Shown here piece by piece: positions 1 through 42,932 of a stretch of DNA of 42,932 nucleotides (position 1 is the stretch's first letter; each line of letters opens with the position of its first letter). Source of the DNA: Bacillota bacterium (GTDB lineage Bacteria; Bacillota; Limnochordia; DUMW01). The stretch lies in contig DUMW01000046.1 in NCBI GenBank assembly GCA_012839765.1, positions 1-42,932 of the forward strand, given 5' to 3'. The notes below the pieces were generated by a model. The model worked only from the letters and a program-made list of their open reading frames with translations, searched no databases and was not told the DNA's origin. The translations under genes were made by a program, and so were the position numbers.

Positions 1-59
1 CTTTGGTACTAAGCTCCATGCTCTTAAGCCTTCCCGAACAAGGAGGTTTTGCATAAATC

Positions 60-107
60 TTGACATCCCGGGGCAGACTTGTACACTGTAGATAGGAATA
101 TTCCTAT
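60..107 (+). promoter_or_regulatory. Promoter and palindromic operator of the zinc operon
   Basis: TTGACA (60-65) and TACACT (82-87) are separated by 16 bases and make a good vegetative promoter. A perfect 16-base palindrome, ATAGGAATATTCCTAT (92-107), lies where transcription should start. Its position fits a repressor operator. The Fur-family regulator that closes the operon is the obvious candidate to bind it. The sequence is not a textbook Fur, Zur or PerR box, so the pairing is inferred. Confidence 0.65.
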
Positions 108-182
108 TTAGCCAACGGTTTATTCGCCAGGGTTCTGTCATATCCATAAGTGACGAATCCTAAGAGAAGGAGATGTTCATCC

Positions 183-1040
183 ATGAGAACCCTTGTGATG
201 GCGGTAGTGGTGTCTTTGTTCATATCGACCCCTTGTCTGGCTGGCCCGTTAAAAGTGGGGGCTAGCATTTTCCCCGTTTACGATTTTCTCTGCCAGATCA
301 TGGATCCTGCTTCCGTCCAGTTGATTCTACCCCCCGGGACCGATCCCCATCATTATGAGCTGGGTCCCCGGGATATTATCCGTTTGCAGGAACTGGATCT
401 CATTTTTTACGTAGGTTTCGGGATGGAGTATTGGTTGGAGAGTTCCTTGAAACTAATCGACCCGGTGCGGGTGGTGTGTTTGGGTGAGGGCTTGGCGGAA
501 AAGAAGGGAAACGAGGTGGACTATCACCTTTGGCTGGATCCCTTGATCGCCAAGGAGATGGTAAAGAGGATCGGGCAGGCTTTGAGCAGTGCGGACCCTG
601 CCAATGGAACGCGATACCAGCAAGCGGTGGATCGCTATGTGCAGGAATTGGAACGGCTCCACCAGGAGTATGTCCAGGCCCTGAAACCCTGGCAAGGCCA
701 GGCCTTTTTAGTGTCCCACGGGGCCTTTGGGTATTTGGCCCGGCGCTATGGGCTGGTACAGTTGGCGGTAATGGGTGTTTCCGCGGAGGAGCAGCCTTCG
801 GCCAAAAGACTAGCGGAGATTGTCACCGAGGCTCGCAGGCTGCGATGCAAGGCCGTTTTCTACGAACCGTGGGGAGAGCGGAAGACGGTGGAGCTTTTGG
901 CCCAGGAACTGGGTGTTACCCCCCTGGAATTGCATCCTTTGGGTACGGTAATGCCCTCGGAGCTGGGCAAGCGAACCTATCTTTCGATTATGCGGGATAA
1001 CCTCACCAATCTGCTAAAGGGTTTTTCCGGGGGTAAATAG
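183..1040 (+). CDS. znuA: Zinc/manganese ABC transporter substrate-binding protein (ZnuA-like)
   Basis: This is the extracytoplasmic metal-binding component of a cluster A-I (ZnuA/TroA) ABC importer, which captures Zn2+ or Mn2+ and hands it to the permease. The 285-residue form starts at the ATG at 183, ten bases after AAGGAG; a longer GTG start at 150 would put a basic stretch before the signal peptide. Residues 1-20 form a signal peptide ending in CLA. Family metal ligands are visible: His57 in the DPHHYE motif, His115 in HLWLDP, His179 in SHGAFGY and Glu228 in FYEPW. The long His-rich loop of many zinc-specific members is absent, so manganese cannot be excluded. No convincing lipobox is seen, which is unusual for a Gram-positive binding protein. 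The ATPase gene starts two bases after the stop. Confidence 0.9.
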   Translation: MRTLVMAVVVSLFISTPCLAGPLKVGASIFPVYDFLCQIMDPASVQLILPPGTDPHHYELGPRDIIRLQELDLIFYVGFGMEYWLESSLKLIDPVRVVCLGEGLAEKKGNEVDYHLWLDPLIAKEMVKRIGQALSSADPANGTRYQQAVDRYVQELERLHQEYVQALKPWQGQAFLVSHGAFGYLARRYGLVQLAVMGVSAEEQPSAKRLAEIVTEARRLRCKAVFYEPWGERKTVELLAQELGVTPLELHPLGTVMPSELGKRTYLSIMRDNLTNLLKGFSGGK

Positions 1041-1042
1041 AC

Positions 1043-1771
1043 ATGTCCGAAGTCCTGTTGCTGCAAGGGGTTACCCACTTTTACAACGGTCTGTGCTCGT
1101 TGGAAGAGGTGAGCTTAAAGGTCCAACGGGGGGAATTCGTTGGCTTGGTGGGACCCAATGGTTCCGGGAAGACTACGTTGATCAAGATCATCTTGGGGCT
1201 TTTAAAGCCCACGGCGGGGATGGTGAGGCTTTTGTCCCAGCCACCGGAAAGGAGTCGGGGGAAATATGTGGGCTATTTACCCCAAGATGCCGTGCATTTT
1301 AATCCCTTGTTTCCTGCCACCGTGGAAGAGGTAATCCGCAGTGGATTGGTGCAGAAGAAGTCTGTAGACGAGAAAGCTGTCGCCCAGGTGATGGAAGAAC
1401 TCCATTTACTTCCCCTCCGCCAACGGCCCATTGGTCATCTTTCCGGTGGACAGAAGCAACGGGTCCTTATTGCCCGCACTTTGGTGCGGGATCCCCAGTT
1501 GCTCATCCTTGATGAGCCTGCCACCGGGGTGGACTTCGGTGCACAGGAGGAACTGATGGCTCTCCTTGCCCGGTTGAACCAAAAGCGGGGTATTACCATC
1601 CTCATGAGTGGCCATGATCTAAATCAACTGCTCCGCTATGCTAAACGGGTGGTGTGTCTGAACCGGCGAGTGCTTTATGATGGTGCCACCGCGGAGCTTT
1701 CTACCGAGGATCTTGTGGCCACATTGTTCAGCGGCCTTGGTAAACCTACAGCAAAGGACGGAAACCTGTGA
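1043..1771 (+). CDS. znuC: Metal ABC transporter ATP-binding protein (ZnuC-like)
   Basis: This is the cytoplasmic ATPase that powers metal uptake through the adjacent permease. All ABC motifs are in place: Walker A GPNGSGKTT (residues 37-45), the Q-loop glutamine at 81, signature LSGGQ (133-137), Walker B ending in LILDE (about 154-158) and the switch histidine at 191. Its length of 242 residues is normal. The start is an ATG two bases after the znuA stop. Its stop overlaps the GTG start of the permease by four bases, so the two are probably translationally coupled. Confidence 0.92.
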   Translation: MSEVLLLQGVTHFYNGLCSLEEVSLKVQRGEFVGLVGPNGSGKTTLIKIILGLLKPTAGMVRLLSQPPERSRGKYVGYLPQDAVHFNPLFPATVEEVIRSGLVQKKSVDEKAVAQVMEELHLLPLRQRPIGHLSGGQKQRVLIARTLVRDPQLLILDEPATGVDFGAQEELMALLARLNQKRGITILMSGHDLNQLLRYAKRVVCLNRRVLYDGATAELSTEDLVATLFSGLGKPTAKDGNL

Positions 1772-2583
1772 GCTTATTGGTTGAGATGTTCAGTTACTCT
1801 TTTATGCAAAGGGCCCTTCTTGCTGGCATACTGGTGGGGATCAGCTACCCGGTGTTGGGGGTGTTCTTGATCCTGCGCCGGATGCCCTTTTTGGGCAACA
1901 CCATTGGTCATGTGGCCTTCACTGGAGTGGCTCTGGGTTTGTTGCTCGGTGTCAGTCCCTTAGGGATGGCCCTAGTGGCCGCCTGTGTGGCCGCCATCGG
2001 CATCGAACGGTTAGGCAGGGTGTATACCACTTTCGGAGAGCTTAGCACCGCGCTGATTTTGGCGGTAGCCCTTTCTTTGGGCATTGTATTTGTAGGGCTA
2101 GGCAAGGGTTTCGGTGTCAATGTGATGGGGTATCTTTTTGGCAGCATTCTCACCGTCACCACCGCGGAATTGTGGCTCATTGTGGCTTTGACCGTGGGCA
2201 GTCTTGCCTTCGTCCTATTTACCTACCGTTCCCTCTTCGCTATTGCCTTCCACCAGGAGTCGGCCCGGGTGGCGGGGGTCCCGGTGGATGGATTGAACCT
2301 GGCTTTCAGTATCATTGTAGCTTTGGTGACTGGTGCCGCGTTGAAAATAGTGGGGGTTTTTCTGGTTTCTGCCCTCTTGGTTCTGCCCGCGGGGGCTGCG
2401 GTGAGGGTGGCCAGGAGTTTTCGCCAAGCCCTGGTACTTAGCGCCCTTTTTGGTGTCATTTCCGTTTTTGGTGGTTTGTATATTTCCTTTGCTTTCAATC
2501 TGGCAGCCGGTGGTGCCATTGGAATCGTGGCCGGTGTAGTGTTGTTGATGGCCTTGGTCTTCAGTGGCCGGACCGGCAGGTAG
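1768..2583 (+). CDS. znuB: Metal ABC transporter permease (ZnuB-like)
   Basis: This integral membrane permease belongs to the ABC-3 family (ZnuB/TroC) and forms the channel for Zn2+ or Mn2+. The 271-residue protein is almost entirely hydrophobic, with roughly seven to eight membrane segments. The family pattern near residues 15-50 (GxLVGxxxPVLGxFLxLRR followed by a GHVAFTG motif) is clear. The GTG start overlaps the ATPase stop (GTGA), a common arrangement for subunits of one complex. The regulator gene follows within ten bases. Confidence 0.9.
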   Translation: MSLLVEMFSYSFMQRALLAGILVGISYPVLGVFLILRRMPFLGNTIGHVAFTGVALGLLLGVSPLGMALVAACVAAIGIERLGRVYTTFGELSTALILAVALSLGIVFVGLGKGFGVNVMGYLFGSILTVTTAELWLIVALTVGSLAFVLFTYRSLFAIAFHQESARVAGVPVDGLNLAFSIIVALVTGAALKIVGVFLVSALLVLPAGAAVRVARSFRQALVLSALFGVISVFGGLYISFAFNLAAGGAIGIVAGVVLLMALVFSGRTGR

Positions 2584-2589
2584 GGGTGC

Positions 2590-3018
2590 TTGTCTGTGGA
2601 TGCGTTGGAAAAGACCTACGCAAGATTAAAGACTTTGGGGTACCGGCTGACCGACCAGCGTAAAGAGATCTTGAAAGTGTTGGGCCAGGCTCCGGGGCCT
2701 CTGACCGCGCAAGAAGTCCAAACTCTGGTGAGCCAGCAGTTGCCCCAGGTGAGTTTGGATACAGTCTACCGGAACCTTGCGTTGTTAGGTGAATTAGGAA
2801 TTGTGCAACAGGGGTACCTGGGGGATCGGGTGGCCAGATTCGCCCTCCAGACCGGCCAGGAACACCATCATCATCTGGTCTGTGTCCGTTGTGGCCAGCT
2901 TCGCCAGGTGGATCTTTGTCCCATGGAAGAGCTCGCGGCCAGGTTGAAGGAGGAATGGGACTTTTACGTCACGGGCCATTCCTTCCAGGTGTACGGGTTC
3001 TGTAAGGAATGCCGGTAG
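2590..3018 (+). CDS. Fur-family metal-responsive regulator (probably Zur-like)
   Basis: This DNA-binding repressor of the Fur superfamily has 142 residues. A winged-helix domain covers about residues 10-75 (RLTDQRKEILKVL, then a SLDTVYRNL recognition helix). The dimerisation domain has a HHHH run (92-95) and two CxxC pairs, Cys98/Cys101 and Cys138/Cys141, that form the structural zinc site. The start is uncertain: TTG at 2590 has only a weak ribosome binding site, and GTG at 2596 is possible. As last gene of a zinc-type importer operon it is most simply a zinc sensor that represses its own operon through the palindrome at 92-107. PerR or Mur specificity cannot be excluded from sequence alone. 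Confidence 0.85.
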   Translation: MSVDALEKTYARLKTLGYRLTDQRKEILKVLGQAPGPLTAQEVQTLVSQQLPQVSLDTVYRNLALLGELGIVQQGYLGDRVARFALQTGQEHHHHLVCVRCGQLRQVDLCPMEELAARLKEEWDFYVTGHSFQVYGFCKECR

Positions 3019-3036
3019 CGGGAGCCAAGCTCCCGC
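3018..3036. terminator. Bidirectional hairpin between convergent genes
   Basis: A perfect 8-bp GC-rich stem (GCGGGAGC / GCTCCCGC) with a three-base loop begins in the regulator's stop codon and ends just before the stop of the convergent oxidoreductase gene. It lacks a clear T-run on the + strand, so termination strength is uncertain. Confidence 0.6.
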
Positions 3037-3037
3037 C

Positions 3038-4009
3038 TCAGTCAGAAACAGGTTCCCGGCGCTCCGCCGAAAGCTGGGCATAAAGGGCCCAACGGGTGGT
3101 GGCGAAGATATCCTCAGCCTTAATGGGTGTAGCCCCCTCACCCCTCAGATAACTAATAAACTGGGCGAACAGGGAAGGGACTTTCTTCGACGTTTCTTCC
3201 AACGTAAGGTCTGTGCTAATGTCGAGATAGTTTTCATCGAGTCTGGCCTCCAGGGTGCCTTTGGTGCCTACGATCCGGATCCGGTCGTCCCCATGGGTTT
3301 TTGCCCTGGGGTGGCGGTGGTAGTCGTAAGATATGATGGCACTGCCCCCGTCAGCAAAGGCGAAATGCAGTGTGCCAGCGCTGTCCAGGTTGGGATATTC
3401 GGGCAACAGGTGTTGGGTATGGGCCTCCACCTGGCAGAACTCCTTGCCCGTGAGGAACCTCGTCCAGTCGATGGCGTGGATGGCCACCCATAGGATGCTG
3501 CTTCCGTATAAAGCCGGGTCATTGAACCATTGGGGGCGGGAGCCAAATTTGTAGGACTTTTGTCCGAAGGCCAGAGCAATTTCCCCCAGGGTTCCCTGTT
3601 CGATCAGCTGTTTTGCCCGCTGGACCAAGGGATGGGTTCGGGTGTCCAGCATGCAGCCGAAGGGCAACCCACGTTCGATGACCAGTCTTTCCAACTGCGC
3701 CAGTTCCTCCAGGTTTGTGGCCACGGGCTTTTCGCAGTAGATGGGTAGGTTCCGCTCCGCGGCCTGGATGCAGAACTTGCCGTGGAAACCATAGACACTG
3801 TCTACGATCACCAGGTCCAGGTTTTGATCTAGCAGCTCCTCGGGAGACGCAAAAAGCTGTGTATGTTCCTGAAAGGCCCGATGGGTGGGGATCCTTTCCG
3901 CTGGATGGCTCTTGGCAAATCCCACCAATTGTAATTGCGGATCCTGGGCGATGATATCCAGCGCATACCCATAATGCCCCGAAGACCCGATAAGACCAAT
4001 TTTGATCAT
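3038..4009 (-). CDS. Gfo/Idh/MocA-family NAD(P)-dependent oxidoreductase
   Basis: This is a sugar- or polyol-type dehydrogenase whose substrate cannot be told from sequence. The N-terminal Rossmann fold has the glycine-rich motif GLIGSSGHYG (residues 5-14). The family's catalytic-region EKP motif appears as CEKPVATNLEE. The C-terminal alpha/beta domain is complete, and the length of 323 residues is typical. I place the start at ATG 4009 because the GGAGG at about 4023-4027 lies inside any longer frame. It is the third gene of a minus-strand operon after the lipid kinase and the AIM24 protein. The oxidoreductase at 9672-10661 is a distant paralogue. Confidence 0.82.
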   Translation of the reverse strand: MIKIGLIGSSGHYGYALDIIAQDPQLQLVGFAKSHPAERIPTHRAFQEHTQLFASPEELLDQNLDLVIVDSVYGFHGKFCIQAAERNLPIYCEKPVATNLEELAQLERLVIERGLPFGCMLDTRTHPLVQRAKQLIEQGTLGEIALAFGQKSYKFGSRPQWFNDPALYGSSILWVAIHAIDWTRFLTGKEFCQVEAHTQHLLPEYPNLDSAGTLHFAFADGGSAIISYDYHRHPRAKTHGDDRIRIVGTKGTLEARLDENYLDISTDLTLEETSKKVPSLFAQFISYLRGEGATPIKAEDIFATTRWALYAQLSAERREPVSD

Positions 4010-4032
4010 TCTAACTGTGCAACCTCCTAAGC

Positions 4033-4713
4033 TCAATTACTCCGATCAGGGATGAAGGGGAGAATCTTCTGAACCAGGTTTACCACCGGCATGGTCTGGA
4101 GCCACACGCGTCCTGGGCCCCGCAGCACCGCGAAGAAATATTCGCCGCCGAAAAGCAGGTTGGTGAACCCCTTGACCAGTTCCACATCGAAACTGACTGT
4201 TGGTTCGAACATGGCCACATGTCCCGTATCCACCTTGATGATTTCGTTGGGCCCCAGGTTCCGTTCGATCACTTCACCGTCGATTTCCAAGAAGGCATAA
4301 CCGGGTCCGGTGAGACTTTGGAGGATGAAACCTTCTCCCCCGAACAGTCCCCGGGCCAGTTTCTTGCGGAAGTGGATGCCTAGTTGTACCGACTCTTCAC
4401 TGCACAAAAAGGCTCCCTTCTGGCAGATCATCTGCTGTCCGGGTTCCAAGTGAAGGGGAATGATGTTCCCAGGAAAACCCGCCGAAAAGGCAATTTGGCC
4501 CATATCACGGTAACAGGTGTACCGGGTGAGGAACATGGATTCACCTGCAAGGGCCCGTTTGAAGCCTCCCAACAACCCTCCAGCCATGTTGGTTTCCATG
4601 TGGAAGTTGTCGGTCATCCAGGTCATTCCGCCGGCTTGGGTGACCACGGTCTCCCCGGGATTCAGGGTGAGGGTGACCACCTGCATTACTTTCCCACTGA
4701 TTTCGTACTTCAT
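4033..4713 (-). CDS. AIM24 / TIGR00266 family protein
   Basis: I recognise this 226-residue protein as a bacterial member of the AIM24 (TIGR00266) family, a beta-rich fold of unknown biochemical role. Visible family features are the N-terminal VVTLTLNPGETVVTQAGG stretch, a glycine-rich NMAGGLLGGFKRALAGES segment and a FGGEYFFAVLRGPGRVW segment near the C-terminus. No signal peptide or membrane segment is evident. The start is ATG 4713, seven bases after GGAGG; an upstream in-frame ATG sits directly against the Shine-Dalgarno. It lies 17 bases after the lipid kinase stop and 24 before the oxidoreductase start, so the three genes are probably one transcript. Confidence 0.8.
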   Translation of the reverse strand: MKYEISGKVMQVVTLTLNPGETVVTQAGGMTWMTDNFHMETNMAGGLLGGFKRALAGESMFLTRYTCYRDMGQIAFSAGFPGNIIPLHLEPGQQMICQKGAFLCSEESVQLGIHFRKKLARGLFGGEGFILQSLTGPGYAFLEIDGEVIERNLGPNEIIKVDTGHVAMFEPTVSFDVELVKGFTNLLFGGEYFFAVLRGPGRVWLQTMPVVNLVQKILPFIPDRSN

Positions 4714-4730
4714 AGCCATTCCTCCCGAGC

Positions 4731-5621
4731 TCAAGGCATGATTATCGGTAGGGCCTGCTTTAGGTTCCGGATCTCAATAGTCCGGGGCAACTCTACCGGG
4801 TTACCGTCAATTTGGGCGGTGATGGGCCCACGGCCGTGGATGATCACCTCCCTGGCCTGGGATTGGATCAGACCCTTGGGCGGAATCCCGGCCCGAGCCT
4901 CCAGCAGCAAAGCCGCCACATCAAGTTTGGACATGTGGGGAATCACGTTTACTTCCAAGGATCCGTCGGTGTAATCTGCATGGGGATTTACGGGCATGGT
5001 GGCATAGAAGGGCAGGTTACTAAGGGCGAAGAGCCAGATGCCCTCCAAATCCATCTTGGTACCGTCTGCTTCCACCGTCAGATCAAAGGGTACGAAAGAG
5101 CTCCAGCAGTCCAAAATAGCGTGGAGATATCCTAACCTTCTTAATCTCCGCAGGCGCGGCGAGTGATAAACCAGCCTGGCCACATAGGCATCTAAGCCGA
5201 TGCCAAAGTAGTTTAGGGCGTATTGAACATGGTCCGTGACGGTGATTTCCATCACATCCATCGAGGTGATGGTGCCATGCAGTAGATTGTGGTATGCCCT
5301 TTGGGGCTGAAGGGTGGCATCGATGGTCCGGGCCAGATCGTTGCCAGTGCCGGCGGGGATGATGGCAATGGGTACTCCTTTGTCCTGGGTCATAAGGACT
5401 TGGACCGATTCGTTGATGGTTCCATCGCCGCCAATGATCGCCAGACGATCAACATTTTGCCGCAGCAATTGGGCACACACCCGGGAAACCTGGCCTGGAC
5501 GACTGGTTTTGTAGGCACAGTAGTTCAGCTGATCCCGTTTGAGCAGGGGACGGATCTTCTCCCAGATCCTTTGACCCTGTCCTCCGCCGGAGGAAGGGTT
5601 GATGAGAAATCCGATTTTCAT
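4731..5621 (-). CDS. Diacylglycerol/lipid kinase family protein (YegS/DgkB type)
   Basis: This soluble lipid kinase uses ATP to phosphorylate a lipid such as diacylglycerol. The N-terminal motif FLINPSSGGGQG and the nucleotide-binding IIGGDGTINE motif of the DAGK catalytic domain are present, followed by AIIPAGTGNDLAR, also diagnostic. The C-terminal half carries the family's beta-sandwich, ending in the typical QIDGNPVEL. Its length is 296 residues from ATG 5621, preceded by AAGGAT. It is the first gene of the minus-strand operon and has a strong hairpin directly upstream of its ribosome binding site. The actual lipid substrate is unknown. Confidence 0.85.
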   Translation of the reverse strand: MKIGFLINPSSGGGQGQRIWEKIRPLLKRDQLNYCAYKTSRPGQVSRVCAQLLRQNVDRLAIIGGDGTINESVQVLMTQDKGVPIAIIPAGTGNDLARTIDATLQPQRAYHNLLHGTITSMDVMEITVTDHVQYALNYFGIGLDAYVARLVYHSPRLRRLRRLGYLHAILDCWSSFVPFDLTVEADGTKMDLEGIWLFALSNLPFYATMPVNPHADYTDGSLEVNVIPHMSKLDVAALLLEARAGIPPKGLIQSQAREVIIHGRGPITAQIDGNPVELPRTIEIRNLKQALPIIMP

Positions 5622-5628
5622 TATCCTT

Positions 5629-5670
5629 AGACGACCCAACCCCCGGGAGGTTTCCTGGGGACAGTCGTCT
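5629..5670 (-). promoter_or_regulatory. Hairpin in the leader of the lipid kinase gene
   Basis: On the minus strand AGACGAC (5670-5664) pairs with GTCGTCT (5635-5629), and CCCC/GGGG pairs inside it. The structure ends right at the AAGGAT Shine-Dalgarno of the kinase. It could modulate translation. No known riboswitch class was recognised. Confidence 0.4.
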
Positions 5671-5740
5671 CACCGCCTTTCCGGTGGCGTCAACTAGTAC
5701 CACACTATATATATTCGCTTCTAAAGCAAAGATCCTTCTA

Positions 5741-5764
5741 TTGTTTTCCCCAATGGGCTATAAT
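5741..5764 (+). promoter_or_regulatory. Possible manA promoter
   Basis: A perfect TATAAT (5759-5764) lies 40 bases before the TTG start of manA. No good -35 sits at the right distance: TTGTTT at 5741 is only 12 bases away. The ATG inside this hexamer is therefore unlikely to be the start codon. Confidence 0.35.
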
Positions 5765-5804
5765 GACATCTAGACAATCGCGGCACTTCAGGGAGGTAAT
5801 CCGA

Positions 5805-6863
5805 TTGATACAGCTTTATCCTTTCACATTCCAGCCGGTATACCAAGAACGGCTCTGGGGCGGTACGGGATTACGCAAGTACCGGCCGGATGTGCCCGGA
5901 GACCGCATCGGTGAAAGCTGGGAGATCTCTGCCCATGAGCACGGGGCAAGCTTAGTGGCCAATGGTCCTTTGCGCGGTGAGTCCCTGGACCGATTAGTGG
6001 CCCAATTCCCTGAAGAACTCCTGGGTTCACAGGAAGCGCAATTTCCCCTTCTGCTGAAGCTTATCTCTTCCCGGGATACCCTTTCGGTGCAAGTGCATCC
6101 CCAAGATCACTATGCCCAGATTCATGAAGAGGGTAGCCTGGGTAAACACGAACTTTGGTATGTCTTGGATGCGGAGCCTGGTGCCTGGATCGTTTACGGA
6201 TTGAAACCAGAGGTCACTTCCTTTGAGTTCCGACAAGCCATCGCCGGCGGTAGAGTACCGGAGACACTGCGCAAGGTGTCGGTAAAACCGGGAGACGTCT
6301 TTGACATTCCCCCAGGCCTGGTACATGCCTTGGGTCCCGGCGTAACCTTGGCGGAAATCCAACAAAGCTCCGATGTTACCTATCGGGTGTACGATTGGGA
6401 TCGGGTGGATGCCAATGGCAAACCCAGGGAGTTGCATATAGAAAAGGCCCTAGATGTCATCGATTTTGGTCTGCGTCCGAAGCTGGACAGTCCGGGCTTG
6501 GGCTATGGCCTGCCCGGCGGACGGGTGCAGATCCGGGGAGCAAATCCTTATTTTGCCGTAGAAGAACTCACCTGTGAGGGACAGATATCCTGGACCGAAC
6601 CGGTGCGTCGCTTTGTTCTGTATTTCCTTCTGGAGGGCAACCTGGAGCTCATGTGGTCTGCGGGGCAGCTGCCCGTGGATCGGGGAGCCACGATCCTGGT
6701 GCCCGCAGCGGTGAATGAGTACACCTTTGGGGGTAAGGGTAAGCTTCTGCGCTTTTATGTTCCAGAACTGAAGCAGGATGTGCTTTCTCCTCTGCAGGCG
6801 GAAGGATTCAATCGGGAGGAAATACTCTCGGCCATTGCAGGCCTTGATGCCAGCATGCTTTAG
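5805..6863 (+). CDS. manA: Mannose-6-phosphate isomerase, class I
   Basis: This cytoplasmic zinc enzyme interconverts mannose 6-phosphate and fructose 6-phosphate. The 352-residue form starts at a TTG eight bases after GGGAGG and begins MIQLYPFTFQPVYQERLWGG, typical of Bacillus-type ManA. Zinc-ligand motifs are present: QVHPQDHYA, a KHELWYV motif, and the PPGLVHAL histidine. The conserved arginine region YRVYDWDR follows. A longer frame from 5763 would begin inside the TATAAT hexamer. It stands alone on the plus strand between two minus-strand groups, with a terminator behind it. It would feed mannose units from polysaccharide breakdown into glycolysis. Confidence 0.9.
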   Translation: MIQLYPFTFQPVYQERLWGGTGLRKYRPDVPGDRIGESWEISAHEHGASLVANGPLRGESLDRLVAQFPEELLGSQEAQFPLLLKLISSRDTLSVQVHPQDHYAQIHEEGSLGKHELWYVLDAEPGAWIVYGLKPEVTSFEFRQAIAGGRVPETLRKVSVKPGDVFDIPPGLVHALGPGVTLAEIQQSSDVTYRVYDWDRVDANGKPRELHIEKALDVIDFGLRPKLDSPGLGYGLPGGRVQIRGANPYFAVEELTCEGQISWTEPVRRFVLYFLLEGNLELMWSAGQLPVDRGATILVPAAVNEYTFGGKGKLLRFYVPELKQDVLSPLQAEGFNREEILSAIAGLDASML

Positions 6864-6872
6864 TGATGATCT

Positions 6873-6905
6873 AAATGGTCGGCCAAGAAGGCCGACCATT
6901 TTATT
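6873..6905. terminator. Bidirectional terminator between manA and the citrate synthase gene
   Basis: A perfect 12-bp stem (AAATGGTCGGCC / GGCCGACCATTT) with loop AAGAA is followed by T residues on the plus strand and preceded by A residues, so it can serve both convergent genes. The citrate synthase stop codon overlaps its edge. Confidence 0.85.
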
Positions 6906-8241
6906 CCCGTTCCTCGAGGGGAATGTACTCGTTGCCGACAGGACCGGAATATACCGCTCGGGGTCGGAAGATCCGATTGTTCTCCAAATACTCCAAACAA
7001 CGGGCCACCCAGCCTACTACCCGGCTGACCGCGAAGATGGGTGTGAACATGCAGGGTTCGAAACCAAGGCCCTTGTAGATGAGACCGGAATAGTAGTCTA
7101 CGTTGGGGAAGATCTTTTTCTCTTGGCCTAGTTCTTTGATTACCACCTCTTCCAGTTTCAAGGCAGTCTCGTAAAGCCGGGTGATTTCCGGATTGTCCTT
7201 GGTAACCAACTCTGCCAAGGGTTTTAGCACCCGGGCCCGGGGGTCATAGGTCTTGTAAACCCGATGGCCAAAGCCCATGATTTTCCGCTTTTCGGCCCGG
7301 GCTTTGCGGAACCAGTCCTCTACGTTTTCGGGCCCGCCGATCTCCTCTAGCATATGGACCACCGCTTCGTTGGCACCGCCATGTAAGGGGCCGCTCAAAG
7401 CACCGATCCCCGCCCCTACACAGTGGAAGAGATCCGACTGGGTAGAGGCCACCAGCATTGCGGCGAAGGTGGAGGCGTTCATGCCGTGGTCCATGTGCAG
7501 GATGAGACTAATGTCCATCAAACGCTCGGCAGTCTTGCTAGGCCGCTGTCCGGTGGTCATATATAGGAAATTGGCGGCGAAGCCTAACTCAGGATCCGGC
7601 TCGATGGGCAAACGCCCCTGACGGATCCGGGCAATGGCGGCGGTGATGGTGCCCAGGCCCGCCACCAGGCGGTAGGCGATTTCCAGATTGTCCTCGGTGT
7701 TACCCTTGGCCTTGTACTCCAACTCTTCTCCGTTGGCGCCAATTTCTGCCACCGTATCCGCGTCGGTATCCACCGGGGTACGGGGCCGTTTGGGGCTGGT
7801 GCCCCCGGTCAGAATGGTACGCATGGCGTCGATACCGATGCTTAGGGCGGCCATGGGGCTGTATTGCTCCAACGGCAAGCTACCGATGGTCCGGATGGTC
7901 CTAGGTAGTTCCCTATAGGTTACCAGTTTTTCCTTGAAAGCCGCCAGTTCCGCATCATTAGGTAGCTTACCGTGAATGATTAAGTACGCGGTTTCTTCAA
8001 AAGTGGAATAGGCGGCAAGATCGAAGATGTCGTAGCCGCGATAAACCAACCGGCCCTCTGCGCCGTTTACATATCCGATTTTGGTTTCACAGGCGATGGC
8101 TCCCTCCAGACCCCGGTCGATGGTACAGGTCACGGGCCACTCCACCGACCTCAGCAACGCCGCTTCCTTGTGTAGATCCGGTTCTTTGATGTCCTTCATG
8201 GAGTCCTTCAGGAGTTTTGCCGTCTTGTTAATGATCGTCAT
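6901..8241 (-). CDS. Citrate synthase
   Basis: This enzyme condenses acetyl-CoA (or propionyl-CoA) with oxaloacetate to form citrate or methylcitrate. The active-site motifs are clear: MDHGMNASTFA, the GFGHRVYKTYDPRA histidine/arginine motif, and an aspartate in the NVDYYSGLIYKGLGF segment. The N-terminal signature GLEGAIACETKIGYVNG is also typical. At 446 residues it is about 60-70 longer than the usual bacterial/archaeal short form. Part of the excess is an N-terminal extension and part an acidic insert of about 25 residues after DAMRTILTGG. AAAGGAGG lies 13 bases before ATG 8241. Citrate versus 2-methylcitrate specificity cannot be decided here. No other TCA gene is adjacent. Confidence 0.88.
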   Translation of the reverse strand: MTIINKTAKLLKDSMKDIKEPDLHKEAALLRSVEWPVTCTIDRGLEGAIACETKIGYVNGAEGRLVYRGYDIFDLAAYSTFEETAYLIIHGKLPNDAELAAFKEKLVTYRELPRTIRTIGSLPLEQYSPMAALSIGIDAMRTILTGGTSPKRPRTPVDTDADTVAEIGANGEELEYKAKGNTEDNLEIAYRLVAGLGTITAAIARIRQGRLPIEPDPELGFAANFLYMTTGQRPSKTAERLMDISLILHMDHGMNASTFAAMLVASTQSDLFHCVGAGIGALSGPLHGGANEAVVHMLEEIGGPENVEDWFRKARAEKRKIMGFGHRVYKTYDPRARVLKPLAELVTKDNPEITRLYETALKLEEVVIKELGQEKKIFPNVDYYSGLIYKGLGFEPCMFTPIFAVSRVVGWVARCLEYLENNRIFRPRAVYSGPVGNEYIPLEERE

Positions 8242-8283
8242 GCTTTGGTATCGGCCTCCTTTCGCATCATTGCGTTTCCATCA

Positions 8284-8312
8284 TTTATACCATAGCTTGC
8301 AGAGCTTGGGAA
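8284..8312 (-). promoter_or_regulatory. Promoter of the citrate synthase gene
   Basis: Read on the minus strand, TTCCCA (8312-8307) and TATAAA (8289-8284) are 17 bases apart, and the -10 is preceded by TGG (extended -10). It lies in the gap between the nitroreductase stop and the citrate synthase start, so the two genes need not be co-transcribed. Confidence 0.5.
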
Positions 8313-8324
8313 GGCTTTCCCTAA

Positions 8325-8903
8325 TCAATCCTCCACGAACTTGGCCAGGATAAGCTCCTCTAAAGGCCGTTTGGGCACGTGATGCACTTGGTTCTCATCC
8401 CGCCAGTACTTAATACTGTCGGTGGCGGTGGTGATGGTCACCTGCTCCACAGGTTTGCCCAGGGCCAACACCAGCAAGATCGCGTAGCGTTCCGGGATAT
8501 TTAGGATTGTCCTGAGGGACTCGCGTTTTACCGACCCGATTATACAGCCACCATAGCCCAACTCCACGGCCTGCAGGAGGATGGTCTGGGCCGCGATACC
8601 GTGATCACAACCGAAGTCTGTGGAGATCTCCTGATCCCCCAGGATGACGATATATGCTGCGGGGCGTTCGCCCTCTTCGGGCCCTGGCCAGTGGGTCAGA
8701 TACCCCGCCCAAGCCAGGGTGGAGAAAACCTGTCTGTTGAGCTCCCGTTGGTTGCAGCAGATATACTTCAGGGGTTGTTTGTTCGATGCGGAAGGGGATA
8801 GTCGCGCTGCTTCGATCATCTGTTCCAAGGCTTCTTTCGGTACACTGATGTTTTCATCGAACCGACGATAACTCCGATTACGGCGGACTAAATCAATGAA
8901 CAT
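8325..8903 (-). CDS. Nitroreductase-family flavoprotein
   Basis: This is an FMN-dependent oxidoreductase of the nitroreductase superfamily with unknown physiological substrate. The N-terminal pattern RRNRSYRRFDE and the FMN-contacting SPSASNKQPLKY motif mark the family. A central AAQTILLQAVELGYGGCIIGS helix and an LALGKPVEQ segment complete the fold. Its 192 residues suit the small single-domain forms that dimerise. ATG 8903 is preceded by AAGGGGTGAG. There is no added ferredoxin domain. It sits upstream of the citrate synthase gene on the same strand, but a separate promoter lies between them. Confidence 0.82.
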   Translation of the reverse strand: MFIDLVRRNRSYRRFDENISVPKEALEQMIEAARLSPSASNKQPLKYICCNQRELNRQVFSTLAWAGYLTHWPGPEEGERPAAYIVILGDQEISTDFGCDHGIAAQTILLQAVELGYGGCIIGSVKRESLRTILNIPERYAILLVLALGKPVEQVTITTATDSIKYWRDENQVHHVPKRPLEELILAKFVED

Positions 8904-9671
8904 GGAAACTCACCCCTTACCAGGTTTATGGTCAGTCTTAGGATAGCATACTTCCAAGGTCACTGCCAAGGATAGCCAGGTCTTTCCGCCTCCAGAGGAA
9001 TCCTCGTGGGTCTGCCAAGGGAAGGAGTACCATTTGTCTTTGACGAACCTAACTATTGCGAAACAATGGGACCTGCCCCGGGTTCAACAGACTGTTGCCC
9101 TTTGACAACCACATAGTAATTCCACAGTATTGGGTGGAGCTTCCCTGCAAATTGGGGTTTGCCACCGATGGTGGTTCCTAGGGAATAGACCCAGTGGCGC
9201 AAAGGCCTGCGATGGGGGTTTTGGCGAGTTCCTATCGTTGCCTGTGGGAACGTGTCCCTAGGATTCCTTTGTTCTGTGGGGTATGGAGACTGTCAGGGAA
9301 GTCGATGGCCTCCGCGGCGCTTTTTTGCAGTTTGTCATTGAATCCTAAGGTCTGGCAATATGTCACCGGCATCGGGATAAGGAATGGGTTGAGTTTTCCC
9401 CCGCCGGATCGAGCCCGCCAAAGTATAGGCCGATGGCGCCTTTTGGCTTTGTTTCCAAGTCCAGGATGAGTCTTTTGGATTCCTTGTTCCAAGGTTCTAG
9501 TTTGAGGTTCTTATTCTCTTTTTGGGCGCAATGCTCTTGTAAAAATCCGAAGGAAACCGGCGGGTTTACGAGAACAATAGAATGTTTCTGTGGAATTACT
9601 TCGTGGTTGTCGAAGGAGCGGACTTTGGTTCTGTGGCATGTCCACAACATATTTACAAGGAGGGTACGTTG
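8904..9671. other. Long non-coding gap
   Basis: About 770 bases separate the divergent nitroreductase and oxidoreductase genes. Open frames of 79-117 codons exist on both strands but none has a convincing start, composition or recognisable product. A TTGACA at 9102 lacks a good -10 partner. A short inverted repeat TGTGG/CCACA (9632-9646) lies upstream of the oxidoreductase gene and could be an operator. The stretch may be a decayed gene, but I cannot identify one. Confidence 0.4.
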
Positions 9672-10661
9672 ATGTCCAAGTACAGAGTTGGTGTTGTTGG
9701 TCTGGTGCACGGACATATCTGGGGACTACTTAAGGAATGGAATGCGGATCCCAGAGCGGAACTGGTAGCGGTGGCCGAGGCGGATCCGCAGCTGCTGCAG
9801 CAGGCTACTGCCTACGGACTCACAAAACACTATACTTCCTGGCAGGAAATGTTGGAAAAGGAAGAGTTGGATATCCTCCAGCTGGGCAATGAAAACAACG
9901 CGGCCACCGAGGTGGTGGAAGCCGCTGCCGCTCGGGGGATCCATTGCATCTTGGAAAAACCCATGGCGGCTACCTATGAGCAGGCCCAGCGAATGTATGA
10001 TGCTTGCAAGCAGGCTTCGGTGCAGCTGATGGTCAACTGGTGGACCAACTGGGTTCCCGCAATTCACCGGGCCATGGAAATGGCGAAGGCTCAAAAGATC
10101 GGACAGGTGGTGCAGATCTCCTTCCGCGTGGGTCATGCGGGGCCCAAGGAGATCGGTTGTTCTCCCGCCTTTTACAACTGGCTCTACGACCCGGAGAAAA
10201 ACGGTGCCGGTGCCTACATGGACTTTTGTGGTTATGGTGCCGCTATCTGCGCTTGGGTCTTGGGCGAAGCCCCGGAATGCCTGGCGGTGGCGGGTCGGTT
10301 GGCTAAAGATTACATTGAAACGGACGACAATGGTATCTTAATCCTAAAGTATCCCAAAGCCATCGGCCTTTGTGAAGGAACCTGGACCCAGATCGGTCCC
10401 GTGCCGAAGGAAAACCCCGTATTTTACGGTAGTGAGGGTACTTTGAAGGTGGTGGGGGATAAGATCCACTGGTACAAACCAGGGGCGAAGACACCGGAGA
10501 TTATTGATCCCGAACCCTTGCCTCCGGGCAGGGCCAAAGCGGTGGAGTATTTCCTCACCTGTCTTGACGAAGGAACACCGGTGGACGGGATGTGTAGTGC
10601 CGAGGTGGGGCTCATGTCCCAAGCTATGTTGCAGAAGGGTTTGGATTACTTAAGCAAATAA
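9672..10661 (+). CDS. Gfo/Idh/MocA-family oxidoreductase
   Basis: This NAD(P)-dependent sugar or inositol-type dehydrogenase has an unassigned substrate. The Rossmann motif GVVGLVHGHIWG opens the protein and the family LEKPMAATYEQA motif follows near residue 100. The C-terminal domain contains a GAGAYMDFCGYGA segment in the substrate-site region. The start is ATG 9672, seven bases after AAGGAGGG, giving 329 residues; the open frame runs 30 codons further upstream without a ribosome binding site. It is a single-gene unit closed by a UUCG-loop hairpin. Confidence 0.83.
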   Translation: MSKYRVGVVGLVHGHIWGLLKEWNADPRAELVAVAEADPQLLQQATAYGLTKHYTSWQEMLEKEELDILQLGNENNAATEVVEAAAARGIHCILEKPMAATYEQAQRMYDACKQASVQLMVNWWTNWVPAIHRAMEMAKAQKIGQVVQISFRVGHAGPKEIGCSPAFYNWLYDPEKNGAGAYMDFCGYGAAICAWVLGEAPECLAVAGRLAKDYIETDDNGILILKYPKAIGLCEGTWTQIGPVPKENPVFYGSEGTLKVVGDKIHWYKPGAKTPEIIDPEPLPPGRAKAVEYFLTCLDEGTPVDGMCSAEVGLMSQAMLQKGLDYLSK

Positions 10662-10664
10662 TCG

Positions 10665-10690
10665 GTAAGGGGACTTCGGTCCCCTTACTT
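10665..10690 (+). terminator. Terminator hairpin with TTCG loop
   Basis: A 10-bp perfect stem GTAAGGGGAC / GTCCCCTTAC with a very stable TTCG tetraloop begins four bases after the oxidoreductase stop codon. The following T-run is short. Confidence 0.75.
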
Positions 10691-10798
10691 GATGGTCTGT
10701 GTTGTACGATCCCGCCTTTTTTCCTTCAGCCAACCTGCTTTTTGTAAAGGGTCATTCGCTTTTTCCGGAACAGACCTATCGTGTAAGGGAAGACTCTA

Positions 10799-10846
10799 GT
10801 GTAGGTGTGGCTGAGCAAGACAGCGATTGAGCAGCTGTACCTACAC
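10799..10846 (+). repeat. Imperfect inverted repeat before the exporter operon
   Basis: GTGTAGGTGTGGCTG (10799-10813) and CAGCTGTACCTACAC (10832-10846) are inverted repeats with a three-base mismatch in the middle and an 18-base loop. They end 30 bases before the ABC ATPase start. They could be an operator or a leader hairpin; the regulator is unknown. Confidence 0.45.
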
Positions 10847-10876
10847 CCTTGCCTTCCTTGGGAGAGAGGGCGGTGG

Positions 10877-11578
10877 ATGAGGAGGCCAAAGAAAGTGGAA
10901 CGGGGAAGAATCAGGCTCGAAAAGGTCCGCAAGGACTTCACCATGGGCGATGAGACCATTACCATCCTGAAGGACGTGAATTGGGAAATCAGCAGTGGAG
11001 AGGTGGTTGCCATTGTTGGTCCTTCGGGCAGTGGAAAAAGTACACTTCTGGGCATCATGGCCGGTCTTGATCGACCCACCGGCGGAGAAGTCTGGCTGGG
11101 GGATATCAGGATTACGAAGCTTCCGGAGAAAAAACTGGCTACGATCCGGGGTCAGTTCCTCGGGGTTGTGTTTCAAAACTACAACCTGATCCCGCGTCTT
11201 AGCGCGTACGAGAATATTGAATTGGCCCTGATTTTGAACAACAAATTGAAGCACAGGGATCGCCGGGTGCGGGAGCTTCTGGAGGCGGTGGGCCTTGGGG
11301 CCCGCAAGGACCATCTGCCGGGACAGATGTCCGGAGGAGAACAGCAGCGGGTGGCCCTCGCTCGGGCCCTGGCCTGTGACCCGCCCATCATCTTGGCCGA
11401 CGAGCCCACGGGTAATCTTGATCGCAAGTCCAGCCAACAAGTTGCAGACCTGTTGTTTGACAGTTGCCGGGAGGCAGGACGTACTTTGGTGGTGGTCACC
11501 CATGATCTGAACCTAGCCGAACGGGCCGATTACATCCTGCGGATCGAAGATGGTGTCCTGGTTAAGGAGGTAGCTTAA
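10877..11578 (+). CDS. ABC transporter ATP-binding protein (LolD/MacB type)
   Basis: This ATPase belongs to a type VII (MacB/LolD-like) mechanotransmission or export ABC system. Walker A GPSGSGKST (residues 48-56), a QNYNLIPRL Q-loop region, signature MSGGEQQRVALARAL, Walker B ILADEPTGNLD and the switch histidine in VVTHDLNLAE are all present. The form from ATG 10877 has 233 residues, the usual size. An upstream in-frame GTG at 10805 lies inside the inverted repeat. The permease GTG follows directly after the stop, so the two form one complex. Substrate classes in this family include lipoproteins, antibiotics and peptides; nothing here decides between them. Confidence 0.88.
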   Translation: MRRPKKVERGRIRLEKVRKDFTMGDETITILKDVNWEISSGEVVAIVGPSGSGKSTLLGIMAGLDRPTGGEVWLGDIRITKLPEKKLATIRGQFLGVVFQNYNLIPRLSAYENIELALILNNKLKHRDRRVRELLEAVGLGARKDHLPGQMSGGEQQRVALARALACDPPIILADEPTGNLDRKSSQQVADLLFDSCREAGRTLVVVTHDLNLAERADYILRIEDGVLVKEVA

Positions 11579-14065
11579 GTGACGCTGATCCTCTACGCCT
11601 TGCGGAAATTTCCCAAGGAGTTTTTCTACCAGAAGCAAAGAGCCCTGGTGGTGATCCTTTGTGTGGCCGTTGGAGTCTCCTCGGTGGCTGCGGTGCAGAT
11701 CTTTGGCCGTTCGATTATTGAGTACTATCGGAGCAATGGGCAGATGATCACCGGAGGCGATCTGGTGGTTACCACCCGCCGGTTGTCTACCGAACAGCTG
11801 CAACAGCTGGCCGGAGCGGAAGGCCTTACGTACACCATCGTCACCACAGACAACCAGGTGGCCTTTCATCCGGAGAAACGGAAGACCATGCTGGTGGAGA
11901 TCCAAGGGGTAGACCCGGAAGTCTATCCCCTGTATGGTGAGCTGGTCCTACAATACCACTCCGGTTTGGCGGCGGCCCTTAGAGACGGTAAAGCGGTGAT
12001 CTGCCAGGCCACCCAAGCTGCGTTGAATGCGGACGTCGGGGATCAGATCTGGTTGGGCCAGAGGGTTTATACCGTTGGTGATATCCTCTTGGAACAGCCC
12101 AATCCGCAGGGCGCGGGGCTGTTCGGTACAGTCTTGGTGCCCCTAGAAAGGGAGACCCTTGTGGATCAGGAGCAGCCCATGCGCCTGTTATTCAAACTGG
12201 AATCGGACGCCGATCTGGAGGCGGTGGCCAATTGGCTAAGAGAGGTGTTTCCCTATAGTAGGGTGCAGACCTATCTAGACTATTTTGCACGCTTTGAGGA
12301 GGCGGCCACTCGGGTCAACAGCTTTGTTCTGGTCGTCGCTATGATTTCCCTCCTGCTTGGGGGATTGGGTGTCGCCAGTGCTGCCCAGGTTATGATGCGC
12401 CAACGGCTGCCAGAGTTGGCGATTATGAAGTCCGTGGGGGGGAGGACCGGCCAGGTGATCGCCTACTTTCTCACCCAGGTTCTGCTTTTGGGCTTGATTG
12501 GTACAGGGCTTGGCCTTTTCCTCGGTGCCATCGTGGTACAATTGCTGCCTGATCTTTTGGGGGTGCTGCCCATCCGGCCGGAATTCTCTGTAACCTTGCC
12601 GGTGGTATTCGTGTCCGCCCTCTTGGGTTTGTCGGTTACTTTGGTTTTCTCCCTATTGCCGGTGGTACGGGGAGCCTATGCCCGTCCTTTGCCCATTTTG
12701 AAGGGTGAGGAACAGCTTTCCGATGGGAAGAGGAGTCGCTGGCAACAAGGAGGCACAGTACTACTATTGGCCTTCTTCTTTGGTTTGGTGGTCTCCTATT
12801 TGGTTTCCTCGCTGCGCCTGGGCCTGGGGTTTGTCTTTGCGATGTTGATCCTGACGGGGATCCTGTGGCTGATGATTCGCGGGCTCATTAGGCTTGTGGC
12901 TTCCCTGCCCATCTTTTGGGGACGCAGTGGGCTGCTGGTGAAAAGCAGCTTGCAAAGCCAGGGAGGCCGTTTGGTGGCTTCCATTTGTGTGCTTACCATC
13001 GGATTGGGTGCCGTTTCCGTTGTGTTGTTCCTCCAGCAGAATGTCATTGGTCTTTTGGAGGAGACCCTCCAGGATGCCAGAGCGTACAATATTGTCATCG
13101 CGGGGGTCCCCGGGGAAGATACCGATAGCCTTGTGGAATTCCTCCAGGAACACCCCGGGGTGGAGCAGTATGTGGAGATCGCCTCCGTACGGGCGCGGGC
13201 CCGGGTAAGCAAGGAAGCTGCGACAGGGGTGGAGCCAGTACAATCGTCATTCATCCTGAGTCTTCTGGGGGTAGATCCAGCGGATTCCTATTTTTCCCGC
13301 CACATTGTGGCCGGAAGGGATTTGGGAGAAGACGCCGTGGAGGAGGTTGTGCTAAGGCTGGAAATCGCCCAAAGATACGGCATTGAACTAGGGGATGAAT
13401 TGCTCCTGGAACTAGGTACCACCACGGTGCGGTGTGTGGTGGTGGGTGTGGAAGAGTCTGCAGAGGGTGTGGGAATCGGTGTGAGCTTCGGACAGGGGGC
13501 TTATGTAAATAAGGCGTTGATTGGGCAGACCGATGCGGAGGTGGAAAGCCTATTCATGGCCCGTAGCCCCGACGGGGCGGCGGAAGTGGTCAATGACCTC
13601 CGGTTTGCCTTTCCCAAGATAGCCCTGATCCTTGATGTGGGGCAGTTATTGGATATCTTCTACCGGATCTTCAGTGCCGTTACCACTTTTGTTCAGTTTC
13701 TGGGACTGTTTAGTATCGTAACGGGGTTTGTGATCCTGGCTGGTTCGATACTGTTGTATAAGATGGAAAGACGAAGGGAGATCGCGGTGATCCGTTGTCT
13801 CGGTGGCGACACCCGCACGCTTCTGTTCCAGTATTTGGCCGAAAGCGGACTGACGGGTCTACTGGCAGCCCTACTTGGTATCGGTACCGCCCACTTGGTG
13901 ACTTGGGTGCTGACGACAAAGTTGCTTTCGGGGTACTACCGATTTGATGGGTTGTTCTCCTTTGGGGTCGGGGGCGGCGTGATCGTGCTTGCTGCGGCCA
14001 TCGGCTTCTTGTCCATTGTGGATGTGCTGCGGGAAAAACCTTTAACAGTCCTGAGGAACGAATAG
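11579..14065 (+). CDS. FtsX/MacB-family ABC permease
   Basis: This 828-residue protein has two tandem FtsX-type units, like fused LolC/E permeases. A first membrane segment lies near residues 20-40, followed by a large extracytoplasmic domain, then a three-helix FtsX block around residues 240-375. Further membrane segments at about 395-490 lead to a second extracytoplasmic domain and a final FtsX block from about 695 to the end, finishing with REKPLTVLRNE, typical of the family. GTG 11579 immediately follows the ATPase stop. The doubled single-chain architecture means it may work without a second permease gene. It probably exports or extracts a lipid or peptide-like substrate. Confidence 0.83.
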   Translation: MTLILYALRKFPKEFFYQKQRALVVILCVAVGVSSVAAVQIFGRSIIEYYRSNGQMITGGDLVVTTRRLSTEQLQQLAGAEGLTYTIVTTDNQVAFHPEKRKTMLVEIQGVDPEVYPLYGELVLQYHSGLAAALRDGKAVICQATQAALNADVGDQIWLGQRVYTVGDILLEQPNPQGAGLFGTVLVPLERETLVDQEQPMRLLFKLESDADLEAVANWLREVFPYSRVQTYLDYFARFEEAATRVNSFVLVVAMISLLLGGLGVASAAQVMMRQRLPELAIMKSVGGRTGQVIAYFLTQVLLLGLIGTGLGLFLGAIVVQLLPDLLGVLPIRPEFSVTLPVVFVSALLGLSVTLVFSLLPVVRGAYARPLPILKGEEQLSDGKRSRWQQGGTVLLLAFFFGLVVSYLVSSLRLGLGFVFAMLILTGILWLMIRGLIRLVASLPIFWGRSGLLVKSSLQSQGGRLVASICVLTIGLGAVSVVLFLQQNVIGLLEETLQDARAYNIVIAGVPGEDTDSLVEFLQEHPGVEQYVEIASVRARARVSKEAATGVEPVQSSFILSLLGVDPADSYFSRHIVAGRDLGEDAVEEVVLRLEIAQRYGIELGDELLLELGTTTVRCVVVGVEESAEGVGIGVSFGQGAYVNKALIGQTDAEVESLFMARSPDGAAEVVNDLRFAFPKIALILDVGQLLDIFYRIFSAVTTFVQFLGLFSIVTGFVILAGSILLYKMERRREIAVIRCLGGDTRTLLFQYLAESGLTGLLAALLGIGTAHLVTWVLTTKLLSGYYRFDGLFSFGVGGGVIVLAAAIGFLSIVDVLREKPLTVLRNE

Positions 14066-14072
14066 CAGAAGA

Positions 14073-14106
14073 ACACCCCAGGACAGGATCTTCTGTCCTG
14101 GGGTGT
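14073..14106. terminator. Bidirectional hairpin between convergent genes
   Basis: A perfect 14-bp stem ACACCCCAGGACAG / CTGTCCTGGGGTGT with loop GATCTT separates the exporter permease and the convergent SGNH hydrolase. There is no strong T-run, but stem stability is high. Confidence 0.75.
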
Positions 14107-14114
14107 GGTCGCGA

Positions 14115-15125
14115 TTACAAAAGAGGTTTCAGGACTGGTTCTAAGGCCGCGGCCATGCGCATAAAACCTAGGTCCGTGGGATGGGAACTGTCCACGGTGC
14201 CTTCCCCGTCGGTGCCGAAGAGTTCCTCCCCGGGGACATAGTACAGGTCCTGCATCCCTGCTTGTTGGAGTTGTTCGAAGGCGGCCCTAAGGGCTGCCCG
14301 CCGTCCTTGGTGAGCCCGTTGTACGTCGGGACGGAAGTAGCTATTGGCGAGACTCCGGTCTTCCACCAATACGATGGGTGTGGTGGGACGGGCCGCCCGC
14401 AGGGTCTGTACCAAAGGGACTGTCCGTTCCCGGACCAGCTGTTCACTCATGTTCGGAAGACAATCAATGACGTAGACCCGCGGATCCAGCTCCGCAAGGA
14501 GTGCAGCTACTTCTGGTTCCATGATGCCGTTACCCGAGAACCCCAGGTTGATTACCGGTACGTCCAGACGGCGGCCCAGAATTCCCACATGATGCATGCC
14601 GGGCCGGGAGGCGGAGGCCCCGTGGGTGATAGAGGTTCCATAAAAGACAATGGGTTTGTCCTCCCGAGGGGCTAAAGGCGTGAAGCTAGCCTCTTCGTTC
14701 ACCCCGATCTCCACCCGGTGTACGCCGTTGTACAGGGGGAGGTAGAGCATGAACTCTCGGGACACCGGTTCCAGGCCTTGGATGATGACCGCTTCTGCAT
14801 TTTGGCCCGTGGGAATTCCCACACCTACCCAACGCCACTTACCCTCGTGATCCCGCGCGTACAGATCGACGCCACTGACTCCGGTACTTGGCATGTGGGC
14901 TAAGGCCAAATTAGCGGATGTTAACCCCCAGCGGACCCGGACGGTGGTGGCATCGGTGCGAAACCGGACCACCATCCCTGCTGAATGGCGACTGAGTTCC
15001 CATACGGGTTGCCGGACCACTCCCTCGGCCTTGGCGGGCAACCGGTCATAATAGGCCTTGGTATCTTGCCAGCCCTTGCCTTCCACGCCCCAACTTTCCA
15101 CATCGAACCATCGTATTTCACTCAT
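14115..15125 (-). CDS. SGNH/GDSL-family hydrolase with GxDLY N-terminal domain
   Basis: This is a probable esterase of the Lipase_GDSL_3 type, likely removing acyl groups from carbohydrates. Residues 1-150 form a beta-rich N-terminal domain with the SGVDLYARD motif that names the GxDLY family. The catalytic domain follows: nucleophile Ser165 in YGTSITHG (GTS rather than GDS is usual for this subfamily), the block II glycine in GFSGNG (195-200), Asn225 in block III, and the Asp/His pair in DSSHPTDLG near the C-terminus. No signal peptide is seen, so it probably acts inside the cell on imported, acylated oligosaccharides. It is 336 residues and appears monocistronic. Confidence 0.8.
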   Translation of the reverse strand: MSEIRWFDVESWGVEGKGWQDTKAYYDRLPAKAEGVVRQPVWELSRHSAGMVVRFRTDATTVRVRWGLTSANLALAHMPSTGVSGVDLYARDHEGKWRWVGVGIPTGQNAEAVIIQGLEPVSREFMLYLPLYNGVHRVEIGVNEEASFTPLAPREDKPIVFYGTSITHGASASRPGMHHVGILGRRLDVPVINLGFSGNGIMEPEVAALLAELDPRVYVIDCLPNMSEQLVRERTVPLVQTLRAARPTTPIVLVEDRSLANSYFRPDVQRAHQGRRAALRAAFEQLQQAGMQDLYYVPGEELFGTDGEGTVDSSHPTDLGFMRMAAALEPVLKPLL

Positions 15126-15172
15126 AGTGTTCCTGCCTCACTTCTTTTCTTATTGGTAACCCTTGGGTGATG

Positions 15173-15190
15173 TGTATCTATTTAGATACA
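15173..15190. promoter_or_regulatory. Palindrome upstream of the SGNH hydrolase gene
   Basis: TGTATCTA-TT-TAGATACA is an 18-base inverted repeat with perfect 8-bp arms, 48 bases upstream of the hydrolase start. It looks like a dimeric repressor site. No cognate regulator is encoded next to it. Confidence 0.5.
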
Positions 15191-15339
15191 AGAATGAAGA
15201 TCCCTGCGTCCTAGGTGATTCGTTTTGTATTATCTATCTGTATCGAAGTCTAGGTTTATCCTTTGCTGACGGGGGCTTTGCCGAGAAGATGGGGAAGAGC
15301 ATAGGGATTGTTTAACGGATAAATCGAATATTGTACATA

Positions 15340-15393
15340 AAAGCTCTGTCCTTTCACGATAAATTGACAGGACAAGCTTTATTTACATACAAT
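15340..15393 (+). promoter_or_regulatory. Promoter overlapped by an inverted repeat
   Basis: TTGACA (15364-15369) and TACAAT (15388-15393) are spaced by 18 bases. An inverted repeat, AAAGCT-c-TGTCCT (15340-15352) and AGGACA-AGCTTT (15369-15380), straddles the -35 and fills the spacer. This arrangement suggests a repressor that blocks RNA polymerase. The promoter drives the zinc-ribbon and GlpX-like genes. Confidence 0.65.
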
Positions 15394-15402
15394 GAATCTG
15401 TG

Positions 15403-15477
15403 AGTCCTCGCTCGGTCCCTCCGGCACTTTTCGAGAGTGCTTTGACGGCACGCAACCTCGGTTAGCGTGGGCGGACT
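15403..15477 (+). ncRNA. Candidate structured leader RNA
   Basis: The transcript from the upstream promoter should begin near 15400. AGTCC (15403-15407) can pair with GGACT (15473-15477), enclosing two local hairpins: GCACT/AGTGC (15424-15440) and CACGC/GCGTG (15449-15469). This is a three-way-junction-like shape. It ends about 30 bases before the start codon. I recognise no known riboswitch core in it. The pairings are short and need covariation support. Confidence 0.4.
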
Positions 15478-15508
15478 TCACCAGTACATATTATTTTGGA
15501 GGGATAGT

Positions 15509-15766
15509 ATGCCTGCTTCTCCGAGGGAACACTCTACGGTCAATCTGGGTCTGAAGAAGGTCATTCAGGAGCGTCCTTGTATGGTCTGCGGCCATATTTA
15601 TTCCAACAGTACTCTTAATCTAGTTAGTGATGGTCGGGACACCGTTGCTGTTTGCGAGCATTGTTCCGACCGATTTGGACTTTATCGCTGTCCCGTTTGT
15701 CAACGCTTGGTAGTGCATTTGTACGAAGGATTGAATGGACTTGCCTGCTGTTTGATGTGCCTGTAG
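15509..15766 (+). CDS. Small zinc-ribbon protein, unknown function
   Basis: This 85-residue protein has four CxxC-type knuckles: CMVC near residue 24, CEHC near 50, CPVC near 59 and a CCLMC motif at the very C-terminus. Such an arrangement should bind two zinc ions as zinc ribbons. I do not recognise a named family. The start is ATG 15509 after GGAGGG; a longer frame exists but has no ribosome binding site. It ends 24 bases before the GlpX-like gene and shares its promoter and leader, so the two products probably act together, for example as a regulatory or scaffold complex (inference). No catalytic signature is visible. Confidence 0.7.
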   Translation: MPASPREHSTVNLGLKKVIQERPCMVCGHIYSNSTLNLVSDGRDTVAVCEHCSDRFGLYRCPVCQRLVVHLYEGLNGLACCLMCL

Positions 15767-15790
15767 CGTTCATGGGGAAAGGGGTTCGGC

Positions 15791-16783
15791 ATGCTGGAAA
15801 CAGGTACTGCTGTAGAGCGGGAACTGTTGATGGACTTCGTACGGGTTACTGAGGCGGCAGCCCTCCGGGCCGCCTCCTTTATGGGTAAAGGAACCGCGGA
15901 AGCGGCGGCGAGGGCGGCTGTTGATGGGATGCTGGGGATGTTCTCGCTGGTAAATATTGATGGCGTGATCAAGCATCCCCAGGGCAAACCGGAGTTTGCT
16001 CCTTTGCTGGATTACGGTACTGCCGTGGGTAGGGGAGTGGGGCCCAAGTTGGACGTGGTGCCTCTTCCCATCGATGGCAGTCGGCTAGTGGCTTTGGGTT
16101 TGCCTAACGCCCTCTCGGTTTTAGTGGTGGCCCGGCGGGGTAGTTTTCACAATATTCCAACTAAATATGTGCTGAAGCTTGCTGTGGGTCCCAAGGCCCG
16201 GGGACATATTGATTTGTCTTTGTCTATCCGTGACAATTTGCGAATCATTGCCCGGGTGTTGCGCCGAAAACTGAAGCATTTGACTGTGGCAGTGCTGGAT
16301 CGTCCCCGAAACCAACCGTTAATCAACGAGGTACTCCAAACCGGTGTCCGGATCAAACTCATTTCCGACGGTGATGTGGCCGCAGGATTGGCTGCGGCCT
16401 TGGAATACACCGGTGTCGATGCCCTTTACGGGATCGGTGGGGCCATGGAGGCGGTGGTTACCGCGGCGGCTTTGAAATGTCTGGAGGGGGAAATCCAGGT
16501 GCAACCCTGGCCGTTGGCCGAGGAGGAGGTCCCCTGGACCGGAGCCCGGCTTCCGGTGCTTACCACCGAACAGTTGATTTGTGGGGAGGATCTGGTGTTT
16601 TGTGCCACCGGTATTACCGATGGGGATATTCTTCATGGGGTGCGCTATTACGGCGCTCGGGCGGTGACCCATTCCATCGTGTTGCGGGCCAAGACCGGTA
16701 CCCTGCGGGTGATCGAGACTAGCCACAACCTGCGCAGGAAAACCCTTCGGTCCCAAAGAACAGGCAGGGAAGTCTCACTTTAG
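15791..16783 (+). CDS. GlpX-family (class II fructose-bisphosphatase) homologue lacking catalytic residues
   Basis: The 330-residue protein aligns without gaps to Escherichia coli GlpX (recalled sequence) over residues 8-110 and again in the VGPKARGHIDLSLSIRDNLR, LISDGDVAAG, YGIGGA and ATGITDGDIL blocks. It is clearly a fructose-1,6-bisphosphatase II fold. However, the residues matching E. coli Lys29, Asp33, Glu57, Glu59 and Asp85 are Ala36, Ala40, Gln64, Lys66 and Leu92. The DPIEGT motif reads LPIDGS. Only the glutamate of the GGAPEG motif (here GGAMEA) is kept. Metal-dependent phosphatase activity is therefore unlikely. The reading frame is intact, so this looks like a maintained pseudoenzyme, perhaps a sugar-phosphate sensor. 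It follows the zinc-ribbon gene in the same transcript. Confidence 0.8.
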   Translation: MLETGTAVERELLMDFVRVTEAAALRAASFMGKGTAEAAARAAVDGMLGMFSLVNIDGVIKHPQGKPEFAPLLDYGTAVGRGVGPKLDVVPLPIDGSRLVALGLPNALSVLVVARRGSFHNIPTKYVLKLAVGPKARGHIDLSLSIRDNLRIIARVLRRKLKHLTVAVLDRPRNQPLINEVLQTGVRIKLISDGDVAAGLAAALEYTGVDALYGIGGAMEAVVTAAALKCLEGEIQVQPWPLAEEEVPWTGARLPVLTTEQLICGEDLVFCATGITDGDILHGVRYYGARAVTHSIVLRAKTGTLRVIETSHNLRRKTLRSQRTGREVSL

Positions 16784-16910
16784 CACGAATATACCAATAG
16801 CAAGAGAAAACCGATGTGCTATAAACGGGCGAGTTGATCCTGGCACAGGGGGCGAGGGATTCACTGTCATGTCTTCGGTAATTCCTTGCCGGTTTATGCT
16901 GTGATCAGGT

Positions 16911-19900
16911 ATGGGAAAAAGAACGAAGTCCAATAAGCCACGAAAGGAGCGAGGGCGGCAGAGCTTCTGGAAAGACCAGGGTAGCTCTGCCTCACCAAGG
17001 AGTATGGGTTTTCAGGTGAAAGATTTTGCTGTGCCACCGAAGGAGTTCAGGCCGGTGCCCTTTTGGTCCTGGAACGATGATCTACAGGAGGAAGAGCTGA
17101 TCCGACAGATTGCCATGATGGACGAGCAGGGGTGGGGTGGGTTTTTCATGCACTCCCGCATTGGACTGCGCACTCCGTACCTGACGGAGGAATGGATGCA
17201 TCTGGTCAAGGTCTGCGTGGAAGAAGCCAAAAAGCGGGGAATGAGTGCTTGGCTTTACGATGAAGATCGTTGGCCCAGTGGATTTGGTGGGGGAGCGGTA
17301 CCTGCCCTAGGTGAGCGGTATCGGATGAAGAATCTGGTCTTGGCCATTGATGAGATTGCTGACCCTGAGGACTTGGTGGAGATTTACCGGGTGTACCGGT
17401 GTACCTTGGATGGGGATCAGCCTCGGAACATTGAGGAGATTTCCTTGGAAGAGGCGGATGTAGCCAAGGCTGATGGATTTACAGTGCTGTATGTATATCA
17501 GCGGACTTGTCCCATCGGTCACCGTTGGTTCAACGGTTATTGTTACCCCGATTTGTTGGATCCAGTCGTTACTGATGCCTTTTTGGAGTCTACATATGAG
17601 CGTTATAAGCAGTATCTACAAGAGGACTTTGGTGGGGCGGTTCCCGGCTTTTTTACGGACGAGCCGGCCTGTCACTATCGGAATCATGCGCCGCGCCAGA
17701 GCTATCAGTGGACTCCCGCCTTTCCCCAGTGGTTTCAGGAGAAATATGGATATGATCTTACTGATCATTTCTTGTCCCTGTTTTTCGATTTAGGTGACTA
17801 CCAGAGAATCCGCTACGATTTTTGGAAGTTGCTGACCGAGTGTTTCGTGGAGAATTTCTCCAAACGGGTCTATCAGTGGTGCGAGACTCATAAGTTGAAA
17901 CTGACCGGCCATTATATGGCGGAAGAGACCTTTGTCAGTCAGATGGAATGGATCTGCAGTGCCATGCCCCATTACGAGTATATGCATGTTCCGGGCATTG
18001 ACCATCTGGCGCGCAACATCAACAATGATATTACGGCCAAGCAATGTAGCAGTGTGGCGCACCAGTTGGGCAAAAAACGGGTGCTTTCTGAGATGTTTGG
18101 GGTTAGCGGCCAGAATATGTCCATGGAAGACATGAAATGGATCGCGGACTGGCACTTTGTCCATGGTATCAACCTGGTGAACCCCCATTTGTCCCTGTAC
18201 AGTTTCCGGGGTTGTCGCAAACGGGATTATCCGCCGAACATTTTCTTCCAGCAGCCATACTGGCCCGATATGCGAGGTCTATCCGATTATCTGTCGCGAA
18301 CTTCCTATGTGTTATCCTGTGGTCGGCGGGTAACGGAGGTGCTGCTGCTGCACCCCATTGAGACTGCGTGGACGCTTTATACGCCGGGGGCAGGCCAGCG
18401 GGTCGAGGAATATTACAAGGACTTTGTGGAGATTATCGAGCAGCTTCTCCGTCAACAGATCGATTTTGATCTAGGGGATGAGGGGCTCATCGCCAAGTAT
18501 GGTAAGGTAGTCGATGGCCGCTTCCAAGTAGGTATGCAGGATTACGGTGTGGTGGTGGCACCGCCTATGCTGACCATACGTTCCAGTACATTGGAACTGT
18601 TGACCCGGTTCGCCCAAGAGGGCGGCGTTGTGCTCTTCGTGGATCAGGTGCCAAGTCTAGTTGACGGCCGACCGTCGGATCTGTTGGTGGACCAAGAGTG
18701 GATTGCCATGGAGCAATTGACGGCAGTGCTGGAAGGTCACTTGCAGGAACGGGTCCGATTGCAGGCTCCCAAGGAGGAACTTCGCCAGGCCATCTGGTAC
18801 CAGCACCGTCGTCTGGACAATGGCGACGAGATCTGGTTCTTTGCCAATACCAGTCGGGACCAGGGTGGACCAGTCCATTTGCAGCTGCCTGGTAAGAAAC
18901 ATCTGTTGCGTCTGGACAGTGAGTCGGGGCAGCTGTATCAGTTGGACAATGACAATTCCGTGACCGAGAGCTTTATCTGGAACTTTGCCCCGGCGGGTTC
19001 CCTTTTGCTCTTGGCTACTGCCGAGCCCCAACGCTATGGGTTCGTCTATCGAACTCGCAAGGAGTTCATTCCCCGCAGGGTATTGGAGCTCGATGAACCA
19101 TGGTCCTTTGAGCGCCTGGCTCCCAACGCCCTGTGCCTGGACTTCTGCCAGTACCGGGTTGGTAACGGCCAGTGGAGCGAGCCGATGTTTGTTCTCTTTG
19201 CCCTTGGGGAATTGTACCAGCTGGGTAAGACTCAGGGAGAATTTCCATTCGGCATCCGTCAGGTGTTCCAGGTGGAACAATTGCCATCCAGGGTGGCTTT
19301 GGCCATGGAGAGCCCCAGCGCGTATAGTGTGTTCCTGAACGGGCGGCGAGTTTTCACCAACGATGACGGGTATTGGCTGGATCCATCCCTCCGCAAGAAA
19401 GATGTGACCTATCTAGTGCAGGAGGGTGAGAATGTATTGGAGTACTATGGGGTGTACCGGGATCCCGAAGGTCTGAACGAGCTGTATTTCAACTGGCATT
19501 CCGGTTACATCCCTGAGCCTTTAGATCCTTCCCGTCCCTCCAGGGTGCCATCTACGGAGATCGACGCAGTCTTTGTGATTGGTGATTTCGCCCTAAAGCA
19601 GCGGGAAGGGCGGTTCGTGATTGTGAAGGAGCCCCAAGGTTTGCAGCCGATGGATATTACGAAGCAGGGTTATCCCTTCTACGCTGGGAAGGTTCGGCTG
19701 AGTACAACGGTGGAACTTGCCCAAGTGCCCCGGCGAGCCCGTCTAGTCTTTGATGGGTTTGCCGCCACGGTCGCAGAGCTAGTGGTTAACGGTGAGCATC
19801 TGGGGAAACTCATATTCGGTCCCCGGAGCTTTGATTTGGGTCAAACCCTGCGGGCCGGGACCAATCGGATTGAAGTCATCGTGACGAACAACCTACGGAA

Positions 19901-20039
19901 TCTCCTGGGTCCCCATCATCATGTTGGGGTCGAGCTGAAATCTGTTGGCCCTGGTACCTTTGTGGATCGTAGGAACTGGACCGACGAGTACAAATTTACG
20001 CCGGTGGGGCTTGGACGGGTGCGCTTGGAATTGGCATAG
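16911..20039 (+). CDS. Large glycoside hydrolase, GH106-like (alpha-L-rhamnosidase type)
   Basis: I assign this 1042-residue protein to the GH106-like group by the early FRPVPFWSWND motif, the WGGFFMHSRIGLRTPYL stretch and WLYDEDRWPSG, which build the start of a TIM barrel. Candidate catalytic carboxylates lie in GFFTDEPACH and LSEMFGVSGQ. A beta-sandwich-rich C-terminal half follows, as in rhamnosidases of this family. No signal peptide is present, so it should act on imported oligosaccharides. The first 31 residues are basic and unlike the family, and the ribosome binding site at 16911 is weak; a start at 17004 or 17016 is possible. Substrate specificity is a family-level guess. Confidence 0.7.
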   Translation: MGKRTKSNKPRKERGRQSFWKDQGSSASPRSMGFQVKDFAVPPKEFRPVPFWSWNDDLQEEELIRQIAMMDEQGWGGFFMHSRIGLRTPYLTEEWMHLVKVCVEEAKKRGMSAWLYDEDRWPSGFGGGAVPALGERYRMKNLVLAIDEIADPEDLVEIYRVYRCTLDGDQPRNIEEISLEEADVAKADGFTVLYVYQRTCPIGHRWFNGYCYPDLLDPVVTDAFLESTYERYKQYLQEDFGGAVPGFFTDEPACHYRNHAPRQSYQWTPAFPQWFQEKYGYDLTDHFLSLFFDLGDYQRIRYDFWKLLTECFVENFSKRVYQWCETHKLKLTGHYMAEETFVSQMEWICSAMPHYEYMHVPGIDHLARNINNDITAKQCSSVAHQLGKKRVLSEMFGVSGQNMSMEDMKWIADWHFVHGINLVNPHLSLYSFRGCRKRDYPPNIFFQQPYWPDMRGLSDYLSRTSYVLSCGRRVTEVLLLHPIETAWTLYTPGAGQRVEEYYKDFVEIIEQLLRQQIDFDLGDEGLIAKYGKVVDGRFQVGMQDYGVVVAPPMLTIRSSTLELLTRFAQEGGVVLFVDQVPSLVDGRPSDLLVDQEWIAMEQLTAVLEGHLQERVRLQAPKEELRQAIWYQHRRLDNGDEIWFFANTSRDQGGPVHLQLPGKKHLLRLDSESGQLYQLDNDNSVTESFIWNFAPAGSLLLLATAEPQRYGFVYRTRKEFIPRRVLELDEPWSFERLAPNALCLDFCQYRVGNGQWSEPMFVLFALGELYQLGKTQGEFPFGIRQVFQVEQLPSRVALAMESPSAYSVFLNGRRVFTNDDGYWLDPSLRKKDVTYLVQEGENVLEYYGVYRDPEGLNELYFNWHSGYIPEPLDPSRPSRVPSTEIDAVFVIGDFALKQREGRFVIVKEPQGLQPMDITKQGYPFYAGKVRLSTTVELAQVPRRARLVFDGFAATVAELVVNGEHLGKLIFGPRSFDLGQTLRAGTNRIEVIVTNNLRNLLGPHHHVGVELKSVGPGTFVDRRNWTDEYKFTPVGLGRVRLELA

Positions 20040-20078
20040 CAGTCTATCGCGAAATGTCTAGAGTAAGGAGGGGTTGGC

Positions 20079-20633
20079 ATGTTTTGGGATAATCCGGGAC
20101 CGGAGAACACACAAGCCACACTGGAAATAGCTTGCAGGGAGGCAGTTGCCCGCAACATCCGGCATCTGGTGGTAGCCTCGAATGAGGGCAATACCATCCG
20201 TCAACTCTTGGCAGATTTCGACGTTGATAATCTGAATATCGTCTGCGTTACCCACCACGTGGGTTTCCGCGGCCCTGGGGTGGACGAGATGTCGGCGGAG
20301 GTACGGGAGGAATTGGCTAGTAAAGGGGTGAAGTTGCTTACCACCACCCACCTGCTGGCAGGGATTAACCGGGGTCTTCGCTATGAATTTGGCGGACTTT
20401 ATCCGCCGGAGATTATCGCCAATACTTTGCGAATGTTTGGGCAGGGTGTAAAGGTTTGTGTGGAGGTTAGCATGATGGCCCTTGACGCGGGTCTTGTGCC
20501 CTATGGGGAGGATGTGATTGCCGTGGCAGGCAAAAGTAGGGGTGCCGACACGGCTTGCGTGGTCAGGCCTGCCCATTCTACTGCCGTATTCGAGACCAAG
20601 GTCAAAGAGATTCTTTGCCGCCCGCGCCTGTAA
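20079..20633 (+). CDS. Stand-alone pyruvate kinase C-terminal-like domain protein
   Basis: The 184-residue protein resembles the alpha/beta C-terminal (allosteric) domain of pyruvate kinase, which exists as a free-standing family in many Firmicutes and archaea. The opening FWDNPGPENTQATLEIA, the HLVVASNEGNT strand-loop and the closing DTACVVRPAHS are typical. The catalytic barrel of pyruvate kinase is absent, so no kinase activity is expected; the role of the family is unknown. AAGGAGG lies well placed before ATG 20079. It follows the glycosidase by 39 bases and may be co-transcribed with it. Confidence 0.75.
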   Translation: MFWDNPGPENTQATLEIACREAVARNIRHLVVASNEGNTIRQLLADFDVDNLNIVCVTHHVGFRGPGVDEMSAEVREELASKGVKLLTTTHLLAGINRGLRYEFGGLYPPEIIANTLRMFGQGVKVCVEVSMMALDAGLVPYGEDVIAVAGKSRGADTACVVRPAHSTAVFETKVKEILCRPRL

Positions 20634-20962
20634 TCAGGCGGATTCCCTGGTAATCCGTTGCTCCGAGGGAAGGGGTGAAAAGACGTCTGTTAAAACGTTG
20701 TATCAAGCCCGCGTCGTCCGAAATGATGGGAAAACCTGTAGATGCTGCATTTTTTGATGCAGAAGGAAGGATTTGATGCAGGACGCGACGAATAACTCAA
20801 AGAAACTTATAAAGGTTTTGTGTCCTGGAACCAGATTTGGTCAAGGATGTCATGGGTGGTAGTAGAGGTTGGAGTCGCTAATTCCAAGTGGTTACTTAGA
20901 CCTCCTTATTTGCGCGGGCAATGGATCGATTGCCAGATAAGAAAATGAAGAGGTGTCGAAGG
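20634..20962. other. Intergenic gap before the NHL/YIP1 locus
   Basis: These 330 bases hold no supported gene. CTGCAT-TTTTTG-ATGCAG (20745-20762) can form a small hairpin, and CGGATT/AATCCG (about 20639-20657) a weaker one directly after the preceding stop. The promoter of the downstream five-gene locus should lie here, but I cannot point to a convincing -35/-10 pair. Confidence 0.4.
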
Positions 20963-22984
20963 ATGAGAAAGCTAGGTTATGTCTTAATGACGGTGCTCAT
21001 TACAATCGGCTGTTTTACGGCGATGGGAGCAGCGTTTCAGATCGGCTACGTCTTAGATCCGGAATCGCCGAATATCCGCGTGCCCTCTCCCTTAGGTTAT
21101 GTCTATGAGCGGGAGATCCGGGATGTAGGCCTTGACAATCCGGTGGACCTGTTCATCGACAAGCATGATAATATCTATGTCGTTGACACCTTGAATAATA
21201 GGATTGTCAAACTGGATCTCCAGGGCAATGTCCTGGCGACCTATGGCCAGTCCTTCGGTGAAGGTCGGCTGAACAGACCTGAGGGCGTCCATGTGGATGA
21301 AGAAGGCAACGTCTGGGTAGCTGATACCCAGAATGCCCGCGTTGTAAGGTTCAATCCCGAAGGAGAGGTTACCTTAGTCTTGGGTCGGCCGCAGCACGAA
21401 CTCCTCGGTGAGGATTTTCAGTATCGTCCGACCAAGCTGACCGTGGATAGTACGGGCAAAGTCTACGTGATCAACAGCAACGACTACCGAGGCATTGTCG
21501 TTCTCGACCAGCAAGGCAATTTCGTAGAATTCTTTGCCCATAACCCTGTGGGGTGGAGCTTGAGACGTCTATTGATCCGGCTCTTTGCTACCGAAGCGCA
21601 AAAAGAGAGGTTTGCCCGTGACCTGCCACCGCCCCACTCCAATATTTTCTTGCGGGATGACGGCTTCTTCTACACCACTACCATCTATGAGACCACCAAT
21701 CAAATCAAGCGGTTAAGTCCTGTAGGGGTGAACGTTTATCCCGCCGGCTTTTATGGAGAAAGGGTCCGACAGGGCTGGCAGTGGGTGATGCCGCGGTTCA
21801 TCGATCTGACAGTGAACCAGTATGGCGTAATCTCTGCTTTGGACTCTTCGTCCAGTAAGGTCTACCAGTACGACCAGGATGGGAATTTGCTGCTGGTCTT
21901 CGGTAACAAGGGCGAAGGCAAGGGCTTTGTAAGTAATGCCGCCAGTATCGACGTGGACTCCAACGGACTCCTATATATCCTTGACAAAGATCGGGCCCGT
22001 ATCCAGATCTTCAGACCTACGGAGTTTGCGAATCTTGTACATTTGGCAACTCAGTTGTATTACGAAGGCCGCTATGAAGAGGCGGCGATTCCCTGGCAGC
22101 AGGTAATCGAACTGAACAGCAACTATACCATGGGTTACGTTGGTATGGGTAAGGTGTATCATCGTCAGGAGAACTACGACCTGGCTATGAAATACTATGA
22201 GCTTGGTAATGATAAGGCAGGATACAGTAAGTCCTTCTCTGAGAAACGGCTTATCTTGCTACGGGAGAACTTCGGCTGGCTTATCATCGGAGTCATCGTT
22301 CTCTTTATCCTAGTGTCATTGCTTGTGCGGGCTATGCGCTGGTTGTTGTCGAAGCCCGACGAAGAGACAGGCAAGTTTGGTCGAGCGATCAAGCTGATTT
22401 ACATGTGTATGTTCCATCCCGGTGAGGGCTTCCTGCGTGCAAAGCAAGAGGTTAGTCTAACGGCGAGCTTGATCTTACTGTTCTTGTTCCTTGCCGCACG
22501 CTTCTTTACGTTGAAGTTCACCCACTTCCCACTTCAATCGGTGGATCCGGCTAAAGTGCATGAACTGGTGGAATTGGGTAGGATGCTTCTGCCCTTCGGA
22601 GTGTGGGTGTTTGCCAACTGGGCCGTTACCGCCATTGCTGGTAGTGAAGCATCTCTAAAAGACGTGTTTATCGGTTCATCGATATGTATTGTTCCTTATA
22701 TAATCGTAGTACCTCTGTTGACCATTTTCAGCCATATCTGCTGTGCCCATGAGGCAGGGCTGTACGCTTCGATTCTTTCTATCATGAACTTTGCCATGGT
22801 TATGATGTTCCTAAACATGGTAAGGGTCATGCACAACTACAATTGGAAACGCACCATCGGTATTTCCATCATGTCCATTATTTGTATGGCTTTCTTCGTG
22901 GGTGGCGCAGCCCTGGTGTTTGGACTAATCAACCAGATGGTGGATTTCATCAAGGAGGTCATTATCGAGATTTCGATCCGATAA
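20963..22984 (+). CDS. NHL-repeat, TPR and YIP1-domain membrane fusion protein
   Basis: From ATG 20963 (after AGAGGTG; an earlier ATG at 20921 has no ribosome binding site) the protein has 673 residues. A signal or anchor helix covers about residues 5-27. At least five NHL beta-propeller repeats follow, each with a VDxxGNVYVxDTxNxRVxxF pattern. Two TPR units lie before a single membrane helix at about 440-462. The C-terminus (about 490-673) is a multi-pass YIP1-like domain. The propeller and TPRs should face outwards and bind polymer or partner proteins. The gene heads a locus with DUF5696, two sugar-type permeases and DUF4340. Function is unknown; a role in carbohydrate capture or sensing is inferred. 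Confidence 0.72.
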   Translation: MRKLGYVLMTVLITIGCFTAMGAAFQIGYVLDPESPNIRVPSPLGYVYEREIRDVGLDNPVDLFIDKHDNIYVVDTLNNRIVKLDLQGNVLATYGQSFGEGRLNRPEGVHVDEEGNVWVADTQNARVVRFNPEGEVTLVLGRPQHELLGEDFQYRPTKLTVDSTGKVYVINSNDYRGIVVLDQQGNFVEFFAHNPVGWSLRRLLIRLFATEAQKERFARDLPPPHSNIFLRDDGFFYTTTIYETTNQIKRLSPVGVNVYPAGFYGERVRQGWQWVMPRFIDLTVNQYGVISALDSSSSKVYQYDQDGNLLLVFGNKGEGKGFVSNAASIDVDSNGLLYILDKDRARIQIFRPTEFANLVHLATQLYYEGRYEEAAIPWQQVIELNSNYTMGYVGMGKVYHRQENYDLAMKYYELGNDKAGYSKSFSEKRLILLRENFGWLIIGVIVLFILVSLLVRAMRWLLSKPDEETGKFGRAIKLIYMCMFHPGEGFLRAKQEVSLTASLILLFLFLAARFFTLKFTHFPLQSVDPAKVHELVELGRMLLPFGVWVFANWAVTAIAGSEASLKDVFIGSSICIVPYIIVVPLLTIFSHICCAHEAGLYASILSIMNFAMVMMFLNMVRVMHNYNWKRTIGISIMSIICMAFFVGGAALVFGLINQMVDFIKEVIIEISIR

Positions 22985-23044
22985 GCAGATATCCACGAAG
23001 TTCAGATATTTATCGAACGGCTCTGGTTGGAGGAGGTTAATAGC

Positions 23045-25201
23045 GTGAGGAAAGGCAACCTAATCTTGTTCATGCTGGCTGTTATAATCTTGGGGGCGAT
23101 TGGCATCGTAGGAGCATCGTCCCGACCGGAAGGGGTTCCGCCTGAGTATGTTCAGGCGGCATCCAGTAGAAATCTTGAGCTCTATGTTGATATGGAGACT
23201 GCCAAGTTTATCGTTTATGACAAGAGGAACGGTATGCTTTGGCGTACTTCTCCGGAATCTAACCCCCAGTACACCATGACGGAGTTGTGGGAAGGCCATA
23301 TCAACTCCAACTTCATCTTGCACTATGTAGATGAAAAGAAACGGAACCCGCGGCAGACTAACCCGTATTCCCAGAATGCCATCATCGATTACGAACAGAT
23401 CCCAAACGGGGTGCGGGTTCACTACAATCTTAAAGCTGACTTGGGCATCGCTTTAGCCCTAGACTTTACCATTGGTGATGACTACTTCGAGGTTACCTTT
23501 GATCCGGCAACCTTGGTGGAATCTAACGATTACTATGCGGTCCGGATTGAGCTTACGCCCTTCTTTGGTGCCGCGTGGCCCGATGAAGAGGGGTACCTAT
23601 TCATCCCTGACGGTAGTGGTGCTCTAGCTTACTTCCGGCCAAATCCTCCTGACTACTCTCGAGGGTTTAACGAAGCAATCTACGGTCAGGATAAGTTCGA
23701 GTTCCGGACAACGGTGGAACAGTTGCTGACCAAGCGAAGCCAGGTGGTCATGCCGGTCTTCGGGTTGGCCAAGACCGCGGAGAATGCGGCCTACCTCGGT
23801 GTGGTAACGCAAGGTGAGTACAACTCCTCAATTATGGCGGGACCCGCGGGGTATACGGTGCGATTGAACAGAATCGGTGCCAGCTTCATTATCCGGCGGG
23901 AATACGAAGCCATGATCCGCTGGGGTGTTTACGTAGCTACCGTAGAAGAAGAGATTATGAGTGGTCCGAAGCAGGTGCGGTACTATTTGCTGGCTAACGA
24001 GGATGCCAATTACGTTGGTATGGCTACCGCATACCGCGATCACTTGATTGAAGAGCACAACATTCAGCCGAAGGAAGATGTGCGCCGGCCGGCTTTGCAG
24101 TTGCGTATTTTCGGTGGTCTTAGTCGTACCGAGGTATTGTTCCGGGAGTTCATTGCCATGACCACCTTTGAACAGGTGAAGGAGATTGTCACCGCACTGC
24201 AGGATGCCGGTGTGGAAAACATCGATGTCATCTTTTACGGATGGAATCTCTATGGATATGATGGTGCCTATCCGAAGCGCTTGCCTGTAGCCAAGGAGCT
24301 GGGCGGAGCGGCGGGCCTAACGGATCTTGCCAACTTTCTCTTTGAGCGAGGTTGCCGCCTGTTCCTGGAGGACAACTACCTTGATGCTAGGAGCGAGAAT
24401 GGTGGATTCAGTAACCGGCGAGACATTGTACGTCTGCCCAACAAACTGCCCATGAACAGTGGAAGCAGGTACCTGTTGAATCCAGTGTTCGCGTGGGAGC
24501 ATTACGCAAAACCGGATATTACGAAACTAGCAGGGCTTGGTGTTCACGGCATTCAATTTAGATATTTGGGTAGCGTGGTTCTCACGGACCGGAACTTCGA
24601 TAAACCGTTGACCCGACAACAGTTTGCCGAGTATTTACTCAAGATGGCGGACTATGCTCGGGAGACTATGGGTGCTGCCATTTCCGACGGCGGAAACATC
24701 TACGCTATTAACCATGTGGACGCGATCACCAACGTACCACTATACCAAAGCTCCTATGACTTTGTGGATGTGTCGATTCCATTCTACCAGATCGTCCTCC
24801 ACGGGTTCGTGCCCTACAGCGCCTATCCGGGTAACCTGAGGAGCGATCCTGAGCTGGAGTTCTTACGGATGTTAGAGTACGGCGCTCTGCCGTGTTTTGA
24901 GCTGACCTATCAAGAACCTGGTCTGCTCCAGGAGACGCAGTACAACATTTTGTTTAGCTCCCACTATGAACAATGGTTACCGAAGGTTGTCGAGGAGTAC
25001 AACATTGTGGTGAAGGAACTGGGTGACGTCAGAGACCGCTATATTATCGGTCATGAGTACGTATTGCCCAATGTGGTGCGAGTAACCTATGAGGGCGGCA
25101 GTTCGTTGGTGATCAACTACAATGCCGACCCTGTGGAGTGGGAAGGCGTTACCATAGGTGGAATGGACTACGCCATAATTAAGGGGGGCGGCGCGCAATG
25201 A
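23045..25201 (+). CDS. DUF5696 domain protein, secreted or membrane-anchored
   Basis: The product has 718 residues from GTG 23045, nine bases after GGAGGAGG. An N-terminal hydrophobic segment (about 4-25, ending IGIVGASSRP) is a signal or anchor. The body shows the DUF5696 pattern: a beta-rich first half with EEGYLFIPDGSGALAYF, then a barrel-like second half with FYGWNLYGYDGAYPK and AISDGGNIYAINHVD segments that recall glycosidase-type TIM barrels. In other Firmicutes this family is found beside carbohydrate ABC permeases. Its biochemical activity is not established; an extracellular glycan-active or glycan-binding role is plausible. The stop overlaps the next permease start (ATGA). Confidence 0.75.
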   Translation: MRKGNLILFMLAVIILGAIGIVGASSRPEGVPPEYVQAASSRNLELYVDMETAKFIVYDKRNGMLWRTSPESNPQYTMTELWEGHINSNFILHYVDEKKRNPRQTNPYSQNAIIDYEQIPNGVRVHYNLKADLGIALALDFTIGDDYFEVTFDPATLVESNDYYAVRIELTPFFGAAWPDEEGYLFIPDGSGALAYFRPNPPDYSRGFNEAIYGQDKFEFRTTVEQLLTKRSQVVMPVFGLAKTAENAAYLGVVTQGEYNSSIMAGPAGYTVRLNRIGASFIIRREYEAMIRWGVYVATVEEEIMSGPKQVRYYLLANEDANYVGMATAYRDHLIEEHNIQPKEDVRRPALQLRIFGGLSRTEVLFREFIAMTTFEQVKEIVTALQDAGVENIDVIFYGWNLYGYDGAYPKRLPVAKELGGAAGLTDLANFLFERGCRLFLEDNYLDARSENGGFSNRRDIVRLPNKLPMNSGSRYLLNPVFAWEHYAKPDITKLAGLGVHGIQFRYLGSVVLTDRNFDKPLTRQQFAEYLLKMADYARETMGAAISDGGNIYAINHVDAITNVPLYQSSYDFVDVSIPFYQIVLHGFVPYSAYPGNLRSDPELEFLRMLEYGALPCFELTYQEPGLLQETQYNILFSSHYEQWLPKVVEEYNIVVKELGDVRDRYIIGHEYVLPNVVRVTYEGGSSLVINYNADPVEWEGVTIGGMDYAIIKGGGAQ

Positions 25202-26205
25202 AGAATGTGTTAAGTAAGATTTGGGGAATTGTTGAGGTGGTGGCCACGGCCATTACCCAGTATTTTGAGGACATGACCACTATTGCAGGGCAGGGGTTTG
25301 GCAAAGTGCCATTTCTCCGTCGGATCAGCCGGTTGTCCCTGACTGCCCGCAGGAGCCTGGTGGGCTACGTGTTCATCCTGCCGTGGTTCTATGGGTTCAT
25401 TCGCTATGTGGCATATCCTTTGGTCAGATCCTTTATCATCAGTTTTCAGACCGTGGAGAGCCTCCTGGGCTTTAAGATGAAGTGGGTTGGGCTCCAGAAC
25501 TATGCCGAAGCCTTCTTCGTTAACGAGCAATTTGTTCCTATGCTCTTGGGTCAGATCAGAGACACGATCGTCGACGTGCCGATCATTTTGATTTTCTCTA
25601 TCTTCGTGTCCTATCTGGTTTGCAAACCGATCCGGTTCGTTGGCCTTTTCCGAGCGATCTTCTTCTTGCCTGTAGTAGTCGCTTCGGGATTGGTGGTTCA
25701 GCGGCTGTTCAACCAGGGCGTTGGTAGTCAGATTGGTGTATCTGCCTTCATCGGGAACCTGGGTGTTGCTGAGTTAGTATTTACGTACTTCGGTGCCAAT
25801 GCTACAACGTACTTCTTGGAGCTGCTAAACCGCATGACCCTGGTGTTGTGGCGTTCGGGTGTGCAGATCCTGTTGTTTATCGCTGGGTTCCAGAGTATTG
25901 GTAGCAGTTATTACGAGGCCGCTCGGGTTGACGGTGCCAATGAGTGGGAGATGTTCTGGAAGATTACGCTCCCCATGTTGTCGCCCATCATCTTGGTGAA
26001 TATCATCTATTCAATTGTGGATTCCTTCACGGACATCTTTAACCCGATCATCAATTTCATCAAGAATACTGCTTTTACTGGGCAGTTCCGATTGGGCCTG
26101 GCAGCGGCTTACGGATGGGTGTATTTTAGCATCATCTTTGTGCTGATTTTGATCGTCCTTGCCAGCTCTCGGAAGTGGGTATTCTACGGCGGACAACGGG
26201 ATTAA
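25198..26205 (+). CDS. Carbohydrate ABC transporter permease (MalF/UgpA type)
   Basis: This inner-membrane permease has 335 residues and about six core membrane segments. The cytoplasmic EAA loop that docks the ATPase reads YYEAARVDGANEWEMFWKITLPMLSP (about residues 239-264), which is diagnostic of the sugar-uptake CUT1 family. An N-terminal extension of about 50 residues precedes the first membrane helix. The ATG overlaps the DUF5696 stop by four bases. A second permease of the MalG type follows 26 bases later. No ATPase gene is nearby, so a shared MsmX-like ATPase encoded elsewhere would be required. Confidence 0.88.
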   Translation: MKNVLSKIWGIVEVVATAITQYFEDMTTIAGQGFGKVPFLRRISRLSLTARRSLVGYVFILPWFYGFIRYVAYPLVRSFIISFQTVESLLGFKMKWVGLQNYAEAFFVNEQFVPMLLGQIRDTIVDVPIILIFSIFVSYLVCKPIRFVGLFRAIFFLPVVVASGLVVQRLFNQGVGSQIGVSAFIGNLGVAELVFTYFGANATTYFLELLNRMTLVLWRSGVQILLFIAGFQSIGSSYYEAARVDGANEWEMFWKITLPMLSPIILVNIIYSIVDSFTDIFNPIINFIKNTAFTGQFRLGLAAAYGWVYFSIIFVLILIVLASSRKWVFYGGQRD

Positions 26206-26231
26206 GAGTGTAAGAGTGGGAGGAGACAGGT

Positions 26232-27173
26232 ATGACAACTTTTGCGCAAGCCTTAGGTAAGCTGCGGAAACGAGCACTTCCGATTCTAACGGTGTTTACT
26301 TACCGGGCGCGGAAGGGCTTGTTCCAGCTGTTGGTTTACATCATCCTGGTGTCGGTGGCCTTTACGTTCTTGCTTCCTATTATATACATGACGACCACGG
26401 GAATGATGACGGTAGAGGATTCGTACGACCCAGGTGTACACTGGATCCCTCGTACGCTGCAGTGGGAGAACTTTGAGCTGGCTTGGCAGGGATTGCACTA
26501 TCCAGACGCGTTGCGGAACAGTGCCTACGTCTCAATCTTGGCTGCGATAGGCCAGGTGATCTCTGCGGGTGTCACCGGTTATGCCTTCGCACGCATTCGG
26601 TTCCCAGGCCGGGAGTTTCTGTTCATTTGTCTGCTGTTTACGTTTATCGTACCACCCCAGACTATTATTGTACCTTTGTTCATGTTGTTCAAGGAACTGG
26701 AGTGGATCGACACGTATAACCCGTTTATTGTGCCGGCCTTCTTTGCCCAAGGTTTGCGTGGTTCGCTATTTGTTTTGATTTTCCGTCAGTTTTTTGCGAA
26801 GCTGCCCTATGAGCTTGAAGACGCAGCCAGAATTGACGGATGTGGAGAGTTCCGCACCTTTAGTAGTATTATGTTGCCCTTAGCTAGACCGGCGATTCTA
26901 GTTAGCTTTTTGTTCTCCTTGGTTTGGCACTGGAATGACTTCTATGAGCCAATGATGTACCTGATGACCACGGAACGCTTTACGATGCCTTTGCGTTTGA
27001 GCATTCTGTGGAACTCGTTGAACGAGTTAACAGGCGGTCAGGCGAATGAAATATACAACCAGCCTTTGATCATGGCTGCATGCTTCCTGGTCATTCTACC
27101 TCCGCTGATTCTATACATGTTCACACAGCGCTACTTCGTAGAGGGCGTAGAACGCACAGGATTGGTCGACTAA
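26232..27173 (+). CDS. Carbohydrate ABC transporter permease (MalG/UgpE type)
   Basis: This is the second half of the heterodimeric sugar permease, 313 residues with six membrane segments. The EAA loop reads YELEDAARIDGCGEFRTFSSIMLPLARP (about residues 196-223). The N-terminal membrane helix is followed by the TTTGMMTVEDSY periplasmic segment typical of MalG relatives. GGGAGGAG precedes ATG 26232. The C-terminal FTQRYFVEGVERTGLVD closely matches the consensus end of CUT1 permeases. It works with the preceding gene product. Confidence 0.88.
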   Translation: MTTFAQALGKLRKRALPILTVFTYRARKGLFQLLVYIILVSVAFTFLLPIIYMTTTGMMTVEDSYDPGVHWIPRTLQWENFELAWQGLHYPDALRNSAYVSILAAIGQVISAGVTGYAFARIRFPGREFLFICLLFTFIVPPQTIIVPLFMLFKELEWIDTYNPFIVPAFFAQGLRGSLFVLIFRQFFAKLPYELEDAARIDGCGEFRTFSSIMLPLARPAILVSFLFSLVWHWNDFYEPMMYLMTTERFTMPLRLSILWNSLNELTGGQANEIYNQPLIMAACFLVILPPLILYMFTQRYFVEGVERTGLVD

Positions 27174-27228
27174 TGGCGTTAGGGGTAAGACCCCGGGGAG
27201 CATAGCATTACGGGTGGGAGGATTTCCG

Positions 27229-29394
27229 ATGAATAATCTTGCGAGAACAGGAATCAGGCCGGAAGACAAGAAGCGACTCACCATCGCTGTTGCAGCGGTA
27301 GCCGTCGTGGTGATCATTGTCGTGGCGGTGGTTCTCAGTGGCCGGCCTAAGACTATGTATAAACTAGCCGCTGATAGCATTACCCGGATTAGTATCACTG
27401 GTGGGGCTAATCTGAGGTTGGAGCGCAAGAATGGAGAATGGCTCATAACCGACCCGGTGAGCTGGCCGGTGGGCGATGAGCGCTTGGAGCAGATACTGGC
27501 CTTCGTGACCGCGCCAAAAGGGCACAAGGCAGGCAAGGCGGGAGCAGATCTGTCCAAATATGGGTTGGATAATCCCTTGGCCCAGGTGACTGTGGAAGCC
27601 GGTTCCGAACGGGTCGCGATATTGATAGGAAGCCGTGTGCCTCGGAAGGCCGCCCACTACGTAAAGCTCGCGGACAGCAGCCTTGTCTGGGAGGTCAGTG
27701 AGGCAGACGTTGTCTTTTTCGCCCAATCAGAGCTGACCTACCGGAGCAGACACGTAGGTAAGTTCGGCAAAGACGTGGTTTCTTTGCAGATCGTGCGTGG
27801 GGATGAGACCATTGCGCTGCGCCGGCAGGATGATGGCCGGTGGCATGTGTTGCAGCCTTTCCAGGATATAGGTGATCAGGCTGTTATCCAAGAGTTGCTT
27901 GACTATCTAAGCTCCCTTTATATTAGGGACTATATCGATAACCCCGGTGCCTTGGATCAGTACGGTTTAGCTGAACCGGCAGCACGGGTGATCGCGGTTA
28001 CCGAGGATGGGGATCGGGTGGAAGTAAGCTTTGGAGATGTGGCAGGACTCGGTGTTCGGTACGCCAAGAATGCCGACTTCGGTTCTGTGGTAACCCTAAC
28101 CGGTGTACGTTTCTTGCCACTGTATATTGAGGCAAAAGACGTAGTGAAGCAGACTCTGCTGGATTTTCAGGTGGATGACGTAGTGGGGTTACGGATTCGC
28201 AACGAGTATGGCGAAGATCTCCAATTCAAGAAGATTAATGGGATCTGGTACGTGCATCCTGATACAGAGGATCAAGCCATGGCATTTAACGTCAATGCTT
28301 TGCTAAATGCGCTGCTTGATATTCGGATTCAGGGTGTAGAAGTGGGGATGGAAGGTATTGATGATGAGGAATTAGATAGTTCCCGCTTCGACGTGGAATT
28401 GGTCAATGGGCAGCGACTTTGGTTGCGCGTTTTCCTCCCCAGTGAGGGAATTGGTGAGGGGTTGGTGCAGGTATCCGACACAAATCGGCCGCACTATTAC
28501 CGGATCCTGGAGTTTGGTAGTATGTTGCTGGCACGACGGATTGAGGCGGTGAGCACCAGTATCATCGATCTGCCCGTGGAGGAGGCCACCTTGATTCAGA
28601 TCATGACGCCGGAGATCGTCGAGGCTACCACCCGGGGAACGCCGCAACCGTTGGAATACCGGTTGGATGTGGCCAACGGTGTCTGGAAGTCGGGACGTGA
28701 CGTCTATTTTGGTGTGGAGGAATTCATCCAGAGCTTTTTGGACATCGTAGTGGAGACGATGGTGCCTGAGGAAGCAGGTGTTGACTATGGATTTGATCCC
28801 GCCAAAGGAGGACGTTGGTACTACCTAGCTACTGATCGAGACAACGTGCGGTTGGAAATTGGTGGGGAGGCCTCGTCTGATGGTTCTGTTCGGTATCTGC
28901 GGGTATCGGAGCGGCCCGGCATCTTCCTAGCAGAGGTCGGTTCCCTGGAGAATGTAGAAAAGGTTCACGCTCGGATGCACACCAGTCTGTTGGATGTTGA
29001 TGTGGAGCGTCTGGCCAGGGTCGAGGTCTATAGGAATGGTGAAGAGTATGTCGTGGAGAAGTCTGGTGGCAATTGGGTGAATATCGAGGCTAGTGCCGTG
29101 CAGACCTTGGTAGACCAGGTGAAGACAGTGACGGTTCAGTCAGCTGCCCTTGATGTAGACCCTGCGGATTGCAAGTTCTATCCGGATAGTGTGGGTGTGC
29201 AGTTGCTATTCGTCTATGATGATGGTTCCTACGACCGGTTAGACTTAGGCGACCGGATCCAGCAAGGTGTTGGTTGGTTCGCATCTTATGTTTACTACCT
29301 GCGGGGTAGTGGAGAGACTGTCTACTTGGCAGCAGACTCTGTTGGTAGAAATCTGACTACGGCGATTAACAACTTCGTGAATCAGATTAAGTAA
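27229..29394 (+). CDS. DUF4340 repeat protein with N-terminal membrane anchor
   Basis: The product has 721 residues from ATG 27229, after GGGAGG. One hydrophobic helix lies at about residues 18-40, and the rest should be extracytoplasmic. Several tandem DUF4340 units follow, each with a short 'xxWxLxxP' beta-strand pattern (GEWLITDPVSWPV near 75, GRWHVLQPF near 205, GIWYVHPD near 340) and YGLxxP linkers. DUF4340 proteins usually accompany ABC-2 or gliding-type exporters. Here the partners are sugar-import permeases, which is unusual. It may replace the missing solute-binding protein or act as a scaffold (inference). It is the last gene before a strong terminator. Confidence 0.75.
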   Translation: MNNLARTGIRPEDKKRLTIAVAAVAVVVIIVVAVVLSGRPKTMYKLAADSITRISITGGANLRLERKNGEWLITDPVSWPVGDERLEQILAFVTAPKGHKAGKAGADLSKYGLDNPLAQVTVEAGSERVAILIGSRVPRKAAHYVKLADSSLVWEVSEADVVFFAQSELTYRSRHVGKFGKDVVSLQIVRGDETIALRRQDDGRWHVLQPFQDIGDQAVIQELLDYLSSLYIRDYIDNPGALDQYGLAEPAARVIAVTEDGDRVEVSFGDVAGLGVRYAKNADFGSVVTLTGVRFLPLYIEAKDVVKQTLLDFQVDDVVGLRIRNEYGEDLQFKKINGIWYVHPDTEDQAMAFNVNALLNALLDIRIQGVEVGMEGIDDEELDSSRFDVELVNGQRLWLRVFLPSEGIGEGLVQVSDTNRPHYYRILEFGSMLLARRIEAVSTSIIDLPVEEATLIQIMTPEIVEATTRGTPQPLEYRLDVANGVWKSGRDVYFGVEEFIQSFLDIVVETMVPEEAGVDYGFDPAKGGRWYYLATDRDNVRLEIGGEASSDGSVRYLRVSERPGIFLAEVGSLENVEKVHARMHTSLLDVDVERLARVEVYRNGEEYVVEKSGGNWVNIEASAVQTLVDQVKTVTVQSAALDVDPADCKFYPDSVGVQLLFVYDDGSYDRLDLGDRIQQGVGWFASYVYYLRGSGETVYLAADSVGRNLTTAINNFVNQIK

Positions 29395-29401
29395 AGACGA
29401 G

Positions 29402-29428
29402 AAGAGGGGGGTAACCCCCTCTTTTACT
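29402..29428 (+). terminator. Rho-independent terminator of the NHL/DUF4340 locus
   Basis: A 9-bp stem AAGAGGGGG / CCCCCTCTT with a GTAA (GNRA-type) tetraloop is followed by TTACTTT, a few bases after the DUF4340 stop. Confidence 0.88.
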
Positions 29429-29429
29429 T

Positions 29430-29901
29430 TGTGGTGGAGAGTCTCCCTCAAAGGGGACGCTTCCGGTAAGCGGTAATAGCTGTCGAGGGTTTTGTGTTTG
29501 GCCTTGGAGACCGCGACAATGGCAAGAAGCGGTAAGAAGTAGATGCTTGTTTGGGTCATGGTAGCAATAATTGTCCATGCTGCCAGGACTGTTCTGAGAA
29601 GGACGCCGGTTAACCCCATGTGTGATATGGGGTTTTCCCTTTTTGTAGTCGGGGCTAATGGGACTACGGGAGTGGCGAAGTTCGGTGTGTCCACTGTGGT
29701 AAAGCCGTCTTTGCGCAGTGGTCTACGGGGAGTAGTTTTCCAGTTGTGTAAGATAGTGGCCGGGCGGAGGAGCTTGTGGGGCTTCGGAGTACTAAGATGC
29801 TGTCTGTTGCTTTGGTGGGCAACTCATCAGAACTTCTTAACCGAGACCCTTTTGTGAGGCGTGAAAGCCTGATGGTAACGTCGTTTGCCGCAGAAATTTC
29901 A
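29430..29901 (+). other. Gap with a second terminator-like hairpin
   Basis: No gene is supported in these 470 bases. A hairpin AACCCCAT-GTGTGAT-ATGGGGTT (29612-29634) followed by TTCCCTTTTTG looks like an intrinsic terminator with no gene in front of it. Open frames on both strands reach 104-149 codons but have no recognisable product; the minus-strand one overlaps the DUF4340 gene. A short RNA ending at about 29645 is conceivable. Confidence 0.4.
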
Positions 29902-29931
29902 TTGCAGCAGACGGCACTGATGTGATAAACT
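29902..29931 (+). promoter_or_regulatory. Possible purL promoter
   Basis: TTGCAG (29902-29907) and TAAACT (29926-29931) are spaced by 18 bases. The first in-frame ATG (29932) touches the -10 and cannot be on this transcript, which supports the later start at 29968. Confidence 0.4.
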
Positions 29932-29967
29932 ATGAAAGTATTAGCGCTGGGGACGGAGGAGATGCAC

Positions 29968-32775
29968 ATGAAGATTACAAGGGTGTATGTACAAAGAAGG
30001 AGCGAGCCCCAAGAGGTGCGCTTAAGGGAGACGCTTGTCAAAAGAGGCTATCCTGTTACGGAATGCAGGATTGAGCGGGTCTACCGGTTGGCTGGAGACC
30101 CCGTAGACGAGCGACTGCTTCAGTTACTGGTGAATCCTGTCTATGAGACATGGTCCTCCGAAAGCAGACTTGACCCCGCCGCTGGGCCTATTGTAGAGGT
30201 TAGCTACAAACGAGCGGTAATCGATCCTGAGAGCAACAGTATACTTGAGGGAGCAAAGGCGGTCAGTTTTGCGGGTTTGGTATGGGCAAGACTGAGTTAC
30301 CGGTATCAGTTGCTGGGCGTTACTTCTGAGGAGGCGGACAGAATCGCCGAAGAAGAACTGATGAATCCCATCGTGCAGGAGATGGTGGCGAAGGAATGGG
30401 AGAAACTACTGCCCGGTGGGAAGAGTGATCCCGTACGATGGATCGATCTTAGCGGCTGTTCCGATGAGGAGTTGGTGCGGATTTCCGAGGAAAATTCCTG
30501 GTTTGCTCCCCTTGAGCAGATGAAGGTGCTCCAGGCTTACCAGGAGGAGCTGGGACGTCCCTTCTCCGATGCGGAGATCGAGATAGTGGTCCAAAGCTGG
30601 AGCGACCACTGTTACCATACCACCTGGAAAGCCTTGGGTCTAATGAAAGAACTGAAAAGGGCCACCAAGACCATTGATCATCCCCTGATGGTCTCGGTGT
30701 TTACAGATAATGCCGGTGGGATGGAATTCTACGACGGGTGGGTGGTCACCATCAAAGGTGAGACCCACAACTATCCTTCTTCCATCTCACCCTATGGCGG
30801 TGTAGCCACGAAGCACGGCGGTGTCATTCGAGACACCATCGGTTTTGGTAAAGGAGCCTATCCCATAGGGGGAAGCACCGTTATGGGTACGCTGGATCCC
30901 CGGACGCCGGCGGACGAGCTTCCTTCCGGTGCCTTGGCTCCGAGGTTCATCTTAAAGGAAGCCATTCGGGCTACCGCGGACTACTGTAATCCCATGGGGA
31001 TTCCCCTGATGTATGCTGCCTACCGTCAGCATCCAGGCTATCCGAAATGTTTAGCCTTGGGGCACTCCCTAGGCTTGGTGCCCCGGGAGTATGCCCACAA
31101 GGATAAGGTCCAACCGGGCGATTTGGTAGTAGTGCTCGGTGGTCGTACGGGCCGAGATGGACTCCATGGCGCCACGTCCAGTTCCGCTACGATGAGTGGG
31201 GAAGACTCGGAGAAGGAGTCCGCCGCAGTACAGATTGGCGATCCCCTTATCGAAGCTAAGTTTATGCAAGCTATACCCCAATTGCGGGACGCAGATTGCA
31301 TCCGGGCCATCACCGACTTGGGCGCGGGAGGTATTTCCTGCGGCGCTGGGGAGATGGGGGCCGAGACAGGAGTCATGCTGGACTTGGATAAGGTCCCCGT
31401 GAAGTATCCGGGGCTGACGGCTTGGGAGATTCTGCTTTCCGAATCCCAAGAGCGGATGCTTCTGGCCATTCCCAGGGACAAGCTAGCCCAGGCCGAAAAG
31501 ATTTTAGAACAGTATGATGTGGAGATGGCGGTAATTGGTGAATTCACGGCCACCAAGCGTTTCCAGGCCACCTGGCAGGGCGAGCTGGTGGTGGATATCG
31601 GTATGGATTTCCTGTGGGGACGTTGTCCCATTGTGCCTATGGACATTGCGGAACCGCAGCCTAAAGCCCTGGTGGCAGAAGTAGATGCGCCGAGGAACCT
31701 TAAGGAGCTTGCGCCAGCCCTAAAGGCTGTACTCGCCCATTATCACTGTTGTGATCAATCGGCGGCCATCTTCCAGTTTGACACTACCGCGCAGGGGCGG
31801 ACGGTCCAGGGACCCCTGGGAGGTATTACCGGTAAGATGCCCACCGATGCCTTTGTGGCAGCGCCCCTGTGGGGTAAGCCCTATGGTGTGGTGAGTACCT
31901 TGGCCTACAATCCCTTCTATGGGGATGTGGATCCCGTGGGCCTTGCCCGGTTGATGATGATTGAAGCCATCAGTAAGGCTGTGGTAGTCGGTGCCGATCC
32001 CGATGCCATCGCCCTTTGTGACAACTTCTATACCCCCCGTTGTGATGCGGAAGTGGGGTGGAATCTGAAGGGGATGGTGTCAGCCATTGCAGCACTTTCG
32101 GTGAAACTGGGCACTCCCTTCATTTCCGGTAAAGATTCTAGTTCAGGTACCTTCGTCTCCAAAGACGGGCAAGTTATTGATGTTCCCTACACCTTCGCAG
32201 TGGCCACCTTGGGCCGCATGCCAGACGTAGGGAAATTGGTGACCAAGGAATTCAAGCGACCGGGTAGCCAGATTCTTTTGGTGGGCTATTTGGATCCTGA
32301 CAAACTGGGCGGTTCTGTTTACCTGGATTGTTACGGGCGTCGGGGTAATGAGTTGGCGGATCTTACCGATGAGAAAATTCTCGAACTGAAACAGTTGTGG
32401 AGAAAGCTCTATGGGCTCTACCAGAGTGAACAAAACCCGATCCTGGCCGCAGGCACCATCGGCGAGGGTGGGTTGTTTGTGAAGCTCTTTGAAATGTGCT
32501 ATGGAGCTGGACTGGGGGCCGAGCTCGATCTGGGAGCCTTGCCCGAGGGCCGCTTGGATGGCAAGCTGTTGAGCGAAGCAGTCGGTGCTATCTTGGTAGA
32601 ACTGCCACCAGAGGTGGATCCGGCTTCCGTTTTTGGGAGCTTCCCCTGGCAGGTGATCGGGCGCACCCTGGAACAACCGGTGATTAGACTGCAATCCGGT
32701 GCAGAAGAATTGGCGCTACCCATGGCCGAGTTAGTCAGTGTCTGGGAGAGCACCTTTAAGGAGATGATCTTGTGA
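29968..32775 (+). CDS. purL: Phosphoribosylformylglycinamidine synthase, large subunit (PurL with N-terminal PurS-like domain)
   Basis: This ATP-dependent enzyme converts FGAR plus ammonia to FGAM in de novo purine synthesis. The protein has 935 residues from ATG 29968, seven bases after GGAGGA. A PurS-like N-terminal domain (about 1-80) is followed by the linker and the two AIRS-like halves. Conserved motifs include SWSDHCYHTTWK, ETHNYPSSISPYGGVATKHGG, GGRTGRDGLHGATSSSA and FISGKDSSSG. It resembles the clostridial PurL in which the glutaminase is fused at the C-terminus, but here the glutaminase is a separate overlapping gene (GTGA). Its normal nitrogen donor is the PurQ subunit, whose nucleophile is missing here. 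Confidence 0.9.
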   Translation: MKITRVYVQRRSEPQEVRLRETLVKRGYPVTECRIERVYRLAGDPVDERLLQLLVNPVYETWSSESRLDPAAGPIVEVSYKRAVIDPESNSILEGAKAVSFAGLVWARLSYRYQLLGVTSEEADRIAEEELMNPIVQEMVAKEWEKLLPGGKSDPVRWIDLSGCSDEELVRISEENSWFAPLEQMKVLQAYQEELGRPFSDAEIEIVVQSWSDHCYHTTWKALGLMKELKRATKTIDHPLMVSVFTDNAGGMEFYDGWVVTIKGETHNYPSSISPYGGVATKHGGVIRDTIGFGKGAYPIGGSTVMGTLDPRTPADELPSGALAPRFILKEAIRATADYCNPMGIPLMYAAYRQHPGYPKCLALGHSLGLVPREYAHKDKVQPGDLVVVLGGRTGRDGLHGATSSSATMSGEDSEKESAAVQIGDPLIEAKFMQAIPQLRDADCIRAITDLGAGGISCGAGEMGAETGVMLDLDKVPVKYPGLTAWEILLSESQERMLLAIPRDKLAQAEKILEQYDVEMAVIGEFTATKRFQATWQGELVVDIGMDFLWGRCPIVPMDIAEPQPKALVAEVDAPRNLKELAPALKAVLAHYHCCDQSAAIFQFDTTAQGRTVQGPLGGITGKMPTDAFVAAPLWGKPYGVVSTLAYNPFYGDVDPVGLARLMMIEAISKAVVVGADPDAIALCDNFYTPRCDAEVGWNLKGMVSAIAALSVKLGTPFISGKDSSSGTFVSKDGQVIDVPYTFAVATLGRMPDVGKLVTKEFKRPGSQILLVGYLDPDKLGGSVYLDCYGRRGNELADLTDEKILELKQLWRKLYGLYQSEQNPILAAGTIGEGGLFVKLFEMCYGAGLGAELDLGALPEGRLDGKLLSEAVGAILVELPPEVDPASVFGSFPWQVIGRTLEQPVIRLQSGAEELALPMAELVSVWESTFKEMIL

Positions 32776-33488
32776 GCAAGCCTACTATTGCCGTTATTTA
32801 TGCCCCTGGGACCACCGACCACAAGGAGACCGTAGCGGCCATCGAGCTGGCCGGGGGCATCGGTGAGGTGGTCCTGTTAAGCGAGCTTGTATCCCGGGAC
32901 CGAAGCCTGGGGGATTATCAGGGGGTGGTGATCCCCGGCGGGTCTTCTTGGGGAGATCATCTGGCACCCGGAAGGATCTTCGCGGCCCATCTGATCCACT
33001 ATTTAGCCGATGACCTGCGGGTTCTCAGGGAAAAACAATGCCCGATCCTAGGGATCGGCAATGGTTTTCAAGTCCTCTGCGAGACGGGATTGCTTCCGGA
33101 AGGACAGGTCGGAACACCTACAGTCGCTCTCTTGGAAAACAGTTCTGGTCTAGCGGAGAACCGCTGGGTCCAGATGACAGTGGCCGATTCTAGTCACCCC
33201 TGGTTGCGGGATTTCCCCGAGCAGTTTAGGATGCCCGTGTCCTGTCGTGCCGGTCGCCTTAGCGGCGAGAATATCCGACCTGCCCTTTACTATGTGGACG
33301 AGTCCGGAGCGCCCACTGAGGAGTATCCCCACAACCCCACCGGTTCCAAGGGGGGGATCGCCGGTATCCTGGATAACTCGGGTGTGGTGCTGGGCATGAT
33401 GGCCCATCCGGAACGGGCGGTGCTATCTGTGCAAGGTTCCACCGCAGGCTTGGTGGTATTCAAAAACATGCTCGCCATGTTGATTTAG
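32772..33488 (+). CDS. purQ: PurQ-like glutamine amidotransferase subunit lacking the nucleophilic cysteine
   Basis: This class I glutaminase-like subunit of FGAM synthase has 238 residues. The fold markers are present: VVIPGGSSWGDHL near 52-64, the nucleophile elbow at residues 94-98, and MMAHPERA near the C-terminus with the catalytic His and Glu. The elbow reads GIGNG instead of GICNG, so residue 96 is Gly (codon GGC at 33057-33059; Cys would be TGC). Without this Cys, glutamine hydrolysis should fail and the complex would depend on free ammonia. A one-base sequencing error would explain it equally well. The GTG start overlaps the purL stop, so the subunits are made together. Confidence 0.85.
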   Translation: MSKPTIAVIYAPGTTDHKETVAAIELAGGIGEVVLLSELVSRDRSLGDYQGVVIPGGSSWGDHLAPGRIFAAHLIHYLADDLRVLREKQCPILGIGNGFQVLCETGLLPEGQVGTPTVALLENSSGLAENRWVQMTVADSSHPWLRDFPEQFRMPVSCRAGRLSGENIRPALYYVDESGAPTEEYPHNPTGSKGGIAGILDNSGVVLGMMAHPERAVLSVQGSTAGLVVFKNMLAMLI

Positions 33489-33633
33489 GCTGATCAGTTT
33501 GGGCACTTACCAAATGATTCTGGTTGATACTGCGGGCGGTCCGGTGCATCCGTTGCACACTGCGGATTGCCCGCAGCACCATCCGCCAATGACTCACTTT
33601 GCCGCTGAAAGAAGCAATTCCACGCTGTTCCAT
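33460..33633 (-). CDS. Small basic protein of unknown function
   Basis: A 57-residue frame starts at ATG 33633, preceded on the minus strand by GGAGGAGG at good spacing, one of the strongest ribosome binding sites in the window. The product is rich in Arg, Ser and Gln, with an MVLRAIRSVQRMHRTARS amphipathic basic stretch and no membrane helix. Its 3' end overlaps the last 29 bases of purQ on the opposite strand. It follows the small membrane-protein gene by about 100 bases. I do not recognise a family; the ribosome binding site is the main support. Confidence 0.45.
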   Translation of the reverse strand: MEQRGIASFSGKVSHWRMVLRAIRSVQRMHRTARSINQNHLVSAQTDQPKSTWRACF

Positions 33634-33735
33634 GGTAAAACCTCCTCCTTCTTTACTTATTTCCATTATTGACGGAAAATAGAAAAATTATGCATGGAGG
33701 GAGGGCGGCGCTTGTACGTTGGCCGAACAATGACA

Positions 33736-33858
33736 CTAAAAGAGAGGCAGTACAAATCTGGCCAGAAAGTACAGGATAGCAAGGACAATGACGACAATGG
33801 CACCCCACTTGATGGCAGCTACACCTACGGGTTCACCGCCGCGAAAGGTTTCGTTCAT
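33736..33858 (-). CDS. Very small single-pass membrane protein
   Basis: A 40-residue frame begins at ATG 33858 after GGGAGGTG. The sequence has a polar N-terminus (MNETFRGGEPVGVAAIKWG) and one hydrophobic helix (AIVVIVLAILYFLARFVLPLF) that runs to the end. Such short single-helix proteins are common and poorly annotated in Firmicutes. It lies between purQ and gpsA, both on the other strand, and may share a transcript with the basic protein at 33460-33633. No function can be assigned. Confidence 0.6.
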   Translation of the reverse strand: MNETFRGGEPVGVAAIKWGAIVVIVLAILYFLARFVLPLF

Positions 33859-33924
33859 AGTTCGGACACCTCCCGGTGAGACTTTTACTAGTAGTATGTC
33901 GCACATCCATTACAGATTATGATC

Positions 33925-33933
33925 TGGTATAAT
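33925..33933 (+). promoter_or_regulatory. Extended -10 promoter of gpsA
   Basis: TGG followed by TATAAT (33928-33933) is a strong extended -10; the -35 region is poor. The upstream in-frame ATG at 33932 overlaps this hexamer, so translation must begin later, in agreement with GTG 33968. Confidence 0.6.
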
Positions 33934-33967
33934 GGCAATAACTGCTGAAGATGGGGGTGGCTTGCTG

Positions 33968-34951
33968 GTGCAGGTATCGGTGGTTGGTGCAGGTAGTTGG
34001 GGTACCGCTTTGGCTTACCTACTGGGTAACAAGGGCCTTTCGGTCCTACTTTGGTCCCGCCGGAGGGAAGTAGCCGACAGGATCAATGCAAGCAGAGAAA
34101 ATACGGCCTACTTGCCCGTGAAACTGCCGTCCAACGTCCGGGCTACTTCCTGCCTGGAAGAGGCCGTAAGCAATACTCAACTCATTGTCCTTACCGTTCC
34201 CGCCCAGAACCTCCGTGGTGTCCTGGAACAGCTCCGTGCCCTCTACCGTCCCGAGGTCCCTATGGTCCATGGCGCCAAGGGCATTGAAGTCGGTACCGGC
34301 CTTCGGATGTCCCAGGTGGCGGAAGAGATCCTGGGTTACCCCATCGCCGTTTTGTCCGGCCCCAATCACGCCGAGGAAGTAGTGCGTCAGATGCCCACCG
34401 CTTCCGTAGTGGCCTTTCCTGATCTATCCGTAGGACAGTTTATCCAGGAGGTGCTTAGCACCGACCGCTTCCGGGTCTATTTGGAGCAGGACCTGGTGGG
34501 GGTGGAACTGGGCGGGGCCCTAAAGAACGTCATTGCCTTGGCCGCCGGTATTAGTGATGGGTTAGGCTATGGGGACAACACCAAAGCCGCACTGATTACC
34601 CGGGGGTTGGCGGAGATCGTGCGCTTGGGCATGTCCCAGGGGGCGGAACCCTTGACCTTTTCGGGCTTGTCCGGTTTGGGGGACCTGGTGGCTACCTGCA
34701 GCAGCAAGTGGAGTCGCAATCGCAATGCAGGGGAGAAGATTGGTAAGGGTTATCCCCTAGAAGAGGTTTTGGCTGGTCCCATGGTGGTGGAAGGGGTCTA
34801 CACTACTGCCGCCGCCTGTCGCCTGGCAGAGAAGACCGGTGTGGATTTGCCCATCGCTTCTGCCCTGATGCGCGTTCTGGCCGGTGAGGTTTCCCCCAAG
34901 GATGCGGTGGACGAACTGATGACCCGTGAGTTAAAACTGGAGCGGATCTAA
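33968..34951 (+). CDS. gpsA: NAD(P)H-dependent glycerol-3-phosphate dehydrogenase
   Basis: This enzyme reduces dihydroxyacetone phosphate to sn-glycerol 3-phosphate, the backbone of membrane phospholipids. From GTG 33968 (after a GGGGGTGG ribosome binding site) it has 327 residues. The NAD motif VVGAGSWGTALA opens the protein, LSGPNHAEEV follows near residue 130, and the catalytic-lysine motif GGALKNVIALAAGISDGLGYGDN is intact. The C-terminal helical domain has the family's LSGLGDLVATCSS and RNRNAGEKIGKG segments. It is monocistronic. Nothing unusual was seen. Confidence 0.93.
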   Translation: MQVSVVGAGSWGTALAYLLGNKGLSVLLWSRRREVADRINASRENTAYLPVKLPSNVRATSCLEEAVSNTQLIVLTVPAQNLRGVLEQLRALYRPEVPMVHGAKGIEVGTGLRMSQVAEEILGYPIAVLSGPNHAEEVVRQMPTASVVAFPDLSVGQFIQEVLSTDRFRVYLEQDLVGVELGGALKNVIALAAGISDGLGYGDNTKAALITRGLAEIVRLGMSQGAEPLTFSGLSGLGDLVATCSSKWSRNRNAGEKIGKGYPLEEVLAGPMVVEGVYTTAAACRLAEKTGVDLPIASALMRVLAGEVSPKDAVDELMTRELKLERI

Positions 34952-35061
34952 CCTCTTGTCCTGGCAGCGAGTGTGGCAGGAATCTCTAGGGGAGCAGCGA
35001 ACTTCTCTATCAGGTGTTCCTTTGTATTCGGAAGCAGCAAGGAGGGTAGAGGGCATAGCAT

Positions 35062-35802
35062 TTGAACATGACTGATAACTCAAAGGCAGGACCCCAGTTT
35101 GCTCCGGTCTCTAAGACCAAGGTTTACGAGCAAATCATCTCGCAAATCAAGGATTTGATCTACACGGGCCAACTGAAACGGGGGGATCGGTTACCTGCGG
35201 AGCGGGTATTGACCAAACAGCTACAGGTGTCCAGGGCATCGGTGCGGGAAGCCTTCAGTGCTCTGGAGATGATCGGTCTGATTGAAAGCAAGCCCCGGGA
35301 CGGTACCTATATCGCGGCCAATACCCGGGGGATGGTAGAACCCCTGTCGTTGGCCTTTATGTTGGAGGAGAACTTCGAACCGGCTTTTCTGGAGTTTAGG
35401 CAGATCCTGGAGGTGGCAGCCGCCCGGTTAGCCGCGATGCACATCACGGAGAAGCGGCTACAGGAGTTGGCGGAGCAGGTGGATCAGCTGGCCGTGCCCG
35501 ATGAGAACAGGTCCATTGAGGCGGATCGCTGGTTTCACTATAACCTGAGCAAGGCGTCGAATAATCCGATCCTGGTTACGGTACTCGATGCCATCTCTGA
35601 TGTCATAGATTTGAATATCCGGTCCCATCGGCAACGGTTGTTCTCCGATTCCGAGCTCAAGGCCCGCCTGGTGGAACAGCATCGGGACATTCTCCGGTGT
35701 GTCGGAGAGAGGGATCCCGATGCCGCCGCCGCTGCCATGGAACGACACTTTCAGTTCGTAGAGGAACGAATCGAAGTCTTAGGTTGGACGCGGAACAAGT
35801 GA
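35062..35802 (+). CDS. FadR/LldR-type GntR-family regulator (lctA-like)
   Basis: This DNA-binding regulator has 246 residues. An N-terminal winged helix (about 18-80) carries the GntR signature GDRLPAERVLTKQLQVSRASVREAFSALE. The all-helical FCD ligand-binding domain (about 95-235) follows, with His/Asp positions that usually hold a metal and a carboxylate ligand. The start may be TTG 35062 or ATG 35068, after AGAGGG. It is directly upstream of the Etf and lactate dehydrogenase genes, as in lactate-utilisation operons of acetogens. A perfect GntR-type operator lies just after its stop, so lactate-responsive control of the operon is likely. Confidence 0.85.
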   Translation: MNMTDNSKAGPQFAPVSKTKVYEQIISQIKDLIYTGQLKRGDRLPAERVLTKQLQVSRASVREAFSALEMIGLIESKPRDGTYIAANTRGMVEPLSLAFMLEENFEPAFLEFRQILEVAAARLAAMHITEKRLQELAEQVDQLAVPDENRSIEADRWFHYNLSKASNNPILVTVLDAISDVIDLNIRSHRQRLFSDSELKARLVEQHRDILRCVGERDPDAAAAAMERHFQFVEERIEVLGWTRNK

Positions 35803-35810
35803 GTCAACTT

Positions 35811-35821
35811 TGGTCTGACCA
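35811..35821 (+). promoter_or_regulatory. GntR/FadR-type operator
   Basis: TGGTCTGACCA is a perfect palindrome of the TGGT-N3-ACCA form bound by PdhR/LldR-type GntR regulators. It lies between the regulator gene and the Shine-Dalgarno of the EtfB gene. I see no strong promoter here, so it may control an internal promoter or act as a roadblock. Confidence 0.6.
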
Positions 35822-35846
35822 TCAGGCCAAATGGAGGTGGATAGAT

Positions 35847-36635
35847 TTGCGGATCTTAGTGTGCATCAAACAGGTCCCGGAGACCAGGGATGTGGAGGTG
35901 GATGAGAATACCGGGGTTCTAAAACGAGAGGGCGTTGACAGTAAGATGAACCCCTATGATCTTTATGCCCTGGAAGCCGGGGTGCAGCTGAAGGAGCAAC
36001 TAGGAGCCACGGTGACAGTGATCACCATGGGTCCTCCCCAGGCCGCCGCGGTGGTCAAGGAGGCATACATGATGGGGGCCGACGAGGGGATCTTGATTTC
36101 AGATCGGAAGTTTGCCGGAGCCGATACCCTGGCGACAGCCTTTACCCTGGCCCAGGGGATTAGGCAGACCGGTCCCTACGATCTTATCCTTTGTGGCAAA
36201 CAGACCACTGACGGTGATACGGCCCAGGTGGGTCCCGGGATCGCCGAGTTCTTGGGGCTGCCCCATGTGGCTTACGTCAGTGCTATCCTGGAGTCGACCT
36301 TGGAGCACATTACCGTTGAGATGGACCTTGCAGACAGTGTCCAGATCTGCCAGGTGGCCTATCCCTGTTTGCTCACGGTGACCGAGGCGACAAACCAGCC
36401 AAGGCTGCCGTCCTATCGGCTGAAGTTAGCCACCGCCGATCGCCCCATCCGGACGATCAGTCACGGCGATTTGCCCCCCTTTGAGGAAGTCTATTATGGC
36501 TTAGACGGCTCGCCCACCCAAGTGGAGCGGATCTTTCCTCCAGAGAGTAGGACCACTAGGAATGTCTACCGGGGCGATGCGGAGGAGTTGGCGGAACAGG
36601 TTTATCGGCAACTTAAGGAACAAAGGTTCATTTGA
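35847..36635 (+). CDS. etfB: Electron transfer flavoprotein beta subunit (lctB-like)
   Basis: EtfB carries the FAD where NADH is bound in bifurcating Etf complexes. The 262-residue form starts at TTG 35847, nine bases after GGAGG, beginning LRILVCIKQVPE, the canonical EtfB start. The open frame continues 50 codons upstream but is unlike EtfB. The characteristic LCGKQTTDGDTAQVGPGIAEFLG motif and the ATDRPIRT-like linker are present. It is followed by a ferredoxin-fused EtfA and an FAD-linked dehydrogenase, matching the electron-confurcating lactate dehydrogenase complex described in Acetobacterium woodii. Confidence 0.87.
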   Translation: MRILVCIKQVPETRDVEVDENTGVLKREGVDSKMNPYDLYALEAGVQLKEQLGATVTVITMGPPQAAAVVKEAYMMGADEGILISDRKFAGADTLATAFTLAQGIRQTGPYDLILCGKQTTDGDTAQVGPGIAEFLGLPHVAYVSAILESTLEHITVEMDLADSVQICQVAYPCLLTVTEATNQPRLPSYRLKLATADRPIRTISHGDLPPFEEVYYGLDGSPTQVERIFPPESRTTRNVYRGDAEELAEQVYRQLKEQRFI

Positions 36636-36649
36636 GGGGGGCTGTTGGG

Positions 36650-37843
36650 ATGCTGTTTATTGACTACGACAAGTGCGATCGCTGTGGTCGCTGTATAGAG
36701 GTCTGTCCCTTCGGTGGCCTAGAGATGGCGGAAGGGCGGGTTGTTGTCAACGAGAAGTGCCGGCTCTGCCGGCAATGTCTAAAACACTGCCCACAGGAAG
36801 CCCTATCCATCGTGCGGGCCCGCAGGAAACGGCAGGATCTGTCCGCCTGGCGAGGGGTCTTAGTCTACGCGGAGCAATCGGCAGGGAAAATTCACCCGGT
36901 CACTTACGAACTCATTGGCAAAGGCAAGGAGTTGGCCCAGAAGTTGGATCAGCCCCTAAGCTGCGTTCTGGTGGGCCATGGGGTGCGCGAGGCGGCACAG
37001 GACCTACTGAAGTACGGTCTAGACAAAGTCTATGTCTATGACTATCCGGAGTTGAAGTATTTTTCTATCGAACCCTATGCCGCAGCGGTGGGGGATGCGA
37101 TTGCCAAGTTGCGACCCAGTATTCTTTTGATTGGAGCCACTTCCATCGGCCGTTCTCTGGCCCCCGTTTTGGCCGTGCGCTTCCGTACGGGACTTACCGC
37201 GGATTGTACGGTATTGGATGTGAAAGAGAACGGTGATTTGGTCCAGATTCGCCCTGCCTTTGGGGGCAATATTATGGCCCAGATTGTCACACCCCGGCAT
37301 CGGCCCCAAATGGCCACAGTCCGGTATAAAGTCATGGAGCCGGCGGTGGCAAGTCCAGCGGTCCAGGGCGAGGTGGTAGTCTGTTCCCTCACACCGGAGC
37401 AGCTACAGTCTAAGGTAAAGGTCTTGCAAGTTACACCGAAGCCTGAGGAAGCCAGTATTACCGATGCGGAGGTTATTGTGGCTGTGGGCCGGGGGATCCG
37501 TTCCGAGGGGGACCTGCAGTTGGCGGCGGAGCTGGCCCAACTCCTGGGGGGGCAGCTGGGAGCTACTCGGCCCCTGGTGGAAAATGGTTGGCTGCCCTAT
37601 ACTCGACAAATTGGTCTGAGCGGTCGAACCGTAAGACCCAAGCTATTGATCGCGTGCGGTATATCAGGAGCTGTTCAGTTTGTGGCAGGTATGGGCAATG
37701 CGGAACAGATCTATGCGATCAATACGGATCCTAACGCCCCCATTTTCAACGTGGCCACCCACGCGATTGTGGGGGATCTGTATCAAGTAATTCCGCGGCT
37801 CATTGAGCGGATCAAAGGGGAGGGTATCCATGGCTTGGAATAG
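36650..37843 (+). CDS. etfA: Electron transfer flavoprotein alpha subunit with N-terminal ferredoxin domain (lctC-like)
   Basis: Residues 1-55 hold two CxxCxxCxxxC motifs (Cys9/12/15/19 and Cys37/40/43/47) for two [4Fe-4S] clusters. The EtfA domain follows, ending with the FAD-binding [23 protein letters not shown] and [14 protein letters not shown] motifs. The start is ATG 36650 after GAGGGGGG, giving 397 residues. The ferredoxin extension is the feature that lets this Etf class exchange electrons with ferredoxin. The 3' end overlaps the dehydrogenase gene by 14 bases. This fits endergonic lactate-to-NAD electron flow driven by ferredoxin oxidation. Confidence 0.88.
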
Positions 37844-39221
37844 GTTAACTGAGGAGGATGTGGCCCGACTGAGGGAGATCTGTACTCCTGAACGAGTGTA
37901 TGTAGGCGAAGCGATCAACGAGGATTACTACCACGATGAGCTAGCGGAAGTCCGTGCCCAACCGGAGGTGCTGGTGGAACCGCTCACCACCGAGGAAGTG
38001 GCGGAGATTATGAAATACGCCTACGAACACAATATCCCCGTAACGCCCCGGGGAGCTGGTACGGGACTGTGCGGCGGTGCGGTGGCTATCCACGGGGGGA
38101 TCCTGCTTTCCACGGCCAAGATGAACCAAGTGCTGGAGATTGACGAGGCCAATCTCACCGCCACCGTCCAGCCAGGAATTCTGCTGATGGAATTCAGGGA
38201 CATCGTAGAGAGTCGTGGGTTGTTTTACCCGCCGGATCCAGGGGAGAAGAGTGCCACCATCGGTGGGAATATCATGACCAATGCCGGCGGCATGCGGGCG
38301 GTCAAGTATGGTGTGACCAGGGATTACGTGTTGGGTTTGGAGGTAGTGCTACCCACGGGACAAGTGATTCACACCGGGGGCAAGGTGGTCAAGAATAGCT
38401 CCGGATACAGTCTGCAAAACCTTTTCATCGGCTCCGAGGGCACCCTGGGGATTGTCACCAAGGCTATTCTCAAGTTGCTTCCTAAACCCAAGAAGCAAAT
38501 CAGTTTGCTGATCCCCTTCGCGGATCTTAAAAACGCTATCGATACCGTGCCAAAGATCATTCAATCCAAGGTGATTCCCACCGCCATTGAGTTCATGGAG
38601 CGGGAAGTGATCCTCGCTGCTGAAAAATATCTGGGGAAGGCTTTTCCAGATAAATCCGCACCAGCTTACCTCTTGCTCTCCTTTGATGGTAATTCCACAG
38701 AGGAGCTGGAGGCCATTTACGACCTAGTGGCTCAAAGGGCCCTCGACTGCGGTGCCGTTGATGTATTGATCGCGGATAGTCTAGAGCGGCAAGAGGCCAT
38801 TTGGGAGGCCCGGGGGGCATTCCTGGAAGCCCTCAAGGCCATGAGTGACATGGACGAAGTTGACGTGGTGCTGCCGCGGGACACCATTGCTGACTTTGTG
38901 GCCTTCACCCATCAGTTAGCCAAAGAAAGCGGAATCCGGATCCTAAGTTTTGGTCATGCGGGTGATGGCAACTTGCATGTGTACATCCTCAAAGATGAGC
39001 TTCCGGAGGAAATCTGGCGTCCGCAGATGGAAGAGCTAATGAAGCGCATGTACGATGAGGCCCACCGCTTAGGCGGTCAGGTCTCCGGCGAGCATGGGAT
39101 CGGTTACGCCAAACGATCCTATCTAAAGGATTCCCTGGGTCCGGTTCAGATGGAACTGATGCGGGCCATTAAGCAGGCCTTCGATCCCAAGGGGCTCTTG
39201 AATCCCGGCAAAGTGGTATGA
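37830..39221 (+). CDS. lctD: FAD-linked lactate/glycolate dehydrogenase (GlcD family, lctD-like)
   Basis: This flavoprotein oxidises a 2-hydroxy acid, most likely lactate, to the 2-oxo acid. The protein has 463 residues from ATG 37830 after GGGGAGGG. An FAD-binding type 4 domain holds [13 protein letters not shown] and [21 protein letters not shown]; the C-terminal domain carries the HAGDGNLHV and [10 protein letters not shown] motifs. Electrons go to the EtfAB pair encoded immediately upstream. Glycolate cannot be excluded as substrate. No lactate permease or racemase follows, unlike the A. woodii operon; a terminator closes the unit. Confidence 0.87.
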
Positions 39222-39224
39222 GAA

Positions 39225-39252
39225 TAAAACCCGGCCTTTGGGCCGGGTTTTA
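39225..39252. terminator. Bidirectional terminator between lctD and kamA
   Basis: A perfect 12-bp stem TAAAACCCGGCC / GGCCGGGTTTTA with a TTTG loop lies between the convergent stop codons. A-rich and T-rich flanks allow termination in both directions. Confidence 0.9.
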
Positions 39253-39254
39253 TG

Positions 39255-40367
39255 TTACATGCAACCGGTACACACCGTGGGGAAACGTTTCTTGGGATAC
39301 CTGATACATTTGCCTTCGTAGTTTTGGAGATATAGTTCCGTCGGCGTTTCTTTAATGATCCGTCGAGGTTCCAACGGGATCTTGCCCCCTCCGCCCGGCG
39401 CGTCGATTACGAAGCGGGGGATAGCAAATCCAGTGGTACGCCCTTGCAATGCGCTGATGATCCGCAGTCCCACCTCCGGTGAGGTACGGAAGTGTTCGAT
39501 TCCCGCCACCAAGTCGCACTGATAGAGGTAATAGGGCTGTACTTTCATCTGTACCAGTTTGCGGACCAATTCCTGTTGCACTTCCGCAGAATCATTGATT
39601 CCGGCGAGGAGGACCGTTTGGTTAAGGACGGGAATGCCGCCGTTTACCAGCTTGGTACAAGCTTCCCTTGCTTCGGGGGTAATCTCCTTGGGATGATTGA
39701 AATGAGTGCTCACCCACACCGTGGGATAACCCTGGAGCACCTGGACCAACTCATCGGTGACGCGGAAAGGATTGGTTACTGGTGCGCGAGTGCCAATACG
39801 TATGATCTCTACATGGGGGACCGAGGCAATCACGTCCATGATGTGAACTAACCGTTCATCGGAGAGGGTCAAGGGATCGCCACCGGAGATGATGACATCC
39901 TTGATCTGCTCATGGGTCTGCAAGTATTCCCGGATCCGCTCCAGGTCTTGTTCCGTAAGGGCCACATTTTCCAGTCCCACCCGCCGCCGTCGGGTGCAAT
40001 GACGACAGTAGGTGGCGCACAGCTGGGTCGCGATGACGAGGGCCCGGTCGGGATAGCGATGGACCAGGAAGGGTACCGGCGATTGCTCTTCCTCAGCCAA
40101 GGCATCGATGTGCTCAAAGGGATAAGACCTGGCCTCTGCAGGCAGAGGAATGGCCTGCCGCCGAATGGGGCAGGTGGGATCTTTGGGATCGCACAGTGAA
40201 GCGTAATAGGGTGTGACGGCTGTAGGGAAAGTGATCTGATTGCTTTCCAAGGCCGCCTTTTCCTCTTCGGTCAGTTCAATCAGCCCGGAGAAATCGTCAA
40301 CAGTCTTTAACCGATTTCTGAGTTGCCAACGCCAATCGGACCATTCTGCGCTTTGGCCTTGTTTCAT
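39255..40367 (-). CDS. kamA: Lysine 2,3-aminomutase
   Basis: This radical-SAM and PLP enzyme converts L-lysine to beta-lysine. The SAM cluster motif CATYCRHC gives Cys117/121/124, the PLP lysine is Lys329 in APGGGGK, and Asp285 and Asp322 match the two aspartates (293 and 330 in the clostridial enzyme) that bind the lysine side-chain amine. All are shifted by the same eight positions, so lysine rather than glutamate specificity is well supported. The 370-residue form starts at ATG 40367, after AAGGAG, only eight bases past the ATP-grasp stop. No beta-lysine acetyltransferase (AblB) is adjacent, so the product may not go to the N-acetyl-beta-lysine osmolyte. Confidence 0.9.
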   Translation of the reverse strand: MKQGQSAEWSDWRWQLRNRLKTVDDFSGLIELTEEEKAALESNQITFPTAVTPYYASLCDPKDPTCPIRRQAIPLPAEARSYPFEHIDALAEEEQSPVPFLVHRYPDRALVIATQLCATYCRHCTRRRRVGLENVALTEQDLERIREYLQTHEQIKDVIISGGDPLTLSDERLVHIMDVIASVPHVEIIRIGTRAPVTNPFRVTDELVQVLQGYPTVWVSTHFNHPKEITPEAREACTKLVNGGIPVLNQTVLLAGINDSAEVQQELVRKLVQMKVQPYYLYQCDLVAGIEHFRTSPEVGLRIISALQGRTTGFAIPRFVIDAPGGGGKIPLEPRRIIKETPTELYLQNYEGKCIRYPKKRFPTVCTGCM

Positions 40368-40375
40368 GGAGGTCT

Positions 40376-41848
40376 TCAACTCCTTCTGTCTTCTCCCGTG
40401 GACGGTACTGCCGCTACGGTCATAATCGCGTCGGTCATCCCGTGGATGATCTTTTTGTCACTGGGACAAAGGGTTACTAACACGCCAGCTAACTGAACCT
40501 GATTATCCTCAACGAAATAGTAAGGACAAAGGCGTGCCCGGGCCTGCATTTCTTGTTCTTGCTGGTGGTCAAAATCGTAGTAGGTGGTACTAAACTGCCT
40601 GCCCTTGTGGAATTCCTGGAGAATATGGGGTGTGGTTGCGAAGCTAGCCAAGGCATTGTCGATGGCCGCCGCCCATTCTTCATTATTGACGTCGTTGCCA
40701 ACTACTACCCCGCGGCTTCCCCATGCCAGCTCTGAGAAACCAGAAGGCTTGATGACGAAGTCTCTTTGTCGCCGCGAAGCTTCCTTGAGTTCCGTCCATT
40801 GACCGACTATTTTGCCGTTAATGGTTAACCCCGGGATTACCCCATAGGGTGGCAGCGCAGTAGGATCCAGGATCCACGTTTTCGGAAATACCTCTGCAAG
40901 TAGGGTAAAATGGGCTTTGCTTAGGTTATTTCGCCAGAAGGATTTCAGACGGGGATTGTGAAAGAGCCCCATCATCATTTTTTCTTCCAGATAACTCTTC
41001 AAAGGCGGTGTAGCCTTAAGCATTTCCTTCCGGATCGCATAGAGAATCAAGTCAATCTTGGGGATATTCGGTAGATCGAATAACTCAAAGAAGCGGTACA
41101 GGATATCGATTCGCTGATTATTGACGTATAACCCCGTTTCATCAAATTGTAAGTCTCGGGGATGCACCTGATGGGCGCGCAGTCCTTCTACGGTCAGTTG
41201 TCTTGCCACATAGTTCATCTCCGGCCGGTAATCCTCGGACTCATCGGAGACTACGATCGCCACCACGGGATCCTCTTTTTCTACCAGCCCTTTCAGAGCC
41301 TTGCCGAAATAGTGGATTATCCCGGTGGCACCGCCCACTATTTCGTATCCTAAGGCGCTGTATCCTTCGGCTAAAGCTGCCGTAAGTCCGATACCTCCGG
41401 GGACCGAGTCCAGTTCTGTGATCACAAAGCCTGTGTCTGTGGGGATGATATCCGGACGGATGACTAGTGGCAAGTCATGCTTGAAGCGGTTCATCCTACC
41501 ATAATCCCTGACTCGTTCCGGTTTGCCTACGCTCAGGTAATGGTTCACCCATGCCAAGTCCCTATTCCTAAGGCTATAGCGATATAGAGCGTTCAACGCT
41601 TGATAAAACTCATACAAAGCTGGACCTAGTTTGCTAAGAAACTCAGCGGTGGCGGGATCTAGGGGAAAGGGGGCGGGAGAGATACGGAAAGGGACACAGC
41701 CTCTTTCCAGGAAGGAACTCCTTCCGGTTACCTCCGCCGCGATGAGCCTTTCCCGAATCGCCAAACAGTTTGTGCGAACAGAATCCTGAAGTTCTTTCAA
41801 GTTGCTCACCCAATATGTCTTTAGGTTATGCCAAATTATATCACTCAT
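40376..41848 (-). CDS. ATP-grasp-like ligase of unknown specificity
   Basis: The product has 490 residues from ATG 41848, with a slightly longer frame possible; no clear ribosome binding site is seen. I do not recognise a named family with certainty. ATP-grasp features are visible: the ITELDSVPGGIGLTAALAEGY segment near residue 145, which recalls glutathionylspermidine-synthase-like enzymes, then an RDFVIKPSGFSELAWGSRGV strand-loop, and a PHILQEFHKG motif. Such enzymes form amide bonds using ATP. It lies eight bases upstream of kamA on the same strand, so a substrate link to beta-lysine is plausible: it may attach beta-lysine or another amino acid to an acceptor (inference). Confidence 0.55.
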   Translation of the reverse strand: MSDIIWHNLKTYWVSNLKELQDSVRTNCLAIRERLIAAEVTGRSSFLERGCVPFRISPAPFPLDPATAEFLSKLGPALYEFYQALNALYRYSLRNRDLAWVNHYLSVGKPERVRDYGRMNRFKHDLPLVIRPDIIPTDTGFVITELDSVPGGIGLTAALAEGYSALGYEIVGGATGIIHYFGKALKGLVEKEDPVVAIVVSDESEDYRPEMNYVARQLTVEGLRAHQVHPRDLQFDETGLYVNNQRIDILYRFFELFDLPNIPKIDLILYAIRKEMLKATPPLKSYLEEKMMMGLFHNPRLKSFWRNNLSKAHFTLLAEVFPKTWILDPTALPPYGVIPGLTINGKIVGQWTELKEASRRQRDFVIKPSGFSELAWGSRGVVVGNDVNNEEWAAAIDNALASFATTPHILQEFHKGRQFSTTYYDFDHQQEQEMQARARLCPYYFVEDNQVQLAGVLVTLCPSDKKIIHGMTDAIMTVAAVPSTGEDRRS

Positions 41849-42932
41849 TATGGGAAGTAGCAAGGTAAGACAAGTTGCCACCGAAGCTGCAACTATACCC
41901 TCAAACTAGATCTGTCGTCGATAACTGTAACCGCGGTCTCCTCCGCTAGTTGGGTCATCTTGGAATCTGTTTACCCGGTAGTATTGTGACCTTACAACCG
42001 AGGCGGCAGTCCGTGTTCCCAAACGCACACGCGGGTAGAAAAGACCTTCTAATGGGACTGCAGGTTGCCCATCCTTAGGGGAAAGCGTCTGTTTCGGGGC
42101 AGATCCTCTGGTTCCTTCCAGTGCCCATCTAGGAAAGCACGGACTTGAGGGAGCTAGAACCAAATGGATCGAACTCATAGAGAGGCAGGGTACTACAAAG
42201 ACTTCGTCTACTCACCATACTCCCCGCCTAGAACACCAGGTGGAGGTTTCTTGATACTCACAGAACTCTGCCTGCTGGACAGCGAACATATGACAACCCA
42301 AGATGACTCCCAATATTTCCTCTTCCACCTGTTCCAATGTCCTATTCGGCCCATTCCACGCATAGTTGACATCAGACTCATTGTACACGGGTAAGCTGAA
42401 ACTTGCACTAGATAGTCATATAAAAATATAGTAAAATAAAAAACAATTAAAGAACATTATGTTCGTAGGTTGGTAAATTCGGGTTATGTCGTAGGAGAAC
42501 CGGAACAGTGGTTTCCCTGTGTTCTGACGGTGAGTGCTGCTTTGGGTATTGCCAATAAAGCCTGAGACACAAAACCCATTTGCCTGTTTGTATATCGAAA
42601 AAGTCAGACCCTGGGGTGCCTTTCCGCTGTTTGTCACCAAGGGCCTATTACTGTTGAAAGGGTGGTACTATGGGCTCTGAAACCCGGATCTCGCAAGGGT
42701 CGGTTACTACAGTGCATTTTTTGTAAAACCAAGCCGTTTTTCTCCCGGTGGGTTTATCAAGAGAGAGTTTTGGCAGGTTCAGCAGTAAATCTGGTGACAT
42801 AAACTAGTAGTAGTGGGATATTATGGCAGACAATAGGTGGAGTTGGACACACTTACCCTTTTCCCTTTCTAGCAAAGTCTTTGTTCTTTGAAGGTGTGGA
42901 TTCAGGCTACACTTGGACGGCTTGTCTCCATA
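41849..42932. other. Gene-poor right end
   Basis: No gene can be supported in the final 1.1 kb. Open frames of 66-90 codons exist on both strands, without ribosome binding sites or recognisable products. An A/T-rich block (about 42410-42460) is followed by a GAACAT-T-ATGTTC palindrome (42452-42464). The upstream region and promoter of the ATP-grasp gene should lie at the left part of this stretch. A decayed gene or the leader of a gene beyond the window is possible. Confidence 0.4.

Follow-up and report, generated by a model that had tools for sequence, protein, structure and literature searches.

A GlpX-like protein with lost metal ligands and a retained sugar-phosphate pocket in a Bacillota genome

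We have analysed a GlpX-like protein encoded in a 42,932-nucleotide stretch of a Bacillota genome (this whole stretch is called the window here). Our best explanation, which we hold with moderate confidence from the comparisons below, is that this protein is a descendant of class II fructose-bisphosphatase (FBPase) which would have lost the metal-dependent phosphatase chemistry, would retain the sugar-phosphate pocket, and may have been kept for a non-catalytic use.

Results

Layout of the locus

The GlpX-like gene lies on contig 46 of a 2.56 Mb draft assembly (121 contigs, 95.9% complete), and its genome is the sole member of its family in the genome set compared. The features of the locus are as follows.

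15364..15393, forward strand: promoter-like site TTGACA-18-TACAAT from a consensus scan (11/12 match), about 115 nt 5' of the zinc-ribbon start
15509..15766, forward strand: zinc-ribbon gene (85 aa), GGAGG right before the ATG; an orphan
15791..16783, forward strand: gene of the putative GlpX-fold pseudoenzyme (330 aa), a class II FBPase homologue without the metal ligands
16911..20039, forward strand: GH106-type alpha-L-rhamnosidase-like glycoside hydrolase gene (PF17132, 67.6 bits), 127 nt after the GlpX-like gene
20079..20633, forward strand: stand-alone pyruvate-kinase C-terminal-domain-like protein, separated from the GH106 gene by 39 nt; related to 1vp8 and 1t57

The stop codon of the zinc-ribbon gene ends at 15766 and the GlpX-like ATG is at 15791, which leaves a 24-nt gap. 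This spacing, the two open reading frames, the open frame of the GlpX-like gene and the four CxxC knuckles of the zinc-ribbon protein are all as given in a preliminary description of this DNA. The consensus scan has found 2 promoter-like sites against 1.5 expected by chance, and the one listed above is the better match. No match was obtained in the Rfam scan of the window, so no RNA element is recognised upstream; the short repeats in the intergenic region 15126-15508, which were considered as such an element, look like chance. Between the GlpX-like and GH106 genes there is just one weak terminator-like stem (16875-16892), and the GH106 gene is possibly co-transcribed with the GlpX-like gene.

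The surroundings include carbohydrate genes, i.e., the GH106 gene, an SGNH hydrolase and a Gfo/Idh gene. The catalytic glpX loci that we have examined have other neighbours (DUF1786, LysE) and share no context with the GlpX-like gene. A GxDLY SGNH hydrolase beside the glpX gene L022 was considered as shared context and was rejected, since it has 35% identity to the one in the window and the arrangement differs. As a separate observation, the allosteric site of pyruvate kinase sits in its C-terminal domain, and it is curious to see a protein resembling this domain (20079-20633) near a putative pseudoenzyme with a sugar-phosphate pocket. The structures of its relatives 1vp8 and 1t57 have been solved, but their names go no further than hypothetical or conserved protein.

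Fold and family of the GlpX-like protein

The Pfam family PF03320 spans residues 10-312 of the GlpX-like protein with 330.6 bits, and the TIGR00330 glpX model gives 276 bits (curated cut-off: 259.3). The closest PDB entry is the M. tuberculosis FBPase II, to which the identity is ~45%, and the best genomic homologue reaches 58%. An AlphaFold2 model, built with 18 homologues, has a pLDDT of 87.5 and matches 6ayu in Foldseek with a TM of 0.87. Internally the model is weak only at residues 65-71 and 248-251, the former being the loop that bears EGExDxAP in the enzymes. Fold, length, the 6-phosphate triad and the sugar-hydroxyl aspartates are shared with the known class II FBPases of E. coli (3d1r), M. 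tuberculosis (6ayu/7txb) and F. tularensis (7js3). Unlike them, the window protein has Ala, Gln and Leu in place of D33, E57 and D85 and LPIDGS in place of DPxxGT, and it stands on an isolated long branch. Judged by its sequence, this protein is a GlpX by descent, and the catalytic features tested on the alignment speak against classing it as an FBPase.

Loss of the metal-site residues

Residue equivalents were read off the common alignment and are given in E. coli numbering. The lost segments, and the stretch with the retained pocket, are listed below.

15896..15910, forward strand: first lost metal-site segment, codons 36-40, A36 (K29) and A40 (D33)
15980..15994, forward strand: second lost metal-site segment, codons 64-68, QGKPE replaces EGEKD (E57Q, E59K, D61E)
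16064..16081, forward strand: third lost metal-site segment, codons 92-97, LPIDGS replaces DPxEGT (D85L, T90S)
16166..16450, forward strand: stretch with the retained sugar-phosphate pocket, codons 126-220

The full set of changes from E. coli to the GlpX-like protein is K29 to A36, D33 to A40, E57 to Q64, E59 to K66, D61 to E68, D85 to L92, E88 to D95 and T90 to S97. Among the 32 distinct homologues of the phylum, D33, E57, E59, D85, E/D88 and T90 are present in all 32. In addition, 14 further full-length copies, which are divergent or second copies, all retain D33, E57 and D85, so that in ~46 homologues across the phylum these three residues are intact wherever covered. The preliminary description had listed K29, D33, E57, E59 and D85 as lost, and all five substitutions are as it stated, although two of them are weakly informative. 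The equivalents of K29 are Leu, Cys, Thr, Arg or Glu in otherwise intact homologues of one family plus one further homologue (L017-L020, L022, L023 and L029, mostly family f76, with intact metal ligands), and K29 is therefore not universal in class II FBPases; at E59, a second copy that is intact in other respects (L056) has Lys. Since both positions vary in intact homologues, K29A and E59K say little, and the decisive losses, as far as the alignment tells, are D33A, E57Q and D85L. The changes of E88 to Asp and of the catalytic threonine T90 to Ser97 appear mild: the M. tuberculosis enzyme natively has Asp at the E88 position, and its T84S mutant is slow but active (PMC5892879).

In E. coli GlpX, Ca/Mg ions sit on D85 and E213 and on D33 and E57 (PMC5892879). 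Hydrolysis requires a single high-affinity metal site, made of the Asp of DPxxGT and E57 (PMC10289334). Because of D33A, E57Q and D85L, this site cannot form as described, and the GlpX-like protein is very probably not a metal-dependent FBPase.

Retention of the sugar-phosphate pocket

In known enzymes the 6-phosphate is gripped by Y119, K/R164 and R166, and the sugar hydroxyls by D186, D188 and E88 (PMC5892879). The GlpX-like protein retains Y126 (Y119), R171/R173 (164/166), D193/D195 (186/188) and E220 (E213). Thus, in terms of aligned residues, the metal half of the active site is gone while the sugar half is untouched. The preliminary description proposed a GlpX that has lost catalysis while its fold is well kept. 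This is supported by the alignment, by the counts of invariant columns given below and by the model, and so is the retention of the sugar-phosphate pocket.

Such a pocket may also serve a different reaction, either with one metal on Glu213/Asp95 or metal-free. Consistent with this are the persistence of Asp95 (E88), Ser97 (T90) and Glu220 (E213), a second weak metal site in the F. tularensis enzyme that uses D116 and E214 (PMC10289334), and the carbohydrate genes around the locus. However, the sole high-affinity metal site has been lost together with the EGExD loop that it orders (D85L, E57Q), this loop is of low confidence in the model, and a single sequence can show no new conserved residue pattern. 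We therefore regard a neofunctionalised enzyme as unlikely.

Constraint or decay

We have used as reference the 76 columns that are invariant in the 32 homologues. The GlpX-like protein has changed 16 of them, while leave-one-out controls have changed 0-5, or 8 for the most divergent one (L007); judged from these counts, the losses are far beyond chance. The changes are enriched in residues 36-97 (12/25 invariant columns, against 4/51 elsewhere; Fisher p 1.3e-4, which is only indicative since the segment was picked post hoc). With 16 of 76 columns changed, the probability that these include all six metal/1-phosphate residues is 3.7e-5, and it is 1.4e-3 for the four residues named in the M. tuberculosis paper. 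Moreover, the mean N-minus-C identity is +0.10 in 440 catalytic pairs and -0.02 in pairs with the GlpX-like protein, i.e., its N-terminal active-site half does not show the excess conservation of the catalytic pairs. The fraction of changed sites climbs with site variability, from 0.21 (invariant) to 0.70 (most variable), the frame and start are intact, and few genes on the contig have a more typical codon use.

These observations bear on the alternative that the gene is a relict, in which an FBPase was no longer needed, the active site was lost and the gene is drifting to loss with its frame still open. Because the changes cluster in the metal-site segment, random decay is argued against: it would strike the invariant sites evenly, while the hits observed spare the sugar-phosphate site. 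The rise of change with site variability is as expected under purifying selection, and the open frame, intact start and normal codon use also speak against a relict. On the other hand, FBPase loss appears to be the norm in this class, as almost all class relatives have no GlpX and none has a class III FBPase over the cut-off, and the GlpX-like protein has the longest branch of the tree and lacks, in the genomes searched, a conserved orthologue that carries these substitutions. A relict, which together with a neofunctionalised enzyme is one of the two main rival readings, seems less probable to us than retention for a non-catalytic use. The pattern suggests that catalysis was lost with constraint kept elsewhere, rather than even decay; as only one sequence is at hand, very recent relaxation may have come on top. 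The selection for a non-catalytic role proposed in the preliminary description gains indirect support from the clustering of losses, while a homologue sharing the substitutions is absent from the genomes searched.

An assembly or reading artefact, such as a chimera or compensating frameshifts, was also considered, as the gene comes from a single draft assembly of many contigs. Changed and kept residues are interleaved along the full length of an alignment with hardly any gaps, several substitutions need at least 2 base changes, and the GC content at the codon positions resembles that of the neighbouring genes. Such an artefact is hardly credible.

Distribution of GlpX homologues

The search sets comprised 73 genomes of the class, a 398-genome sample of the phylum, and scans of public genome contigs and viral contigs. 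No orthologue with the D33, E57 and D85 losses was found in the class genomes, the phylum sample or the public contig scans. Thus the conservation of the motif losses in relatives, on which the preliminary description had made its reading depend, has not been borne out in these sets, and no member of a conserved pseudoenzyme clade has been found in the class, the phylum sample or the contig scans. GlpX is over the cut-off in 5 of the 72 other class genomes, all with intact active sites. In the tree, the branch of the GlpX-like protein is the longest (1.92), and the protein falls, with its exact position unresolved, in a 19-row group with L003-L006 and L010-L025, with which it has a C-terminal KTLRS tail in common.

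Other dead copies were sought among the partial or divergent hits (G274, G367, G428, G180, G184, G437) and the second copies (G127, G299, G371, G416), and all of these keep the metal ligands where covered. Several variants are worth recording in their own right. L049, L050 and L051 are very divergent GlpX-like proteins (30-34% identity, frames of 366-517 codons) with intact metal ligands; L050 and L051, from two genomes of one genus, have Tyr119 changed to Met and a nearby Lys to Arg, and L049 has Asp186 changed to Ala. Judging from these residues, the three are perhaps phosphatases for another substrate. Family f67 has tandem glpX pairs (L042/L055 and L044/L054) with intact active sites in both copies, and one copy per pair has Arg164 changed to Lys. 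L058/L059 (G180 C31) and L052 (G184 C13) are glpX pieces that lie in different frames or lack their middle part; they are likely broken glpX copies, and G180 has an intact copy too.

FBPase content of the genome and the class

The preliminary description had raised the question of a catalytic GlpX or another FBPase elsewhere in the genome. We have searched for four FBPase families and have found neither a second GlpX nor any PF06874, PF01950 or PF00316 FBPase in the source genome. A gene missed through incompleteness is possible but unlikely. Regulation of a resident FBPase was rejected as a role, since the genome has no member of PF00316, PF06874 or PF01950. None of the 73 class genomes has a class III FBPase over the cut-off, and nearly all of them are without both class II and class III FBPases at this level. 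A candidate route to fructose 6-phosphate in the class is a reversible PPi-dependent phosphofructokinase. The source genome has one phosphofructokinase (L069) with a GGDD motif at the site where this motif marks PPi-using, reversible enzymes, although NCBIfam puts L069 in an ATP-type subfamily.

As the only FBPase-like gene found in the genome, and one that passes the TIGR00330 cut-off, the GlpX-like gene might be supposed to encode a working but weak FBPase with alternative metal ligands. However, all three carboxylate ligands besides E213 are gone, the alignment shows no obvious Asp, Glu or His substitute, and the GGDD phosphofructokinase, if we read its motif properly, could run in reverse instead. 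We consider a weak FBPase very improbable.

The zinc-ribbon protein and the proposed pair

By pattern, the four CxxC knuckles of the zinc-ribbon protein make two C4 zinc ribbons. Its best Pfam match is Zn_ribbon_9 (PF02591) with 18.5 bits, under the cut-off of 29.1. The paired CxxC knuckles are common to PF02591, PF12773 (DZR) and this protein, but with a sub-cut-off match and no homologue it cannot be assigned to a family of C4-type or double zinc ribbons. Searches found no relative in the PDB, and none in the 73 class genomes, plasmids or viral contigs. The 398-genome phylum sample gave weak or unrelated matches, none of them convincing; those readable comprise ferredoxin-type ATPases, further proteins that bind metal or iron-sulphur clusters, and an unrelated protein with a single ribbon. 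A fold prediction from the single sequence has a pLDDT of 57, too poor for use.

In the flanks of 32 homologous glpX loci (at most 1.5 kb per side), no open reading frame with at least 3 CxxC was found. The preliminary description had suggested that the zinc-ribbon and GlpX-like proteins form a system; no second example appears in the class, the phylum sample or the homologous loci, and the idea of a conserved pair was rejected after searches of these genomes, of plasmids and of viral contigs. The pair is a positional association in one genome.

Discussion

If the GlpX-like protein is a pseudoenzyme kept for a non-catalytic use, it would still bind a phosphorylated sugar, e.g., fructose 6-phosphate. 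Binding might then shift the conformation or the assembly of the probably tetrameric GlpX-like body, and a partner protein would read out this shift. The obvious candidate partner, by position alone, is the neighbouring double zinc ribbon. A more specific version has a GlpX pseudophosphatase as the sensor of fructose 6-phosphate or a similar sugar phosphate; its signal would pass through the co-expressed double zinc ribbon to nucleic acid or another partner, i.e., a two-protein sensor made from a gluconeogenic enzyme in a genome without detectable FBPase. This version builds on adjacency, and we would give it only a small chance.

Several points stand against a non-catalytic use in general. 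Only one sequence is available and no orthologue with the same losses occurs in the searched sets, the long branch fits relaxed selection too, and no FBPase that could be regulated is detectable in the genome. In addition, the zinc ribbon has no relatives through which comparison could support the partner idea.

That a phosphatase fold can take on a regulatory job has a precedent in SuhB, the inositol-monophosphatase-like protein of the rrn antitermination complex (6tqn), to which the GlpX-like model has a weak Foldseek match (E 0.02). SuhB belongs to the same wider fold superfamily. However, it is of a different family, and neither a sequence relation nor a link to rRNA has been seen for the GlpX-like protein. 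Our literature search has found no GlpX pseudoenzyme or catalytically dead class II FBPase.

The putative GlpX pseudoenzyme is known from one genome and without orthologues, and it is thus a lead rather than a system. Provided that the protein is stable and that it binds a sugar phosphate, the fold of a central gluconeogenic enzyme would here have found a new use in binding or sensing, and the protein would offer a natural test of which residues serve binding and which serve catalysis.
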